From positions 62,001 through 126,000 of the forward strand of contig JAUIAM010000008.1 of NCBI GenBank assembly GCA_030425485.1: a DNA stretch of 64,000 nucleotides, written 5' to 3'. Each line of letters starts with the position of its first letter. Position 1 is the stretch's first letter. The DNA is from Verrucomicrobiia bacterium. Its GTDB lineage: Bacteria > Verrucomicrobiota > Verrucomicrobiia > Opitutales > Cerasicoccaceae. The position numbers and the translations under genes were made by a program. Shown in pieces: positions 1 through 64,000 of the stretch. Under the pieces are notes generated by a model that ran no database searches, had not been told where the DNA came from, and worked only from the letters and a program-made list of their open reading frames with translations.

Positions 1-2849
1 CGGACACTGTCGTTCAAGTTCCTCAGAATGAGGGCATTCCTTCCAGCCGCTAATTTAATGGTTACCGGATTAAGTAAGCCAGGGCGAACCCATGTCCAAA
101 CCCGCTCCGATGCCTCTTCATCAGAAGTCAGCACCGCATCTGGGATATTTATATCTGTTATTCCACCGCCGAGTTCTCCAACGATTTCTTGATTCAACTC
201 AATCAGTACGTTGTGGGGCATTTCAAGATCGCGTTTGCCAGGACCTCGCTGCAAATAACGAAGCCAGAATACAACCTCGGCAGGTTCCTGAAGCACAAAC
301 TCCCAGCAAACCGAATTGGATTGGGAATCAAGAGGAACAACGTACTTATCTGAAAGCAAACCGTAGGCCTCTCCCTCTTCAAATTTCCCTGCTAACTCAG
401 CATCCGAAAATTCTAGTAACAGTTCCAACTTCTCTTGCGTGTCCGCATCAACTTTAACTTGGGTGTAGGCTGGAGCACCCACATTACCACGAAGATCAAC
501 GGCAGCTACCGCGTAGAAATACTCATCACCTGGCAGCAACCCCCAATCGACCCATTCTGTTTCTGACGTCGAGCCTAGTAAATTGCGCTCATTCAGTGTG
601 GGTATGCCCGCCGTGCTGACGTAGATATTATAGTGAGACAGGCGTGCGTCATCTGCTGTATCCCACTTCAACAGGGCAGTTGCCGGGCCAATCAAACGAG
701 ACTCCAACGCATTTACCTTCGGTAGAAGAGGTTGAGCATTTAACTCGTTTAGGTCAGGGGCATATTGCAGATCCGAGCTTACACATAGCACGTCAACGTC
801 GACGCCATGCTCTTTTAAAGTAATTTCAAGTGTTTCCAGTTCAGACTCACGATAAAGCCTGTCCGAGGCAACCCAGGCCCAATCACTAGAGGTAAACGCC
901 AACGGCTCATAGGCTTCGCCCGCTCTCAATCCGGCTATTCCTTGACCAGCTTCTGGCTTATCGCGACGCCCCCTAAGCCAAAGTCGATAGGAACCTTCGG
1001 GCATAGGAGGAACTTCAATGGGGAAACTGGCCTCGTCAGCATCCGGGTGAAGTCGGATATAGCGGAAATCCGAAGCATCACTACGGTCAAACCCAAAGGT
1101 TAGTTCCCTCTCAGCAGACAACCAGTTCCAGTAATCATCCAGCATCCTTTCTGGCTCTATGAAGACAGTACGCTCCACAACTGGACTCACAGGTTCCTGC
1201 ACTTGGGCATATCCGCTTTCCAGTCCGCTGAATTCAACAGAAGTGACGGCAAACCAAGTACCGTTCCCACGCAATGAGTCCGGCATGCTCCATCGACTGG
1301 TCTCTATAATTTCGTCTGACACGAGTTTATACGGACCCTGCTCGGAATCGGATGCATACACAAGATAACCGCGGATCTCTTTGTGTGCAGCCGGATCATC
1401 CCACTCCAGCCATTCAACCCCATCTTCACGAACTTGTCGTACATTTTCCGGAGGCTGAGGTTTTCCGATGACCGCGATGTAGTTTCGGAAAAAGCCATCT
1501 TGGCTTGAGCCATAATGTATCTTGGTGCCATCGGGACTCAGCATGGTAAAGTCCGCCCCCACATAGGTTCCATATGGCTCGTGACGTGTATTCACTACCG
1601 TGTTTATCGTATCATCAACAAAAACCTGTACAATATCATGGGCCTGCTCACCTTTATGGTAAGTCATCCAATCGTGCCCTTGTACCCAAGACATAAAGTA
1701 GCGAGGGTCACTACCAAAATGAATATGGTACAAATGACTATCGCTACCAACATAGCGAAACTCTTCAGGCTCACTCATCTCCAGGCTTGTAAGATAATAG
1801 CCGTCCCCTTCCCAATGATCCCGAGCCTCAAAACGACCATCGCTTGAGACCATGCTATGCCCATGTGTGGACTCAGGAAGAGTAAGGTAAACTTGAAAAA
1901 GTCCTTCCAGTGTATCGGCTGACATCACCTTAAAATCAGGCCAGCCGTCTTCGACGCCAGGAATCTCCGAAGTGCTCTCCAGATATTGCAGAAGGTAGGC
2001 TTCATCGCCACGTGCAGGCGCAATCACATATTCCGATGTTCCGCTCTCTACATCAATCAATAGACCTACCCGCAGCCGTATCCATCCCTGCCTATCGCTA
2101 CGGGATGCATTCACATCCGGAACGAACCAATCCTCCTTGCCAGAGGCAGTTCTCGTCGCATAGGTGAGACTGGTTGGCCCGGGAGGCTTACTTCCAAATG
2201 CAAGCGCAGGGCTCCCTGAGGCCGCCATCACATTCACATCAGCCTTAAGCCAAATCCCGGCTTCAGGCAGGTCAACGAAGATACACTCCCCGCCGTCTGT
2301 ATAGCCAAATATCCGCTCTCCGCGAATAGGCCTCCACCTTGCCACAACCTTACGCTGTTGTGTACGCAGATTGCAGGACTCCAACACGCCTGGCCTGTGG
2401 TCCATATATACATCCGGATCTGTTGCCGACCAAATGGGATGCCTTCCCTTTAGATCAATAGGATAGAGCTTGGAAAAAGTAGCGTCACTAACCCAGTTTC
2501 GATGCATTCCTCCCGAATCGGGCAATGGCCGGTAACTCCTGAGAAACAGCCTGGACCCGTTGGCGTTCCATGCGGAAAACACAGATGTCGTCCAGGAGAA
2601 ATCGGCTGCTGGGGCATCATCCATACGCCACACTTCGGTGCCATACTCAGGGTCATGCGTGCGCCTGCTCCCCAGAAGGTAGTACCCATCCCTCCATGTC
2701 GATTCGTAGGGTTTAATGCCCGAGCGAATCGGCGTAACCCCGTTTATCCGCGAGCTTACGCCAGTTTCAATTGTCTCTGATTGGGCAGGTACCATTCCTA
2801 TCATCAGGATGACATTTAACGAGAGAGTAAGAGTGCTATGCTTAATCAC
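1..2849 (-). CDS. Secreted beta-propeller / fibronectin type III protein, cut by the left window edge
   Basis: An uninterrupted minus-strand frame of about 949 codons runs from a GTG at 2849 off the left edge, so the C terminus is missing. An in-frame TAA lies shortly upstream of the GTG, and only this start gives a plausible signal peptide (hydrophobic stretch ending near PAQS). The first roughly 450 residues have repeated WD/PD40-like blade features such as PDGTKIHYGSSQDG, resembling TolB or oligogalacturonate-lyase propellers. Two fibronectin type III-like segments follow (around PPENVRQVREDGVEWLEW, and later ALLKWDTADDARLSHYNIYV), with beta-sandwich segments between and after them. It is probably exported and glycan-related. 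I recognise no catalytic site. It precedes a PEP-CTERM gene and an FAD oxidoreductase on the same strand. Confidence 0.8.
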   Translation of the reverse strand, partial: MIKHSTLTLSLNVILMIGMVPAQSETIETGVSSRINGVTPIRSGIKPYESTWRDGYYLLGSRRTHDPEYGTEVWRMDDAPAADFSWTTSVFSAWNANGSRLFLRSYRPLPDSGGMHRNWVSDATFSKLYPIDLKGRHPIWSATDPDVYMDHRPGVLESCNLRTQQRKVVARWRPIRGERIFGYTDGGECIFVDLPEAGIWLKADVNVMAASGSPALAFGSKPPGPTSLTYATRTASGKEDWFVPDVNASRSDRQGWIRLRVGLLIDVESGTSEYVIAPARGDEAYLLQYLESTSEIPGVEDGWPDFKVMSADTLEGLFQVYLTLPESTHGHSMVSSDGRFEARDHWEGDGYYLTSLEMSEPEEFRYVGSDSHLYHIHFGSDPRYFMSWVQGHDWMTYHKGEQAHDIVQVFVDDTINTVVNTRHEPYGTYVGADFTMLSPDGTKIHYGSSQDGFFRNYIAVIGKPQPPENVRQVREDGVEWLEWDDPAAHKEIRGYLVYASDSEQGPYKLVSDEIIETSRWSMPDSLRGNGTWFAVTSVEFSGLESGYAQVQEPVSPVVERTVFIEPERMLDDYWNWLSAERELTFGFDRSDASDFRYIRLHPDADEASFPIEVPPMPEGSYRLWLRGRRDKPEAGQGIAGLRAGEAYEPLAFTSSDWAWVASDRLYRESELETLEITLKEHGVDVDVLCVSSDLQYAPDLNELNAQPLLPKVNALESRLIGPATALLKWDTADDARLSHYNIYVSTAGIPTLNERNLLGSTSETEWVDWGLLPGDEYFYAVAAVDLRGNVGAPAYTQVKVDADTQEKLELLLEFSDAELAGKFEEGEAYGLLSDKYVVPLDSQSNSVCWEFVLQEPAEVVFWLRYLQRGPGKRDLEMPHNVLIELNQEIVGELGGGITDINIPDAVLTSDEEASERVWTWVRPGLLNPVTIKLAAGRNALILRNLNDSV

Positions 2850-2964
2850 ACGAATAAGTTATAGAATAGATTAAACTATCATGGCTGGCATATCCAGTCA
2901 CTAGAAATGAAGCCAAGCGATGAGCGTAGGCTAAATCCACAACGCTTAACTAAAAGAACTTAAT

Positions 2965-3735
2965 TCATCGCCTTCTTGCAGCAACGAACAATATGATAAA
3001 AGCGCCCATCACGGCGGATGCGGTTGAAGGCTCAGGAATTGAAACTAAGCTATACGAGCTGTATCGCTCCTGGGCATCTGCATCCAATGACTGCCCTGAT
3101 CCAGACACAACCCAGCGAATGGCACTGATGTCAGGTGTAAATGCCCCCAAGTCGTAATCCGTAACAATTGCCTGGCCATTGACCGATGTGTTAATCGTGT
3201 TTTCTATGAAATCATAAAGCAAAGTATAAACCGCACTTCCACCGCCAATCACGGTGCCTGCCGAACCAGGCAAGTCGATGTAAGCATTATCTCTGTATGT
3301 GATCTTATAATCAACATCGCTTCCATCGTAATTGATGTCGAACCAGATATCACCCTCATACCCGATAGCGCCTGCAGCAGCATCTGACGAAAAGCCAAAC
3401 TTCAGGCTGGAGACATCGGCCGGATTTGCCGTGACCTGAAAGCGGATCTGCTCTTGGGCAGCCGGTAATTCAGTCAGGGTAAAGGGTACTGAAATATTGT
3501 TTCCCTTGCCCCTACTGTAAGTAGAGATATAGCCGTCACGATAGACCAGTGTATTCGCACTTGGCGAGGATACATAGTTTTTCGACAGGGAGCCTGACTG
3601 AACGGGGGTGCCGTTTACAGCGGTACCAGGTGTACGGCCCGTGAAGTCATCCTCCAGTAACACTAAGGCGGATAGCTGAAGTGCTGAGCCGAGCAAGACG
3701 GCTATGAGACAAGTAGTTATTCGGGTAGTTTTCAT
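2965..3735 (-). CDS. PEP-CTERM sorting domain protein
   Basis: The 256-residue protein has an N-terminal signal peptide (MKTTRITTCLIAVLLGSALQ, then LSA). Its C-terminal tail is a textbook PEP-CTERM: the motif IPEPSTAS, a hydrophobic helix (AVMGAFIILFVAA) and a basic end RRR. PEP-CTERM proteins are processed by an exosortase, which is not in this window. The body, starting at EDDFTGRTPGT, is beta-rich and resembles the laminin-G/concanavalin-like sandwiches common in verrucomicrobial PEP-CTERM proteins, but I cannot name a ligand. It lies between the cut-off propeller protein and the FAD oxidoreductase on the same strand. Confidence 0.85.
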   Translation of the reverse strand: MKTTRITTCLIAVLLGSALQLSALVLLEDDFTGRTPGTAVNGTPVQSGSLSKNYVSSPSANTLVYRDGYISTYSRGKGNNISVPFTLTELPAAQEQIRFQVTANPADVSSLKFGFSSDAAAGAIGYEGDIWFDINYDGSDVDYKITYRDNAYIDLPGSAGTVIGGGSAVYTLLYDFIENTINTSVNGQAIVTDYDLGAFTPDISAIRWVVSGSGQSLDADAQERYSSYSLVSIPEPSTASAVMGAFIILFVAARRR

Positions 3736-3833
3736 TCTATATGCTTTCTGTTTATACTGTGTTGATTTTTAGCTGCTGATAAATTGGGCAAGGTCAGTGA
3801 TATTAAATCCAGGATTGCCAGGGTAATGGAATT

Positions 3834-5144
3834 TCACAGGCACATATCTCCGATTGCGTATTGAATCTTTTCCAGCACCCATTGATACGGGATTTCCTCC
3901 GGAGATTTCCTGTTCCGACTCGCCATAGCTGCAAGTGCGCCCGCTGCCTCACCCATAGGTACCGCATTTCCAGTTACTCGATAACTCGAATGCGCAATAA
4001 AGTCTCCACTCACACAGCGTCCGGCCATCAACAAACCCTTTATATCGCGAGCAATCAGTGATCGAAGCGGGATATCGTAGGGGCGAGCATGCGTTTTAAC
4101 CTCTTCCATAGCCGTACCCTCAGCCGGGTCCGTGTTATGAACATCCACTCCGAATGTCACACGGCAAACACCGTCATCATGCGCTCTACCATGAATCAGA
4201 TCATCTTCTGTAACACGGTAATGCCCATGTATACGACGCCCCTCTCGAACACCAATTTGACCCGCAGTCTGTATAAGCCGTATGTCGGCCCATTCTCCGC
4301 CTAGAGATCTCAGTGCGTCCACCAGCTTATTGATCTCAGCCCGAGCTTTGAACGTAGCCATCGTGACATCCTCTGAGCTCAGCGCCGAATAGCCATATTC
4401 ATGGTTCGCTATTAAGATAAATACCTGATCGAAAAGGTGAAGTAATATCGGCTGCGAATAAGAAGGAGACATACCAGCCCGGAGGAACTCGCGGTATAGC
4501 CGTCCCTTTGGGTCAATCAAACCTCCACCCATGAAGGGTCTAACACGTTCAGGGTCAAGGCCCGTAACCATCGCGACCATCCCCATAGGCTGACATTCAC
4601 CCGTCTCGGGCTTGCCTAGATCATACTCACACCCGGCAAGGGCAGCCAAATCCCCGTCGCCGGTACAATCCACAAAACAATCTGCGCTCCATGCCTGACG
4701 GCCACTCTTGGATTCAGTTATGACATGTGATAAGCGCCCACGCTCGATATTTGCAGCCACGACTCTTGTGTGCAGTTGTACGTCTACACCCGCAGCCAAC
4801 ACCATCTCCTCCAGGACCTGCTTCATCTTCTCCACATCAAATGCAACACCATTTACGGAGCGCTGCATTTTCATGTGCTGACTGCTGGCCTGAAGCGTCT
4901 CCAGCAACTCATACATTAATCCCCCCTTGCTGTCCGCATCGATTATCCAAGCGAGCATGCCGGACGTCCATACCCCTCCCAGGCAACCAGCCGATTCGAG
5001 CAGTAAGGTGCGGGATCCTGATCGCGCTGACGAAATTGCGGCAGAGACACCCGCTGGACCAGCCCCGCATACGATAACATCATATCCAGATATCTCAGGT
5101 AAGGACTTTGCTTCTTCAATATAGCTATTAAGTGTTTTACGCAT
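3834..5144 (-). CDS. FAD-dependent oxidoreductase (FAD_oxidored / PF12831 type)
   Basis: The protein is 436 residues from the ATG at 5144. A TTG at 5162 would add six residues but is less likely, and neither start has a good ribosome site. The N terminus carries a Rossmann dinucleotide-binding site (YDVIVCGAGPAGVSAA, then LLLESAGCLGG). Later blocks CFVDCTGDGDLAALAG and LMAGRCVSGDFIAHSSYR are typical of this family, often found beside polysaccharide-use genes in Verrucomicrobiota and Planctomycetes. There is no signal peptide, so it is probably cytoplasmic. It likely oxidises a sugar or sugar-derived substrate, but the substrate cannot be read from the sequence. It is the upstream member of a minus-strand set with the PEP-CTERM and propeller genes. 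Confidence 0.85.
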   Translation of the reverse strand: MRKTLNSYIEEAKSLPEISGYDVIVCGAGPAGVSAAISSARSGSRTLLLESAGCLGGVWTSGMLAWIIDADSKGGLMYELLETLQASSQHMKMQRSVNGVAFDVEKMKQVLEEMVLAAGVDVQLHTRVVAANIERGRLSHVITESKSGRQAWSADCFVDCTGDGDLAALAGCEYDLGKPETGECQPMGMVAMVTGLDPERVRPFMGGGLIDPKGRLYREFLRAGMSPSYSQPILLHLFDQVFILIANHEYGYSALSSEDVTMATFKARAEINKLVDALRSLGGEWADIRLIQTAGQIGVREGRRIHGHYRVTEDDLIHGRAHDDGVCRVTFGVDVHNTDPAEGTAMEEVKTHARPYDIPLRSLIARDIKGLLMAGRCVSGDFIAHSSYRVTGNAVPMGEAAGALAAMASRNRKSPEEIPYQWVLEKIQYAIGDMCL

Positions 5145-5235
5145 AACGACTCGATCTACCAAATAGCGTATTGATTGTATGTTTTGCGTACAAACTCGCC
5201 GTCATTCATATCGCTGAACTACGGCATGCCGATAA

Positions 5236-5421
5236 GCTCCGGCATTGCAGGCACGGCCTCGGAGAAGGCATCTGTTCGAAAGCCTGTACCGCACCCACCG
5301 CACCGAACTGAAAACCATTGGCTCACGGCTGATCAAGCTGCTCCAGAAAGCTTCGCTCGACATCTCCGGAAGTCGCGAGCCTGCCAGCCCCGTCTGTTAC
5401 ATGCCGCCGGTAGAGGCCTGA
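5236..5421 (+). pseudogene. C-terminal remnant of an unidentified gene
   Basis: This open plus-strand frame has no start codon and ends at a TGA. It encodes a charged, helix-like segment (HLFESLYRTHRTELKTIGSR, followed by LIKLLQKASLDI) that looks like real protein. The sequence directly upstream is the 5' end of the divergent FAD oxidoreductase, so the rest of the gene is absent. I do not recognise the family. It is probably the stump left by a deletion or rearrangement. A chance open frame is the main alternative. Confidence 0.35.
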
Positions 5422-5461
5422 GCGTCCCTTTTATAAATGAAATAGGAGCTTACGCAAAAAT

Positions 5462-5480
5462 AATATCGGTTTACGATATT
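5462..5480. promoter_or_regulatory. Perfect 7-bp inverted repeat upstream of the chloride channel gene
   Basis: AATATCG and CGATATT flank a 5-base spacer, about 150 bases upstream of the clc-type gene. The symmetry suits a dimeric repressor operator, although a small hairpin is possible. No regulator gene is adjacent. Confidence 0.4.
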
Positions 5481-5630
5481 GTTCTGGATTATTTCGGGTA
5501 AAGGCTTTTGATGGCAAACCTTCATGGTTTCAGAATCGGCCTCAGAACATCGCAGTCCCTCAACGAACAGCCCGGCAGGGCTTTGTCCGCTCGCCTACTA
5601 CGGTGCGGAAGCAGCACGTAAACCGCTCAA

Positions 5631-7442
5631 ATGAAAGTGCATTCAAGACCCCACATGAACGGAAACGCGCCCGCCGCCATGACTGCCAACACTCAGCCCC
5701 CAACCGACAAGCGACTGATAATGCTGAGCGCGCTAGCCATTCCGGTCGCCCTTTTATCGACATTGTCCGCCAAGGCGCTGCTCCTGCTGATTGCGGGCAT
5801 CACGCAGCTCATGTTCTACGGGCACTGGTCCTTCGAATGGATCGCGCCGGGTACATCCGTGCGCGGTGCCTGGGTCATTCTGATCCCTGCCTTCGGAGGC
5901 GGGGTGATCGCGCTCATGGCCCGCTTCGGCTCACGGGCGATCATCGGCCACGGGATTCCGGAAGTGATGCAGCAAGTTCTGGCCAACCGCAGCCGGATAT
6001 CCCCGCGAGTCGCGATTCTGAAACCGCTCTCGTCCGCCATCTCCATCGGCACCGGCGGTCCGTATGGGGCCGAAGGGCCCGTCATCGCCACCGGCAGCGC
6101 GATTGGCTCGCTGATCGGGCAAGTTGTCACCGTCACCGCGGTCGAACGCAAAACCCTGCTTTCGGCAGGAGCGGCAGCGGGTATGACCGCTGTGTTCGGC
6201 TGTCCGGTAGCCGCCACTCTTCTGGCAGTGGAGTTGCTGCTTTTTGAGTTGAACGCCCGGTCCATTGTCCCGGTCGCCATTGCCGCCGCGATTGCGCAGG
6301 CGCTCCGGTTTTCATGGGGCGGCCCCGCCGCCCTGTTTCCGCTCTCGACTTCGGACATCCAATCAAGTCCCGTTTCCTCGGCGGTTGCCTTCGCGCTCAT
6401 CGGCATCTGCGCGGGCATCCTTGCTGTTGCGGCCAATGCGGCCGTACACCGCTCGGAGCATCTCTTCTCCCGGCTCCCGATTCACTGGATGTGGAGCCCG
6501 GTACTGGGCGGGCTTGCCGTGGGCTTGCTCGGATGGATCGAACCACGTATCTTCGGAGCCGGTTATGATGTCATCGAAGCGCTTCTGAGAGCAGAGTATC
6601 CGCTCGCGGTTATCGCCCTTGTCTGTTCCCTGAAACTCCTGAGCTGGGTGCTGTCATTGGGCAGCGGCACCTCCGGCGGAACGCTCGCCCCCATGCTGAT
6701 TATCGGCGGTGGGCTCGGCGCTCTGGTGGGGGCGGCGTGTAACTGGATCGGCGGTGTTGAGATGTCTTTGGGACTGGCCGCCCTGGCAGGGATGACAGCG
6801 TTTTTTGCCAGCGGTTCGCGGGCGGTTTTTGCCTCCATCGTTCTCGCCGTGGAGATCACACAAGAGGCGATGGTGCTCTGGCCCGTCTCAATCGCTGCGG
6901 CGGCGGCCCTCGGGGTCGCTTACCTGCTGTCCCACCGCTCGATCATGTCCAGCCCTGTCGAGGGCCGGGGCCTGCGTGTGCCGATGAGCTTCGACGCCGA
7001 TATCTTCTCCCAACTCTCAGTTGGGCAGGTGATGGAACCGCCGGGCAACACGATTCCCGGGTCTATGATTGTGTCGAAACTGGCAGCGGCAATTGCTGAC
7101 CATGACCCCACGCTGAGTCGGCGCACGTCCCTGCTCGTAACAGACGACAAGGGGCAACTGGCGGGCATAATCACACGGAGCGATTTGTTCACCGCACTCC
7201 AGGCCGGGCAGGCGCACGTCGAGATAAGCCATATCATGACCCGCGAGCTTGTTTGCGCCTTTCCTGACGAATCCCTGCACGCTGTCATCGACCGCATGCA
7301 TACCCTTGGGATCGGCAGAGTCCCGGTGGTCACGCGAGACAATCCACAAAAGCTGGTCGGCTACCTCGGACGAACCGCCATCCTCGCGGCCCGTCAAAAA
7401 CACTGGAGCGAACAGAACCATCGAGAACGCGGCTGGCTGTAG
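5631..7442 (+). CDS. ClC-family chloride channel/antiporter with C-terminal CBS pair
   Basis: The protein has 603 residues with about ten hydrophobic segments. It shows the ClC selectivity-filter blocks GHGIPEV, GPYGAEGP and GGTLAPML in the right order. The glutamate of the GxEGP block is kept, as in gated channels and H+/Cl- exchangers. The last 130 or so residues form two CBS domains (SVGQVMEPPG onward and ISHIMTRELVCAF onward) that could bind adenine nucleotides. The role is anion movement across the inner membrane. Starts at 5655 and 5679 are also possible, as none has a clear ribosome site. This stretch looks more GC-rich than the genes before it. Confidence 0.9.
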   Translation: MKVHSRPHMNGNAPAAMTANTQPPTDKRLIMLSALAIPVALLSTLSAKALLLLIAGITQLMFYGHWSFEWIAPGTSVRGAWVILIPAFGGGVIALMARFGSRAIIGHGIPEVMQQVLANRSRISPRVAILKPLSSAISIGTGGPYGAEGPVIATGSAIGSLIGQVVTVTAVERKTLLSAGAAAGMTAVFGCPVAATLLAVELLLFELNARSIVPVAIAAAIAQALRFSWGGPAALFPLSTSDIQSSPVSSAVAFALIGICAGILAVAANAAVHRSEHLFSRLPIHWMWSPVLGGLAVGLLGWIEPRIFGAGYDVIEALLRAEYPLAVIALVCSLKLLSWVLSLGSGTSGGTLAPMLIIGGGLGALVGAACNWIGGVEMSLGLAALAGMTAFFASGSRAVFASIVLAVEITQEAMVLWPVSIAAAAALGVAYLLSHRSIMSSPVEGRGLRVPMSFDADIFSQLSVGQVMEPPGNTIPGSMIVSKLAAAIADHDPTLSRRTSLLVTDDKGQLAGIITRSDLFTALQAGQAHVEISHIMTRELVCAFPDESLHAVIDRMHTLGIGRVPVVTRDNPQKLVGYLGRTAILAARQKHWSEQNHRERGWL

Positions 7443-7711
7443 CACCCGAGTTGCGGTACCTTCAAGTCTGTGACTTGATCCATGCCGTGATGACTGGATA
7501 GTCGGCATGCCCGCGTTTAAGACACTGCAAACGGGCCTGGCGTTTTCGCTGAGTGCGGACGTGGGGCCGAACTGAGCCTCGGTCTGCCCATGCGCAGATC
7601 GTAATGAGCGTGGCCATAATTTACACGAAACGCCGTCATAAGCATCGTTTCTCACTTTTCTTTGAATGACGAGGGACCTAGGGTAGGTGGAAACGACCTG
7701 CTCTTTCACTC

Positions 7712-8815
7712 ATGTTGACGCCAACTAATGCCGCCGAACGCCATCGCCTTTTCTGGGGTCTTCAGTGCGCTGGCTGGGGCGGGACCTTGTTACTGGGCCT
7801 GGCCTTTGTCAGCACCGGTTACCTGCCATGGTGGGATGCATTGATCATCGGACTGTTCCGGACCGGGTTCGGCTTCGGGGCAACCTGCCTGTTGCGGCTG
7901 GGGTACCGTTGGTTGCGCCTGCATCCCGGCAACGTCTGGGCCTGGGGCGGGGGCATTTTTGTGTTCTGCGGGGTATTGGCGGGCATCGACTGTCTACTGA
8001 CAACGTCTGTCGTCGGGCAGGCGGGAGTCGATCTTTCCCATCCAAAGGTCGCCCAGTTCCTGGATGGGAGCCTGATCCTGCGCTGGCTGCTGTACTGGCT
8101 GTGGTCGGTGCTTTACTTCGGCATCACTCACGCGCTGGATATGCAGCGCACCCGTGTCCAGTTGGCCGAGGCCGAAGCCGCCGCCCGTACGAGCGAACTC
8201 CAGGCGCTGCGCGCTCAGATCAATCCGCACTTTTTGTTCAATGCGCTTGGCTCTATTCTGGCGGACTCGGAAAACCCCGCCACCGTCCGCCATCTCACGC
8301 TGGCCCTGTCCGACTACCTGCGCTTTTCCTTCCAGGTGCACGGGGACTATGAACCCTTGGGCACCGAGCTGCACGCGCTCGAAAATTACCTGCGCGTGGA
8401 AAAGGCGCGCTTCGAGGAAAATCTCGAATACCGGATCGATGTTCCGACCGTTCTCCGCCAGAGCCCAGTCCCGCCCGCGCTGGTCCTGCCCCTCCTGGAG
8501 AACGCCATCAAGTATGGACAGCGCTCAAGCATCCGCCCCTTGCGCCTGGCGATTTCCGCGCAAAGAGCCGATGGGGAACTCCATGTCGCGGTCACCAATA
8601 CCGGCGAATGGATCGAAGAGACAGATAGCGCCTCGACCCGCACCGGACTGGCGAACTTGCGTCGCCGCCTGGAACTGCTTTATGGAAACCGGGCCAGGCT
8701 GATCACGGAACACGGAAACGGGGAAGTCTGCGTCTGCGTCTTTCTTCCGTTAGCGGAGGGCAACGGCAAGGGTCAGGCCGCCCTTGAGCACTCCCGGGAA
8801 GCCGTCACCTCATGA
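7712..8815 (+). CDS. LytS/YehU-type sensor histidine kinase
   Basis: The protein is 367 residues. The N-terminal half contains about four hydrophobic segments and has no recognisable extracellular sensor domain. The His_kinase domain (PF06580) begins near residue 160 with QALRAQINPHFLFNALGSIL, and His173 is the probable phosphorylation site. The ATP-binding part includes LVLPLLENAIKYG (N-box) and TGLANLRRRLELLYG. Its stop overlaps the next gene's start (ATGA), so it is co-translated with the LytTR regulator. The signal is unknown. The downstream sulfatase is a possible target by position only. Confidence 0.93.
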   Translation: MLTPTNAAERHRLFWGLQCAGWGGTLLLGLAFVSTGYLPWWDALIIGLFRTGFGFGATCLLRLGYRWLRLHPGNVWAWGGGIFVFCGVLAGIDCLLTTSVVGQAGVDLSHPKVAQFLDGSLILRWLLYWLWSVLYFGITHALDMQRTRVQLAEAEAAARTSELQALRAQINPHFLFNALGSILADSENPATVRHLTLALSDYLRFSFQVHGDYEPLGTELHALENYLRVEKARFEENLEYRIDVPTVLRQSPVPPALVLPLLENAIKYGQRSSIRPLRLAISAQRADGELHVAVTNTGEWIEETDSASTRTGLANLRRRLELLYGNRARLITEHGNGEVCVCVFLPLAEGNGKGQAALEHSREAVTS

Positions 8816-9594
8816 AAGTCCTGCGCGCCCTGATTGTTGACGACGAACGTCCGGCACGCCGCTGGCTGCGCGACCTGCTGCTCGCCCACCCCGAGATTCA
8901 GGTCGTCGGCGAAGCCGACGGCGTCAACGCCGCCCTCGACCGGGCCGGTGAACTGGAGCCGGACGTACTCTTCCTCGACGTGCAGATGCCGCCTGGCAGC
9001 GGATTCGATGTACTGCCTCATTTAAAAATCCGTCCCAGGATCGTTTTTGTCACCGCCTACGAAACGTTCGCCGTCAGGGCTTTTGATGCGAACGCCCTCG
9101 ACTACCTGTTGAAGCCGGTCCATCCCGATCGCCTCGCTGAAACCGTCCGGCGCCTGCTCACTGACGTGGAAAAGGAAGCATCCACGCCATCCCCCGGAGA
9201 AGTCGCTCCACCCGCCGAAGCCTCCCGATCGGATGAGCCCCAGCTTTCGCTCAAAGACTATGTCCCCCTGCGCGATCGCGGGCTCTTGCGTGTCGTCAGT
9301 GTCGCCGACATCGCCGCTATCGAGGCCGAGGGCGCGTATTCGCGGATCATGATCAGCGGGCAGGAGCCGATGCTGGTGCTGCCTTCGATCGGAGAATGGG
9401 AGTGCCGCCTGCCCGCGCCGCCGTTTCACCGCCTCGACCGTTCCCGCCTGGTCAACCTCTCATCAGTGGCCGAAGTCAAGGCCCTCACCCGTGATCGCGC
9501 GGATGTTACCCTGCGCGGAATCGCCTCCTCTCTGTCTTTGGGCCGCGCCGGCTCGCGGCGCCTGAGGAAGCTGTTGTCCCAGCTCCACGCCTGA
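8812..9594 (+). CDS. LytTR-family response regulator
   Basis: The protein is 260 residues. A receiver domain (about residues 4-120) has the acidic pair Asp10-Asp11, the phosphoacceptor Asp56 in LFLDVQMPPGSG, and the conserved Lys in YLLKPVHPDRLAE. A proline-rich linker leads to a C-terminal LytTR DNA-binding domain (about 155-255, from VPLRDRGLLRVVSVADIAAI to the basic end). It is the partner of the LytS-like kinase, whose stop codon overlaps its start by four bases. LytTR proteins bind direct repeats upstream of their target genes. I could not identify such a site with confidence. Confidence 0.93.
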   Translation: MKVLRALIVDDERPARRWLRDLLLAHPEIQVVGEADGVNAALDRAGELEPDVLFLDVQMPPGSGFDVLPHLKIRPRIVFVTAYETFAVRAFDANALDYLLKPVHPDRLAETVRRLLTDVEKEASTPSPGEVAPPAEASRSDEPQLSLKDYVPLRDRGLLRVVSVADIAAIEAEGAYSRIMISGQEPMLVLPSIGEWECRLPAPPFHRLDRSRLVNLSSVAEVKALTRDRADVTLRGIASSLSLGRAGSRRLRKLLSQLHA

Positions 9595-9810
9595 ACGGAC
9601 AGTAAGGCCGCTGCAGCCTGCCGGGATGCGTGCCATTAGCTGGCTGATTCGTGCATGCCAGCGCCCGTTTCATGCAAGTTCTCGTGACAAATGGCCCTGT
9701 CGCAGTCAGGTACAGAGGTGTTCTGTTCTGCTTTCGCTCTCACAGCCCCGAAGGCAGTTCAATCACACATCCAGCAAGCCTCTCCGCCCTCTCTGAACGC
9801 ACTCCAATCT

Positions 9811-11763
9811 ATGTCTCAGAAAAACGATTTCGGTTCGCTCAACCTCTCGCGCCGCAATTTCCTGCGCTCGTGCGCCGTCGCCGGGGCCGCTGCCGCAGGT
9901 GGCCCCCTCTTTAATATCTTCGTCCCCAGCGCCCGCGCCAGTACGGAGAACATTCCGCCCGCCTCCTCGGGCATGAATCTGCTTATCTTCATCACCGACC
10001 AGGAGCGGGCCCTGCAATGGTTCCCCCCGGGATGGGCTGCGACCAACCTGCCGGCGGTCACCTCCCTGCGGGCGAATGGCGTTTCCTTTGAACGCGCCTA
10101 CACGGTATCGGCCATGTGCACACCTTCGCGCAATGCCTTGTTCACTGGTCTCTTCCCCGCCCAGCACCGCTCTTACGATACGCTGACCGAGGGCTTCCCG
10201 CAGTCGGAGGCCGAGCACCAGCTTGATCCCTCCCTGCCAAACCTGGCGACCATCCTGAAGGCCGCCGGTTATGAGGTCGTTTACAAAGGCAAGTGGCACC
10301 TGAGCAAGGGCGTCGAAGGCTGCAACGGCGACCTGCAAAGCGACGACATATCCCGCTACGGCTTCGACCAGTGGGACGCCCCCGACGCGGGGCAGGACGT
10401 GAAGATCGAGAATTACGGCGGAGGCACCGCCAACAACGACACCCGCTATGTGGACGATGCCATCGCCTACCTGGAGAGCAAACGCGACAACCCGGGCAGC
10501 AAGCCTTTCTGCCTCGTCGTCTCTCTGGTCAACCCCCATGACGTACTCGGCTATCCCGGCAACCACGGCGAAGGCGGCTACCAGGCTTCGGACCTGCTGG
10601 GGGACATCGGTCTGCCGCCCAGCGTCTACGAAGACCTTTTTAGCAATTACAAGCCGTCCACGCACTATCAGTTGCTAGCCCGCCTGAACGGGCTGGGTCC
10701 GATCACCAACGACAACCAGCGCCTCAACTACATCAACTTCTACGGCAACCTCATGAAGACCGTTGACGGCCACCTGCAACGGCTGCTCGACGTGTTTGCC
10801 GAAAACGAAGACGGTGAGACCCTGCGCGCCAATACGCTCATCATGCGCACCTCCGACCACGGGGAAATGGGCATGGCCCATGGCGGCCTTCGCCAGAAGT
10901 CCTTCATGTGCTACGAGGAGGCCATCCGCGTCCCGCTGGTCTGGTCAAACCCCGAGCTGTTCCCGACCGGACGCGTGTGCCCGCATCTCGTCTCGCACGT
11001 GGACCACATCCCCAGCATCTGCTCGCTCCTGGGTGTCGCCAACTGGCAGCAGACCTACAGCTTTGCGGGGGTCGATTACAGCAGCCTGATCCTCGATCCG
11101 GGGGCGGCCGCGGTTCAGGATTACGTCCTTTTCACCTACGACGATATCTACGCCGGGCAATCCGCCGAGGGCACCGACGGCAACGGCATCCTCCCCCCGC
11201 CCAACCGCATCCAGATGATCCGCGAGGACCACTACAAGTATGCGCGTTACTTCGACGGGCTCGGCGAGACCCCGGATCAGCAGGAGTTCTACGACGTGCG
11301 CACGGCTGGTCTGGGGGGCACCGATACGGACCCCACAACCGGTCAGCCGGTCGAGCTGCGCAACCTCTCCCTCTGGGCCGAGGTACTGCGGCAAGCGGAC
11401 AACGAGGATACGCTCGCCACCCCCGCCCAGGAGGCCAAGCGCGTCCAGATGATGCAGCGTCTTTCCGATGTGGTGGCCGAGCGCCTGCAACCGGGTCCGC
11501 CGGTCCCCTCCCCTGTTCCGGCCGGAGACGTGAGCATCACCACGGTCACCGTCACCGACGAGGGCAGCGACGAGGACAACGACATGATCCAGGTAAAATT
11601 CCTCTCCTCCTGGGGCACCGACTACCAACTCCAATTCTCGGATGACCTGGAGAACTGGAGCGACATCGGAGATCCGCTTCCCGGCAATAACGGCCCCATC
11701 CTTTATTGCGAACCGCTGCCTGCCGGGACCGCCTTTTACCGTGTTGTCTCAACCTCCGCCTAA
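9811..11763 (+). CDS. Tat-exported sulfatase with C-terminal beta-sandwich domain
   Basis: The protein is 650 residues from the ATG at 9811. A longer reading from 9691 is rejected because the Tat signal (SRRNFLRS at residues 13-20, then an Ala/Gly-rich core ending ARA) begins properly at 9811. The formylglycine motif CTPSR starts at Cys103, so the enzyme should hydrolyse sulfate esters after maturation by a sulfatase-modifying enzyme (not in the window). Metal-site blocks include LLIFITDQERA, RTSDHGEMGMAHGG and YKGKWHLSKG. The last 75 or so residues (YQLQFSDDLENWSDIG) form a small beta-sandwich seen at the ends of many verrucomicrobial secreted enzymes. The substrate is not known. Confidence 0.93.
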   Translation: MSQKNDFGSLNLSRRNFLRSCAVAGAAAAGGPLFNIFVPSARASTENIPPASSGMNLLIFITDQERALQWFPPGWAATNLPAVTSLRANGVSFERAYTVSAMCTPSRNALFTGLFPAQHRSYDTLTEGFPQSEAEHQLDPSLPNLATILKAAGYEVVYKGKWHLSKGVEGCNGDLQSDDISRYGFDQWDAPDAGQDVKIENYGGGTANNDTRYVDDAIAYLESKRDNPGSKPFCLVVSLVNPHDVLGYPGNHGEGGYQASDLLGDIGLPPSVYEDLFSNYKPSTHYQLLARLNGLGPITNDNQRLNYINFYGNLMKTVDGHLQRLLDVFAENEDGETLRANTLIMRTSDHGEMGMAHGGLRQKSFMCYEEAIRVPLVWSNPELFPTGRVCPHLVSHVDHIPSICSLLGVANWQQTYSFAGVDYSSLILDPGAAAVQDYVLFTYDDIYAGQSAEGTDGNGILPPPNRIQMIREDHYKYARYFDGLGETPDQQEFYDVRTAGLGGTDTDPTTGQPVELRNLSLWAEVLRQADNEDTLATPAQEAKRVQMMQRLSDVVAERLQPGPPVPSPVPAGDVSITTVTVTDEGSDEDNDMIQVKFLSSWGTDYQLQFSDDLENWSDIGDPLPGNNGPILYCEPLPAGTAFYRVVSTSA

Positions 11764-11891
11764 AAACTCTGCGCGCCAAGATGGCTGATACCTTGCGATC
11801 AGCAAGGCAACGCTATCGCCGATGTTCTGACAGGGATGGCCCGCAAAGCCCTGAAACGATTGTTAATATCAAGAAAGTGACGCCACGTGCC

Positions 11892-12644
11892 ATGAGAACA
11901 GGCAGTTCGCTGAAATACCTCCGTTCCTTGCTTATAGGCGTCTGTTCGCTCGCCGTGAGCTGTTGCGTCGCGGCTGACGTCATCGAAACGGAGGCCGGCC
12001 CGTATATCGGCATATCCGGCGGAAAAACACTGGAATGGCACCACGAAAAGCACTCCGACCTCATCGCACAGCCCTGGGATATTGTCATCCTGCAGGAGTT
12101 CAGCACCCGCCCGCTGACTTCCTCCACCGGCAACGGAAAGGGAGCTGACCGACAGGCATTCTACAAGGGAATAGAAGACATCCTCGTACTGGTTGAGGCA
12201 GAGAACCCAGATGTAAAAGTGTACCTCTATGAAACCTGGGCACGCCCGAACCTCGTCCTGTCCGGCCATTTTCCAGACCTGGAGGCAATGCAAGCCGAAC
12301 TGCGTGAAGGCTATAGTCAGGCTGCGACAGACTTTGCTCTGGCAGGCTGGTTTCCCGTTGGAGACGGGTTCCTGGCAGCAGTAAACCGCGGCATTTCCGA
12401 CAATCCGGCTACCGAGGTAACCGAAGGGCCGATTGACATCTGGGGCACCGACAAATACCACCAGAGCAAATACGGTGCTTACCTCTCCGCCCTTGTCATC
12501 TACCAAGGTGTATACAATGCCGATCCGCGCGAATTGCCCGTCGGCCCTGGCAGCACCGCAGCCGAACTTGACATTGATCCGGAAATCGCTGAGGCGCTCC
12601 AGACGGTAGCCTACAACGTCACACTTGATCAAACAGCCCGCTAG
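11892..12644 (+). CDS. SGNH-hydrolase-like secreted protein lacking the catalytic serine block
   Basis: The protein is 250 residues from ATG 11892. A signal peptide (LLIGVCSLAVSCCVAA) is followed almost at once by GGKTLEWHHEKHSDLIAQPW and WDIVILQEFSTRP, which correspond to the second half of a GDSL/SGNH (DUF4886-like) fold. The C-terminal Asp-His block (DKYHQSKYGAYLSALVIY) is present. Block I with the nucleophilic serine (usual form GNSFT) is absent, and it is not encoded in any frame just upstream. The protein is either a degenerate esterase or a non-catalytic relative. It follows the sulfatase on the same strand after 128 bases. Confidence 0.7.
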   Translation: MRTGSSLKYLRSLLIGVCSLAVSCCVAADVIETEAGPYIGISGGKTLEWHHEKHSDLIAQPWDIVILQEFSTRPLTSSTGNGKGADRQAFYKGIEDILVLVEAENPDVKVYLYETWARPNLVLSGHFPDLEAMQAELREGYSQAATDFALAGWFPVGDGFLAAVNRGISDNPATEVTEGPIDIWGTDKYHQSKYGAYLSALVIYQGVYNADPRELPVGPGSTAAELDIDPEIAEALQTVAYNVTLDQTAR

Positions 12645-12811
12645 TGTACCGTTAGCCAAGTTCATTGAATAAGTTAATAGCCGCAAAATGGCACAAAAAA
12701 CACAAAAGAGCATTAGGCATTGCCTAAGATAAAGCTCAAATCTGAAGCTCTCTGCGACTTTGCGTCTCTGCGGTGAAATCGTTTAGACAAGAACTAAGCT
12801 AACACGACACT
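12645..12811. other. Intergenic stretch before the palindromic repeat
   Basis: No gene is seen here. It contains a small perfect inverted repeat, TTAGGC and GCCTAA, at 12713-12727. Around it is AT-rich and CTGCG-rich text (for example GACTTTGCGTCTCTGCGG) of a kind I associate with short dispersed repeats in this phylum. I see no second copy of it in this window. Confidence 0.4.
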
Positions 12812-12896
12812 GGCCGTGTCTTCAAATTCATCAAGGTCGGTAGAAAAGGGTCTTTTCGCGTCTTTTTCCCTCGTTTCTTAATTTGAAGACACCGCC
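12812..12896. repeat. Palindromic MITE-like repeat, short copy
   Basis: The core (12816-12892) is bounded by perfect 13-bp terminal inverted repeats, GTGTCTTCAAATT and AATTTGAAGACAC. Outside them is weaker symmetry (GGCC / CGCC). It shares nearly all its sequence with the longer copy at 60304-60468 but lacks an internal stretch of about 75 bp. That loss is flanked in the long copy by the direct repeat CTCTTTTTCC, so the short copy looks like a deletion product. It has no coding capacity. It sits between two convergent genes and could act as a two-way terminator. Confidence 0.8.
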
Positions 12897-12980
12897 TAGA
12901 ACCCGAGAGGCTGCATAATGAGAGCACAAGCCCATGTGAAAACACCCGTTGCCCGTCCTTTACCCCAAAGCGTTGGCACA

Positions 12981-14072
12981 TCATGAAGACTCCCGGACAA
13001 CAAGAAGTGGCTGAATTTTCAACGTTCTTTCAGAAGCACTTCCCAAACCATCTCCAACCACTTGCATCAGAAGCTTCAAGCAAGCATTGGCATAGGCCTC
13101 GTGATTGGGATTTACCGAGGTCAGCGCTGGCTCAACCACCCTACCAATATCCAAGTCATCATATCCAATGACAGCGATATCCTGTGGGACCCGAAAACCA
13201 CGCACCTTGAGAGTCTGAATAAAGCGCACGGCCCAGATATCGTTCGAGGCCAAAATTGCATCGACTTGATGCTCAATAACCAAGGATTCGACTCCCCGAT
13301 CCATGGTCGCAACATCGGGCGTCGCACTTTCAGAGGCAGCATCCCATATTAGTCCCTCATCCATGGGTAGCCCATGGATCTTTAGCGCGTCCACAAAGGC
13401 ACTCCTGCGAATCTCCATGAGTTCATCACCCTTCAGATTCCATAGCGCCAAGCCGAGTCTGCGCTTTCCACGCTCAGCGAGATGGCCTACAGCCGCCCGA
13501 ATAGCTGACGCGATATCAATCTGCACTGCAAATCCCCCACGCCATGCCGCGCGACCGTGAAAGATGACCTTGGGAAAACGCTTTTTGAAAATAGACTTCA
13601 CCCTGGCGTCTCGCCCCGGTGCCAAATCAAACAAACAAAGAATGGCATCGACGCCACGGCCCATAAAGTCCGCCACGTACCCATCAAGCTGCTCCACACC
13701 CCCATGCACGCGACCCACCAGGATACGGTAATCCAGACACGCCGCGGCCTCTTCGATGGCAAAGATGCGCTCAGCCATGGCACGCGTATTCACCGAATCA
13801 ACGATCACCCCAATGGTGCGACTGGACAACCCACGCAATTGTTGCGCGTTACGATTGGGAGTATAGCCGATTTGACGCGCCGCCTCATGAATCCGCATTT
13901 GGGCATCCTCGCCAACTCGAACGTGCTCTCCGCCCGTTCCCAGTAAAACACGTGCCACAGCCGAGCGCGAGACGCCTGCCTCACTCGCAACATCACTGAG
14001 TGTTGGCAGCCGCCTCTGCTTCGTTTGAGATGATGGCTTCCGTGACATCATTGGACACATTGGGTAAATCAT
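12981..14072 (-). CDS. LacI-family transcriptional regulator
   Basis: The protein is 363 residues. A LacI-type helix-turn-helix lies at about residues 23-70 (LPTLSDVASEAGVSRSAVAR, then IGYTPNRNAQQLRG). The rest is a periplasmic-binding-protein-like sensor domain (SRTIGVIVDSV; DIAVIGYDDLDIGRVVEPAL). Four ATGs lie within eight codons of the start, and 14051 or 14048 are equally possible. The gene is transcribed divergently from the nagB-nagA operon. It is therefore the likely controller of amino-sugar use, with a phosphorylated amino sugar as the probable effector (inference). Confidence 0.92.
   Translation of the reverse strand: MIYPMCPMMSRKPSSQTKQRRLPTLSDVASEAGVSRSAVARVLLGTGGEHVRVGEDAQMRIHEAARQIGYTPNRNAQQLRGLSSRTIGVIVDSVNTRAMAERIFAIEEAAACLDYRILVGRVHGGVEQLDGYVADFMGRGVDAILCLFDLAPGRDARVKSIFKKRFPKVIFHGRAAWRGGFAVQIDIASAIRAAVGHLAERGKRRLGLALWNLKGDELMEIRRSAFVDALKIHGLPMDEGLIWDAASESATPDVATMDRGVESLVIEHQVDAILASNDIWAVRFIQTLKVRGFRVPQDIAVIGYDDLDIGRVVEPALTSVNPNHEAYANACLKLLMQVVGDGLGSASERTLKIQPLLVVRESS
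14031..14050. promoter_or_regulatory. Candidate LacI-type operator A
   Basis: Inverted repeat TGATG and CATCA separated by ten bases, inside the first codons of the LacI gene. The string CGTGACATCAT in it recurs at site B in front of nagB. Confidence 0.4.
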
Positions 14073-14183
14073 ATTCGCGTGTCCAGCCCGCCTTTCCCCA
14101 GCCGGGATGCACTATCTAACGCATTCATGACACACCACAATTTCACGAGTAGGAAGCGGCAAGCATTGACAATGACCCCTATT

Positions 14184-14201
14184 TGATGTTTCGTGACATC
14201 A
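14184..14201. promoter_or_regulatory. Candidate LacI-type operator B at the start of nagB
   Basis: Inverted repeat TGATG and CATCA separated by eight bases. It shares CGTGACATCAT with site A, and the centres are about 152 bp apart. The site overlaps the possible nagB start codons. Paired operators on both sides of a divergent promoter would allow looping repression. Confidence 0.4.
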
Positions 14202-15019
14202 TGAGCACAAGACCATTCTCTGAAACCAGCACAAAACAGCCCCGGACTCACATTTTCGAGCACCGGAGCACGATGGGCGAAACAGCCGCCAAGATCGTCC
14301 ATGAGGAAATTGTTCGCCTCATCACAGAACAAGGCACGGCGCGTGTCATCATGGCCTGCGCCCCGTCACAAGACGACTTTTACGCCGCACTGATTCCACT
14401 GGCCCAAGCAAATGCAGGCATCTGGAGCAAGGTCCACATCTTTCATATGGACGACTATGTCGGGCTTACTGCCGAGCATCCTCAGAGTTTCCGTCACTAC
14501 CTGAAAGCGCATTTCCTGAAGCATGTAGAAGTCGCCAGCTTCAGCCCGCTTCAAGCAGAAGCGGCAGATATCGAGGAGGAAACCAAGCGCTACGATGCCC
14601 TATTGGCCGAAGCCCCGATAGATATTATCTGCATGGGTATCGGGGAGAACGGACACATAGCCTTCAATGACCCGCCCGTCGCCGATTTTTCTGATCCCGT
14701 ACGCGTCAAGGTCGTAGAACTCGACCCTGCCTGCCGTCAGCAGCAAGTCAATGATGGCTGCTTCGCCAGCGTAGACGCCGTCCCCCAGTATGCGCTCTCC
14801 CTCACACTCCCCGTCTTTGCTGATGCCAAGATGCTTGCATGTATGGTACCGACTCGCTTGAAGGCGCAAGCAGTGCTCAATACATTGACCGCTCCCATTG
14901 GCACAGCATGCCCCGCGACACTGCTGCGTACACACCCTCGTGCGTACCTTTTCCTCGACGAAGCGGCAGCATCACTGCTCACTGAGGAAACCCGGAAGGA
15001 CTTCTCTAATGGCCAGTGA
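14186..15019 (+). CDS. nagB: Glucosamine-6-phosphate deaminase
   Basis: The enzyme converts glucosamine-6-phosphate to fructose-6-phosphate and ammonia in the cytoplasm. The 277-residue protein shows the family blocks HMDDYVGL (general-base Asp) and MGIGENGHIAFNDP (active-site Asp, His and Glu region). ATG 14201 and TTG 14183 are alternative starts, and none has a ribosome site. It is the first gene of a plus-strand operon with nagA, overlapping it by eleven bases, and is divergent from a LacI regulator. A candidate operator lies on its start. Confidence 0.92.
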   Translation: MFRDIMSTRPFSETSTKQPRTHIFEHRSTMGETAAKIVHEEIVRLITEQGTARVIMACAPSQDDFYAALIPLAQANAGIWSKVHIFHMDDYVGLTAEHPQSFRHYLKAHFLKHVEVASFSPLQAEAADIEEETKRYDALLAEAPIDIICMGIGENGHIAFNDPPVADFSDPVRVKVVELDPACRQQQVNDGCFASVDAVPQYALSLTLPVFADAKMLACMVPTRLKAQAVLNTLTAPIGTACPATLLRTHPRAYLFLDEAAASLLTEETRKDFSNGQ

Positions 15020-15965
15020 TCCCCTTCTCTCCGCAGGCAAGCCCGTCTTGTTCGACCTGCAAGTTAATGGCTTCGCAGGGGTAGATTTCCAGCGCCTGAA
15101 CGTTTCTGTTAATGAAATGGAACATGCCGTGCGCGCCCTGCATAACCACCGGACTGGCAAGATACTCCTGACACTGATTACGGACACCATTGATAATCTA
15201 TGTCGTAAACTCGAACACTTTGAATACTTACGCAGGCAGAGCGAGTCCACGGCAGAGACAGTCATCGGTTACCACATTGAAGGCCCCTGGCTATTACCAG
15301 AGCCGGGTTTTATGGGTGCACACAACCCGGACTGCATGACGACACCGTCGATTCCCGATTTCGACCGTTTAAACACCGCTGCCAATGGGCACATCCGCCT
15401 GCTCACACTGGCGCCCGAGCTAACAGGGTCGCCGGAACTTATTGAGCACTGCACCCGCCGCGGCGTAAAAGTCGCTATCGGCCACTCAAATGCAAGCGAG
15501 GAGGCCATCGATATCGCCATAGCGGCAGGGATGACCCTCTGCACACATTTGGGCAACGGCGTCCCGAGTCACTTGCATCGGCATGATAATGTCATACAGC
15601 GATTACTCACCCGCGATGAATTGACGGCGGTCTTCATCCCGGATGGCATACACCTTCCACCTCATGTCTTGAAAAATTTTGTCCGGGCCAAGCCACAGGA
15701 CAAAGTTCTCTTCACGACCGATTGCATGGCCGCTGCTGGTGCACCGGCAGGCACCTACTCACTGGGAGAAATCAGCATCGAGGTCGGCGAAGACAGAGTC
15801 GTGCGCGAGCCCGGTAAAAGCAATTTTGCAGGCTCCTCCCTTACCATGGATAACGCTGTCACGAATATAGTTCAGTACTTAGACTGGAGTCCCGAACAAG
15901 CTCTCCTGGCATGCTCTACTGGCATAGCCGAAGTACTTGGCATTGCAGCGGAGCTTAGCGAATGA
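15009..15965 (+). CDS. nagA: N-acetylglucosamine-6-phosphate deacetylase (short form)
   Basis: The enzyme removes acetate from GlcNAc-6-phosphate, feeding NagB. The ATG at 15009 overlaps the end of nagB. Family motifs are clear: LFDLQVNGFAGVDF at the very N terminus, YHIEGPWLLPEPGFMGAHNP (metal-binding Glu), AIGHSNAS, CTHLGNG and FTTDCMAAAGAP (catalytic Asp). At 318 residues it is about 60 shorter than the usual enzyme. The small beta-sandwich normally built from both termini is missing, leaving essentially only the TIM barrel. No frameshift is seen, so this appears to be a natural short form. Confidence 0.9.
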   Translation: MASDPLLSAGKPVLFDLQVNGFAGVDFQRLNVSVNEMEHAVRALHNHRTGKILLTLITDTIDNLCRKLEHFEYLRRQSESTAETVIGYHIEGPWLLPEPGFMGAHNPDCMTTPSIPDFDRLNTAANGHIRLLTLAPELTGSPELIEHCTRRGVKVAIGHSNASEEAIDIAIAAGMTLCTHLGNGVPSHLHRHDNVIQRLLTRDELTAVFIPDGIHLPPHVLKNFVRAKPQDKVLFTTDCMAAAGAPAGTYSLGEISIEVGEDRVVREPGKSNFAGSSLTMDNAVTNIVQYLDWSPEQALLACSTGIAEVLGIAAELSE

Positions 15966-16879
15966 TCCTTTTTCAAGAGCGTAAAATGAATCCAATACTA
16001 GTCCACATCAACTATTTCGAACAGGGGCAGACCCTCGAACACGCATGCCGGATGGTCAGCGAATCTGGCGCCGATGGCATCGAGTTTAGACGCAAGCCAA
16101 GAACTTACACTGGCTCCGACTTGGATTACATCGATGAAGTCTCCTCTGCTCTCGACAAGCATCCACTGTCATGGGTTAGCTTCGGCACACCCGGCGTAAA
16201 CCTCATGCAGCCAGACCCAGATGCATGTGAACGAGAACTAGACGCAGCGGAGGCCTTCTACCGCAAAGCAGCCGAACGCTTTCCCTTGCGCATCGTGAAT
16301 GCTTTTGCTGGCACCCTGCCCCATCCTGATAAAACACTGCCGGGACACGAGTATTGGCATCACGGCTCAACCCTGGCCACCGAAAAGCAATGGGAGTCCG
16401 CCATCACAGGGTTCCGGCGGCTTGGCTCACTGGCCTCAGAACTCGGCTTCCGCTTTGCCTTTGAGACCCACGGGGTTTACCTCCACGACACGCTGGAGTC
16501 CACCCTGAGGCTGGTAAACGGTATCGACTCCGACCATGTCGGGCTCCTCTGGGACCACTGCAACCTAATGCTTTTCCCCCAAGTACCTACCCTTGAGGAA
16601 GTCATCCGCGAATCTGGAAAAAACCTGTTTTACGTACACTTTAAAAACCTCCTCATTCCCCCAACGAGATTTCTCGCCGTCAGCAGTTTGAGTGGCGGTA
16701 TCCTCAATATCCGTGAGCAACTCTCGATGCTCCTGCAGGCCGGATACGATGGCCCCTTCTGCATCGAATCTCCCCGCCCCGGAGACCGTGAACATTTCTT
16801 CCATGAGGACCTCACTTACTTTCGACAGTTACAAGAAAACCTCGAGCACCTCCGCCAATCACCTCCTGGGCAGCGCTAA
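15962..16879 (+). CDS. Sugar phosphate isomerase/epimerase-like TIM-barrel protein
   Basis: The protein is 305 residues. Its start overlaps the nagA stop (ATGA), and a GGAG lies eight bases upstream. It belongs to the xylose-isomerase-like TIM-barrel family (AP endonuclease 2 type). Barrel-strand residues include GADGIEFRRKP, FAFETHGVYLHD (likely metal-binding Glu and His), HVGLLWDHCNLML and FYVHFKNL. The third place in a nagB-nagA operon suggests an epimerase or isomerase for an amino sugar or related acid. The substrate is not shown by the sequence. Confidence 0.85.
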   Translation: MILFQERKMNPILVHINYFEQGQTLEHACRMVSESGADGIEFRRKPRTYTGSDLDYIDEVSSALDKHPLSWVSFGTPGVNLMQPDPDACERELDAAEAFYRKAAERFPLRIVNAFAGTLPHPDKTLPGHEYWHHGSTLATEKQWESAITGFRRLGSLASELGFRFAFETHGVYLHDTLESTLRLVNGIDSDHVGLLWDHCNLMLFPQVPTLEEVIRESGKNLFYVHFKNLLIPPTRFLAVSSLSGGILNIREQLSMLLQAGYDGPFCIESPRPGDREHFFHEDLTYFRQLQENLEHLRQSPPGQR

Positions 16880-17315
16880 ACAAACTCCAAAGATAGCGTA
16901 GAGCCAGTCGTGATACCAAGCATGTGCCGGATTACGACAATCGCTTTTGCGACAGTACAAATGTATTGAAAATCGCTGGCGCGTGTATCGCACTCCGCAT
17001 GGGAATATCGAAAACTTTTTGCAGCACGATCCGGGGTGCTGACAACACACACCGAATAGGCGGAGGCAAGGCGCTCGAGCCGTTGCCATGCGTAAATCCT
17101 TCGGTTTAATCTGTCGCCACAAGATGGAAAACTAGCACTGAAGCAGCGCAGGACGAGCCAGGCTCGGGGGGGCTGTGACGAGCCCACCTTGGGCTATCCC
17201 ATCGGAAACGATCCCAACGGCAGCACCCAGAGTGCTCTGAGGCCCAGCCGCAAACGCACATTTATTCCGATAATTTGCGATTGAATTACGAAGGAGCCTT
17301 TGTAGTTTCCTTTTC
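16880..17315. other. Intergenic region between the nag operon and marR
   Basis: I see no convincing gene in these 436 bases. A minus-strand open frame (16876-17187) has no recognisable features and overlaps the end of the preceding gene. AAGGAG at 17290 is too far from the MarR start to serve it. Confidence 0.5.
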
Positions 17316-17783
17316 ATGTTTCATCGCGCCACTAACGTTTCCCAGCAGAAGCCTGCGTCTACCGATGTGATGGCTCTGGCCAGAGAGCTCCGCACCTCGA
17401 TGAGCAAGCTGCGCAGACGTATGCGTGAAAATGCAAATGGCAGCGAGCTGACATGGTCCCAAAAATGCGCCCTACTGCGCCTGGAGCAAGAAGGATCGGC
17501 CACCGTAACCACACTGGCACATGCGGAGGGCGTGCGCCCCCAATCCATGGGCGCCACCATCAGTGTACTGGAAGCCGCAGGAATGGTATCGGGCAAACCC
17601 GATCCCTCAGACCGCCGCCAGACCCTCCTCTCATTAACGCCCTCTTGCCAGGCATGGATCAAAGCAACCAGAGCAGCCAGGGAAGACTGGCTATGCCAAG
17701 TCATCAACTCGGAATTAACGCCCGATGAACAAGAGAAGCTAACCGACGCGGCCAAGCTTTTAGCTAGACTGGCAAAGGCTTAA
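17316..17783 (+). CDS. MarR-family transcriptional regulator
   Basis: The protein is 155 residues. The winged helix-turn-helix is visible as LTWSQKCALLRLEQEGSAT, LAHAEGVRPQSMGATISVLE and MVSGKPDPSDRRQTLLSLT, the last being the DxRxxxL wing typical of the family. Dimerisation helices lie at both ends. It stands 186 bases upstream of opgG on the same strand, so it may regulate itself or the glucan genes. Neither is shown, and no clear operator is visible. Confidence 0.9.
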   Translation: MFHRATNVSQQKPASTDVMALARELRTSMSKLRRRMRENANGSELTWSQKCALLRLEQEGSATVTTLAHAEGVRPQSMGATISVLEAAGMVSGKPDPSDRRQTLLSLTPSCQAWIKATRAAREDWLCQVINSELTPDEQEKLTDAAKLLARLAKA

Positions 17784-17969
17784 GAGCTCCAGGCCAGCCC
17801 ATTTTCCGCCATATCTCATACTTGAAACCTTTTCCTTTTTCGTTGGTTGAAGCACCTTAACCTACCGCACGCGTACCAGTGGAGCAACGATGCCCAATAT
17901 ATCAACCGGCCCGGCACTGGATAGCGAACGGGCAGAGAAAACCAATCCATTTCCGTCAAATCTCGAAAC

Positions 17970-19568
17970 ATGATCATCAAACAAGACATTTCCTCGATAC
18001 CGTGCGCTGGGCCGCGCAATAGCACAGCGCCAGGGCTGCTTTCGCGTGCGCCTCTCAGGCATTTAGCGATGCTGGGGCTGGCCACCGCCGCATGCTTCAC
18101 CAGCGAGCTGAGCGCCTACGATCGCGTCAATATTGACCTCGCCTATGTCTCTGACATGGCCAGGCAGATCGCAACCGAAGGGCATCAGACGACCGTGAAT
18201 GAAATGCCAGAGGCTTTCCGCAAGCTTACCTATGACGAATACCGAAAAATTCGTTTCCGAAAGCCCTATGCCCTGTGGTCCAATCAAGGCTATCGTTTCA
18301 TTATCGATTATCTACAACTGGGATACCTGTATACCGAACCAGTACGCTTGCACGAAGCAACGAGTACCCATACCCAATTCATTCCCTTTCGGCGGGATTA
18401 TTTTGAATACAACGGCGTAGAATTAGAACCCGCCCACATCTCACCTACTTTAGGCTTCTCGGGCTTTCGAGTCCGCTATCCCCTTAATAATCCAGAGGTT
18501 CATGATGACCTTATCGTATTTCAGGGAGCATCGTATTTTCGCGCACTAGGCGAAGGCAGCAGCTACGGGCTCTCCGCCCGAGGACTGGGAGTCGGCATCG
18601 GCGAATCATTGGAGAAGTTTCCACGTTTCACCCAGTTTTGGCTCAAAAAGCCCAGCGACGCCAATGCCACCACGATGACGATCTATGCGCTGCTGGAAGG
18701 AGACAATGTGGTGGGAGCCTATGAGTTTACGGTGGAACCCGGCCCCAAAACGATCGTCAATGTGCATTGTCGCATTTGGCCCCTTCAGGAAGACTCCCGC
18801 GTTGAGTTTGCGCCGATGACCAGCATGTTCTACTTCGGCGAAAATACAGAAGACAAAAAGGACGACTGGCGACCTGAAGTCCATGATTCAGATGGCCTGC
18901 TGATCGCCAACGGTGTCGAGTGGATATGGCGTCCGCTGAACAATCCGGGCTCCTTAAGCATCCAAGCCTTTCCGGTGGATAAGTTAGCTGGTTTCGGATT
19001 GATGCAGCGTGACAGGGACTTCCAGTCCTACAAGGATATGGAAGCACGCTATGAGAAGCGTCCGTCACTCTGGGTGGCACCTATCGGGCAATGGCCGGAG
19101 GGGGAGGTCGTGCTTTTTGAAGCACCGACAAGCGATGAGGCACAGGACAACATTAACGCCTTCTGGCGCCCGAAGGTACTCCCACCCGTCGGTGAGTTCT
19201 ACGAATTGAAGTATCGAATGACATGGGGAACCTTTGAGCCTGATTATCCTCTGGCTCGCGTCCTGGAAAGCCGCATCGGCCAAAAAACCCTCAACAAAGA
19301 TGCTTCGACATTCGTGGTGGAATACACGTCACCGGAGGGAATCAATGCCAGAAACTACAAGGACGTTAAAATCGATTTCGAGGCTGGTGGGGCCAATGTC
19401 CTCACCTCTCCGCAATTATTGTATAACGCCGATGAAAAAGTAATCCGGGCTTTCTTCGACTTGTCCCGCAGCCCCAAACAAAGCCATGCGCTGCAACTCA
19501 GGCTCATGCACGAGGGCAAACCCATATCGGAAACCTGGAGCTATCGATGGACCCCAACCGGGCAGTAA
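17970..19568 (+). CDS. opgG: Periplasmic glucan biosynthesis protein OpgG (MdoG)
   Basis: The protein is 532 residues, close to the roughly 510 of the enterobacterial protein. After a signal region (hydrophobic core LAMLGLATAACFT) comes the MdoG beta-sandwich: LTYDEYRKIRFRKPYALW, FQGASYFRALGEGSSYGLSA and ARGLGVGIGE are hallmark blocks. The protein acts in the periplasm on the glucan backbone made by OpgH. The gene is followed after four bases by a small membrane-protein gene and then by opgH. A shorter start at the internal Met of LAMLGL is possible. Confidence 0.93.
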   Translation: MIIKQDISSIPCAGPRNSTAPGLLSRAPLRHLAMLGLATAACFTSELSAYDRVNIDLAYVSDMARQIATEGHQTTVNEMPEAFRKLTYDEYRKIRFRKPYALWSNQGYRFIIDYLQLGYLYTEPVRLHEATSTHTQFIPFRRDYFEYNGVELEPAHISPTLGFSGFRVRYPLNNPEVHDDLIVFQGASYFRALGEGSSYGLSARGLGVGIGESLEKFPRFTQFWLKKPSDANATTMTIYALLEGDNVVGAYEFTVEPGPKTIVNVHCRIWPLQEDSRVEFAPMTSMFYFGENTEDKKDDWRPEVHDSDGLLIANGVEWIWRPLNNPGSLSIQAFPVDKLAGFGLMQRDRDFQSYKDMEARYEKRPSLWVAPIGQWPEGEVVLFEAPTSDEAQDNINAFWRPKVLPPVGEFYELKYRMTWGTFEPDYPLARVLESRIGQKTLNKDASTFVVEYTSPEGINARNYKDVKIDFEAGGANVLTSPQLLYNADEKVIRAFFDLSRSPKQSHALQLRLMHEGKPISETWSYRWTPTGQ

Positions 19569-19572
19569 AGCC

Positions 19573-20109
19573 ATGATCTCAGCAGCAACCGAGCAGGCCT
19601 ACAATTCGATCGTCGCGCGCTTACGCTCCTATGGCGTAAAAGGCGCCGTGATTCGCCACCAAGTCGCACAGGAAATCCTGTTCTCAGCAAAGCAGACAGC
19701 GGGAGACACCCCGTTGGAAATTGAAATCGGACGCATCTTTAAGAAGCAGCGTCGGCGGATTCTGGCCGCACTCATGGATGAAATGAACCTGCCCCAAAAT
19801 CGCCAGGGCGAATCCCTTGCCGTCCTGGCCCTGGAGGAACTCGACGCCGGACTCATCTGGTTAGCCAGTTTTCGCGCTGATGCCACCTTTAAAGCGGAAG
19901 TCGCTGCACAGGGTGTTATCGAGCCCATTATCACCGGTCCGAAACTGGCCCGCTCCACCTTTGGCTCGCCGACAATAAAATTCAGAGCACTTCAGGACAA
20001 AACCAATAAAACGCTCGCAGTCTTGAACCGATGGCCAAGCGCTAAGCATGGCGTCCTCCTCCTGATCACCGCGATTCTGATTTTACTGGTGATATTAATT
20101 GCCCGCTAG
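19573..20109 (+). CDS. Unknown single-helix membrane protein between opgG and opgH
   Basis: The protein is 178 residues. Most of it is soluble, mixed-charge and helix-rich (IGRIFKKQRRRILAALMDEM; LALEELDAGLIWLASF), followed by a C-terminal membrane helix (HGVLLLITAILILLVILIAR). I recognise no family. Close packing with opgG (four bases) and opgH (start two bases after its stop) makes it a likely third part of the glucan system. It could be a membrane-anchored partner of the OpgH glucosyltransferase. Confidence 0.7.
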   Translation: MISAATEQAYNSIVARLRSYGVKGAVIRHQVAQEILFSAKQTAGDTPLEIEIGRIFKKQRRRILAALMDEMNLPQNRQGESLAVLALEELDAGLIWLASFRADATFKAEVAAQGVIEPIITGPKLARSTFGSPTIKFRALQDKTNKTLAVLNRWPSAKHGVLLLITAILILLVILIAR

Positions 20110-20110
20110 C

Positions 20111-22276
20111 ATGTCCCACATTCAAAACTGGAAAATAACCAGCAAGTTCCGTTGGGCCGCATTCCTGACCGTACTGGTGATCGTCTCACTTTCGGGCACG
20201 CTATTGTTTGCCGATCTGCTATGGCGCCTCCCCTACAACAACGGTAAATGGTTGCTGCTGGTGATATTCAGCCTGCTTTTCGTCCACCTTTCATTTGGCT
20301 TTGTCCAAGCCTGTTTTGGGATGCTGGCACTGCTCAAAAAGGATGATTCGCTCCTCATCACCGAGCTGGACGAGGTGTTTGCCGACCGGCAACTATCCGG
20401 CCGCACCGCCCTGTTGTTCCCGATCTACAATGAAGACCCCGCCGAAGTTACCGCCAACATTGCCATCACCTACAAGGCCCTGCAGCGAAAAGGCATACTC
20501 GACCACTACGATTTCTTTCTGCTCAGCGACTCCAACCAGGTCAACAATTGGATCGAAGAAGAGACAGCCTGGCTGAAAATCGTACGCGACCTCGACGCAC
20601 GGGGAAAAATTTTCTATCGCAAGCGCCGCGCCAACCTGAACCAGAAGTCAGGCAACATCGCCGACTTCCTGCGCAGATGGGGGAAGCTGTATGATTTCTT
20701 CGTCTGCTACGACGCCGACAGCCTGATGACAGCGGACACGCTTTTCCGGATAACGCGAATCATGGAAAACACACCCGAGCTGGGCATCCTGCAAACCATG
20801 CCGCGGCTGTATAATGGCAAAACCCTCTTTGCCCGAATACAGCAATTCGGGAATCGCATTCACGGGCTCATCGGTGGCGCGGGGCTGAACTACTGGCAAC
20901 AAGGTGAAGGCAACTACTGGGGGCATAACGCCATCATCCGCACCCAGGATTTTATCGATAACTGCAGCCTGCCTGAACTCCCGGGTAAACGTCCCCTCGG
21001 TGGGCGCGTCATGAGTCACGACTTCGTGGAAGCAGCCCTGATGCGCAAAGCTGGCCTGCAAGTCTGGCTGGCCTACGACCTCGAAGGCAGCTACGAGGAA
21101 ATGCCTCCGAGCATTCCCGATTTTGCCATCCGCGACCAACGCTGGTGCCAGGGGAACCTGCAGCACCTCTGGTTAGTTCTTTTCGGGCGCATCGCCCTGA
21201 CCAATCGCCTGCACATGCTCAATGGCGTAATGGCCTACTTGTCCGGGCCGCTTTGGCTCCTGTTCCTGGTCCTGGCTACCCTGATTTTCTATAGCTGGGA
21301 GAACAGCGGCCTGACCATGTTTCCCCTCCCTCCGCTCATGCCATTTGCCTTTGAAAGCACCGCTCAACAAGGCTTGGCTGTCTTTCTGCTGACATTCACG
21401 TTGATCCTCATACCAAAGCTGTTTCCCCTGATGTGGTTAGCACGCAACCCCAAACAGTTGAGCGCGTTTGGTGGCTACGGCAAGGTGGTAGCTTCGCTGG
21501 TTATCGAACTGGTCATGTTCACGCTGATTGCTCCCTCGATCATGTTGTTCCATTGCAGCTTCGTCGTCTCGATCCTGCTGGGACGCCGAGTCGCATGGAA
21601 TAAACAACGCCGCTCCAGTGGCGGTATTGGCTGGAAGGAAGCCTTCTCCGCCCAGGGAGGTCACCTGCTCATCGGAATACTCTGGGGAATATTGGCCTGG
21701 TATATGGCACCGCCGATTTTCTGGTGGATGACCCCCGTGCTCCTTGGGTGGGTCCTGGCCACTCCGTTAACCGTGCTCACCAGCAAGGCCTCGCTCGGGC
21801 GCTGGTTCGCCCAGCATGGGCTATTGACCACACCGGAAGAGAATTGTCCGGTTGAGGAAATCGCGGAACTGCGCGCATACCTTGACGAACAAAGGCACAA
21901 GCTTTACCCCATTCCCGAGTTGGAAGCGGACTACGGCCTGATTCACGTAGCCATCGACCCGTTTGTGAATTCGCTGCATCAGCTCTTTCTGCGAGAACGC
22001 GGGAAACAAGCCGCAGAAAGAGATGAGGATCTCACCGAAATCCGCGAGCGGCTACTCGTCGAAGGAGCCGAAGCCGTAAGCGATGAGGAAAAGTTTCGCC
22101 TGCTTTACGACATCTCCAGTGTGGATACCTTGCATGAAGAACTCTGGGCGAGACCATTAAACTCGTTGGCACCCTGGTGGCAATTAGCCATGAAGAGGTA
22201 CAACCATGAGAGTATCTTTCGCATTGTGAATGTCCATCAGGATTCACGTGAACGGCAAGCGTACAAGAAACACTGA
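20111..22276 (+). CDS. opgH: Glucans biosynthesis glucosyltransferase OpgH (MdoH)
   Basis: The protein is 721 residues from ATG 20111, somewhat shorter than the 847 of E. coli OpgH. Two N-terminal membrane helices are followed by a family 2 glycosyltransferase domain: TALLFPIYNEDPAEVTANI, LLSDSNQ, CYDADSLMTADT (metal-binding DAD) and IRDQRWCQGNLQH (the QxxRW product-binding motif). Several membrane helices follow in the second half. It polymerises beta-1,2-glucose from UDP-glucose and passes the chain through the inner membrane. Osmoregulated glucans are best known in Proteobacteria. Confidence 0.93.
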   Translation: MSHIQNWKITSKFRWAAFLTVLVIVSLSGTLLFADLLWRLPYNNGKWLLLVIFSLLFVHLSFGFVQACFGMLALLKKDDSLLITELDEVFADRQLSGRTALLFPIYNEDPAEVTANIAITYKALQRKGILDHYDFFLLSDSNQVNNWIEEETAWLKIVRDLDARGKIFYRKRRANLNQKSGNIADFLRRWGKLYDFFVCYDADSLMTADTLFRITRIMENTPELGILQTMPRLYNGKTLFARIQQFGNRIHGLIGGAGLNYWQQGEGNYWGHNAIIRTQDFIDNCSLPELPGKRPLGGRVMSHDFVEAALMRKAGLQVWLAYDLEGSYEEMPPSIPDFAIRDQRWCQGNLQHLWLVLFGRIALTNRLHMLNGVMAYLSGPLWLLFLVLATLIFYSWENSGLTMFPLPPLMPFAFESTAQQGLAVFLLTFTLILIPKLFPLMWLARNPKQLSAFGGYGKVVASLVIELVMFTLIAPSIMLFHCSFVVSILLGRRVAWNKQRRSSGGIGWKEAFSAQGGHLLIGILWGILAWYMAPPIFWWMTPVLLGWVLATPLTVLTSKASLGRWFAQHGLLTTPEENCPVEEIAELRAYLDEQRHKLYPIPELEADYGLIHVAIDPFVNSLHQLFLRERGKQAAERDEDLTEIRERLLVEGAEAVSDEEKFRLLYDISSVDTLHEELWARPLNSLAPWWQLAMKRYNHESIFRIVNVHQDSRERQAYKKH

Positions 22277-22433
22277 GCCATCGAGAAACGAATTTCCAAG
22301 AGCTGGCAAGCCGAGCTGCGGTAGAGCTGTCGCTACCATTGGCTATTTCGACCGCCAACGTTGCAGCGTAAGTATCGACAGGCGCCACACTCAACTGGAT
22401 TAGCTGCGGGCACCTTGTCCTGCGACGGCATTT

Positions 22434-22455
22434 AAACGATAATCGTGTATCGTTT
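22434..22455. promoter_or_regulatory. Inverted repeat upstream of the giant lyase gene
   Basis: AAACGAT and ATCGTTT, perfect 7-bp arms separated by eight bases, lie 80 bases before the chosen start. This is a plausible operator for a LacI- or GntR-type dimer. An alternative start codon at 22445 falls inside it, which argues against that start. Confidence 0.5.
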
Positions 22456-22534
22456 CACCCCGCGCATGTGCAGAGGTACTACCCCGTGTCGTCCTGTGCG
22501 TGCGCATTTCTCGTTCCTTAACCCCTATCCTATT

Positions 22535-25500
22535 ATGCTGCATTGTTCTATACCCCTCAAGCTGCGCAACCCCCTGCTCATTCTAATCGCTACTCTAGGC
22601 ATACTGAGCCTGTCACTACCTTCAGCCAACGCATCCATAAATCCACTCACGACACAAGAAGTGCAAAATGTGGTGACCAATGATGTGCCGGGCTGGAAAT
22701 CCAACCTTCCGAGCCAGCGGCCGCGTCTCCTGCTAACCAAGCAGGAGTACAATGCCCTGCCCGCGCGCTACGCAAATGCAACGGGGCGCGAGCTGGAGCT
22801 GTTTGAGGCCTTAATTGCCCAGGCGGACTTTATCATGACCAAGGACTTCGAATGGTATTACGCTGACAGAACAGTCGCAGAGCAAATGGAGCGCTATAGT
22901 ATTACCGAATTTGCCGCCCGGGAGGAGCTCTGGATACGACAAGTGGGAGACGACCTCATCACCCTGACCGTCGCGGCCCAGATCACCAACGATGCGTCCT
23001 ATAAGAACCGCATAAAGGCGATCATCGCGGAGGCAGTCGACTATGATAGCTGGGGAGAACCCCATCCCTACGTGAATCTCGCAGCAGGGCATCTCTCCCT
23101 CGGGATGTCCCTGGCCTATGATTGGCACTACGACTTTTTCACCGAGCCAGAAAAGGGTGACATTCGCGACGCCATAACGGTCCGGGTGGGTCAGATTTAC
23201 AGCGCGTTCTTCGCCAGCAACAGCTGGGTGGTCAACATCGAGAGCAACCATAACCATGTCGCTGCGGCGGGGGCGGGCTATGCCGGGCTGGCCTTTATGG
23301 AAGAAATCTCTGCCGCTGATTACTGGAGTGCGGCCGCCTACCTCAATTTCGAGAGAGTCGTAGACCTGAATAACGCCGATGGGAGTATGACTGAGGGGGT
23401 TTCCTACTGGAGCTACGGTGTATCACGCATTTTTCAATACATTGATGGCATTTCTCATGTCATCCCCACCAACAGCTTCTACAATAGCGACTTCTATAAA
23501 AACGGAGGACACTTCAGGCTCCACTCAGCCACGTCTGGTTACGGCGCTGCACTCTCCTTCGGACACGCGGTGGAAAAGGACTATGTCGGGCCCCACCACA
23601 TCCTCTATCGCCTGGCCTCAGAGCATAATAACACCGTTGCCCAGTACCTGGCCGATAACCTGCCTTTCGAGCCGCAGGGCAATGGACCGGCGAAAGCCTT
23701 TGCGGTGCTGTGGTACACGTCCTCCATTGAAGCAACTCCTCCCTCCACACTGGACAACCATTTACCGGTTGCAGACATCGTCACGATGCGCAGCGGTTGG
23801 TCGGATAACGATTACCTGCTCGCAATCAAGTCCGGTTTCACCAACCGCTCTCACTCACACCTCGACGCCGGAGCCATTACCTGGGCGGTCGGAAGCGAAT
23901 GGATGATCGATACCCCCGGCTACGGTGACATGACGGGGCAATCCTCCTTCTGGAAGCGCTACCCCGGCACAAGCGAAGAAGGCGCCTGGGATTACTTCTC
24001 CAATGCAACCGAGTCCCACTCTACCCTCCTAGTCAACGGAAAGAACCAGCTCCACACCGAAACCTCCCGCTCCACGGTTGTCGATTTCCTGTCTACCCCG
24101 ACGATGGGCCTGGCCAACATCGACATGCTTGAGGCCTACGAAGACGTCAGCCAGATCAAGCGCGCCATCCTGCACCGCCGGGGAGACTACGCGCTCGTCT
24201 GGGACACCGTTCAAGCGCCGAGCACAGCAACGGTCGAATGGCTGCTTAAGATGCCCGAGGCGGGATACACCGTGGGCCATAAAGCCTATATCTCGGGAGC
24301 CAGTCGAGGCCTGGAGGTACGATGCCTTTACCCTACCGACGCCAACTTTTATGATCGCCAACACGACAGCCTGTACATGGACCTGAATGATCCCGGCCGA
24401 CGACAAGTCGCAGCGATCGAGCAAGAAGGTACGGAGGTAAATTTCCTTGTCGCCTTGCTGCCCAACACATACGGGCAGCCCGATTCTGTTCATGCTATTA
24501 CCACGAACTCCAGCCAAGGCGTCCAGAGAGCAAACATCAGTGGTAACCATTGGGAAGACCGTGTGCTGCTGGCCGAAAGCACATCGACCACCCCCGTGCG
24601 TGGCGTCCTGAGACTGAACACGTTTACCCCCATCGCGTCCGCTGAAAATCTTCTCTCGCAAGACATCTCCAACAGCGCCATTGGGTTTTCCGCGCAGGCC
24701 GCAAATGTGCGGTTCATAAATGGCAGACCTGACACCGCTCTGTTTTGTGACGCTACAGAGATCAACATGCCGGGCTGGAAATTCGCACTGGCCTCCCCCA
24801 CCTCTCTATCGCTGCGAAACATAAACAGCAGCTCCTGCATCGTGACCGTCGCAGAACCTGGTGCCATCGTCATCCAAACGACACCGGGCTACGCCTTCAC
24901 CTCACTTGCGGACGACGCTGTCGTGTCGGGAGAACTTGCCCCGGGAGACTACCTCCTCAGCGTACCCGACTTGCAGACTGGTGGCGTGACAAACTACGTC
25001 TGGAACAATGGCACGACAGGCAGTTGGACCAACAACAGCGGCTGGAGTCCCAACCCGACAGCCACCGTGGGTCCCGCCGGGCAGGCGATTGGCCACGACG
25101 CCTGGGTAAACCCTACCCGCTATGACCGCGTCACACTCGACGGCATCACCATAAATACACCCGGTAGCTACGCAAATTTCTATTTTGCCAATTCCGGGCT
25201 GCTCAATGGCGTCGATAAGACCGGAACTTACAATGCCCTTACCCTGATAAACGGCTCAATCCTCACGCTAGAGAAGATGCGTATCAGCTCAACGGTACAT
25301 GCGGGTGCGCCTTCCTATGCCGACGGGGCCTATATCCGCGGAGCCTACATCGACGCAAGTAGCTCTCTGGTACTCACGGGGGAGCTTCGTACGGGCGTCC
25401 AGGAGGAAAATTACAGCCACGAGCAGGGGACGGTTCACCAGAGCAGCATCTGGCAGATCGAGGGCGAGGTCGAAGTCGGCTCATTCAGCGGTGAGCAAGC

Positions 25501-28500
25501 TCCCGACAATGCCGAAGCCACCGGAGGCTTTATCCTAAACATTGATGGCGGCAACCTCATGGTCAGCGGAAACTTTAACTGGAACTACTACGGCCAGGAC
25601 CTTCTGAGCAACGACACCACCGCACATGTCAACCTCTCCAACGGCGGCACCTTCCACGCCGCGACCATGTCAAATATCGACGATTCCGACAACGCCTGCA
25701 TCAACTTTCTAGACGCGACGGGAACGGCCACCTTTAGTAGTTCCGCTTTTGCCAACAGCGCGGCAATCGAACAACTGATCACACAAGGGCACATACGCAA
25801 AGATGCCTCACTCGAAGACGCTGAATTTGTCATTGAGCAAGTCAGCTCGAACTGGGTCATCACCCTTACCGAGCCGATCACCAACTATCAGTGGGCAGAC
25901 GGTTCCCTGGGCGACTGGGAAGACAACTCCGGTTGGAGTCCCGACCCCCTTCCCGCCATCGGAGGCTCATGGCGTTGGATAGGCAGGGTCGCCAATGATA
26001 ATTTCACTCGCTTTGACCGCGTGACCCTGGATGGCGTCATCATGAATAATCCCAGTACAGACGTCAAATTTTACACATGGGGCGATGATGCTACCAAAAC
26101 AGGCACCGCGACCGCCATCACCCTGCTGAATAGTTCGCAACTCACCCTGGGCGATATCCAGATCAGCAGCGCCCTTACCTCTACTGGCGGATACATCCGT
26201 AATGCATACATCGAAGAAGGGAGCAGCCTCACCGCTACAGAGATCATTACTGGTGCTCAGAACTGGACGAACCATACCAGCACATGGCATATCGCAGGTG
26301 ATGTCGCGGCGAGCGCCTTCAAGGGATTACTCGGGGACACCAGCACGAATGGCGGATATATCCTGAATATAGACGGCGGCAGTCTGACCATTACTGGAGA
26401 CTTCGACTGGAACTCGAATGAAACCAATACGACAGGCACCGCAACTGCCCAAATTAACCTGTCCAATGGAGGCACCTTCTACGCTGGCACGATGTCCGAC
26501 ATCGAAGACTCCGATAACGCCTACATCAACTTCGTGGACGCGAGCGGATCGGTCACCTTTGGTGGGTCTGCCTTTGCCAACGCCACCGCTATCGAGCAGC
26601 TTATCACTGATGAGCACATTCGCAAAGACGAGTCGCTTTACAACAAGCTATTCCTGATCGAACAAGATGGCTCTGACTGGAAGGTCACGCTCACCGACAG
26701 CGTGACGCACTACAAGTGGGCAGGCAACGCTACCGACAACTGGAATAACAACACTGGCTGGAGCCCGGCTGCTACGGATAGCACCATCAATTATATGGCC
26801 AGCACATCCTGGACGAACATGACGCGATTCGATCGCGTGACTTTGGACGGCGCCAGCCTTAGTAACAACCAAAGTGACGTCGCTTTCATGTTCGCAAACC
26901 GCTGGGACTTGGACGACATATCCAATAAGATCGGCACCTATGTTTCCCTCACCCTGCTCAACGGGTCCTACCTCAACCTGAGAAATCTTCGCGTCAGCTC
27001 AGCCGTCCACTCCGGAGGGCACCCCCTTATCGATGGCGAATACATACGCGGCGTCTATATCGATGCAAGCAGCTCAATCCAAATCGAAAATGCCATTCAA
27101 ACCGGAGTCAGGGACGCACCAGGCACAGACCTCACGCAGGGAGCCGTTCACCAGAGTACCATCTGGCAAATCGAAGGCGAGGTCGAGGCCGAGGACTTTA
27201 TGGGCGAGCAAGCTTCCGGCGACGCGAACTCCACCGGCGGCTTTGTCCTCAATATCGATGGCGGCAGCTTCACCATCACCGGCGATTTCGACTGGAATCA
27301 TTACGGACAAGCGGTGCTAAGTGACAAGACCACGGCGCACGTGAACCTCTCCAACGGCGGCACGTTCTCGGTCAATACCATGTCCAACATCGAGGACTCG
27401 GATAACGCCTACATTAACTTCGTCGACCCCACAGGCATCGTCAACTTTGACAGCGAGGCCTTTGCCAACAGCGCGGCCATCGAGCAGCTCATCATCGACG
27501 GTCATATCCGCTTAAACGGCAAGGTTGTGTCCCCCAGCGACATTGACATCACAGACGCTGGAAGCGGTTGGAGTGTATCGCAAAAACCATTGCCCGCTGC
27601 CACTACAACAGCGCCCGTCATCCACTATCGCTGGAATGAAATTACGAGCAACGGCGACTGGGCCAACCCCCATAGCTGGAACCCCTATGTCACGGAAGAA
27701 GCCCTCGGCTACAGCACGTCCAGCGCCTACCTTGGAAACCAGGGCGGGGAAAACCTGACGAGGCATGACCGCGTCAGCATCGACGGCAACACGACCATCA
27801 ACAGCACATCCGCAAAGGTCGGCTTCTTTTCCTCTTATTGGCAGGACGAATTCGAGCTCAGCAGCAAAACGGGTAACTTCCATGCCCTCAGCCTGACCAA
27901 CGGGGCCAGCCTCACGCTGCGCGAGCTGCAAGTCAGCAGCAGCACCCAGACCTTCGGCAGCAACACATACCAATACACCCGAAACGTCTATATCGACGCA
28001 TCCAGTGAGTTGAACGTTATGAACACCTGGGGCAGCGGCCAGATCGTCACCGGAGCCCAAGACCATACGAATAACTTGAGCACCTGGACCATCCTCGGAG
28101 ACGTGACCACGGTGGATTTCTACGGTCAACAAAGCGGTGGAAATAACACGACAGGTGGTTACGTGCTCAACATCGACGGCGGGTCACTGAACGTGAGCGG
28201 TGAATTCAATTGGCGCTCCAGCATAGCCAACATGTTCAACACAAGCGAGCAGATTACCCCCATCAGCCCAACGGGCACCGCACAGGTTAACCTCTCGAAC
28301 GGCGCTTCGGTCGTTGTGGGCACGATGAACCCAAACTGGTCAACCTCCCCCAACGCCTTCATCGACTTTCTCGACGCAAGCAGCACATTAACCTTCAGCA
28401 ATCAGAACTTCGCTACCCTCGCCTCTGTGCAGCAGCTGGTTGCGAATGGACAAATCCGCAAGGGCGGTGAGATCGTCACGGCATCGGACTTCTCCATCGT

Positions 28501-31500
28501 GGCAGACGGCTCAGACTGGGTGATTACCGTAAACACCAACCCGACATCCAACCAGGTCATCAACTACCAGTGGACAGGTAGCGGCACAGGAAACGACTGG
28601 AGAGACGGCGCCTTTGACCCGAACAACACCAACTGGGCTCCAACGCTACCCTTTACAATGGGGGCTTGGATTCATATCGGAAACAACTGGTCAAGCGAGC
28701 ACACGCGCCATGACCGCGTAACCCTCGATGGCGACCTGAATATCAACGGCTCCAGACGACAGGTTGGGTTCTACCATTCTTACTGGCTATCACCATCAGA
28801 GAAAACCGGCCTGTATAGCACCAAGGAAGGTGAATTCAATGCGCTGACACTTCTGAATGGAGCAGACGTGTCTTTCCAGCAGTTCCAGGTAAGCAGCGGC
28901 ACTGAAGTAGTGAGCTCAGTGGAATACAACTTCACGCGCAATGTCTACATCGATGCGAACAGCAGCCTTGTGGCAGCAGACGCATACGACGAAAATGACA
29001 TTCTCACGGATGAAGGACTTATTCTCACCGGTGCATTAGACGAAACCGACAACGTATCCACATGGTGGATACATGGCCATGTAAGCACGACAAACTTCTA
29101 TGGTCAGCAAGCAGAAGGCAATGGAAACACGGGCGGCTATATCCTGAATATCGATGGTGGCAGCCTCCACGTATCCGGGGAATTCAAATGGAGCACCAGT
29201 ATGCTCACTTTGTTTACCAGCAGCACGATCTCCCCGATCAGCAATACCGGCACGGCTCAGGTCAACCTCTCCAACGGCGGCCAGTTCGTCGTCGGCTCAA
29301 TGGACACCACGGGTTTGGCCTCCAGCAATGCGTTCATCAACATCATGGACCCAACGGCCAGCTTCGTCATCAATGACTCAAGCCCTAGCTCGGAAGCGTT
29401 GATCGAGGACTTGATTGATAACGGCAACATTCGCATCTACGGCCTGCAAGCTTCTGTGGAGGATTTTAGCCTGTCCGATGAGCATGGAGTCTGGAAGCTC
29501 CAGCCGAAAAATGACTTCAACATGTATGGCTGGCCAGGGGACCTGAGCGCTGGCGCGGCCTTCCCCTCATCAGCAGGAGCCATAGACCAGTACATCAGTA
29601 ATCTTCGCCCCCAGCACCCTCGCCTGTTCATTAACTCGGAGATGATTCCCGCCCTGCGTGCACGAGCCTATGACGAAGAGTACAGCCGATTCACTCAACT
29701 CAAAACTGCCGTCGATCAGCTTCCGACAACACCGTCGACGACGCCCATACACGCCTTCACATTGGATGGAAATGGTCACATAATTGAGAGCTCCATGAGT
29801 CCTCCCACCATGAAGGCAAAAGACCTCTTTGCCCATGACGGCGGGAAGCAGGCCATGCAGGCGGCGCTGGTTTACCTCATAACCGAAGACACCCAGTACC
29901 TGGATAAGGCCAAAACCTACCTTGAGCACTTCATCTACATACTGGAGTTCTCCGCAGACAAGGAGCTCTGGATGGACCTCAAGGGCGAGTCCCGCATCAA
30001 CGCGATGACCGCCTACGACTGGATCTACAATGACCTCACTCAGAGCGAACGTGAAGACTTCATCCTGCCACTGCTGGACTATATGGAGAGCGCACAGCAC
30101 GTGAACGACGGCGGCACCTTTACTTTCCGCCGCTCGTACGGGGATGAAACCAATGGCAATTATGGTGAGGACGCGCTGCGCTACTTTGGCGGACTTGTCG
30201 CCTACGGTGACGGCTTCGACGATACTCTGGCAAGGGACTTCCTCCGATCAGGCATCGATCAGTACATCGGCATGATGGACTACCGCGATTCGATCTCCGA
30301 TGGCTCAGGGCTTCTTTCTGCCGCCACGCCAGGGTACAGTTTTGGCAACTACCCCTACGCCACCTTCCTGTTCCTGCACTCATGGGAGGCGGCCTTTGGC
30401 GATGACATATCCCACCACTGGTCGCAGATGACAAACTACGCAACCTGGTTTGACTTCGCCACGATCAACCAAGGTGCGGGCCAGTCCTTCCTCAGCTTTG
30501 GTGTGGGCGACACCTACCACGACGGCAACGTGATTAGTGCCTGGGAAATGTACACCCACCTTGCGCAGGTAATACACTTCTACGCGGAGAATCACCCTGA
30601 CATGGCCGAGCAGACCTACGAGCTCATGTCGACCCTGCCGACACAGTACATGGACTTCACAGGGGATTATCCGTTCCTGCCCTATCTCGTGACCAACTTC
30701 TCCGCCTCGCATATCGCGGAGGCCGATGCCGGACTACTCATCGAGCCCCGGTACTTTTACAACAAGCCGTTCGGGCTCCTCCACATGCGCTCGGGTAAAG
30801 GCCTAGACGACACCTATGCGAGCTTCCGTTTCGGCTCCTCTCAGGGGAACCACCAGCACTACGACGAACTCAGCTTTGTCATCTACAAGAAGGGGTTTCT
30901 CGCCCTGGATGCCGGCAGCCGAAACGACTATACGGATCACCACCATGCATTCGCTCCGCAGAGCGTCGCCCACAACACGATCCTGATTCACCAGGATGAA
31001 GAGGACCTTCCATTCTTCTGGACGAATGTAAGCTACGTTCCTGACTCCACGACATACTACAACCACGGAGGCCAGAACTCGACAACTGAGGCAGAGGCGG
31101 TTTCCCTGCAGAGCACAGAGCACTTCATCTACGCAGCTGGCGACGCGACGAAGAGCTACCATAGCGAAAAGGCCGAAGAAGTCGTCCGTCAATTCGTCTA
31201 TATTAAACCCGACTTCTTCATCGTGTACGATCGGGTAAAATCCGTGCAACTCGACCAGGAGAAAGAGTTCATCATGCACTTCAGCCACCAGCCTCAGTTG
31301 ATTGACAGCGATCCCTACCCTGTCCATCAGGCTGACGATGGTGGCCGTTTGTTCCTAACCACGCTCCTGCCGGATAATGCCTCCATCAACACAGAGGGTG
31401 GCGCGGGCCGCGAGTTCTGGGCTTCGGGTAAAAACTGGCCGCTGGATGGTGGCAGCAATTGGGCAAGCACCTACACAACCGCAGGCGGCTGGCGACTGGA

Positions 31501-32086
31501 GATCAGCAATCCACTTCCCCAAAAGCAGAATCATTTTCTGCACTTCATCGAAGTCGATGAAGGACAATCTACCACCCCCATCAGCCCGGAATATATCAGT
31601 ACAGCAACCCAGGACGGCTTGAAGTTCACGGACCCCAATACTGGCGACGAGTGGAAAATCCTGTTTAATCGCAGTGGTGAAATTGCTGCGCACATCCAAC
31701 AAACGTCAAGCGCCGGCGAAGTGCTCTTCAACGAGGACTTGTTTCCGCGTTACTACGAAACGCCACAGGACCAGCTACCGGATTACCAGCGCGACAGCGT
31801 CAGTACCCCGTGGAAGAGCGCCTTATCCACTGCGCCCAATATCTACTACAGCAGCAGCCTGGGCTTTCTCTACAATAACCCGGCCCAGAGCATGTGGACC
31901 TTCAGCTACAACTTCGGTTGGCTCTGGCCCGTGGGCGACTACGAGCCCGACCTCTGGCTCTACTCCGATGAGCAACAAGACTGGATTTATCTGAACGCGA
32001 ATTACGAGGGGCTGTCCTACCGGTATAATACCGAGACCTGGTACTACTACGACGACGAGGCCAATACCTTCACCCCAATTGACTAG
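22535..32086 (+). CDS. Giant secreted protein with two heparinase II/III-like lyase modules and five internal repeats
   Basis: The protein is 3,183 residues with a signal peptide (LLILIATLGILSLSLPSANA). Module 1 (about residues 60-790) has the alpha-toroid and beta-sandwich features of heparinase II/III and alginate lyases: RPRLLLTKQEYNALP, VNIESNHNHVAAAGAGYAG, GFTNRSHSHLDAGAITW. Five repeats follow, starting near residues 820, 1117, 1392, 1697 and 2010. Module 2 (about 2355-3090) is a second, divergent lyase: PQHPRLFINSEMIPAL, SSQGNHQHYDELSFV, SVAHNTILIH. The C terminus is Trp/Tyr-rich (GWLWPVGDYEPDLWLYSDEQ). It probably degrades a uronic-acid polysaccharide outside the cell. An upstream start at 22445 is unlikely. 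No anchor or PEP-CTERM is seen. Confidence 0.88.
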   Translation: MLHCSIPLKLRNPLLILIATLGILSLSLPSANASINPLTTQEVQNVVTNDVPGWKSNLPSQRPRLLLTKQEYNALPARYANATGRELELFEALIAQADFIMTKDFEWYYADRTVAEQMERYSITEFAAREELWIRQVGDDLITLTVAAQITNDASYKNRIKAIIAEAVDYDSWGEPHPYVNLAAGHLSLGMSLAYDWHYDFFTEPEKGDIRDAITVRVGQIYSAFFASNSWVVNIESNHNHVAAAGAGYAGLAFMEEISAADYWSAAAYLNFERVVDLNNADGSMTEGVSYWSYGVSRIFQYIDGISHVIPTNSFYNSDFYKNGGHFRLHSATSGYGAALSFGHAVEKDYVGPHHILYRLASEHNNTVAQYLADNLPFEPQGNGPAKAFAVLWYTSSIEATPPSTLDNHLPVADIVTMRSGWSDNDYLLAIKSGFTNRSHSHLDAGAITWAVGSEWMIDTPGYGDMTGQSSFWKRYPGTSEEGAWDYFSNATESHSTLLVNGKNQLHTETSRSTVVDFLSTPTMGLANIDMLEAYEDVSQIKRAILHRRGDYALVWDTVQAPSTATVEWLLKMPEAGYTVGHKAYISGASRGLEVRCLYPTDANFYDRQHDSLYMDLNDPGRRQVAAIEQEGTEVNFLVALLPNTYGQPDSVHAITTNSSQGVQRANISGNHWEDRVLLAESTSTTPVRGVLRLNTFTPIASAENLLSQDISNSAIGFSAQAANVRFINGRPDTALFCDATEINMPGWKFALASPTSLSLRNINSSSCIVTVAEPGAIVIQTTPGYAFTSLADDAVVSGELAPGDYLLSVPDLQTGGVTNYVWNNGTTGSWTNNSGWSPNPTATVGPAGQAIGHDAWVNPTRYDRVTLDGITINTPGSYANFYFANSGLLNGVDKTGTYNALTLINGSILTLEKMRISSTVHAGAPSYADGAYIRGAYIDASSSLVLTGELRTGVQEENYSHEQGTVHQSSIWQIEGEVEVGSFSGEQAPDNAEATGGFILNIDGGNLMVSGNFNWNYYGQDLLSNDTTAHVNLSNGGTFHAATMSNIDDSDNACINFLDATGTATFSSSAFANSAAIEQLITQGHIRKDASLEDAEFVIEQVSSNWVITLTEPITNYQWADGSLGDWEDNSGWSPDPLPAIGGSWRWIGRVANDNFTRFDRVTLDGVIMNNPSTDVKFYTWGDDATKTGTATAITLLNSSQLTLGDIQISSALTSTGGYIRNAYIEEGSSLTATEIITGAQNWTNHTSTWHIAGDVAASAFKGLLGDTSTNGGYILNIDGGSLTITGDFDWNSNETNTTGTATAQINLSNGGTFYAGTMSDIEDSDNAYINFVDASGSVTFGGSAFANATAIEQLITDEHIRKDESLYNKLFLIEQDGSDWKVTLTDSVTHYKWAGNATDNWNNNTGWSPAATDSTINYMASTSWTNMTRFDRVTLDGASLSNNQSDVAFMFANRWDLDDISNKIGTYVSLTLLNGSYLNLRNLRVSSAVHSGGHPLIDGEYIRGVYIDASSSIQIENAIQTGVRDAPGTDLTQGAVHQSTIWQIEGEVEAEDFMGEQASGDANSTGGFVLNIDGGSFTITGDFDWNHYGQAVLSDKTTAHVNLSNGGTFSVNTMSNIEDSDNAYINFVDPTGIVNFDSEAFANSAAIEQLIIDGHIRLNGKVVSPSDIDITDAGSGWSVSQKPLPAATTTAPVIHYRWNEITSNGDWANPHSWNPYVTEEALGYSTSSAYLGNQGGENLTRHDRVSIDGNTTINSTSAKVGFFSSYWQDEFELSSKTGNFHALSLTNGASLTLRELQVSSSTQTFGSNTYQYTRNVYIDASSELNVMNTWGSGQIVTGAQDHTNNLSTWTILGDVTTVDFYGQQSGGNNTTGGYVLNIDGGSLNVSGEFNWRSSIANMFNTSEQITPISPTGTAQVNLSNGASVVVGTMNPNWSTSPNAFIDFLDASSTLTFSNQNFATLASVQQLVANGQIRKGGEIVTASDFSIVADGSDWVITVNTNPTSNQVINYQWTGSGTGNDWRDGAFDPNNTNWAPTLPFTMGAWIHIGNNWSSEHTRHDRVTLDGDLNINGSRRQVGFYHSYWLSPSEKTGLYSTKEGEFNALTLLNGADVSFQQFQVSSGTEVVSSVEYNFTRNVYIDANSSLVAADAYDENDILTDEGLILTGALDETDNVSTWWIHGHVSTTNFYGQQAEGNGNTGGYILNIDGGSLHVSGEFKWSTSMLTLFTSSTISPISNTGTAQVNLSNGGQFVVGSMDTTGLASSNAFINIMDPTASFVINDSSPSSEALIEDLIDNGNIRIYGLQASVEDFSLSDEHGVWKLQPKNDFNMYGWPGDLSAGAAFPSSAGAIDQYISNLRPQHPRLFINSEMIPALRARAYDEEYSRFTQLKTAVDQLPTTPSTTPIHAFTLDGNGHIIESSMSPPTMKAKDLFAHDGGKQAMQAALVYLITEDTQYLDKAKTYLEHFIYILEFSADKELWMDLKGESRINAMTAYDWIYNDLTQSEREDFILPLLDYMESAQHVNDGGTFTFRRSYGDETNGNYGEDALRYFGGLVAYGDGFDDTLARDFLRSGIDQYIGMMDYRDSISDGSGLLSAATPGYSFGNYPYATFLFLHSWEAAFGDDISHHWSQMTNYATWFDFATINQGAGQSFLSFGVGDTYHDGNVISAWEMYTHLAQVIHFYAENHPDMAEQTYELMSTLPTQYMDFTGDYPFLPYLVTNFSASHIAEADAGLLIEPRYFYNKPFGLLHMRSGKGLDDTYASFRFGSSQGNHQHYDELSFVIYKKGFLALDAGSRNDYTDHHHAFAPQSVAHNTILIHQDEEDLPFFWTNVSYVPDSTTYYNHGGQNSTTEAEAVSLQSTEHFIYAAGDATKSYHSEKAEEVVRQFVYIKPDFFIVYDRVKSVQLDQEKEFIMHFSHQPQLIDSDPYPVHQADDGGRLFLTTLLPDNASINTEGGAGREFWASGKNWPLDGGSNWASTYTTAGGWRLEISNPLPQKQNHFLHFIEVDEGQSTTPISPEYISTATQDGLKFTDPNTGDEWKILFNRSGEIAAHIQQTSSAGEVLFNEDLFPRYYETPQDQLPDYQRDSVSTPWKSALSTAPNIYYSSSLGFLYNNPAQSMWTFSYNFGWLWPVGDYEPDLWLYSDEQQDWIYLNANYEGLSYRYNTETWYYYDDEANTFTPID
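24992..29519 (+). repeat. Five tandem protein-coding repeats of about 275-320 residues
   Basis: Repeats begin near 24992, 25883, 26708, 27623 and 28562. Each opens with a Tyr-x-Trp and a second Trp (NYVWNNG... GWSPN) and continues through DRVTLDG, a YIDASSSL-like block, GGYILNIDGGS and NLSNGGTF to a unit end like AIEQLI..GHIRK. The pattern suggests beta-helix or autotransporter-like stalk modules. Repeats 1 and 3 share an extra block (VHQS.IWQIEGEVE) and much DNA sequence. Repeats 4 and 5 share another form (TRNVYIDA). The order is thus A-B-A-C-C. Confidence 0.85.
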
Positions 32087-32096
32087 TCATGGGCAT

Positions 32097-32124
32097 GCGA
32101 GCTGTCACCAATGCGGCAGCTCGC
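32097..32124. terminator. Hairpin between convergent genes
   Basis: GCGAGCTG and CAGCTCGC form perfect 8-bp arms around a 12-base loop, just after the giant lyase stop and before the GH105-like stop on the other strand. It could terminate both transcripts. A clear T-run is missing. Confidence 0.5.
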
Positions 32125-32140
32125 TATTGCCCTGCCCCGG

Positions 32141-33502
32141 TTAGTTCTTGCCGATAAAGGCGGCAGCCAGTTGTCCGTACAAACCAAGCGCAAAGGGCTC
32201 AACCGTCCGACGCTGCCCGTGCTGAGCAACTTCGCCGCGCTTATTGTTGGGCGCCACACTGCCCAGCCAGCCGTCAGGCTCAAGGCATGTCGATGTCGCT
32301 TCCCAACAACGCCGGGCAGAGTCCCGGGCATCGTCACCCAGCAGACCCAGCGAAGCCCCCGTCATCAAGGCCGCGGCAATCCCGCATGAGCCGGAGCTAT
32401 CGGGCGGATTACCCGGCTCATCGAGAAAATTATCCCATAGGCCATCTGTACGCTGGCGGGATTGAACCCACTTAGCCCGCTCCTGGAAATGCTCACACAA
32501 GTCCGGCCGCTGGTTTACACCCAATACTGACAAGCTGCGCGCCAGCCCCAGGAGGTACCAGCAGATGCCGCGGGTCCAGTTGCGAAAACTCCACTGCTCG
32601 AAGTTCCACCTCAGGTAGATGTCATCTCCCACGCAAAGGTGCTTGCGCCGCAAATCCAACTGCCGGAATGCCAGCTCGGCCAGGGCATCATCGCCTCGAC
32701 CGCGGGCCAGTACTGCCAGCGGGTAGGCCACGGTATAACTTCCCTCAGCCGAAACCATGCCCGAAATAATCAGACCATCCTCGCGCACAAGGCACTCGTA
32801 CATTTGCAGCGCCATGTCGCACACCGGGTGCTGTGGATCGAGCCCCGCAATCACGGCAACGGGCAGCGTACCCTCGATGTTATCAAACAGGTTCCGCAGC
32901 GGCGCACCGTGGGGCGACTGGTAGTGCAACTCGCCACCCGTTATATAATGATCCAGAAACGCCCGGATCGAGGTATCCCAACCCGCATGCTTATCCACAG
33001 CATTTAGCTGCCACAGACCATCGAGCACACAGCCACCCATCCAGCTAAACTGGCATAAGGCGTCATGACGAAGCCGCTCCATAGCCGCCACGCGTCGGGC
33101 CTCGATCGGCACACGCTTCGGCACGAGACACGGGGCATAGGGCGCGCCTGTGAGCACCCATAATTCCGCTCCGCCGTTGACTTTCTCTACGCGCATTGAC
33201 GTGCAGCCAGACGGCCAGGGAACCCGCAGGCGCTGCCCGTGCGAGGCGTAGCCCGCATCGATCTCCAGCCGTTTTCCGTCTGTGTCTGTCAGGCTGACAA
33301 GGCACTCGTCGCGCATATCGCAACCGACCGCAAGGCTGAGCCAACCCTCCACAGGATGCTCAACTGAAAAGGCAACCCCCGGCTGCATCCGCACGCATGG
33401 CAGCCGGGCCAGCGTTTCCTGCTCAGGCGTATCCGGATGGTCGAATGTTAGCCCCACGTTTTGCATGCCGTCGTTATTCATGCTCAACTCGTTGCTGCTC
33501 AT
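32141..33502 (-). CDS. Glycoside hydrolase, GH105/GH88-like (unsaturated uronyl hydrolase fold)
   Basis: The protein is 453 residues without a signal peptide. An N-terminal beta-rich part of about 130 residues precedes an (alpha/alpha)6 barrel. Barrel blocks include CQFSWMGGCVLDGLWQLNAV, HYQSPHGAPLRNLFDNIEG, GLIISGMVSAEGSYTVAYPL, WTRGICWYLLGLARSL and SGSCGIAAALMTG, which match the order seen in unsaturated rhamnogalacturonyl/glucuronyl hydrolases. Such enzymes clear the 4,5-unsaturated ends that lyases leave. That fits the neighbouring lyase genes, although a different substrate is possible. It starts eight bases after the GH4 gene, so the two form an operon. Confidence 0.75.
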   Translation of the reverse strand: MSSNELSMNNDGMQNVGLTFDHPDTPEQETLARLPCVRMQPGVAFSVEHPVEGWLSLAVGCDMRDECLVSLTDTDGKRLEIDAGYASHGQRLRVPWPSGCTSMRVEKVNGGAELWVLTGAPYAPCLVPKRVPIEARRVAAMERLRHDALCQFSWMGGCVLDGLWQLNAVDKHAGWDTSIRAFLDHYITGGELHYQSPHGAPLRNLFDNIEGTLPVAVIAGLDPQHPVCDMALQMYECLVREDGLIISGMVSAEGSYTVAYPLAVLARGRGDDALAELAFRQLDLRRKHLCVGDDIYLRWNFEQWSFRNWTRGICWYLLGLARSLSVLGVNQRPDLCEHFQERAKWVQSRQRTDGLWDNFLDEPGNPPDSSGSCGIAAALMTGASLGLLGDDARDSARRCWEATSTCLEPDGWLGSVAPNNKRGEVAQHGQRRTVEPFALGLYGQLAAAFIGKN

Positions 33503-33509
33503 GCTCGCT

Positions 33510-34940
33510 CTAGTAGTTCTTTACATCGTCCCCGTTGGAGGTGCGGGCCCTCGCCTTAGGTGTAGCGTTAGGCTCCTTCGGGGCAAGCATCCAATCTGGC
33601 ATGGCCTCGGCTTCCGCCTGGGCAATCTCCTGAATAAGCACCCGGGCAGTTGCGATCGAGTTGACGATCGGGTCCATCGACAAGGCCCGCACGAGCAACT
33701 CGCGGTCACGCTGCATAATCCCCTCGATGGTCAGCTCATGGATATCGAGGATATGAAACTGCTGGCCGCGCAAGCCATACGGGAACGAGCCTACCTTAAA
33801 CGGGCGTAATACGCCGTCCACGATTTTGCAGTGCAGTTCAAGGAAGGCATCGTCGGGTAGATTCTCAACCGCACGGCCCCCGTCCTCGACGCAATCGCTG
33901 TTACTGCGGTTAACGTAGTAGGTACGGTCATCGCCTACGACCATGCTGTGAATCAAGTCTGTGGCGTGATCCGAGCGCATGGATGCGTGGAACTCCGTCA
34001 TGGGCCGCCGGCCAGAAATATAGCCATCGATCTCTTTCCACATGTTGCTCGTTCTCTCATCGCGCTCATCGCAGTTGAAGACGGAAAGGGGCGGGACCTT
34101 CTCCTGTATCGCCCCCTTGCCCTGATAGAAGGGGAGGTACTCCTTGGTGTGCCCTGTACAAGTAGGCAACGCCCCGAACAAATCGCACAACTGCGCCGTG
34201 ATGGTATTATTAAAGCGTGACTTGGCGTAGCCGGCATCGATTTCACTCGCTCCATTGGCCAGGAAGGCATCGCGAATCTCCGGCAGCACATCCTTTCCGT
34301 CCAGCTCGGCCTTAAGCATCCAGGTAAAGTGATTTACGCCCGCGATCCGCATGTCGAACTGATCCATCCGCGACTCGTCCTCGCCTATCAACTTCAGGTA
34401 GCCCAGCTTCTTGGCCGGCATATGGTGCGTGTCGCACAGGGCAATGCTCCGGATCTTTGCATGGCGCATCAGGCCGATGCCCATCGTCGCGGCGGGATTG
34501 ACGTAGTTGATAAGCAGCGCATCCGGGCACTGCTTCTCCATAGCGTGCGCGATCTCCAGAATCTTATCAAACTCCCGCAGCGTGTGGAAAATACCAGCGG
34601 GACCGATGGTATCGCCAGAGCAGGAGCGCACCCCGTACTTGGCCCCGACCTCGCACTCGATCCTGCGGTAGTAGGCGTTCTTTTCAGAGAAGCTGAGGAC
34701 GACGAAATCCGCGTTGTCCAGGACGGCACGGTAGTCCTGCGTACACTCCAGCTTGACCCCCTCGGAGGTGATGGCCAGCCGGGCCAGCTTCTCCAGACGC
34801 TCAAGGTTATGGTCGTCGGTATCGACCAGGCAAAGCTCGCAATGCTGGAATCCCGGCAGGTGCGCTACGGCCCAAATAGCCTGTCTTCCAAAGTATAGGC
34901 TGCCCGCCCCGATAATGACGATTTTAGGTGAATGCTTCAT
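33510..34940 (-). CDS. NAD- and Mn-dependent glycosidase, family GH4
   Basis: The protein is 476 residues from ATG 34940. An upstream ATG at 34973 lies before the predicted -10 box and is rejected. The Rossmann block IVIIGAGSLYFG binds NAD. ALCDTHHMP (Cys) and IAGVNHFTWML (His) correspond to the metal-binding Cys and His of the family. DTIGPAGIFHTLR and LINYVNPAATM are further GH4 signatures. GH4 enzymes work in the cytoplasm by an oxidation-elimination route on alpha-galactosides, glucosides or glucuronides, and the sequence does not tell which. It leads the operon with the GH105-like gene, beside an AraC regulator. Confidence 0.92.
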   Translation of the reverse strand: MKHSPKIVIIGAGSLYFGRQAIWAVAHLPGFQHCELCLVDTDDHNLERLEKLARLAITSEGVKLECTQDYRAVLDNADFVVLSFSEKNAYYRRIECEVGAKYGVRSCSGDTIGPAGIFHTLREFDKILEIAHAMEKQCPDALLINYVNPAATMGIGLMRHAKIRSIALCDTHHMPAKKLGYLKLIGEDESRMDQFDMRIAGVNHFTWMLKAELDGKDVLPEIRDAFLANGASEIDAGYAKSRFNNTITAQLCDLFGALPTCTGHTKEYLPFYQGKGAIQEKVPPLSVFNCDERDERTSNMWKEIDGYISGRRPMTEFHASMRSDHATDLIHSMVVGDDRTYYVNRSNSDCVEDGGRAVENLPDDAFLELHCKIVDGVLRPFKVGSFPYGLRGQQFHILDIHELTIEGIMQRDRELLVRALSMDPIVNSIATARVLIQEIAQAEAEAMPDWMLAPKEPNATPKARARTSNGDDVKNY

Positions 34941-34959
34941 AATGTTGTGTTTTTCAAAA

Positions 34960-34988
34960 AGTATACACGCCATGAATATGCTTTCCTA
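34960..34988 (-). promoter_or_regulatory. Predicted promoter of the GH4-GH105 operon
   Basis: A TATACT -10 box (34965-34960) lies 20 bases before the GH4 start. The matching -35 position (34988-34983, TAGGAA) is poor, as expected for an activator-dependent promoter. The AGGAYATATG direct repeats abut it on the upstream side. Confidence 0.5.
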
Positions 34989-34989
34989 G

Positions 34990-35020
34990 AGGACATATGA
35001 TGTATTTACAGGATATATGT
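34990..35020. promoter_or_regulatory. Direct-repeat binding site, candidate AraC operator
   Basis: AGGACATATG at 34990 and AGGATATATG at 35010 repeat with a 20-bp period, two helical turns, as in many AraC-family half-site pairs. The pair touches the weak -35 box of the GH4 operon and overlaps the start codon of the divergent AraC gene. It could therefore activate the enzymes and limit the regulator's own expression. Confidence 0.55.
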
Positions 35021-35838
35021 TGCATAATAGAGTTAGCGAATACCGCTTCAACAGCAGCCCGCCTGAGGACCTGCCGTTAAGCGTACGCTCGTGCGGATCG
35101 TACACGCTGACTGAGGACTCGCCGATCGACAGGCCCAAGGCGAAATGGTTCAGCCAGCTTTTTTGGAGCCAGCATGGCTGCGGAGAATTCGAGTTGGAGG
35201 GGCGCTGGACACGGGTTGAGGGCCAAGCCCTGTTTTTTCTGCTTCCGGGCGAAGTCCACCACATTCGCTGCGCCAGTGAGCACTGGACCTACCACTGGCT
35301 CACCATGGACCACCCGGAGAGCGCACGCATGCTCCACGCCTACGGCATCAGCAAGCGCCTCGCCCTCATGGCGGATTGCCCGGACGAGCTGTTCCGCGAG
35401 CTCAGGCTGAAGCTAAAGGAAGGCACGCTCGCCAGCGACGCCCAGGCCGCGCATTTGGCCCACGCCATTCTCCTGGAGACGAGAGCTATGCGCAAAACCA
35501 CTTCGACTCACCCCAAAAGCTGGGTCGAGCAGTGCCGCCAGCGTATCGACAGCGAGTACGCCAACAGCGAACTCAACGTCACCACTATCGCGGAGGAATT
35601 TGGCATACATCGCACGACCCTGTTTCGCGCTTTCCGTCAGCACTACGCCATGCTGCCCTCGCAGTACCTGCAAAGCCGAAGGCTACACCACGCGATGGAG
35701 CTCCTCAAGCAGGGCGGCCTGTCGGTCAAGGAAGTCTCACAGCAGGTGGGCTTTCTCGACCCCAACTATATGGCGCGCCTGATGAAGAAGGTCACCGGGC
35801 ACACGCCGAACGAGTTCCGCCGGGGAGACCACCTATGA
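35017..35838 (+). CDS. AraC-family transcriptional regulator
   Basis: The protein is 273 residues. The N-terminal part is a cupin-like ligand domain (HGCGEFELEGRWTRVEGQAL; FLLPGEVHHIRC). Two C-terminal helix-turn-helix units follow: VTTIAEEFGIHRTTLFRAFR and KEVSQQVGFLDPNYMARLMK, ending in GHTPNEFRRG, the usual family finish. It is divergent from the GH4-GH105 operon with a direct-repeat site between, so local activation of glycan genes is likely. Its stop overlaps the last six bases of the convergent glycoside hydrolase gene. Confidence 0.92.
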   Translation: MLHNRVSEYRFNSSPPEDLPLSVRSCGSYTLTEDSPIDRPKAKWFSQLFWSQHGCGEFELEGRWTRVEGQALFFLLPGEVHHIRCASEHWTYHWLTMDHPESARMLHAYGISKRLALMADCPDELFRELRLKLKEGTLASDAQAAHLAHAILLETRAMRKTTSTHPKSWVEQCRQRIDSEYANSELNVTTIAEEFGIHRTTLFRAFRQHYAMLPSQYLQSRRLHHAMELLKQGGLSVKEVSQQVGFLDPNYMARLMKKVTGHTPNEFRRGDHL

Positions 35839-37965
35839 TTTCGGTTTGAGCAAAGCGATAAAGCCCTCCAGGCAATCCAGGTGGGTGCCAAAATCGATAC
35901 CCTCTGCAGTGACCGCCGGGTTGATCTCCACCCAAGCGCCATCCTTGCCCAAGCGCGTCCACGAGCCCTTCAGCGCAGCGCCTGCTTCGACGCGCACGGC
36001 AATGTTGTCGATCCGGTCCAGCGTCGGATTCAGGACCGCAAACAGGGTGCCTTCGCGGGTCTCGACGCGGTAGCATCGCGTCCCATCCGGGCCCATGAGC
36101 AGCCGAGCACCAGCGGCATTTTTCAGGAAAAGATTTTGCAGGTACTGGCGACGATAGTTGCTGAAGTATGCCATGAAGAACTGGCTACCACCATCGAGCG
36201 GATAGCACAGGCTGACAGCTTGGCCGCCCTGCGGCGTCTCAGCCAGAACCGACCCAGGCCAGAGCGGTGCGTGGTCAGGGCCGTGAATATACGAGAGCGC
36301 CTCGGCCTCACCGGCAACCTCCATCGCGAGTAACCGGCCAGACAGTCTTTGCGCACACACGCGGGGCTTCATTGCGGCCTCATGTTCCGGGTCTTCGCAG
36401 GAGAGTTCCTCGTAGCTGTAGGCGCTTCCCTCCAGCGACTTCCAACCGGTCTGACCGATCCCAATGCTCTCGCCGTAACCAAGCTCGCGCAGGACTTCGA
36501 CCGCTTCTGCATCGAGCACCACAAAACCGCTGAGCAGGCGTTCGATGTCCGCTTTGGAAAAGGCGCGCAGGGTCTGGCCGTTGACGAGGATGGGGCCCCG
36601 CTGCGGCTCGATCTGATCCGTCAAGCGGTGCGCAATGCCCAGAATCGCGCAGGTCTCCGCCCAGGTTATCGAAGGGTGAACAAGGCTCTGCATGCTACCA
36701 GTATAGCCCGAAGCACCGCCACCGGAGGGATTCTGCTGCATCTGCAGGGAGAGCGCGGCCGGGTCCACTTTGCTCTTGGCAGCCCCCGGAGGTAAGGGGG
36801 GCAAGTGCAGGTGGCTAGCTACTTGCGGGCTGAAGAGCACCTGCACGCCGTCGGCCTGGGCATCGTCAATACCCAGCTTCACGATGGCGTTCAGCAACGG
36901 CTTGGAGGCCGCCAAGTGATCCTGGAACTTACGATCCAGCCCGATGCCATTGCCCATATTGTCGAAATGATTGATGGTAATCCCGCGGCTGCCGATCAGG
37001 GCCGACTCCAGCATCTGCCACACACTGTAGCGCCCGCTCTTGGAGTAGATCCCGCAACGGGGGGAGTTCTCCAATTCGGGGTAGGCCTCGACCGATTCCT
37101 TGACGCAAGCCAGGGTGTGCCGGGTGACGCTCATCGTCGTGCGCAGGGCCCGTCCCTCGGTGTAGGGCTCCATGTGCGGACGCAGCAGCAGGCTGCCCTT
37201 ACCGCCCAGAATCTTATGGATGCCCGACCAACTGCGGCCTTCGATCGAGTGCTGATCGGGGCGCGAACTCATCAGGGCGACGCGGGTAGCCGGGTTCGCC
37301 CCCTGAATGGCTTTAGTAACAACCTGCATCGGCTCCAGCAAGCTACGCCGAGACAGCTCAAACCATACCTCACGCCAAGGGTGTGGATCGCCGGGCTGCA
37401 GGATGGTGTCGATCAGCGTTTCGCGACCGACCTCCTGCCCGACCATTTCAGAAAAAAGACGCATGTGCTCATCGCAAAAGCAACCACCCCAGCCTAGTGT
37501 GGGCCCGTGGTTGTGCAGCCGCCAGTCGTCTTCCAGCCAGATAGCGACGGGGCGCAGCTCCCCGGCCAGACGCGCAAAGGACTCTGCCAGCCAAGCCTGC
37601 CACTGCGTGCACAGTGGACACGCCACGAGCGGGCTCTGGCTACCCGTTTCGCCCACCATGAGCCGGAAGTCCTGCCCGTCCTGCAGCTTGCGCCCGCGCG
37701 GCACCTGATACAGCGTCGTCCAAGGGTTTAAGCTCAGGTCGATCCCCTCCGCCTCCAGTGCAGGGCGCAGCTTGCTTCCAAGCTCACAGTACATCTCAAG
37801 CTCGTTACGCGTCATGTGCCCGGTGCTGAGCTCCTCGGCAGTTAACAAGAGCATGACCTCATCGACGTGGGCAGCCTGACAAAACTGCACGAGCTCCCGG
37901 ATGTAATAGTCCGTGCTGCTCTGCGGATCGATAAAGTAACGCAGGATGGTGCGAAAATTTTCCAT
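35833..37965 (-). CDS. Putative glycoside hydrolase with a TIM-barrel N-terminal half
   Basis: The protein is 710 residues without a signal peptide. The N-terminal half looks like a clan-A TIM barrel similar to beta-galactosidase-type (GH42-like) enzymes. VAIWLEDDWRLHNHGPTLGW and GGCFCDEHMRLF carry acidic residues where a catalytic acid would lie, and ITINHFDNMGN resembles a later barrel strand. The C-terminal half is beta-rich. I cannot assign a family number with confidence. It starts ten bases after the propeller gene stop, so both are in one operon within the sulfatase/glycosidase locus. It is probably cytoplasmic. Confidence 0.6.
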   Translation of the reverse strand: MENFRTILRYFIDPQSSTDYYIRELVQFCQAAHVDEVMLLLTAEELSTGHMTRNELEMYCELGSKLRPALEAEGIDLSLNPWTTLYQVPRGRKLQDGQDFRLMVGETGSQSPLVACPLCTQWQAWLAESFARLAGELRPVAIWLEDDWRLHNHGPTLGWGGCFCDEHMRLFSEMVGQEVGRETLIDTILQPGDPHPWREVWFELSRRSLLEPMQVVTKAIQGANPATRVALMSSRPDQHSIEGRSWSGIHKILGGKGSLLLRPHMEPYTEGRALRTTMSVTRHTLACVKESVEAYPELENSPRCGIYSKSGRYSVWQMLESALIGSRGITINHFDNMGNGIGLDRKFQDHLAASKPLLNAIVKLGIDDAQADGVQVLFSPQVASHLHLPPLPPGAAKSKVDPAALSLQMQQNPSGGGASGYTGSMQSLVHPSITWAETCAILGIAHRLTDQIEPQRGPILVNGQTLRAFSKADIERLLSGFVVLDAEAVEVLRELGYGESIGIGQTGWKSLEGSAYSYEELSCEDPEHEAAMKPRVCAQRLSGRLLAMEVAGEAEALSYIHGPDHAPLWPGSVLAETPQGGQAVSLCYPLDGGSQFFMAYFSNYRRQYLQNLFLKNAAGARLLMGPDGTRCYRVETREGTLFAVLNPTLDRIDNIAVRVEAGAALKGSWTRLGKDGAWVEINPAVTAEGIDFGTHLDCLEGFIALLKPKS

Positions 37966-37975
37966 GATAAAAATG

Positions 37976-39136
37976 TTAGGTGCGTAAAAATGGCTTTAAG
38001 TCCATGACGTATATGCCCCGATACCCCTCGTGAATGGAGTCAAACGAAACGCTGTCCCCGGCGGGACTCCATCTGGGGTGGAGATCGCAGCGGGTTTCAA
38101 CCTTGACCGGAGTGTCGATGTCTTCGGATTTGAGCGTACGCAGGCACTGCCCCTTTTTCTTGAACAAATCGTAAAGATAAAGGTCGCGTAGCCCATTCTT
38201 GGGATAGCTGTCATAGAGCAACCAATTCCGATCCGGCGAATAGCTCTGGTGGCCGTCGTCGAGAAAAAAACCCGGGTCAACCAGGGTATATCCCGGCTGT
38301 TTATCCTGAAACTCCGCCAGTGTTATCAGTCCGCTCGCATCCTTTATGACCATGGAAATGCACGTATCGTCTCTCCAGTGATAGTGGGAGGCCACGCCAC
38401 CGTCCCAGAGGATGTACGGGTCAGATCCGTCGGCATTTGCCGTCACCGCGATGGTCTTGAACGGGCCATTGGGTACATCCGGAAAGTGCCGCACCAGCGC
38501 GATAAAGCGCGTACCCGAGGGGTTCAGATTGAGGTGATTGACCAGCAGTTTGCGCTTCCCGAAATACGGACGGCACAGCTCGCCCAAATCGGCTAAAGAC
38601 AGGATCAGCTCGGCCGATTTGGCGTCGAAATCGATCCGCATGATGCCCTCGCCCTCTGGCTGCGATTTATACTGAAACAGGTCCTCCACACCAACGTAGC
38701 CATAGCCCGGGCGAAACGCCATCATGCGCGGGAAGCTGATGCTCATGGCAAAGCGCCCCCGCGGGTCCACGTTGGCAATCGGCACCGGTAGCTTCTTCAG
38801 GCACTTGCCTGCCGTATCATAAATCACTCCATGAAAACTGTTACCAGAGCGCTGATTAAAAATCATCGTTCCAGTCTGCCCGGGAAGCCACTGCAGCATC
38901 GAGCCTTGCTGGAAATTCCACGCCGTGGTCTCACTGACCGGATAAAACAGCGGAACCTCATCCTCCAGCTTGAGGTAGCCCACCTCGGCGCGATCATCAG
39001 CCTCGGGTATACGATCGGTGAAGGAGACCCGGTGCGCCAGATGCAGCCGCTCATCATGGCTCCACGCGGGCAAGTCATAGTACCCGTAGAAGCAATGCTG
39101 CCCGGAAGGTGAAATACGTTTAATGAGCTCGTCCAT
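37976..39136 (-). CDS. Beta-propeller protein resembling oligogalacturonate lyase (PL22-like)
   Basis: The protein is 386 residues without a signal peptide. PD40/TolB-like blades are visible as FQQGSMLQWLPG, LNLNPSGTRFIALV, HQSYSPDRNWLLYDSYP and CDLHPRWSPAGDSVSFDSIH. Conserved histidines and a glutamine in the last blades (SHYHW, GHQSYSP, DLHPRW) resemble the metal site of PL22 oligogalacturonate lyases, which cleave short uronic-acid oligomers in the cytoplasm. A non-catalytic propeller is the alternative. It heads an operon with the TIM-barrel hydrolase, and its promoter region carries a palindrome and a TATAAT box. Confidence 0.65.
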   Translation of the reverse strand: MDELIKRISPSGQHCFYGYYDLPAWSHDERLHLAHRVSFTDRIPEADDRAEVGYLKLEDEVPLFYPVSETTAWNFQQGSMLQWLPGQTGTMIFNQRSGNSFHGVIYDTAGKCLKKLPVPIANVDPRGRFAMSISFPRMMAFRPGYGYVGVEDLFQYKSQPEGEGIMRIDFDAKSAELILSLADLGELCRPYFGKRKLLVNHLNLNPSGTRFIALVRHFPDVPNGPFKTIAVTANADGSDPYILWDGGVASHYHWRDDTCISMVIKDASGLITLAEFQDKQPGYTLVDPGFFLDDGHQSYSPDRNWLLYDSYPKNGLRDLYLYDLFKKKGQCLRTLKSEDIDTPVKVETRCDLHPRWSPAGDSVSFDSIHEGYRGIYVMDLKPFLRT

Positions 39137-39319
39137 AAGTGCTACAGACTAACGGTATGTTCAGGGGCCTGTCCACGCCAAGGTACGCTGCCACTGAGGG
39201 GCACACGCTGACCGAGAAAAGCAGCAGACCTTCTGGGTGGGCTGGGCATAGGGGCGAATGGGCAGTGCATAAAAAAAGTGCTTATGCTCCAGCAAACATC
39301 CGGGCTAAAGCGAAACGTA

Positions 39320-39347
39320 ATTATACCAAAATGCCTTTACGCGTAAA
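39320..39347 (-). promoter_or_regulatory. Promoter with palindromic operator for the propeller-hydrolase operon
   Basis: On the minus strand a perfect TATAAT (39325-39320) lies 10 bases after the 12-bp perfect palindrome TTTACGCGTAAA (39347-39336), whose outer half takes the -35 position. The central CG is typical of LacI-family operators. A repressor bound here would block RNA polymerase. The predicted leader to the start at 39136 is about 175 bases. Confidence 0.55.
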
Positions 39348-39370
39348 TAGCCCACGCGCTCATGTTGTTT

Positions 39371-39394
39371 GCATTTTCGCTCATGCGAAATTGC
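39371..39394 (-). terminator. Hairpin after the sulfatase gene
   Basis: GCATTTTCGC and GCGAAATTGC are 10-bp arms with one mismatch around the loop TCAT, ten bases past the sulfatase stop (minus strand). It likely ends the sulfatase transcript. There is no strong T-run. Confidence 0.5.
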
Positions 39395-39403
39395 ACAAAT
39401 GAT

Positions 39404-40918
39404 TTAGCGGTATTCACCCATGGGATCAGGCCGACACCTGAGCTGCTCCGCTGCGTCCGCCATCCCGTTCGCCTCCAGGTAGGCGAGATAATCAGGATAC
39501 AAATCACGCACATGGGACGGTCCCCCCTCAGCCAACACGGTCCAGAGCGGATCATCCACGGCACCGTATGGCTGGCGCGCCATCACGTCATCATGCCAGC
39601 TTAAGAGCATCCCCGCCCCCCGCTGACACAGGTCCGGCCTTGCTGACGCGAGATTGTGCGCTTGCCGCGGGTCGTGCCCGATGTCGAAGAGCATCTCCTT
39701 GGGAAAGAAATTATAGCCGTCATGATAAGTACGTATGTACAGCCAATCCCCCCAGCGCACAGATCGCTGACACGTCCCCGCGCAGGTACTCAGTACCAGC
39801 GCATCACGGCCTGTGCTCGTACCCTTGCGGAGGGTTTCCGCATAGCTCCTGCCATCCCATATCTCCGGGGCAGGCGCCCCCACCCACTCAGCCAGAGTCG
39901 GGGCCAGGTCGAGGTGATAGTGTAACCCGCCCTCAACCACTCCCGACTTCACGCCGGGCCCGCTGGCAATCAGCGGCACACGCGTAGTGATCTGATCCGC
40001 CGTTACGTGGTCACCAAAAATATCCAGCTCGCCCAGGTTTTCCCCGTGATCCGCACTGGCCACGATAAGCGTGTCCGACAGCACACCGAGGTCGGCCAGC
40101 GTATTCAGGATGCGCCCAAGATGGGCGTCCATATAGCGGACGCCACAGTCATAACCGTCCACGATTGCGCGTACATCAGCCAGCGTACGGATTGTCTCCG
40201 GGCAACGCGGGCACTCCGGCCCATCCGGCCGCATCTCCCGCATTTTCGGGTGCTGGCCCGAGCGGTAGAAACGATAAATCTCCTCCTTACGCCCGAGCCT
40301 AAACTGTCCGGGGCGCGCCAACATGCCCTCGACCAACTCGTCCGAATACCAAGAGGGCAAGGGGTCCTCCGCAAACGGATTCCCCTCTTCCATAGGGGCA
40401 CGCGATGGCATGTGCGGGTCCCAAAAGTTCACGTGCAAGAACCAGTCTTCTTCCTTCCCCCTGCGATTAAGCCAGTCCAGCACAGTTGGCGTAACCAGCT
40501 CCGCAGACTCCATGCCCTGGTACCCCGTGTCGATGTTCTCCCGAAAGCCCGCCAGGAAGCCCCACTGCCCATGCCGATCGGCAAACGGGCTGATCGATGC
40601 CGTATAGTAGCCCGCCTGGCGAAGCACCCCGGGCAGGCTCTCGGTGCTCAACCGACTCCGGAACTTCCGCCCGGCGCCCTCGGGGCGCAAGTCCGCACCG
40701 ACACCAGCATGCCCAACCACACCGTTACGTATCCCAAACATACCCGTCATTAGCGCGCTACGAGATGGGCAACACGGCACATCGGAGGCATGGCAATTAT
40801 CCAGCCTCACTCCACCCGCAGCCAAGCGATCCAGATTGGGCGAAGTGGCACGGTGGTAGCCATAGGCCCCCAGGTGGTCCGGACGCAGAGAGTCAAGGTC
40901 GAGGTATAGAATACGCAT
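39404..40918 (-). CDS. Sulfatase without an export signal
   Basis: The protein is 504 residues. It begins directly with the first metal-binding strand (MRILYLDLDSLRPDHLGAYG), so there is no signal peptide. The formylglycine motif is CCPSR, with Cys49 as the residue to be modified. ASADHGENLGELDIFGDH supplies the second metal site. Blocks HVNFWDPHMPSRAP and YDCGVRYMDAHLG are typical of type I sulfatases. It likely removes sulfate from small oligosaccharides already taken into the cell. It is divergent from a SulP permease gene, an arrangement that would let the cell handle released sulfate. Confidence 0.93.
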   Translation of the reverse strand: MRILYLDLDSLRPDHLGAYGYHRATSPNLDRLAAGGVRLDNCHASDVPCCPSRSALMTGMFGIRNGVVGHAGVGADLRPEGAGRKFRSRLSTESLPGVLRQAGYYTASISPFADRHGQWGFLAGFRENIDTGYQGMESAELVTPTVLDWLNRRGKEEDWFLHVNFWDPHMPSRAPMEEGNPFAEDPLPSWYSDELVEGMLARPGQFRLGRKEEIYRFYRSGQHPKMREMRPDGPECPRCPETIRTLADVRAIVDGYDCGVRYMDAHLGRILNTLADLGVLSDTLIVASADHGENLGELDIFGDHVTADQITTRVPLIASGPGVKSGVVEGGLHYHLDLAPTLAEWVGAPAPEIWDGRSYAETLRKGTSTGRDALVLSTCAGTCQRSVRWGDWLYIRTYHDGYNFFPKEMLFDIGHDPRQAHNLASARPDLCQRGAGMLLSWHDDVMARQPYGAVDDPLWTVLAEGGPSHVRDLYPDYLAYLEANGMADAAEQLRCRPDPMGEYR

Positions 40919-40993
40919 GGGTGGATTTTTGATGCCGCGGGGCCAATGAGTACCCCGTCGTCAGTGGATAACGATAGAAAGACAACAGAACTA

Positions 40994-41007
40994 TAACATT
41001 TCTGTTA
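40994..41007. promoter_or_regulatory. Inverted repeat in the sulfatase/SulP divergent promoter region
   Basis: TAACA and TGTTA flank a 4-base centre in an AT-rich patch of the 264-bp divergent region. On the minus strand the patch contains TTGATA and TATAGT with a short 15-base spacing, so a sulfatase promoter may lie here. Confidence 0.3.
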
Positions 41008-41182
41008 ATATATCAATAGCGTTTTTCCGTGCAAAGGAGCACTCGATCCCAGTCGCGAGTGCGTCCTGTAAAAGCCAAAAACCGTATCCCACTGGGCCCA
41101 GAACGCGCATTTCTCTGGACAGAACAGCCATCGCGGGCTAAACCCCGACCCTTTTTGCAACTACGAATTCTCTCACTTCGCT

Positions 41183-42886
41183 ATGCTAAATTTCTTCCGC
41201 AAACGCCCAGCTAATCTGAAAGACGATGTTCTTTCGGGGCTTACTGTAGCGCTCGCACTCGTCCCCGAGGCCATTGCCTTTGCCTTTGTTGCTGGTGTCT
41301 CGCCCATCATCGGCCTGTACTCAGCGTTCTTCCTGGGGCTCCTCACCGCCGTCTTTGGTGGCCGACCCGGCATGATCTCCGGCGCCACCGGTGCGATGGC
41401 GGTTGTGGTCGTCGCACTTGTCGCTACCTACGGCGTGGAGTACCTCTTTCCCACCATCATCCTCTGCGGCTGTTTCCAACTCCTGGCGGGCTTTGCGCAG
41501 TTGGGGAAATTCATCCGCATGGTGCCGCACCCGGTCATGCTCGGCTTCGTTAACGGTCTGGCCATCGTCATCTTTATAGCTCAGTTCGGCAGCTTTAACA
41601 CCGTCAGCGACGCGGGCAAACTCATACCGATGGACGGCCCTGCCCTTTGGCTTATGCTGGCACTCGTGGCCCTGACCATGGGCATCATCTGGCTGCTGCC
41701 CAAGCTGACCCGGGCCATCCCGGCTTCGCTGGCCGCCATCCTCAGCGTCACGCTGATCTCGGTCGCGATCAATGCCAACGCCCCCGAGGACTGGAAAGCG
41801 GAAAACCAGAGCCATGCCCTTCTCACCGTGGGCGACATGCTCAAGACCAACACCATGGCCAAGGCCGTGACGGAACTGCAAAAAGAAAATCAGGACGTGG
41901 AACTGAGCCAGGTGGAGATCACTGCCACGATGCAAGCCGCAGCCGCAGAGGAAACCGGCATCCAGGCAGGCCTGCCGACCCCGTACTTTTTTGATGACCA
42001 GTATGAGCTGCTTCCACCCATGAACTGGGCCACGCTCTGGATCATTCTCCCCTTCGCTCTGACACTGGCCGCCGTCGGTTTGATCGAGTCCCTGATGACC
42101 CTCTCGCTGATTGACGAGATCACCGAAACGCGTGGTCAGGGTAACCGCGAGTGCGTCGGCCAGGGCATCGCCAACGTGGTATGCGGCTTCTTTGGCGGTA
42201 TGGGCGGTTGCGCCATGATCGGACAGTCGCTCATCAATGTGAACTCTGGCGGCCGCGGGCGCCTGAGCGGCATCACCGCGGCGGTCTGCCTGCTGCTCTT
42301 CGTGCTCGTGCTTGCCCCGTGGATCGAGATGATCCCAATGGCCGCGCTGGTCGGCGTGATGTTCATGGTTGTCATCGGCACCTTTGAGTGGGCCTGCCTG
42401 CGCACCATTCGCAAAGTCCCGCCCAGCGACATCCTCATCATGGTCGTAGTAGCGGGCTACACTGTGCTCATGCACGACCTGGCCACAGCGGTCATTATCG
42501 GCGTCATCATGTCGGCCCTGAAGTTTGCCTGGCAGCACGCCACGCACCTCTTTGCCGATGTCAAACTCAACGACGAAGGCAGCAAGGTCTACCAACTGCA
42601 CGGACCGCTCTTCTTCGCCTCGGTCGCTTCGTTCAAGGAGCTCTTTGACCCGCGCAACGACCCAGACGACGTCATCATCGACTTCTATTTTACCCGCGTG
42701 TACGATCAGTCCGGCCTTGAGGCAATCAACACCCTGGCCGAGAAATACCGCCAGTTTAACAAGCGCCTGCACCTGACTCATCTGAGCCCCGAGTGCCGCA
42801 AACTACTCGACAAGGCCGGGGATATGGTCGAGGTCAACCTGTCCGAAGACCCTCAATACCACGTGGCCACGGACCGCCTCGGCTAA
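41183..42886 (+). CDS. SulP-family anion (sulfate) permease with STAS domain
   Basis: The protein is 567 residues. The SulP core starts with [20 protein letters not shown] and continues with [31 protein letters not shown] and a second membrane block around [21 protein letters not shown] hydrophilic insert of about 80 residues (about 195-275, charged and helix-like) separates the two membrane halves. A STAS domain closes the protein ([30 protein letters not shown]). Sulfate, bicarbonate or another anion is possible. The divergent sulfatase favours sulfate but does not prove it. Confidence 0.9.
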
Positions 42887-42899
42887 GCAACGACTAGCC

Positions 42900-43178
42900 A
42901 TGTCCACCCCTGTCGTGCACTTGAAGATAAAGGCCATCCCCTCGTCTTCGCGGGATGCGCTGGCGGGTTGGGTCGGCGACGTCATCAAGGTAAAAGTCCA
43001 GGCTCCGCCCGAGCGCGGGAAGGCCAACCGCAGCGTTATTCGCCTGTTGGCCAAAGAGCTTGAAGTCCCGGAGAGCACACTGGAAATCACCAGCGGCGAG
43101 ACCTCCCCATTCAAGCAGATCCGCATCACCGGCATCAGCCAGAGCGAGCTCGACAGCCGCATTGCCAAGCTCGTTTAG
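42900..43178 (+). CDS. DUF167 (YggU-like) family protein
   Basis: The protein is 92 residues, the normal length for this family. It carries the pattern IPSSSRDALAGW, then VKVQAPPERGKANRSVIRLL and LEITSGETSPFKQIRI, with the conserved APPxxGKAN and GxxxxxK residues. The function is not established. It follows the SulP gene after 13 bases on the same strand and precedes the kinase, which has its own predicted promoter. Confidence 0.9.
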   Translation: MSTPVVHLKIKAIPSSSRDALAGWVGDVIKVKVQAPPERGKANRSVIRLLAKELEVPESTLEITSGETSPFKQIRITGISQSELDSRIAKLV

Positions 43179-43184
43179 CCCTCG

Positions 43185-43212
43185 CCTAAGATCGGACGAT
43201 TTGTTGCAATAT
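43185..43212 (+). promoter_or_regulatory. Predicted ECF sigma promoter P6 (kinase gene)
   Basis: CCTAAG, 16 bases, CAATAT: five of six matches to each half of the motif shared by P1-P5, at the same spacing. The kinase ATG follows CAATAT after six bases, so the message may be almost leaderless, as predicted for P1. Confidence 0.55.
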
Positions 43213-43218
43213 CCCTAC

Positions 43219-44634
43219 ATGGCTCCTCCTGAGGACAGACCAACGCTGCGCCCGACACTCTACGCGATCCGGGACCTGCCCTACGAGATGGGGCCTTATC
43301 GGCTTATGCGCAAGCTGCCCGAAGGAATGGCAGAAGTCTACGAAGCCGAGGACCTAGAGACACCCCGCCGGGTAGCGGTGAAGTTTCTCCGCAACGACAT
43401 GCTCCTGACCGATGAAGCACGCGAACGCTTCCTGCGCGAGATCGAGCTCGCAGCCAACCTCGACCACGCGGGCGTCGTGCCCGTCCTCCGCTCCGGCGTC
43501 CACGAGGGCGTTCCCTACTACGTGATGCCCTTCATCGAGGGTGCGCGCCTGGACCACTATTTAAAAGACTCCTGTCCCACGCTGGACGGCAAGCTCCGCG
43601 TCTTCCGCGACTTGTGCCGCGTCGTCAACGCCCTCCACGCACGCGGCTGGGCCCACCGTGACCTCAAGCCGGGTAACATCCTGGTTGATCGCTACGGCAC
43701 CATCCGGCTGCTCGATTTCGGACTGGCCAAAGACACCCATGCGCTCAGCACGACAGACAAGCAGTACACCTTTCTCGGCACACTCGGCTACATGGCCCCC
43801 GAGCAGGCCAGCGGGGAAGCGGAAAAATCTGACAGCGCGGCCGATGTCTACACCATCGGAGTACTCATGTACCGCGAGCTCACGGGCGAAATGCCCCATG
43901 CCGACGACCCCAAACCCGAAGTCATGCTGCGACGCCTGCGCGAAGAAGACACCCGCCCGCTGCGATCATTTCGGCGCGACCTTCCCCCGCCCATCGAGAT
44001 TCTGATCGAGGATTGCCTCCGGCGGGACCCCGGCCAGCGCCCTCCCACCGCCGCCGCCGTGGAAGCCCGGCTCAGCACTTTTCTCAGCCGCAAACCTGTC
44101 CCCTCCCCCGCACCGCTCTTCATCATAGCCGCCCTCCTCATCGGAAGCGTCATCGGATACCTGCTCTGGCCAGATAGTGCTAAAGCAACAGATGCACCCA
44201 ATGATGAAACTCCCGCAATTGCGGCAGATGTTGCTACCCCCACGGATACCGAAACGGAAGCGGATCAAATCATCTCATTTATTGAAAGCAATGAAGCCAC
44301 GGCCCAACCCGAGCCCGCACTACCCCTCGTTGATGCCATCAGCACGCCCGTCCCGAAGGAGCTTTGGCCAAGTCTGTCCGCCCTGCAAAGCGAGCTGCGC
44401 ATTGACTTTTCCCGTCGTCGCCAAGCCGCCATCCTGCTTCACTTGCCCCATACTTCGCCTCATACCGTGACCGTGGAAGTCATGGACAGCAAAGGCGTAC
44501 AATCCTTTGAGCTTCGCCCCGGCCAAAGCACAGGCGTGTTTGTGGAAGCCGACAAGCCTGCGATTGTCAACGACGGCACCCAACGCCTACAGGTTGCCGT
44601 CAGTCCTCGCGAAGCAACTTACCTGAGCTTGTAG
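43219..44634 (+). CDS. Membrane-bound Ser/Thr protein kinase with degenerate glycine loop
   Basis: The protein is 471 residues. The Hanks-type kinase domain (about 20-290) has VAVKFL (ATP-binding Lys), the catalytic loop HRDLKPGNIL (about residue 146), DFGLAK (about 167) and YMAPEQASGEA. The usual glycine-rich loop is altered to KLPEGMAEVYEAED, one residue short and with glycines lost. One membrane helix (about 296-318) leads to an acidic linker and a small extracytoplasmic beta domain. Its promoter resembles that of the sigma regulon on the opposite strand, which includes an FHA protein, so a signalling link is likely. It converges with the next gene. Confidence 0.9.
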   Translation: MAPPEDRPTLRPTLYAIRDLPYEMGPYRLMRKLPEGMAEVYEAEDLETPRRVAVKFLRNDMLLTDEARERFLREIELAANLDHAGVVPVLRSGVHEGVPYYVMPFIEGARLDHYLKDSCPTLDGKLRVFRDLCRVVNALHARGWAHRDLKPGNILVDRYGTIRLLDFGLAKDTHALSTTDKQYTFLGTLGYMAPEQASGEAEKSDSAADVYTIGVLMYRELTGEMPHADDPKPEVMLRRLREEDTRPLRSFRRDLPPPIEILIEDCLRRDPGQRPPTAAAVEARLSTFLSRKPVPSPAPLFIIAALLIGSVIGYLLWPDSAKATDAPNDETPAIAADVATPTDTETEADQIISFIESNEATAQPEPALPLVDAISTPVPKELWPSLSALQSELRIDFSRRRQAAILLHLPHTSPHTVTVEVMDSKGVQSFELRPGQSTGVFVEADKPAIVNDGTQRLQVAVSPREATYLSL

Positions 44635-44658
44635 CGATTTTTTCGATACAAAGCCCGC

Positions 44659-45159
44659 TCACTTCGACACAACCCAAGCTCTGACAATACCGCGCGCCTC
44701 CATCCACCGGGCGAGGGCGAGTGCACTGGGGTTAGCTGCATCGGCCTGAAGCGCACGCGCCGTCTCCTGCCGCATGGAGCCCCAGTCACTGCGCATACGG
44801 GCGCGCTCGGCCGCATCCAGCGCAATACGCAGTGCCAGCTCTCGCTGACGGGTAATCGCGGCCAACAGCTCGTCCGCCTCCAAAACTTGAGCCTTAGTCG
44901 TAGCCTCATTTTTCAGGGCAAGCGCGAGTGTCTCGGCCTGACCAAAATCTCCGGAGCCGAGAAAATATCGCACCAGTGTAGCGGCATCCCGGGGAAGCCC
45001 GGACGATTGCTCATCACCAGCCTGCGCTTTAACTGGCGACAAGGAGGAGCGTTCAGCGCGTGGAGCATCCACCTCACCATCGCGTGGGTATGACGCGGCC
45101 GCAAGTGGCAAGGCCAGAATGAGCGTGACGAGAGAAAGGCCAGTGCGGGTAAACTTCAT
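44659..45159 (-). CDS. Small secreted helical protein of the sigma-controlled cluster
   Basis: The protein is 166 residues from ATG 45159, with signal peptide MKFTRTGLSLVTLILALPLA. The rest is alpha-helical and Ala/Arg/Glu-rich (LAAITRQRELALRIALDAAE), reminiscent of TPR-like helices. I recognise no family. It is the last gene of the minus-strand cluster and has its own promoter P1, whose -10 lies only six bases before the ATG. It converges with the kinase gene. Confidence 0.8.
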   Translation of the reverse strand: MKFTRTGLSLVTLILALPLAAASYPRDGEVDAPRAERSSLSPVKAQAGDEQSSGLPRDAATLVRYFLGSGDFGQAETLALALKNEATTKAQVLEADELLAAITRQRELALRIALDAAERARMRSDWGSMRQETARALQADAANPSALALARWMEARGIVRAWVVSK

Positions 45160-45165
45160 ATATGG

Positions 45166-45193
45166 GTATTGCCTCGCGGGCGGAAATCTTACG
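45166..45193 (-). promoter_or_regulatory. Predicted ECF sigma promoter P1
   Basis: On the minus strand GCGTAAGATT (CGTAAG at 45193-45188), 16 bases, then CAATAC (45171-45166). It lies in the short gap between the TonB-like gene and the last cluster gene. Transcription would begin at or next to the ATG at 45159. Confidence 0.65.
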
Positions 45194-45214
45194 CCAACAA
45201 AAGAACCAAGCGCT

Positions 45215-46006
45215 TTAAAGATAGATATCGAGCTGAATGGGGGAGGCAATCCCGTGAGCCGTCAAAGCACGATCCAGGCGCAGCACAAGCCGCCCGCCCT
45301 TGCGCTGATAGACACCCTCCAGCTTCATCCATTCCCCATTCGGTATGTTACCCGAGGCATAGCCATCACGCAGTTGCTGCGTAATGGCATTTTCGATACG
45401 CTGCGGCACGATCAAGACCAGCTTGAGTCGAGCGGCCTCGAAGTCACCCCGGTGCTTACCCAGCAAGGCCCGTGCCTCTGGCTCGTTGCTCAACTCACGC
45501 AGGCGGGGACTCATGCCGCGTAGGCTGGACTTCTCAACTGGCATCACCTGCCCCGACTGCGGGTCGATCTCAGCCAATAGCTTATCCCGCCCATCATCGT
45601 AGAGAAAGAAGCGCCCGCCGAGCTCGATCATGGCAGAGGTGTAGCCGTTGAAGCCTAGCGTCTGCCGGTATTCTGCAGTGATGGACGGGAGGCGGTTGGG
45701 AGCAGGTACGGCGGCGGGCGCAAGTGATGGCTGTGAATCAGCAGGAGAAAGCTCGGGGGCTTCATCCACTTCGGGTGGAGCCTGCTCAGGCACAGGGTCC
45801 GGAGTTTCAGGTTCCGGCTGTGGTGACTCTGGCGGGAGTGGCTCCGGGACATCCTCAGGTAAGACTTCTGCCGGCGGCACAGGCTTCACAGCTACTGTCA
45901 TCTGAGCGATCTCCTCCGGCTGAGGATCGGACTCCTCCACACGCAAGTGTGCCATGAGGAGCAGCAGCAGGGAGGCACCGAGTCCGAAGCTAATTACCCT
46001 TGTCAT
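45215..46006 (-). CDS. TonB-like anchored protein with proline-rich linker
   Basis: The protein is 263 residues. An N-terminal membrane anchor (ISFGLGASLLLLLMAHL) is followed by about 70 residues rich in Pro and Glu (for example EPLPPESPQPEPETPDPVPE), the architecture of TonB/TolA energy transducers. The C-terminal 150 residues (GFNGYTSAMIELGGRFFLYD onward) do not resemble the usual TonB C-terminal domain. It is downstream of ExbB/ExbD-like genes, so it may carry force from that motor to an unusual outer-membrane partner. This role is inferred from order and layout. Confidence 0.7.
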   Translation of the reverse strand: MTRVISFGLGASLLLLLMAHLRVEESDPQPEEIAQMTVAVKPVPPAEVLPEDVPEPLPPESPQPEPETPDPVPEQAPPEVDEAPELSPADSQPSLAPAAVPAPNRLPSITAEYRQTLGFNGYTSAMIELGGRFFLYDDGRDKLLAEIDPQSGQVMPVEKSSLRGMSPRLRELSNEPEARALLGKHRGDFEAARLKLVLIVPQRIENAITQQLRDGYASGNIPNGEWMKLEGVYQRKGGRLVLRLDRALTAHGIASPIQLDIYL

Positions 46007-46024
46007 GAAAAAATGGATACAGGA

Positions 46025-46432
46025 TCAGTCCAATGAGCGAAGATTTTCCAGCGCCTGTAGGTTGTTCAGAATCGCCTGCTGGATGTCCGGGCTGGCGCTA
46101 CCAGGAGCGCTCGCAACCGTCTCCGCCGGAGGCGCTGGCTGCGGCGTATGGCTGGCAGGCGGCGTGGGAGTCTTTGGTGTGGAGACAGGTTCTGGGCGGG
46201 CATCATCCGTTGAGGGCGCATGAGCTGCAATGGTGGGCTGCGCATCAGCTTGCTTGATAAGGCTATCAAGCACGGCGTCAGCCTGAGTCAGCTTTTCCTC
46301 AAAGAGCGCCTCTGCCTCAGCCATTGACTCAGGCAGCGCACCCTGCTCGCTGTACTGCGAATAGTAGTACCCTCCGGCAAAGCAGGCCGCGAAGGCCACG
46401 CCGAAAAGAAAAGTCTTAGCTAGATTAAACAT
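46025..46432 (-). CDS. Short anchored protein with coiled coil and Pro-rich segment
   Basis: The protein is 135 residues. An N-terminal membrane helix (TFLFGVAFAACFAGGYYYSQ) is followed by an acidic helical stretch (SMAEAEALFEEKLTQADAVL), a Pro/Thr-rich linker and a final helix (IQQAILNNLQALENLRSLD). I do not recognise the family. It lies between the ExbD-like and TonB-like genes on the same strand with gaps below 20 bases, so it is probably an accessory part of the same envelope complex. Confidence 0.75.
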   Translation of the reverse strand: MFNLAKTFLFGVAFAACFAGGYYYSQYSEQGALPESMAEAEALFEEKLTQADAVLDSLIKQADAQPTIAAHAPSTDDARPEPVSTPKTPTPPASHTPQPAPPAETVASAPGSASPDIQQAILNNLQALENLRSLD

Positions 46433-46450
46433 GTCGTGTCCGGGGTTGGG

Positions 46451-46894
46451 TTAAGATTGGGTTTCGTAGGCAAGCGATACTTCATCGATGCCGAGCTTGT
46501 GAAAGAGTCCGAGCAGAGCGGCGACCTCGCCATAGGGCACACTGGCAGAAGCCCGCAGTTCGATAGAGTCGATGCCCGCCGCGGCCAAACGCTCTTCAAG
46601 CGCAGCCAAGTCTGGGACATCCGCACCGGCTAGAAGCAGTGCACCATCCGCTCTGAGCGTAATGACTTCGTGCGCCTTACCCGCGCCGCTCAGGCTGTCG
46701 CCCGCTTCGATTTCGGGCAAATCGAGCGGGGGCAGTGTTTGCTCAGCCACTTCAGCCTCCGACTCGCTAGCTTCGCTCGTGTCTGCCAGGGTGGAAAGGA
46801 TCAGGAAGAGAAAGACGAGCACAAAGGCCAGGTCAACCAGCGCAGGGTGTACCCCGGCCTGACGACGCGCGCTTGCCAGCAAGACCTCATTCAT
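46451..46894 (-). CDS. ExbD/TolR-family proton-channel protein
   Basis: The protein is 147 residues. A single membrane helix (ALVDLAFVLVFLFLILST) contains Asp21 at the place of the essential proton-carrying Asp of ExbD. The periplasmic part ends in VPYGEVAALLGLFHKLGIDE and VSLAYE, matching the ExbD C-terminal fold. The start ATG at 46894 overlaps the ExbB-like gene by eight bases. Together they should form a motor driven by the proton gradient. Confidence 0.85.
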   Translation of the reverse strand: MNEVLLASARRQAGVHPALVDLAFVLVFLFLILSTLADTSEASESEAEVAEQTLPPLDLPEIEAGDSLSGAGKAHEVITLRADGALLLAGADVPDLAALEERLAAAGIDSIELRASASVPYGEVAALLGLFHKLGIDEVSLAYETQS

Positions 46895-47591
46895 GGTCGC
46901 CGTTCTCCGCAGGGATTTGTTTCGTAATCGGATTCGTTGCGGTAGGCTCTGCATCGGCGCGTTGACGCTCCAGCGCGTGCAGCGTGGTGTCGGCACCGAC
47001 TGCGAGCACGATGCCCACGATGGTCGAGAGCAGTGCCTGCCCCACCAGCGGGATGACCCCCAGCACGGCGGCCGTCGAGCCGGCCTGCACCTCCACAGCC
47101 AGTGTAGCTCCGGCCGAGGCCAGAGCAACGACGGTACCCAGCAGCCCAAGCAGCGGGCCGTTGCGCGAAATATAGGCCAGGTCGAGCAAGGCCGAGGGCT
47201 TGGCTTCCTGACGATGAACCATGTGGCGAATGACCAGGCGCACCAGCCAGATCGCAAGTGGTGCCAGCCCGATGAGGGCGACTCCGAGCGAGTCCCACGC
47301 GCGGTGCAGCAGGTGGCTGAGTTGCGCGAGCACGCCGCCCGTCTGCGGACCGGATAAAGTGCCCGCCAGCAGCCCGAGTGCGACGCTGCCAATCAGCAAG
47401 GCGGCAGTGCGCCCGGGGTGACGGCTTCCGGCGAAGATGCCGAGCACAAGCCCTCCCAGGATGAGCAGGGCAAACTTACCCAGCTTCAGCGCCACGGGGA
47501 TCAAGGCACAGGCCAGGACGGCGATGATGCCGTACACAGCAAACCGTACGGCCTGGCCGCGCTCAAGGGCGATGTCGCTGGACTTAGCCAC
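46887..47591 (-). CDS. MotA/TolQ/ExbB-like membrane protein
   Basis: The protein is 234 residues from GTG 47591, which overlaps the stop of the upstream gene by eight bases. Longer starts would run through that gene and are rejected. It has about six hydrophobic segments. The family core is seen as NGPLLGLLGTVVALASAGA and LVGQALLSTIVGIVLAVGAD, aligning with the ExbB proton-channel helices but diverged. The extra N-terminal helices are unusual. It precedes the ExbD-like gene with an overlap, the normal order for this motor. Confidence 0.8.
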   Translation of the reverse strand: MAKSSDIALERGQAVRFAVYGIIAVLACALIPVALKLGKFALLILGGLVLGIFAGSRHPGRTAALLIGSVALGLLAGTLSGPQTGGVLAQLSHLLHRAWDSLGVALIGLAPLAIWLVRLVIRHMVHRQEAKPSALLDLAYISRNGPLLGLLGTVVALASAGATLAVEVQAGSTAAVLGVIPLVGQALLSTIVGIVLAVGADTTLHALERQRADAEPTATNPITKQIPAENGDHE

Positions 47592-48126
47592 GGTTCGGCG
47601 CTCCCTTGTAACTGGGCTTGGAGTTCGTGGGCTCGGCCTGCTCAGGTTGGCTCTGAGCCAGCGGCTCACCGTCGGCGTCCGCCTTGGGGCCCTTGGTGGG
47701 AGCCTTCGGTTTGGCAGGCGAACCGTCGGCATTCAGCTCCACCTGAAATTTCTTACCCTCGACAAAGGTGGACGAATCGGCGTTCCAACCCGTCGTCTCA
47801 AGGTAAGCAAGCGATACCTTGCGCACGGCCACGTCTATATCATCGGTCTGGCCCATCGAGGAGGTGTAGAGGGTCATGTTCTCGCGGGTGGAGAGACGCA
47901 TCTCCAGCGTGATGACGCGCAGGAGCAGGTTGGGCAACTCGGGTGAGGCCTTATCGCGCAGCCAGATGTCGGCCATTTTTTCAACGGTTTCGTCGCGCTC
48001 GTTGATCCAGCGTTCGGTCAGTTTGGCGATGCTGTCATCCGTGCTGCTGGCCGCATAGACCGGGATGCCTGCCGTGCAAATCAACGCACCGGAGAGGATA
48101 AGTGTTTTTAGCAAAGTCGTTTTCAT
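47584..48126 (-). CDS. Secreted protein of unknown family
   Basis: The protein is 180 residues with a signal peptide (TLLKTLILSGALICTAGIPV, then YA). The middle part is mixed helix and strand (KLTERWINERDETVEKMADI; VITLEMRLSTRENMTLYTSS), and the last 50 residues are Pro/Lys/Glu-rich and probably disordered. I recognise no family. It lies between the 300-residue coiled-coil gene and the ExbB-like gene, sharing an overlap with the latter, so it is likely a periplasmic part of the same complex. Confidence 0.8.
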   Translation of the reverse strand: MKTTLLKTLILSGALICTAGIPVYAASSTDDSIAKLTERWINERDETVEKMADIWLRDKASPELPNLLLRVITLEMRLSTRENMTLYTSSMGQTDDIDVAVRKVSLAYLETTGWNADSSTFVEGKKFQVELNADGSPAKPKAPTKGPKADADGEPLAQSQPEQAEPTNSKPSYKGAPNRG

Positions 48127-48156
48127 GGGTGTAAACTTTCGTTGCGGGTGAATGGG

Positions 48157-49059
48157 TTAGTTGGGCAGGTTGCCGAGGCGGATTTTCCGCAGAATGCCCT
48201 CGTCGGTCTGGGTGCGATTGGCGGAGGGGTTATTAAGTGATGAGGAGCGCAGGATTTCGCCAAAGGCTTCGTTGCGCCCGGCCACGCCCTCGGTGAAGGC
48301 CTGCGGCACGCTGACGAGGTCGTGATCGCCAAAGCGGGCGTCACCGAGGCGAACAAAAAGCAGCTCGGTAATGCTGACCTGCGAACCCACCTCTAGCTGG
48401 TAGCGCTCCATCTCCAGAAGATCCTGTACCATGATGAGCTGGGCCGCGACTTCCTCCAACGCCGCTGTAGTGGTGTGAATCTGATTCAGCATGCCCTCGG
48501 AGTTACTCGATGAGGTGACCTCAAGCTGTTGGTACAGGAGGATGGCGGTCTGCTCGGTGGAGGCGAGCTGGGCCTTGGCCGCGGGGTTGTCGATGGTCTG
48601 ACTCAGCGAGTAGAGCACGGGGCCGACGTTCATCAAGGTGCTGCGCACCTGCTTGTCTTTTTGCTCAAGTCTTTTGGGGTCCATGATGCCCTCTTCATAA
48701 ACTTCCTGCAGGCGCTGTAGGTCGTCGACGACTGAAACGATGGTGTCGAGCGACTGGGCCAGGATGAGGCGGTCGTTGGCGTTCAGCTCGCTCCAGCCCT
48801 TGATGATCTCGCTCTTGATGGCGAGCTTCTGCTCGGGCTCGTCGGCCTCCTCCCACTGCTCGGCCAGTCCGTTCAGGTCAGCCCGAACTTCTGCCTGCAC
48901 CTGAGTCTTTTGCTCCATGGAGCTTTGCAGGTTGGTTAACTTCGAGTCGACGCTTTCGACCAGGCTGGCGAGGACATCGCCGGTTTCTTCCTTGGCCGTA
49001 GCGGTGCTCGCCGCAGTCAGGGCTCCGGCGAGGATAAAGGTGGTAAGGATACGTTTCAT
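48157..49059 (-). CDS. Periplasmic coiled-coil protein
   Basis: The protein is 300 residues with signal peptide MKRILTTFILAGALTAASTA, then TAK. Nearly the whole mature part is predicted helical: LVESVDSKLTNLQSSMEQKT, VVDDLQRLQEVYEEGIMD and TAALEEVAAQLIMVQDLLEM show heptad-like spacing. No enzyme motif is seen. It is the second gene of the transcription unit that starts with the lipoprotein and continues to the ExbB/ExbD/TonB-like genes. A structural or spanning role in the periplasm is plausible. Confidence 0.8.
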   Translation of the reverse strand: MKRILTTFILAGALTAASTATAKEETGDVLASLVESVDSKLTNLQSSMEQKTQVQAEVRADLNGLAEQWEEADEPEQKLAIKSEIIKGWSELNANDRLILAQSLDTIVSVVDDLQRLQEVYEEGIMDPKRLEQKDKQVRSTLMNVGPVLYSLSQTIDNPAAKAQLASTEQTAILLYQQLEVTSSSNSEGMLNQIHTTTAALEEVAAQLIMVQDLLEMERYQLEVGSQVSITELLFVRLGDARFGDHDLVSVPQAFTEGVAGRNEAFGEILRSSSLNNPSANRTQTDEGILRKIRLGNLPN

Positions 49060-49101
49060 AAAGGATGCGGGTTGGACGTAAATATCGGAGGTGGATAACA
49101 G

Positions 49102-49671
49102 CTATCCTTGGCTGGAAGCGCTGCGGCTAAAGGCAACCGTCTGCTCGTCGGGGCTGGCTACAGGGGCGTAGGCACTCTCCATCAGCTCACTGGCCGAGCC
49201 CTTGACCGGGGCGGGGTGATACGTGTCGCGAAGCTCGAACAGACGCTGGGTAGACTCATCCCAGGCGGCACGCTGGTAGCGGTCGGCCACCTTCTCGGCT
49301 GCGGTGAGGGTGCGGGAAAAACCCGCCATGTCGCCGGCCTTGAGATACTCATTGGCCGCACTCAGGTAGAGCTGGATGTTAAGCTCGTTGCGCTTGCTCT
49401 TCACCTGAGAAGCGGCGTCTTCGAAAATTTCTGCGGCCTGCTCGTGGCGCCCCTGCTCGCTCAGCGAAACGGCAAACTTGACCACCTGCTCGATCTTGTC
49501 GCCTTCGGGTGCGACTTTAGGATTCCACGTTTTGGAGTCCTCGATCCCGACGCCCATGTAGGTTGGTTCGGTGTCCTTCTGGGCAACTTCCGTGCTGCCG
49601 CAGCCAGTAAAAGTGAACAGGGCGACAAGGGCGCCGAGGCTAGTTAAGGTGATGGAGAATCGGTTTGTCAT
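49102..49671 (-). CDS. Lipoprotein with TPR-like helices
   Basis: The protein is 189 residues from ATG 49671. The signal ends in a lipobox-like FTGC with Cys24 as the acylated residue. The mature part has TPR-like helical pairs (VSLSEQGRHEQAAEIFEDAA; YLSAANEYLKAGDMAGFSRT). It begins the transcription unit leading to the ExbB/ExbD genes and has promoter P4 about 30 bases upstream and P5 further up. A role in assembling an outer-membrane complex fits the context. Confidence 0.82.
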   Translation of the reverse strand: MTNRFSITLTSLGALVALFTFTGCGSTEVAQKDTEPTYMGVGIEDSKTWNPKVAPEGDKIEQVVKFAVSLSEQGRHEQAAEIFEDAASQVKSKRNELNIQLYLSAANEYLKAGDMAGFSRTLTAAEKVADRYQRAAWDESTQRLFELRDTYHPAPVKGSASELMESAYAPVASPDEQTVAFSRSASSQG

Positions 49672-49699
49672 GGCAAGTTCTGGGTTGGTGTTCTGCGAT

Positions 49700-49727
49700 G
49701 TATTGCCCGCCCCACACACTTCTTACG
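49700..49727 (-). promoter_or_regulatory. Predicted ECF sigma promoter P4
   Basis: Minus strand CGTAAG (49727-49722), 16 bases, CAATAC (49705-49700). It precedes the lipoprotein gene starting at 49671. The base before CGTAAG is A here, while it is G in P1, P2, P3 and P5. Confidence 0.65.
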
Positions 49728-49849
49728 TGAGAATTTTTCCACCCCGCGACACGGTAGGATTTTTGCCGCCAGTAGTGGACAATGCCCGAGGAGCAACTTC
49801 TCGAAGCAGGCGTAACGGGCGCGTGTGGGTGGGCGTTCATGCTAAGAAC

Positions 49850-49877
49850 GTATTGCCCCTTTCGGCATAATCTTACG
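49850..49877 (-). promoter_or_regulatory. Predicted ECF sigma promoter P5
   Basis: Minus strand GCGTAAGATT (CGTAAG at 49877-49872), 16 bases, GGCAATAC (CAATAC at 49855-49850). It is 150 bases upstream of P4 in the same direction, in a gap without a convincing gene. It gives either a long leader for the lipoprotein operon or a separate small RNA. Confidence 0.6.
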
Positions 49878-49937
49878 CGAGAAAGACGGAAGTATGCGCC
49901 CGCCCTGGCGGCCTATTGTAAACCGCAGGCCTACCGG

Positions 49938-51464
49938 CTAACTGCGACGCCCCAGGAAGTACACGCCGACCAGTGCCAGCACGCTCCCCGCACCCAATGC
50001 GCTCCAGGCCCAATTCGGCAGCTCCGGCGAATCAGCTTCGGCCAAGGGCTCGGGCGGAGCATCCACGCGGGGAAATTCACTCTCCGCCAGTGAGGTCAAG
50101 CTGACCTTGGTCGGCTGCGTATCAGTTGGACCCTCGGAAGACTCAGCCACCCCCTCGCCGGGTACCGGATTTTGTGGGGCGGGTGGTTCCGTCTCAAGCA
50201 CCGCAACCTGCTCGGAAACCGTGCTCACTTCTGAGCCGATAACTTCCGCCTGCTCGGTGCTCGGTCGGGTAAGGTGATTTTCCCCGGAAAGGGTAAACTG
50301 GAGGGTGTTGTCCGTCCCGCGGTCATAGGCCCAGGCGGAACCGAGTCCGCTCAGGATGACGTCCTTGAGCTGCGCGGTGCCCAGGCGTGTTTCGACCTCG
50401 ATCAGGGAACGCCCACGGCGATCGTACTCGCGCGGCCAGACGCCCGTTACACGCGGATCGGCGAGGAGTGCGGCCTGCACGCGCTCAAAGTCTGCATCGG
50501 GCATTTCGATAAACTCCAACCGCTTGAGTGAACCGAGATCGGCCTCGGTCATCCACTGTGCGAGGAGCTGTCGATAGATGGCCCAACCACCGGGATAACG
50601 TACCGTGCCGTCGCCGGAGAGTTGCTCACGCAGGATTTCGCGGGCTGCATGGACGGGCGCATCCAGTGCGCTGTCGTAGCTGTCCTCCGCAGGCAGTGAC
50701 ACCGTGGCGATGACTTGCCCGTTGGGCCGCAGCAGTCGCAGATCAACGGCAAACGAAAACCCGTGCCGGGGCTTGAGCCCCATCAGGCTGCGCTCGCCGA
50801 GATAACGCCCGCGCACGGTGACCTGCAGGATGAAGTCGGCCTCCTGCGTGTAGTCCGCCCGGCGCAGTGCCGCCTGCACGGCGTCCCCCAGCACGGCGTC
50901 ACGCTCGGCCAGGGCATCGTCGTTGCGGTTGACCTGGGCCATGTCCACGACTTGGAGTTGGAGCTCGCGAGCACTTTCTTCAAACCACGGCTCGGCCAGG
51001 CTGTCAGAGAGGGGAACGTCCTCAACCAGCTCATCGACTTCGATCACGATGCGGGGCGAACCACGCAGGCGAACCATCTGCTGCAGGGCGACGATGTCGC
51101 GGCGGCCGGGCTCGCCCTCCCCCACTCGGGCGGAAATTGTCAACCGGTATATGCCGTCGCTCCCCAGGCCAGCGTCCAGCACCTCATAAGCGCGTACGTA
51201 ACCAAAGGACGCACTGAAAATGCGGTCGTACTCCAACTGAAAGTTGCGGGACTCGGACAGGCTCGCAATATCGACCCCGGCGCCGATGCGAACGGCATTG
51301 CGCAGAGCGTCGGCCAGGGCAAGTTCGCGTGCATGCGCGGAATCACCGGGCGCCATGCCCGTGGCTTCGACTTCGGTCTCGACCAGCTTCATCATGCCGC
51401 CAGCCCGCATGGATATGGGCAGCAGCACGAGGCTGAAAAGCAAGATGAAGGCGGGCAACTTCAT
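49938..51464 (-). CDS. FlgT-like envelope protein with C-terminal membrane helix
   Basis: The protein is 508 residues from ATG 51464, overlapping the previous stop by four bases. A signal peptide (AFILLFSLVLLPISMRAGG) is followed by a domain (EVEATGMAPGDSAHARELAL, then ALRNAVRIGAGVDI) like the N-terminal LPP20/FlgT domain of the Vibrio flagellar H-ring protein. Next come CsgG-like sandwich segments (GSPRIVIEVDELVEDVPLSD; LGDAVQAALRRADYTQEADF). A Pro/Glu-rich linker precedes a C-terminal helix (SALGAGSVLALVGVYFLGRR). There are no flagellar genes nearby. Confidence 0.7.
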   Translation of the reverse strand: MKLPAFILLFSLVLLPISMRAGGMMKLVETEVEATGMAPGDSAHARELALADALRNAVRIGAGVDIASLSESRNFQLEYDRIFSASFGYVRAYEVLDAGLGSDGIYRLTISARVGEGEPGRRDIVALQQMVRLRGSPRIVIEVDELVEDVPLSDSLAEPWFEESARELQLQVVDMAQVNRNDDALAERDAVLGDAVQAALRRADYTQEADFILQVTVRGRYLGERSLMGLKPRHGFSFAVDLRLLRPNGQVIATVSLPAEDSYDSALDAPVHAAREILREQLSGDGTVRYPGGWAIYRQLLAQWMTEADLGSLKRLEFIEMPDADFERVQAALLADPRVTGVWPREYDRRGRSLIEVETRLGTAQLKDVILSGLGSAWAYDRGTDNTLQFTLSGENHLTRPSTEQAEVIGSEVSTVSEQVAVLETEPPAPQNPVPGEGVAESSEGPTDTQPTKVSLTSLAESEFPRVDAPPEPLAEADSPELPNWAWSALGAGSVLALVGVYFLGRRS

Positions 51465-52567
51465 GGCTGAACAGGATAGGTGCTGAGGGTGATGGCGGCA
51501 CTGCCCCACTCTGCGCTGCCCGAGCCGTGCTCCAGTGCATTGGCCAGCGCCTCCGCCACCAGCGCGCGGTTTATCAGGGGGTAAGGCGTGGCGGGGTTGT
51601 CGGAGAGCACCCATTCCAGCAGTTGAAAAAGAGAAGACCTTTGCGTGCAGGCGATAACCTGAATGACATCCGTCCCATAGGGTGGCCCAGCCTGCAGGAC
51701 GTACTCCTCGCGGCGGCTGCCGGGAAGCTGGAGCGTCTGCCCGGCACGGACAAAGCTATCGGGCTGGAGCGCGTTAGGATAGAGCAAGAGTGAAGTGCCG
51801 TCGACCTGGTGAAAGAGCACGGCGACATAGGCATCAGCCGAGATTTTTACCCGCAGGTCGATGCGCTCGCCCGCCGCGAAGTCTGCCTTACCCTGCGCCA
51901 CGGCCAGAGTAACGGAAAAGTCATCCGGTACAGTGGCCATGCGCTGCTCGACTTCGATCAGGTTGGCCTCGCTGGCGTTCGCGGCGTAGGGCACAATGCC
52001 AGCCACGGGGGCGATGCCCACTTCGCCGTCTGGGCCGGGAAAAAGTTCTGCCGCGATATGGTCGACCGATATTTCGACACGGGCCTTGCTCACGCGCCCG
52101 GTGTCGAGCCAGACGAGCTCGGCAAAAACCGTCACGTAAGGATGCTTATAAAAATACCGACCGCGCACGATGCCATCGACCCCGGCAATGGTCAGCTCGG
52201 GAGAAATACCTCCCGTATCGACAAGACTGAGCTGCTGAAACTCGGCCAGTTCCTCAATTTCGTCGAGGCGATCATAAGTGATGATTTCAAAGGCGTCGGT
52301 TTTACTGAGAGCGTTTTCCAACTCCATGCGCAGGAGCGTGGAAAAGGGCGACTGCTGCCGGGTTTGCGCATAGACGAAGTTACCCATGCCAATGCGGACC
52401 GGGGCCTCCCCTTCGACCTCCTCGGCCAGGGTGCGGGCGAGGTAGTCATAGCTCTGCGCCGAGAGCGGTCCACAAGCCAGGAGCAGGCAAAGCAGCGTGC
52501 CGAGACGGGCGCGTGAGAACGCACCCGGCCCGGCGATGGCTTGCTTTAACTGTCCTAACAATTTCAC
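51461..52567 (-). CDS. CsgG/FlgO-like protein with DUF4384-like C-terminal domain
   Basis: The protein is 368 residues from GTG 52567, 13 bases after the previous stop. A TTG at 52618 is a poorer choice because it lies inside that gene. The signal peptide core is LGTLLCLLLACGPLSA. The N-terminal half (VRIGMGNFVYAQTRQQSPFS, then TLLRMELENALSKTDAFEII) matches CsgG/FlgO-like proteins that bind near the outer membrane. The second half (LRVKISADAYVAVLFHQVDG, LLLYPNALQPDSFVRAGQTL) is the DUF4384 sandwich often linked to Ser/Thr kinase and secretion loci. Confidence 0.75.
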   Translation of the reverse strand: MKLLGQLKQAIAGPGAFSRARLGTLLCLLLACGPLSAQSYDYLARTLAEEVEGEAPVRIGMGNFVYAQTRQQSPFSTLLRMELENALSKTDAFEIITYDRLDEIEELAEFQQLSLVDTGGISPELTIAGVDGIVRGRYFYKHPYVTVFAELVWLDTGRVSKARVEISVDHIAAELFPGPDGEVGIAPVAGIVPYAANASEANLIEVEQRMATVPDDFSVTLAVAQGKADFAAGERIDLRVKISADAYVAVLFHQVDGTSLLLYPNALQPDSFVRAGQTLQLPGSRREEYVLQAGPPYGTDVIQVIACTQRSSLFQLLEWVLSDNPATPYPLINRALVAEALANALEHGSGSAEWGSAAITLSTYPVQP

Positions 52568-52580
52568 GAATAAAAAGGAA

Positions 52581-52817
52581 TTACATCTCGGTTTCGTCGG
52601 CCTGCACGATAGGGTCAACGTAGACGGGCTTGGTCTCGGTCTCTGCCTCGGATGCCATGATCTCCTCGTCGACGCTGTTGTCGTTCAGGTCGGTGACGCT
52701 GTATTTGGAGTCGAGGGGGTTACTCTGCTGTGAGTTGCCAGCAGTGTCGCTATCGGCTGAGGAGCAACCGGCGAGCATGGCCAAGGCGGCGAGGAGTGTC
52801 AGTGCTTTCGTCATCAT
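52581..52817 (-). CDS. Small lipoprotein
   Basis: The protein is 78 residues. The signal MMTKALTLLAALAMLAGC ends in a perfect lipobox LAGC. The mature part is short, acidic and Ser/Asp/Glu-rich, without predicted structure. A second ATG one codon later and a TTG at 52829 are alternative starts. It lies between the LPP20-like and CsgG-like genes, with 13 bases to the latter, so it belongs to the same transcript started by P2. Confidence 0.8.
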   Translation of the reverse strand: MMTKALTLLAALAMLAGCSSADSDTAGNSQQSNPLDSKYSVTDLNDNSVDEEIMASEAETETKPVYVDPIVQADETEM

Positions 52818-52861
52818 GGTATTTATCAATGAAGTGAATCGGATTAGGTTAGGGCTACTTT

Positions 52862-53812
52862 CTAATCCACGACGACGCGCGAGTCGATTAGTTCCTTAAC
52901 AATAATTGTCCCGGGCCGAGTGCCTCGATCGCTCTGGTTCGCGCTCAACTCCAGGCTGCCGTAGTAGTCTGCCGGGCGAGGTGCGCCGTAGCCCGTTGCG
53001 CTGAGCGTGCGCTCGCGCTCCTGAATGTCCACATCGACGATTTCCCCGCCCGCGTAGTGTTCGATCACGCGGTAGATGTCGGACAACTTTACCTGCATGG
53101 TGACCTGGCAAGTGCCGTCCGGCCCATAAACGATATCAACCGCCTTGGCCCCTTTCAGGATCTGCGTGACGCGGGCGTGGAGCATGTCGGATTCGAGCAT
53201 GAAGTCCCGCACCTTGGTTCCGCTGTTGACCCGGACGCCGAGCATGCGCTGGGTGAGGCGACGGTAGGCGTCGATCTCCGCCGCACGCTTGGCCTGGATT
53301 TTAGCCAGACCGGGGCTGTCCGGCAGCGCGCCGTTGCCGAGCGCGTCAATGACGACATCCTCCGTGCGCTGGGTGAGTTGCTCGGAGTCGAGCTGGCGCA
53401 CGCGCTCGCCGTTAATCTCGCGGTGGGTATAGTAACGGGTAATCTCCTCCAGCACGGTGTGAAGCGTGACGGCCTTGACCACCCAGACCTGGCCATCCTC
53501 GCGGTAAATGGGCCCCTCCACCGTACGCGCGCCCTTGAGCAAACGATCGATGCGGGCGGCGACCTGATCGTCGGCCAGGACCAAATCATAGACGAGGGTG
53601 TCGGCATCAATGGCCACGCCATAGACGCGCTCCGTCAACCTGCGCGTGGCGTCCATCTCGGCAACCCAGATGGCCTTAACCACCGCCTCACTGTCAGCAC
53701 GTTGAAAGCGATAGGGCATGGACGAGGCGCTCCTTTCGCGAGGCTCGGCGTAGGCACTGAGCGCGAGCGGAGCAACAATCAGAGCGAAGAAAAGGGGGAC
53801 GATACGTTTCAT
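52862..53812 (-). CDS. Secreted protein with two LPP20/FlgP-like domains
   Basis: The protein is 316 residues from ATG 53812 with signal peptide RIVPLFFALIVAPLALSAYA. Two related domains are seen. The first contains EAVVKAIWVAEMDATRRLTE and LLKGARTVEG. The second contains KIQAKRAAEIDAYRRLTQRM and ILKGAKAVDI. The repeated A..E.DA.RRL.....G...(36-40 residues)...LKGA pattern is that of LPP20/FlgP proteins, which form outer rings around flagella in Vibrio and Campylobacter. It has promoter P2 and is followed by the small lipoprotein, CsgG-like and FlgT-like genes. Confidence 0.75.
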   Translation of the reverse strand: MKRIVPLFFALIVAPLALSAYAEPRERSASSMPYRFQRADSEAVVKAIWVAEMDATRRLTERVYGVAIDADTLVYDLVLADDQVAARIDRLLKGARTVEGPIYREDGQVWVVKAVTLHTVLEEITRYYTHREINGERVRQLDSEQLTQRTEDVVIDALGNGALPDSPGLAKIQAKRAAEIDAYRRLTQRMLGVRVNSGTKVRDFMLESDMLHARVTQILKGAKAVDIVYGPDGTCQVTMQVKLSDIYRVIEHYAGGEIVDVDIQERERTLSATGYGAPRPADYYGSLELSANQSDRGTRPGTIIVKELIDSRVVVD

Positions 53813-53855
53813 GCGCGGGTGGTTTGGCGTTACAGGACGACGGGTGGGCAGTCGT

Positions 53856-53883
53856 GTATTGCCGGGGCGTGGCAAATCTTACG
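53856..53883 (-). promoter_or_regulatory. Predicted ECF sigma promoter P2
   Basis: Minus strand GCGTAAGATT (CGTAAG at 53883-53878), 16 bases, GGCAATAC (CAATAC at 53861-53856). It precedes the LPP20-like gene, leaving a leader of about 37 bases. Confidence 0.68.
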
Positions 53884-53928
53884 CAAAAAATGCTGCGTGA
53901 AAAAAACAGCCGCCGTGTGGCCTCCGCC

Positions 53929-54390
53929 TCAGGCACTCAACGTGCCGTACTCGGGGAAGAACTCCACGTAAATAAAGACCGTCGTACCTGCCTCGATCAA
54001 ATCGCCGGAGACAAGGGTGCGCTCACCGGAGAGGGGCTCGCCGTTAATGCGTACCCCGCCAAGGGAGTCCATATCGCGCAGGCAGAAATCCTTACCCATC
54101 TGGGCGACCTCAAAATGTTGGCGCGAGAGGTAGGCATCCTCCACGCTCAGCCCGCCCTCGGCCTTGCGCCCGACGCGGGTGCTACCCTCGGCCAGCGGAT
54201 AATGGCCAATGCTCCGGTCTGCCCGGCGGTAGGCCAGCCAAGGACGTGCGTTGCTGGCCATGTCAACTTGTCCGATGACTTCGGCCGCGTACTTGAGGCG
54301 GTCAAAAAGACCACGCGGCGAACCGGGCGGCTCGCAAAGCGTTTCCGACAGCACATTCGGGTCAATATCCGGCTGGGGTGATGTTTCCAT
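53929..54390 (-). CDS. FHA-domain protein
   Basis: The protein is 153 residues from ATG 54390. The start is supported by P3, which would make the message begin within about eight bases of this ATG. The forkhead-associated domain fills the C-terminal 95 residues: STRVGRKAEG, AYLSRQHFEV and LRDMDSLGGVRINGEPL give the GR, SxxH and N(G) positions that read phospho-threonine peptides. It lacks a signal and should be cytoplasmic. It lies directly after the sigma gene in a cluster that also has a Ser/Thr kinase. Confidence 0.9.
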   Translation of the reverse strand: METSPQPDIDPNVLSETLCEPPGSPRGLFDRLKYAAEVIGQVDMASNARPWLAYRRADRSIGHYPLAEGSTRVGRKAEGGLSVEDAYLSRQHFEVAQMGKDFCLRDMDSLGGVRINGEPLSGERTLVSGDLIEAGTTVFIYVEFFPEYGTLSA

Positions 54391-54397
54391 GTTCTGG

Positions 54398-54426
54398 GTA
54401 TTGGCTATCGAGGGGAAATTCTTACG
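54398..54426 (-). promoter_or_regulatory. Predicted ECF sigma promoter P3
   Basis: Minus strand GCGTAAGAAT (CGTAAG at 54426-54421), 17 bases, CAATAC (54403-54398). The spacing is one base longer than in the other sites. The TAA stop codon of the sigma gene lies inside the CGTAAG half. Confidence 0.58.
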
Positions 54427-55048
54427 CGTCGGGTGGGACAAGGTCGGCCTCCTGCATCAGGCGGGCCACGATTTTTTGCAGCATCTCAATCGTGCGGGCG
54501 CGGATGGCGTAGAGCGCATTGACCTTGAGACCGTAGCGGCTCGCAACCTCCTCAGCGGGCTGCTTCTCGATCACGTACTCGCGGAAGGCCGCCAGCGTAT
54601 CGGGCTTGATGCGGGGGTTGCCCCGGAGCTCCTCCATCGCGGCGAGGTAGAGCGACTCCTGCCAAGCCTGAAGATTGGGCGATTCCTCCGGCTCGGCGGT
54701 AGAAGCCAAGCGATCAATGGGGGCCTGGCCATCCGCGTGGGCCGGGACTTCGAGCGCGATTTCCTTGAGGCGCTTTTGCTTGCGAAAGTGTTTGAGGGCC
54801 TGGCGGTGAACGATGGTGATGAGGAAATTGCGGAAACGCCCCTTGCTGCGGTCATACTGAAAAGTGGGGAGCTGCCGCATGAGCTGCATCATGGACGCCT
54901 GCAAGACATCCTGCGCATCGGCGTCGCCCAGCCCGATTTTTCGGCAGTAGCCAAGAATCGGTGCCCAGTAAACGGCGTAAAACTCTTCCCAGGCACGATT
55001 ATCACTCGTGCGAACTTTTTCCAGAAGTGAGACGCGCGTTCGTTCCAT
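54422..55048 (-). CDS. ECF-type RNA polymerase sigma factor
   Basis: The protein is 208 residues. Region 2 is AWEEFYAVYWAPILGYCRKI, DADAQDVLQASMMQLMRQLP and FRNFLITIVHRQALKHFRKQ. A linker follows, then region 4 (KQPAEEVASRYGLKVNALYA, IRARTIEMLQ). No anti-sigma factor gene is adjacent. The neighbouring FHA protein and the kinase suggest control by phosphorylation, as known for EcfP/PknT in Vibrio. The genes on both sides share one promoter motif (P1-P6), so this sigma is the natural candidate to read it. A weak possible match (CGTAAG, 16 bases, CATAGC) ends about 28 bases before its start. Confidence 0.9.
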   Translation of the reverse strand: MERTRVSLLEKVRTSDNRAWEEFYAVYWAPILGYCRKIGLGDADAQDVLQASMMQLMRQLPTFQYDRSKGRFRNFLITIVHRQALKHFRKQKRLKEIALEVPAHADGQAPIDRLASTAEPEESPNLQAWQESLYLAAMEELRGNPRIKPDTLAAFREYVIEKQPAEEVASRYGLKVNALYAIRARTIEMLQKIVARLMQEADLVPPDA

Positions 55049-55077
55049 GCCAAGTGTGGGAAAAGCTCAGGGCAGCG

Positions 55078-55545
55078 CTATGGCCGATAGGGCGTCCCCT
55101 TACGCATCCAGACGTAGTAGTTTACCGAGCCGACATTCTCGATGCGGATGTAGTTCGGGTTGAGAAAATGCACCTTCATGATGGGCGCACTGGCACTGTC
55201 CCCCAGACGCAGGGTGATGGTTTTGCCCTCCTCAGAGACGATCTCCGTATCGACGGCCTGCTGGTCTTCCTTGAAGATGACAATCAGCTTGTCGTCGTTG
55301 AAGCGGTAAGCGGTAAAAAGTAACTGCGCCAGTGCCCGGGGCCATATGGTGGTCTGGTAGTCCAACTGCGCGTCCGGATTCATACCGCGCCACTCCGGGG
55401 AGGTGCGGAACAGCTCCCAGCTTTCGGCCTCAGCGAAGACCCATGTCCCGTGCAGGGCATCCTCCAGATCAAAGGATTCCTCGGCACTCGCCCAGGCAGG
55501 GAAGAGCCAAACCAACACAAACGTGAGACAAATGAGCAACTTCAT
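55078..55545 (-). CDS. Secreted protein of unknown family upstream of the sigma gene
   Basis: The protein is 155 residues from ATG 55545 with signal peptide MKLLICLTFVLVWLFPAWAS. The mature part starts DLEDALHGTWVFAEAESWEL and continues as alternating strands (KLIVIFKEDQQAVDTEIVSE; IENVGSVNYYVWMRKG), like a small lipocalin-like barrel. I do not recognise the family. It is 29 bases upstream of the sigma gene on the same strand. Its last codons contain the weak possible sigma promoter, so it may be co-transcribed with or read separately from the sigma gene. Confidence 0.8.
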   Translation of the reverse strand: MKLLICLTFVLVWLFPAWASAEESFDLEDALHGTWVFAEAESWELFRTSPEWRGMNPDAQLDYQTTIWPRALAQLLFTAYRFNDDKLIVIFKEDQQAVDTEIVSEEGKTITLRLGDSASAPIMKVHFLNPNYIRIENVGSVNYYVWMRKGTPYRP

Positions 55546-55661
55546 GGAAAGCCAGTGTGGACAATTACATGCCCACGGCAAGCGCACAGTCCCGGAGCAT
55601 CCCCAAAGATGACCCAGATTTACGCTGGCCTGCGCAGGCCAAGTCATTAGCGTTTCCCGCC

Positions 55662-56900
55662 ATGGCTTCCATCTCAGACCCCGCCCTGCTGGGGCTTAAG
55701 CCCTCCCTCGGCCTGGGCGATGCCCTCGGGCTGGCCGGACCAGGACATGCCGCCGCGCTCAAGGGCAGTACACTCGGGTTTTTCCCTGCGTTGGAAACGC
55801 TGCGGGACATGACCCTGCTCAAACGCACGCCCGAAGCCGTCATCCACGCCGCCCGCGACGCCTTGGCGGCCGAGAAATACCCACGCGCCTGGGGAGCCGA
55901 CGCCAATGGGCTGAGTAGCGAGGACGACATCAAGCTCTGCGCCGCTGCTGGCTACACCTACTTTACACTCAGCCTGAGCGATCTGATCGAGGCCAAGGCA
56001 GACCAGCTTAGCGAGGACGAGCTAGAAGCCGCGCACGCGACGCTACTCCACAGCGGCGACTTCGCCCCGGACTGGGAGAAACGCTACAGCGGGCGCGAAT
56101 GGGAAGTACACGAGGAGCTAAGCCTGTCCCTCGACGATGAAGCCCTGAAGCGAGCTGCGGTAAAATTTGCTCCCGTCCTGTCGAAGGTCAAACAATGCCA
56201 ACTCTGGTTAACCCGCCACTGCGCGCAACGCCCGTTTGAGCTTGAGCTGGACCTTCACGCCATGAGCACACCCCTGAACACCCAAGAGCACCTCTTCCTC
56301 AGCCTTGAACTGAAGCGCCGCGGTGTGATTCTGGTCAGCCTGGCCCCGCCCCCACCAATGACACCGACGGAGGAACCCGAGGAAGACCAGGAGCGTCCAT
56401 CCGCGCTCGATAGCTTTATTCGCGACCACAGCGCGATCGCACGCAAAATGGGGCCATACAAACTCGCCTTTTACCAAATCACAGGCGCACCCGAACTTTA
56501 CCCCGCCCTGAGCCGCCATTGCCCCGACCTTTTTCACCTCAAGCTGACCCACTTCAGCACGTTGATTGCGCTGCAATTGACCTCGGTCAAAAACCCGGCG
56601 CTCTTTCGCAGCATCCTGGCCCACCCCGGCTACGAGTATGCCCCCGGCCCAGAGGATACACCGCCCCTGAGCGCGTTACCGGAAAGTGAATGGACATCCC
56701 TATTTACGCCGCCAAAGGCCAAGGCGCTCGTCTGTCACCTGCTGGATGTGCTCATGGCTCAGGGGGCCGTGCCCGGAGAACAGCCCATACAGGCCGCACT
56801 GGTCGAGACCCTCACCGCGCACGCCAAAGCCTACCGGGAAGCCATTGCCGGAGCGCTGGAAACGGTGCTCGATGCACTGGCTCCGCAGGAGGAAAAGTGA
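55662..56900 (+). CDS. uxaE: Tagaturonate epimerase family protein (UxaE)
   Basis: The protein is 412 residues from ATG 55662. The N-terminal block LKPSLGLGDALGLAGPGHAA, then TPEAVIHAARDAL, PRAWGADANGL and AAAGYTYFTLSLSD match the UxaE family, which interconverts tagaturonate and fructuronate in galacturonate breakdown. Histidines and acidic residues in the C-terminal half (YPALSRHCPDLFHLKLTHFS) suit a metal-bound TIM barrel. It connects the uronic-acid lyases of this window to central metabolism. It is followed by the beta-helix gene with at most a short gap. The name rests on motif recall, not a search. Confidence 0.8.
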   Translation: MASISDPALLGLKPSLGLGDALGLAGPGHAAALKGSTLGFFPALETLRDMTLLKRTPEAVIHAARDALAAEKYPRAWGADANGLSSEDDIKLCAAAGYTYFTLSLSDLIEAKADQLSEDELEAAHATLLHSGDFAPDWEKRYSGREWEVHEELSLSLDDEALKRAAVKFAPVLSKVKQCQLWLTRHCAQRPFELELDLHAMSTPLNTQEHLFLSLELKRRGVILVSLAPPPPMTPTEEPEEDQERPSALDSFIRDHSAIARKMGPYKLAFYQITGAPELYPALSRHCPDLFHLKLTHFSTLIALQLTSVKNPALFRSILAHPGYEYAPGPEDTPPLSALPESEWTSLFTPPKAKALVCHLLDVLMAQGAVPGEQPIQAALVETLTAHAKAYREAIAGALETVLDALAPQEEK

Positions 56901-56941
56901 AAAATGTGTTAAGCCCCGGGCGTTTCATCCGCATAAAGACT

Positions 56942-59035
56942 ATGCGCTATTGGCTGCTGCTGTGCCTGTTGAGCTGCGCCTGTCCCGTGACAGGCGCGGA
57001 GCCCGCCATGCCCGCCACAGGTGGTCTTGTCGACGAGTCCGTAACGCAGATCGTGATGATCGTTGACCCGGCCTACATCCCCCCCGAGGACGAATCCCCG
57101 GCCAGCGTGCCCTACAAAACGATTCAGTCCGCCGTGACCGAGGCAATCGCCTACCTTGAGCAGGAAGTCCCGGTGCAGATACTCATCCGCGATGGCATCT
57201 ACCGCGAGGATGTGACCATCCCCGGCGCCTCTTTTGCCGCCCTGCTCGTACTGGAGGGAGAGAGCCGTGAGGGCACCATCATCACGGGCGCCGAGCATTG
57301 GGACGAAGGCTGGACGCTGACCCATGACGCCCCGCCCAACACCTGGTCGCACGCCTGGGACCGCGACTGGGGGGACTTCACCCGGGACGAAGTCTGGTCT
57401 GCCTCACACCACAAAAGCGCCCCCCAGAAACTGGTTTCGCAAAGCCGCGCCGATGGTATCACACTCAACTGGGAGCCCCCGCTCAAGCCCGATCAGCAAA
57501 CCATCGGCTATCGCGTTTACCGCCAGAAAATCGGCGAAACGGACTCGTTTACCCTGGTGGAAGACTACGTGGAGGGCACCACCTGGACGGACAAGGACAT
57601 CCTGATCGCAACCGCCTTTGAGGACCACAGCTACGCCTACACCGTGGCCGCGATTAACAAGCACGACGAGCTCAGCCCGCGTTCGGGCATCGTGCATAGC
57701 CGCGCCCGCAACCCCGATGACGCGGGATTCGTGCCCTACCTTGCCCGCCGCCGGGAAAGCGTTTTCGCCGATGGCGAGCCCCTGCGCATGGTCAAAAGCA
57801 AAGACCTGCTCGAGCCCGGCACATACTTTGTCCACGACGGCTACCTGCGCAACCCCAAGGACGGTGTGCTGATGGTCTGCCTCCCCGAAGGGCGCAGCCC
57901 GACAAACACCCGGCTGGACATTCCCACCAATTTGAACCTGGGCCGTAAGTTGTCCAGCTCCTGCCTCTACGTGGTGGACAAGCCCAACCTGCTCATCCGC
58001 AATCTGACCGTAAAGTACTCCGTGCAGCACGGTATCGACCTCGAATCTTGCCGCAACGTCGTTCTGGAAAACATCGCCGCCATCGACAACGGCGGAACCG
58101 GCATCCGCATCGGGGTGCGCCCCAACCTCCAGCCCCGGAGCGAGAACATCACCCTGCGTAACATTACAGCCAACGGCAACGGCAGTGCGGGCATCCGCGG
58201 CTCACGCTTTGTCAACCTGCGGCTGGAGCATTGCCAGACCAACGGAAATAACTGGCGGGGCGCATGGGAGAACTTCACCGCCTGGGACCGCGGGGGGCTC
58301 AAGCTGCGCAATACCCACCGCGCTCTCATCACCCACCACACCGCCAAGGACAACCAGGCCAACGGCATCTGGCTCGAGTACAACAACCGAGACGTTATTT
58401 TGGAAGACTCCGTCATCGCAAACAATCTCCGCTACGGAGTCGTGCTTGAGGCCAGTCAGGGTCCGCTGACCCTACAGCATAATTCCATCAACGGGAACTG
58501 GGGCGGCATCCTCCTGGCCAACGCCAGCAACGGCCGCATTAGCGAGTGCGTTATCGCCAACAACATCCGTGTACAGATCGGGGTACTCGGTCGACACGAC
58601 CGCCCGGTCATCAACTGGGAAACGGGGGAGGAGCTGACCATCAACACCGAGCACTGGACCTGGCACGACAACATCATCAGCACAGACCACATCGAAGTCC
58701 CCCTCGTACGCGCACCCTACCAGGACTGGCGCTTCTTCTACGACAGCCTCGACTCCCAGCGGAACCTCTGGTGGGGGCCCAATCCCAACCGCCTATTTCT
58801 CCTCGACGGGCAGTACTTTGACCTCCCCGGCTGGCAAGTGACCAACCGGACGGACACCCAGTCGCGCTATGCTCAGCCCCGACTCGAAGCCCGGGCAGAT
58901 GCCGCACTGGCCCCGGCCAGCGACTCCCCCTACCACGAGCGGCAGAAATGGACCGAAATCGAGCTGACTGAGGAGTTTAAGGCCACCCATAAGCCAGATA
59001 TGCCCGCCAATGAGCCTGGCGAAGAAGCCTCGTGA
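56942..59035 (+). CDS. Secreted right-handed beta-helix protein with a fibronectin type III insert
   Basis: The protein is 697 residues from ATG 56942. A GTG at 56897 overlapping the uxaE stop is an alternative start. The signal MRYWLLLCLLSC could be a lipoprotein signal with Cys12. Residues 40-150 begin a pectin-lyase-like fold (SVPYKTIQSAVTEAIAYLEQ). A fibronectin type III domain follows (ITLNWEPPLKPDQQTIGYRV). Then come many beta-helix turns (NLLIRNLTVKYSVQHGIDLE; DNGGTGIRIGVRPNL; ANGIWLEYNNRDVILEDSVI). It may be a lyase or hydrolase of a uronate polymer. The position behind uxaE supports a pectin-like or other uronate substrate. Confidence 0.82.
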   Translation: MRYWLLLCLLSCACPVTGAEPAMPATGGLVDESVTQIVMIVDPAYIPPEDESPASVPYKTIQSAVTEAIAYLEQEVPVQILIRDGIYREDVTIPGASFAALLVLEGESREGTIITGAEHWDEGWTLTHDAPPNTWSHAWDRDWGDFTRDEVWSASHHKSAPQKLVSQSRADGITLNWEPPLKPDQQTIGYRVYRQKIGETDSFTLVEDYVEGTTWTDKDILIATAFEDHSYAYTVAAINKHDELSPRSGIVHSRARNPDDAGFVPYLARRRESVFADGEPLRMVKSKDLLEPGTYFVHDGYLRNPKDGVLMVCLPEGRSPTNTRLDIPTNLNLGRKLSSSCLYVVDKPNLLIRNLTVKYSVQHGIDLESCRNVVLENIAAIDNGGTGIRIGVRPNLQPRSENITLRNITANGNGSAGIRGSRFVNLRLEHCQTNGNNWRGAWENFTAWDRGGLKLRNTHRALITHHTAKDNQANGIWLEYNNRDVILEDSVIANNLRYGVVLEASQGPLTLQHNSINGNWGGILLANASNGRISECVIANNIRVQIGVLGRHDRPVINWETGEELTINTEHWTWHDNIISTDHIEVPLVRAPYQDWRFFYDSLDSQRNLWWGPNPNRLFLLDGQYFDLPGWQVTNRTDTQSRYAQPRLEARADAALAPASDSPYHERQKWTEIELTEEFKATHKPDMPANEPGEEAS

Positions 59036-59116
59036 GGCTGACCACGGGCGCAGGGCTGCCGTGCATTCCACTTGTCAGGCGCACGCAGACATGAGAGGCT
59101 GACCCCCTTTTTCAAG

Positions 59117-59731
59117 ATGACTTTCGACACCGTGCTTTCCCTCGCCTGGATACCCTTCGTCACCGGACTCATCGGCTGGCTGACGAACTGGGTGGCGATT
59201 CAAATGCTTTTCCGCCCCCGCAAACCCGTACGGCTGCTGGGCATGACCTTTCAGGGCCTTATTCCGCGCCGCCAGCCCGAGGTGGCTGAAAAGACCGCCG
59301 AGGTCATCGAGCGCGAAATCCTGACCCAGCACACCATCCGCAAGGAGCTGGCCCGGCTCGACGTCAGCGGGCATCTGGACGGCTTCGTGCGGCGGGTCAT
59401 TCGGGAAAAAGCGGGCAAGCGCCTGCAAGCCATCCCGCTCATTGGGAGCTTTATCAATGACAGCGCCATCAGCTCTATCGAGAAAATCGCCATCGAGGCC
59501 GTTCACGAAGAGGCCGATGGCATGCGCAACAAGCTGGCGGACGACCTGGAGCAGCACCTACAGGTCAAAGAAATCGTCCAGCGCCGCATCGCGGAGTTCG
59601 ATATCGATCAGCTCGAAACGGTGGTGAAGCGCGTTGCTTCCAGCGAGTTCAAGCTCATCGAACGCCTCGGCGGCATCCTCGGCTTCCTCATCGGCTGCGC
59701 CCAGGTCGGCATCCTTCTGGCCATTGGCTAG
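59117..59731 (+). CDS. DUF445 family membrane protein
   Basis: The protein is 204 residues from ATG 59117. An earlier start at 59072 is less likely. DUF445 signatures are VTGLIGWLTNWVAIQMLFRP near the N terminus, with the conserved NxxAIxMLFxP, and GLIPRRQPEVAEKTAEVIE. A helical middle part and a C-terminal membrane helix (GGILGFLIGCAQVGILLAIG) follow. It is about half the length of the longest family members. The family function is not settled. The next plus-strand gene is 90 bases downstream. Confidence 0.88.
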   Translation: MTFDTVLSLAWIPFVTGLIGWLTNWVAIQMLFRPRKPVRLLGMTFQGLIPRRQPEVAEKTAEVIEREILTQHTIRKELARLDVSGHLDGFVRRVIREKAGKRLQAIPLIGSFINDSAISSIEKIAIEAVHEEADGMRNKLADDLEQHLQVKEIVQRRIAEFDIDQLETVVKRVASSEFKLIERLGGILGFLIGCAQVGILLAIG

Positions 59732-59821
59732 GTCCACTAAAGCCTTGCCCAGGCTGATTGATGCCGCTTAATAATCCGTATCAGGCCAAGCCTGACATCT
59801 TCATCTCTACACGAATTACTC

Positions 59822-60307
59822 ATGAACCATTCTTCGGATGACACGCGCGCGTACGACGGGGCCGATAGCTCCGTCTCACAACTCGGGGCCAACATGCCCC
59901 GCCAAAATCTGCCCCTGGCAATTGTCGCGGGCCTGATCGCCTCACTGGTCGGTGCCGCCATCTGGGCTGGCATTACGGTGGCAACAGAGTACCAGATCGG
60001 CTACATCGCTATTGCTATCGGGTTCATCGTCGGCTTTGCAGTACGCTTTGCCGGTCGCGGCTACACGACTCCCTTTGGCGTAATCGGTGCAGTATTTGCA
60101 CTTTTGGGCTGCGTGGTGGGAAATATCCTGAGCATGATCGGCTTTATCAGCATCGAGTTCGACATCGGCTTTTTCCAACTCTTGCAGGAATTTGACTACT
60201 CGCTATTGCCCGAACTGATGCAGGAGACATTCCACCCGATGGACCTGCTCTTTTACGCCATTGCGCTGTGGGCAGGCTTTAAGTACAGCCTGTACCAGAA
60301 GGCCTAG
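59822..60307 (+). CDS. Small multi-pass membrane protein of unknown function
   Basis: The protein is 161 residues. A short polar N terminus is followed by three membrane helices (AIVAGLIASLVGAAIWAGIT; IAIAIGFIVGFAVRFAGRG; GVIGAVFALLGCVVGNILSM) and a last hydrophobic stretch (DLLFYAIALWAGFKYSLY). No catalytic motif is visible. Its last bases overlap the outer edge of the long palindromic repeat, so the repeat inserted at or just behind the gene end. It converges with radC. Confidence 0.82.
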   Translation: MNHSSDDTRAYDGADSSVSQLGANMPRQNLPLAIVAGLIASLVGAAIWAGITVATEYQIGYIAIAIGFIVGFAVRFAGRGYTTPFGVIGAVFALLGCVVGNILSMIGFISIEFDIGFFQLLQEFDYSLLPELMQETFHPMDLLFYAIALWAGFKYSLYQKA

Positions 60308-60468
60308 GCCGTGTTTTCAAATTCATCAAGGTCGGTAGAAAAGGGTCTTTTCGCCTCTTTTTCCGTTTTCTCAGTTCATGAATCTGGATTCACACCACTT
60401 CGAAAGCCGAAAAAATCCTCAAAATTACCTCTTTTTCCCTCGTTTCTTAATTTGAAGACACACCCTAG
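60304..60468. repeat. Palindromic MITE-like repeat, long copy
   Basis: The core (60311-60461, 151 bp) has terminal inverted repeats GTGTTTTCAAATT and AATTTGAAGACAC, extended outward to CTAGG / CCTAG. The outer parts match the short copy at 12.8 kb almost base for base. The extra middle lies between two copies of CTCTTTTTCC. No open frame is present, so any movement would need a transposase from elsewhere. Both copies sit between convergent gene ends. Confidence 0.8.
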
Positions 60469-60476
60469 CGCGCACA

Positions 60477-61172
60477 TCAGGGCGGGTCGAGTAGCCCCTC
60501 GTCGAGAAAGCTCAGCGCATCGTCGGGGGTGACGATGATGTGGTCAAGCAGCCGCAAGCCCACCGTGCGGGCGGCTTCCACCAGCGTCGTGGTCAAGTGG
60601 CGGTCCTGGGCAGATGCCTTGAGCTGCCCGCTGGGGTGGTTGTGCGCCACCACGATGAAGACCGCGTGCCGCGAAAGGGCCGACTGCATGACCTTGCGCG
60701 GGTAAACCCGGGTTTGGTCGGGGACGCCCTCCTCCAGCCGCTCGATGCCATTGGGCAGGAGCTGGTAGCGCTTGTCCAGGTAGGCGACTTCAAAGACTTC
60801 GTGCTGGAGTCCGCCGAGCCGCGCGCGCCACATATCGATAAGGTGATCTACACTGTCCAGCAAGGGCCGGGCCTGCGCCTGTTGCTGAAGGTAGAGATTG
60901 GCCGTTTCGCGCAGAATCCGCAGGGCAACCGGGGCTACCTCCCCGATACCAGGAATCTCCCGCAGGGCCTCAGCAGGAGCGTCCAGCACGCCCTTGACCG
61001 AGCCGAAGCGCTTGAGCAGGGCCTTGGCCGGCTGTTTTACATCGCGCCGCGGGATGCACAGGGTCAGCAAGAGCTCAACCACCTCGTGCTCGGCAAAGCC
61101 CGCAAACCCCGACTGGAGAAAGCGTTGCCGCAAACGCGCCCGATGTCCCTCCCCTGCTGCTTTCTGCTCCAT
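60477..61172 (-). CDS. radC: RadC-family JAB-domain protein
   Basis: The protein is 231 residues from ATG 61172. A TTG at 61193 would add seven residues. An N-terminal helix-hairpin-helix-like part (LKRFGSVKGVLDAPAEALRE, IPGIGEV) precedes the JAB/MPN domain with the metal motif VAHNHPSGQLKASAQD and the conserved LLDHIIV end. The length and layout are those of RadC (MPN+). Despite its name, a role in DNA repair is doubtful. It is a single gene converging with the membrane-protein gene across the palindromic repeat. Confidence 0.94.
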   Translation of the reverse strand: MEQKAAGEGHRARLRQRFLQSGFAGFAEHEVVELLLTLCIPRRDVKQPAKALLKRFGSVKGVLDAPAEALREIPGIGEVAPVALRILRETANLYLQQQAQARPLLDSVDHLIDMWRARLGGLQHEVFEVAYLDKRYQLLPNGIERLEEGVPDQTRVYPRKVMQSALSRHAVFIVVAHNHPSGQLKASAQDRHLTTTLVEAARTVGLRLLDHIIVTPDDALSFLDEGLLDPP

Positions 61173-61274
61173 CCCCGTAAGCAATCGTAGCAAAGCCCAT
61201 TGGTCAATCGTAAGGAAAGTGCTAGAAGAGGGAGTCGGCTTGCTTTTTGGGCCAGAATTTGATAGCTTATCCCC

Positions 61275-62078
61275 ATGAAAGCACGGTCCGCCATATCCTG
61301 TCTTGCCCTTAGCTTATGCCTGAGCACCCCACTTTTTGCCGATAATGTCGAGGTGGGCGACTCCTTTGCCGTCATGGTAGAAAAGCTCGGTCAACCCCAG
61401 GGCTCCGTCGACCTGAACGACAAGGTGATCTACCTCTACGCCGAGGGCAGCGTGACCGTGGCCGACGAACGCGTGCTCACCGTGAACATCCGCACGGCTG
61501 ACGAAATGGCCCGCGAGGCAGAGGTGCGCCAAGAACAGGCTGAACAGGCCAAGGCCCACCAGGAGCGCATCCAGAACAAGGGAGAAACGCTCAAGGCCAA
61601 TAAACTGACAGACCCGGAATTTTTGGCCAAAAGCTCAGGTGAGCAGCTCGCCTTTTGGCGCAATTTTACCCACCACTTCCCTGATGTTGACGTCAGCGCG
61701 ATCATTGCCCCGCTGGCTGAGCGCTACGCCAAGGAACAGGCCGAACTGGCCAGCGTCGAGAACATCATCCAGGCCCAGCAGGACCGCATCACCCAGCTCG
61801 AACAGCAGCTCCAACGCGCTCAGGCCCAGATTCAGGAGTTGGAGAACCGGCCCACCTATTATGCCAATTATGGCACCAGCTACCCGGCCTATTACCCCTA
61901 CCCGCAGAGCAAAGTCATCATCGTAAACACAGGCGACAAACACAAACCGCACAAGCCCCACTCCAAGCCGCAGGGCAACTCCTTTAAAGTGGGCGGCGTC
62001 ACCATCACCACGCCCACCGTGCAGCAGCAATCCAGCACCAGCAATGTGCAGATCAACAGCGGACAAAGCGGCCAGTAA
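61275..62078 (+). CDS. Periplasmic protein with coiled coil and Gln/Ser-rich tail
   Basis: The protein is 267 residues with signal peptide SAISCLALSLCLSTPLFADN. A small N-terminal domain (VGDSFAVMVEKLGQPQGSVD, then VTVADERVLTVNI) resembles the SmpA/OmlA-like fold. A long helix follows (MAREAEVRQEQAEQAKAHQE; ASVENIIQAQQDRITQLEQQ). The tail is rich in Tyr, Pro, His, Ser and Gln. I recognise no family. A CGTAAG string lies about 100 bases upstream but has no good -10 partner. Confidence 0.8.
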   Translation: MKARSAISCLALSLCLSTPLFADNVEVGDSFAVMVEKLGQPQGSVDLNDKVIYLYAEGSVTVADERVLTVNIRTADEMAREAEVRQEQAEQAKAHQERIQNKGETLKANKLTDPEFLAKSSGEQLAFWRNFTHHFPDVDVSAIIAPLAERYAKEQAELASVENIIQAQQDRITQLEQQLQRAQAQIQELENRPTYYANYGTSYPAYYPYPQSKVIIVNTGDKHKPHKPHSKPQGNSFKVGGVTITTPTVQQQSSTSNVQINSGQSGQ

Positions 62079-62106
62079 AGACGGGCTATCAGGCTTGGCG
62101 CACGGC

Positions 62107-64000
62107 CTAGGCGCCGCTTTCGCCCTGTTCGGCGGCAAGTTGCTGCATGAGCTTCTTGCCTACCCGCTCGATGCCCACACGGCAGGTTTTTGAGGCCGGG
62201 TAAATATCCTGCGCGGTGATGTATCGGCTCAGGCTGATGGCGTACTGCCCATTGTTCTCCGCCCGCTCAGCCGCATCGACTGCACCGACAAAGTTAGCCA
62301 CGCGGGGGGCGATGCTGGCCTTGGCCCGGGCGAGTTCGGCGTCGGTGGGGTCAAGGGCACCCGCCCGAAGGAGCAGCTCCCAGGCCTCGAAGGCGTTTTC
62401 CTGCTCGGCCTGCTCGTAAGCGGCGGCAATCAGCATATCCACGCGCCCGGTGCGCTCAACCACTTCTTGCAGGCTCTTGGAGCGAGTTGGGTCCTGGAGC
62501 AAAGCGGCGGCAAACTCTGTGCGGCGGTCAAAAATCTGGCGGAAGTCCCGGCGATCGTAGAGCTGGTCGAACATAACCCCGGCCTGGGTCGAAATGTCTG
62601 CCCGGCTGGCGATATCGAGGGTAAAGGTCTTGATCGCCGGATTGAGTGGCCAGATCTCGGTCGCCCGGGCCAGGGCGACTTCGGCCCGTGCGGTGTCCCC
62701 GGTGGCGAGGTACTGCTGGGCCGAGAGCAGGGAAAGGTTGCTCATGCGCTGAGCAGAGCGGACACCGGAGAGCACACTGGCAGCGGGAAAGTCGTAGGCC
62801 ATCTTGCTGATGACATCCACCTTCTCCTCGATCTGTCCGTAGTCCTTCAGGTCGGCCAGGTTTTCCACTTCGCGTACGATGCGGTACAGTTCTAGCAGCT
62901 TGCGCTTTTTTTCCTCCGGGTAGTCGATCACCTGCGGCATGTACTCGCCCAGAAAGTACGTTTCCTGCATGCGCTCAAGGGCGGCGTAGAGCTCACCGCT
63001 ATCGTAAAGGCTATCAACCGTGCGCATGCCAACCTTGACGTCGTTCTGCGCCTCGCGGGCGAGGAATTCGATCGTTTCGATGGTGGGCGAAAAGTCTGAA
63101 ACGGGCACAAAACCTTCGAGTTGCTCCTGGCCGACGACCATCTCCGTGTGCGAGCCCTTGAACACATAGCGGTAGAAAGTGCAGGCGATGAGGCAGTGCT
63201 CGTAGCGGCGCTGAAGCAGCATGTTCAGGATTTGCGTCTGAAACTGCATTTTGGCCTGAATGCCGTTGGTGATTCTCTGCGCGTCGATGGCGCTGATGCG
63301 CAGTTGGGTCTCGGCCAGTTGCTCGGCGCGGAACGTGCCCTCGGTGATGCCGTCAAACACCTTACCGGTATGCCGGCCCTGAGCCGTCAAGGCCTGGACG
63401 TCATCGTACTCGCCTTTGGAGTACCAGTCACCGGACACAAGCTCGTCCTGGATCTTGCCCTTTTCCTCCTCGTACACGAGTTGGAGCCGGTCGAGGTCGT
63501 CGTTTTCATCGCGAATGCGCCAGACGTTGTACACCTGATTGGCAATAACGAGCGAGGTGCCGCCGTCCATCTCGTAGCGCGCAGCGACAAAGAGCAACTG
63601 CCAGGCTTGGTAAATCTCCTCGTAGAGTTGCTCCGAGTCCTTGACCTCAGAGCTGCCGATAAGCGAAAGCAGTTCGTGGATGCGATCAAGCACACCGAGG
63701 TAGACCTCGGTCTGGTCATCCACCAGTGGCGTGGCCAGATAACGCTCAAAGCGCGCCCGCGCGATGCGGGAGTTGCCGAGGTTAAAGGTGCCGCCCTTCC
63801 AGAAGAAGGTGCCCTCCTCGAAGTTGATCGAGTCGCTTTCGGTGTCGAAGATGTCCTTGGAAAAAGCCCGCGCGGTATCGCTCTCCAGAAAACCGCCTCC
63901 TGAGCCGAAGTTCATGGTATTGGAGTTGGTGGGCTGGGACGGAGCTGACCCCGGCAGCCCCGAGCCGCCGTTGGCAAAGGGATTCGTCGTGCTGCTGCCC
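62107..64000 (-). CDS. Large helical-repeat (TPR-like) protein, cut by the right window edge
   Basis: The frame has an internal ATG at 63915 but stays open to the window edge, and the extra codons read as a Gly/Ser/Pro/Asn-rich segment. I therefore expect the true start outside the window. At least 602 residues are visible. The body is helical with TPR-like pairs (QYLATGDTARAEVALARATE, IWPLNPAIKTFTLDI; NAFEAWELLLRAGALDPTDA). It resembles the periplasmic tetratricopeptide proteins of envelope complexes. It converges with the coiled-coil gene 28 bases away. Whether it belongs to the sigma regulon cannot be seen, because its promoter is off the edge. Confidence 0.75.
   Translation of the reverse strand, partial: GSSTTNPFANGGSGLPGSAPSQPTNSNTMNFGSGGGFLESDTARAFSKDIFDTESDSINFEEGTFFWKGGTFNLGNSRIARARFERYLATPLVDDQTEVYLGVLDRIHELLSLIGSSEVKDSEQLYEEIYQAWQLLFVAARYEMDGGTSLVIANQVYNVWRIRDENDDLDRLQLVYEEEKGKIQDELVSGDWYSKGEYDDVQALTAQGRHTGKVFDGITEGTFRAEQLAETQLRISAIDAQRITNGIQAKMQFQTQILNMLLQRRYEHCLIACTFYRYVFKGSHTEMVVGQEQLEGFVPVSDFSPTIETIEFLAREAQNDVKVGMRTVDSLYDSGELYAALERMQETYFLGEYMPQVIDYPEEKKRKLLELYRIVREVENLADLKDYGQIEEKVDVISKMAYDFPAASVLSGVRSAQRMSNLSLLSAQQYLATGDTARAEVALARATEIWPLNPAIKTFTLDIASRADISTQAGVMFDQLYDRRDFRQIFDRRTEFAAALLQDPTRSKSLQEVVERTGRVDMLIAAAYEQAEQENAFEAWELLLRAGALDPTDAELARAKASIAPRVANFVGAVDAAERAENNGQYAISLSRYITAQDIYPASKTCRVGIERVGKKLMQQLAAEQGESGA

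Follow-up and report, generated by a model that had tools for sequence, protein, structure and literature searches.

A gene cluster of a Verrucomicrobiia bacterium carries repeated copies of a two-box motif, CGTAAG-N16/17-CAATAC, that is very probably recognised by the ECF sigma factor whose gene lies in the same cluster. This factor would drive an FHA-domain gene and a set of envelope genes and would be tied to a Ser/Thr kinase. In the proposed mechanism, CGTAAG serves as the -35 element and CAATAC as the -10 element of promoters read by the sigma factor encoded at 54422-55048. A preliminary description of the window (the whole stretch of 64,000 nucleotides that was analysed) had proposed an ECF sigma regulon, and the computational follow-up supports this reading: the motif tracks a clade of sigma factors and the distance from the boxes to the start codons fits a -10 element.

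Sites and genes of the cluster

Five perfect copies of the motif were found in the window, all on the minus strand and each directed toward a gene, together with a sixth, variant site on the plus strand before the kinase gene. They lie where they had first been described, four of the perfect copies with a spacer of 16 bases and one with 17, and 100 dinucleotide shuffles of the window yielded 0 matches. The flanking bases first reported were also recovered, with a G 5' of four of the five perfect sites and GG 5' of CAATAC in four of the five. In a matrix scan of the window the six sites scored 23.0-28.5 and the next best 14.0, which bears out the original impression that the window holds no other good pair. 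The predicted sites are:

43185-43212, plus strand: variant site CCTAAG-N16-CAATAT, 6 bases 5' of the kinase start codon
45166-45193, minus strand: perfect site, N16, 6 bases 5' of the start codon of the 166-aa secreted protein gene
49700-49727, minus strand: perfect site, N16, 28 bases 5' of the lipoprotein gene
49850-49877, minus strand: perfect site, N16, 178 bases 5' of the same lipoprotein gene
53856-53883, minus strand: perfect site, N16, 43 bases 5' of the LPP20-like gene
54398-54426, minus strand: perfect site, N17, with the FHA gene starting 7 bases past the second box

These sites face genes, as stated in the preliminary description. Its claim that nearly every transcription unit begins with one has to be narrowed, since no motif site lies upstream of the sigma gene itself and the sites at 49700 and 49850 share one gene. 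The genes of the cluster are:

43219-44634, plus strand: Ser/Thr kinase with HRDLKPGN and DFG motifs (Pfam Pkinase, E 1.2e-39) and a single membrane helix predicted at residues 298-316
44659-45159, minus strand: secreted protein, 166 aa, no Pfam match
45215-46006, minus strand: gene first named TonB, no Pfam match, conserved in a same-genus genome
46025-46432, minus strand: small membrane-anchored protein predicted from sequence, 135 aa, weak relative in L047
46451-46894, minus strand: ExbD/TolR family (Pfam ExbD, E 1.7e-9)
46887-47732, minus strand: MotA/TolQ/ExbB family (Pfam MotA_ExbB, E 1.7e-7), start codon uncertain
47584-48126, minus strand: secreted protein, 180 aa, no assigned family
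48157-49059, minus strand: secreted protein, 300 aa, no assigned family, present in 2/286 class genomes
49102-49671, minus strand: predicted lipoprotein, first gene of the ExbB/ExbD unit, ortholog in L047
49938-51464, minus strand: FlgT_N-like secreted protein (Pfam match below cut-off), relatives in a same-genus genome
51461-52567, minus strand: DUF4384 protein (E 9.1e-17)
52581-52817, minus strand: small lipoprotein predicted from sequence, 78 aa, no Pfam match
52862-53812, minus strand: LPP20-like secreted protein (weak Pfam match below cut-off), ortholog in a same-genus genome
53929-54390, minus strand: FHA-domain protein, 153 aa (Pfam FHA, E 2e-10; fold model), predicted core target
54422-55048, minus strand: ECF sigma factor, 208 aa (TIGR02937 sigma70-ECF, E 3.3e-17, residues 19-192; Pfam Sigma70_r2, E 2.8e-12)

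Some of the first gene names did not survive. The name TonB finds no Pfam match, and the gene read as CsgG matches DUF4384 only; LPP20 and FlgT have the corresponding Pfam matches (LPP20 and FlgT_N), both below the Pfam cut-offs. The ExbB/ExbD unit at 44659-49671 is compact and includes several secreted proteins without an assigned family. At the boundary between the sigma and FHA genes, the TAA stop codon of the former is embedded in the first box of the latter (54421-54426), an arrangement also found in two distant loci (L142:10620-10625 and L144:738-743).

The preliminary description had left its reading open to refutation if the motif proved as common in unrelated coding regions. When spacers of 14-19 bases were allowed, six perfect copies were counted in the genome (G000; 3,813,870 bases) against one for a reversed-pattern control, and the cluster accounts for five of the six. 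The sixth (contig C37, L048:5348-5375, minus strand) lies 85 bases 5' of a predicted lipoprotein gene that was found only in this genus in a family search (3/10 genomes, two of them weak); no ortholog of this gene was found in G008, and the weak relatives present in G007 and G009 are without the motif, all three genomes being of the same genus. Beyond the perfect copies, one-mismatch copies in the whole genome numbered 4 with N16 (control 4) and 10 with N17 (control 4). Two-mismatch N16 copies were at control level (129 versus 142), so the detectable regulon looks small and local, and a large hidden regulon was rejected. A site GGTAAG-N16-CAATAC before an McsA-like gene on contig C48 is unproven, its orthologs in G007, G008 and G009 being without such a site, while a C56 site before a lipoprotein gene (second box CAAAAC) and one C24 site were set aside as background level. 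In this genome the sigma factor would transcribe the neighbouring FHA gene, the units of ExbB/ExbD and of LPP20/DUF4384/FlgT-like proteins, one secreted protein gene and the C37 lipoprotein gene, and probably the kinase gene.

The sigma factor, the FHA protein and the kinase

The window sigma factor is a short protein of the ECF (group 4 sigma-70) type that matches the ECF profile over residues 19-192, with Pfam finding region 2 only. In a tree of 64 sigma factors it falls into one clade of 21 members with support 99/98, internal support being weak in places, and it appears to belong to a Verrucomicrobiota-centred group of kinase-associated ECF factors that retained their promoter code. The FHA gene lies just behind the sigma gene in 17 of the 21 clade members, and three more FHA loci are found outside the clade. 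A kinase-like gene occurs within 6 kb of the sigma gene in 47/64 loci; in the window it stands about 10 kb away. The Pfam scan of 17 proteins of the window cluster matched no anti-sigma domain, a search that a diverged anti-sigma factor could escape.

The closest known systems are those of ECF43, namely EcfP/PknT of Vibrio parahaemolyticus and EcfK/PknS of Xanthomonas citri, in which, as here, the sigma gene lies near a Ser/Thr kinase gene and is accompanied by no recognised anti-sigma gene. They differ in belonging to another phylum, and in the window the FHA gene is both neighbour and likely target. According to the portions consulted of two papers, ECF43 members are without the DxxD acidic motif of region 2.2 and carry uncharged residues instead (PMC8999054, PMC13147305). 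An ECF43-like activation, in which the kinase phosphorylates region 2.2 and restores the missing negative charge, would suit the frequent presence of a kinase gene near the sigma gene and the single Ser or Thr that follows the QE position in 20/21 clade members. It was nonetheless judged unlikely, the acidic residues of region 2.2 being mostly kept, contrary to ECF43: the second acidic residue of DxxD (D or E) is present in 21/21 clade members and QE in 19/21, the window protein having DAQD and QA. The kinase would probably set the activity of the sigma factor by analogy with ECF43 systems, yet not by restoring the charge of region 2.2, because that charge is mostly present already. The kinase-associated ECF59, ECF61, ECF62 and ECF217 of Planctomycetes keep DAED-like residues, as described in the part of the source consulted (PMC8999054), and by that description resemble the present sigma factor in adjoining a kinase gene.

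Upstream control most likely originates with the membrane Ser/Thr kinase, whose phosphorylation the FHA protein would read. Behind the kinase domain, a lectin-like Laminin_G_3 domain was found in six of the six kinases encoded just upstream of a clade sigma gene (L139, L140, L141, L142, L145 and L146), and simple hydropathy predicts a membrane helix in four of them; these domains suggest a carbohydrate signal. The kinase ortholog of G008 is a TIR-kinase fusion (L137:3761-5617, minus strand) adjoining a patatin-like phospholipase gene (L137:6347-7438, minus strand). An immune or defence role was considered and not retained: PADLOC kinase models do match, but as broad kinase matches, and the TIR-kinase and patatin genes of G008 are suggestive only.

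The model of the window FHA protein (mean pLDDT 84.6) matches solved FHA domains, OdhI and GarA among the best, its helices 11-19 and 25-41 being less certain than the FHA fold. Of the phosphothreonine-binding residues of FHA domains, this copy has GR and the invariant S and H and lacks the Asn normally found in the NG motif. An N-terminal helix containing an invariant Arg is common to the FHA proteins. GarA and OdhI carry a conserved N-terminal double-threonine tail and act in 2-oxoglutarate metabolism. The window protein resembles them as a small FHA protein beside kinase signalling and differs from them in its N-terminal helices, in the lack of a conserved double-threonine tail (only part of 16 aligned FHA proteins have an N-terminal Thr at the corresponding position) and in its link to a sigma factor. 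In canonical ECF/anti-sigma pairs, too, a small gene stands directly behind the sigma gene and is apparently switched on by the sigma factor; here the product is an FHA protein instead of a known anti-sigma domain. The FHA gene occupies the usual place of an anti-sigma gene, and its product may gate the sigma factor by phosphorylation. A tentative extension, the less probable part of the model, is a phospho-controlled circuit without a classical anti-sigma factor. In it, the kinase with its outside domain would signal to the sigma factor, and the FHA protein would bind the phosphorylated sigma factor or kinase as a phosphorylation-gated brake or co-activator. The sigma factor would be bound by the conserved N-terminal helix of the FHA protein, and its own invariant N-terminal Thr would be a candidate docking site; Thr at position 4 and Ser/Thr at position 7 (window numbering) are invariant in the clade.

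Distribution of the motif and distance to start codons

The preliminary description had suggested looking for the motif in related genomes, where it follows the sigma clade. A perfect copy within 6 kb of the sigma gene was found at 10 loci, all inside the 21-member clade, against 0/43 outside. With variant sites included, 13/21 members carry one, the variant pattern having been picked only after the sites had been seen. The remaining 8/21, among them both sigma factors of genome G094, have neither a perfect nor a variant motif within 6 kb, and G094 contains 0 perfect copies overall. In a species collection, 49 of 61 loci were scanned (L187-L198, 12 partial or non-PVC matches, were left out), and the perfect motif occurred in 7/15 of the closest named-genome loci (9 sites) versus 0/34 others, with 0 for the reversed control; two of these seven, L144 and L149, are genomes that the analysis had already covered as G054 and G168.

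The association extends to the FHA gene. Excluding the window, 9/19 FHA-adjacent loci had a perfect motif against 0/44 others (p = 3.9e-6), and a site stands between the sigma and FHA genes in 10 clade loci, seven of them perfect and three variant. The near-perfect sites before FHA genes are those of L140 (CATAAG), L141 (GAATAC, also seen at another site of this locus) and L151 (CCTAAG). The FHA gene would be the most frequently retained target across genomes, accompanied by lineage-specific envelope and secreted genes. At other loci some of the putative targets are large secreted proteins that carry Ig-like, BACON or sulfatase-modifying-enzyme domains, and another is an amylase/oxidoreductase-like protein. 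At locus L147 a weak divergent site precedes a gene (L147:8295-9803, minus strand) whose secreted product combines a caspase domain and a PPC domain.

Among genomes of the class, 53/286 contain at least one perfect copy. At least two copies were found in 3/5 genomes with a sigma factor placed in the clade by the tree versus 2/280 others (Fisher p = 2.6e-5, G000 left out); 35 class genomes have a relative of the sigma factor, 20 of which were not placed in the tree. In the same genus, G008 has an orthologous cluster whose sigma factor is 56% identical. Its perfect sites stand before the lipoprotein and FHA genes, one-base variants precede a secreted-protein gene and a trypsin-like gene, and one further perfect copy lies elsewhere in the genome; no good site was found upstream of its kinase gene. 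The genomes G007 and G009 have neither a match to the sigma factor at E 1e-5 nor a perfect site. A genome of the same family outside the set of 286, G006, contains three perfect copies (control 1) that count against the sigma-regulon reading; its only sigma relatives are weak and were not placed in the tree.

The position of the sites relative to genes was also informative. For 28 hand-chosen, perfect or near-perfect sites tied to the clade, comparison was made with 29 chance copies, i.e. perfect copies from other class genomes (L076, from a clade genome, was dropped from an initial 30). Weaker sites were left out of the 28 (L049, L132, L053:7067, L147:9858, L148:2204, L138:12348, L050:13879, L047:13779 and L052:3519). 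A start codon lay 5-10 bases past the second box in 12/28 sites and 0/29 chance copies (p = 4e-5), and outside the genus in 7/17 versus 0/29 (p = 4e-4). An ATG occurred within 100 bases in 22/28 versus 10/29. Location inside an ORF of at least 150 codons did not clearly separate the sets (18/28 versus 25/29, p = 0.07), in part owing to the abundance of ORFs in GC-rich DNA. The end of a -10 box usually lies about 7 bases before the transcription start, so that gaps of 6-7 bases, as before the kinase, 166-aa secreted protein and FHA genes, would make the start codon the first bases of the mRNA, which would be leaderless. The spacing fits promoters, and several targets are predicted to be transcribed without a leader.

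Could the boxes belong to another sigma factor, or bind an activator, with the local ECF sigma factor a co-inherited bystander? We infer recognition by the window sigma factor from sequence, which leaves room for this reading, as do the 8/21 clade members without a motif nearby. It is very unlikely, since the motif tracks the sigma clade where other cluster genes differ (the 300-aa protein occurs in only 2/286 class genomes) and both the N16/17 spacing and the distance to start codons are in keeping with a -35/-10 pair. That the sites were recently copied within the cluster along with duplicated gene starts, and are not selected elements, is barely credible: five of the six perfect copies do fall within 9.3 kb, but the boxes are constant while spacers differ among copies and from genome to genome, so that the sequences largely refute it.

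Meaning for kinase-associated sigma factors

In the titles and abstracts searched, a coverage that excludes the main ECF classification (NAR 2021), neither the motif nor the sigma-FHA module was described, and beyond ECF43 that literature seems to have explored little of which promoters the kinase-associated ECF sigma factors read and which genes they control. Under the sigma-regulon model, the sequence gives the promoter, a recurrent target and candidate partners, all of which reappear in several lineages of Verrucomicrobiota, and many predicted kinase-regulated sigma factors become testable with one reporter. A sigma/promoter pair with such an unusual code could serve as a separate channel in synthetic circuits. 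The module may also represent a substitute for the anti-sigma factor, and its promoters would form a natural leaderless set.
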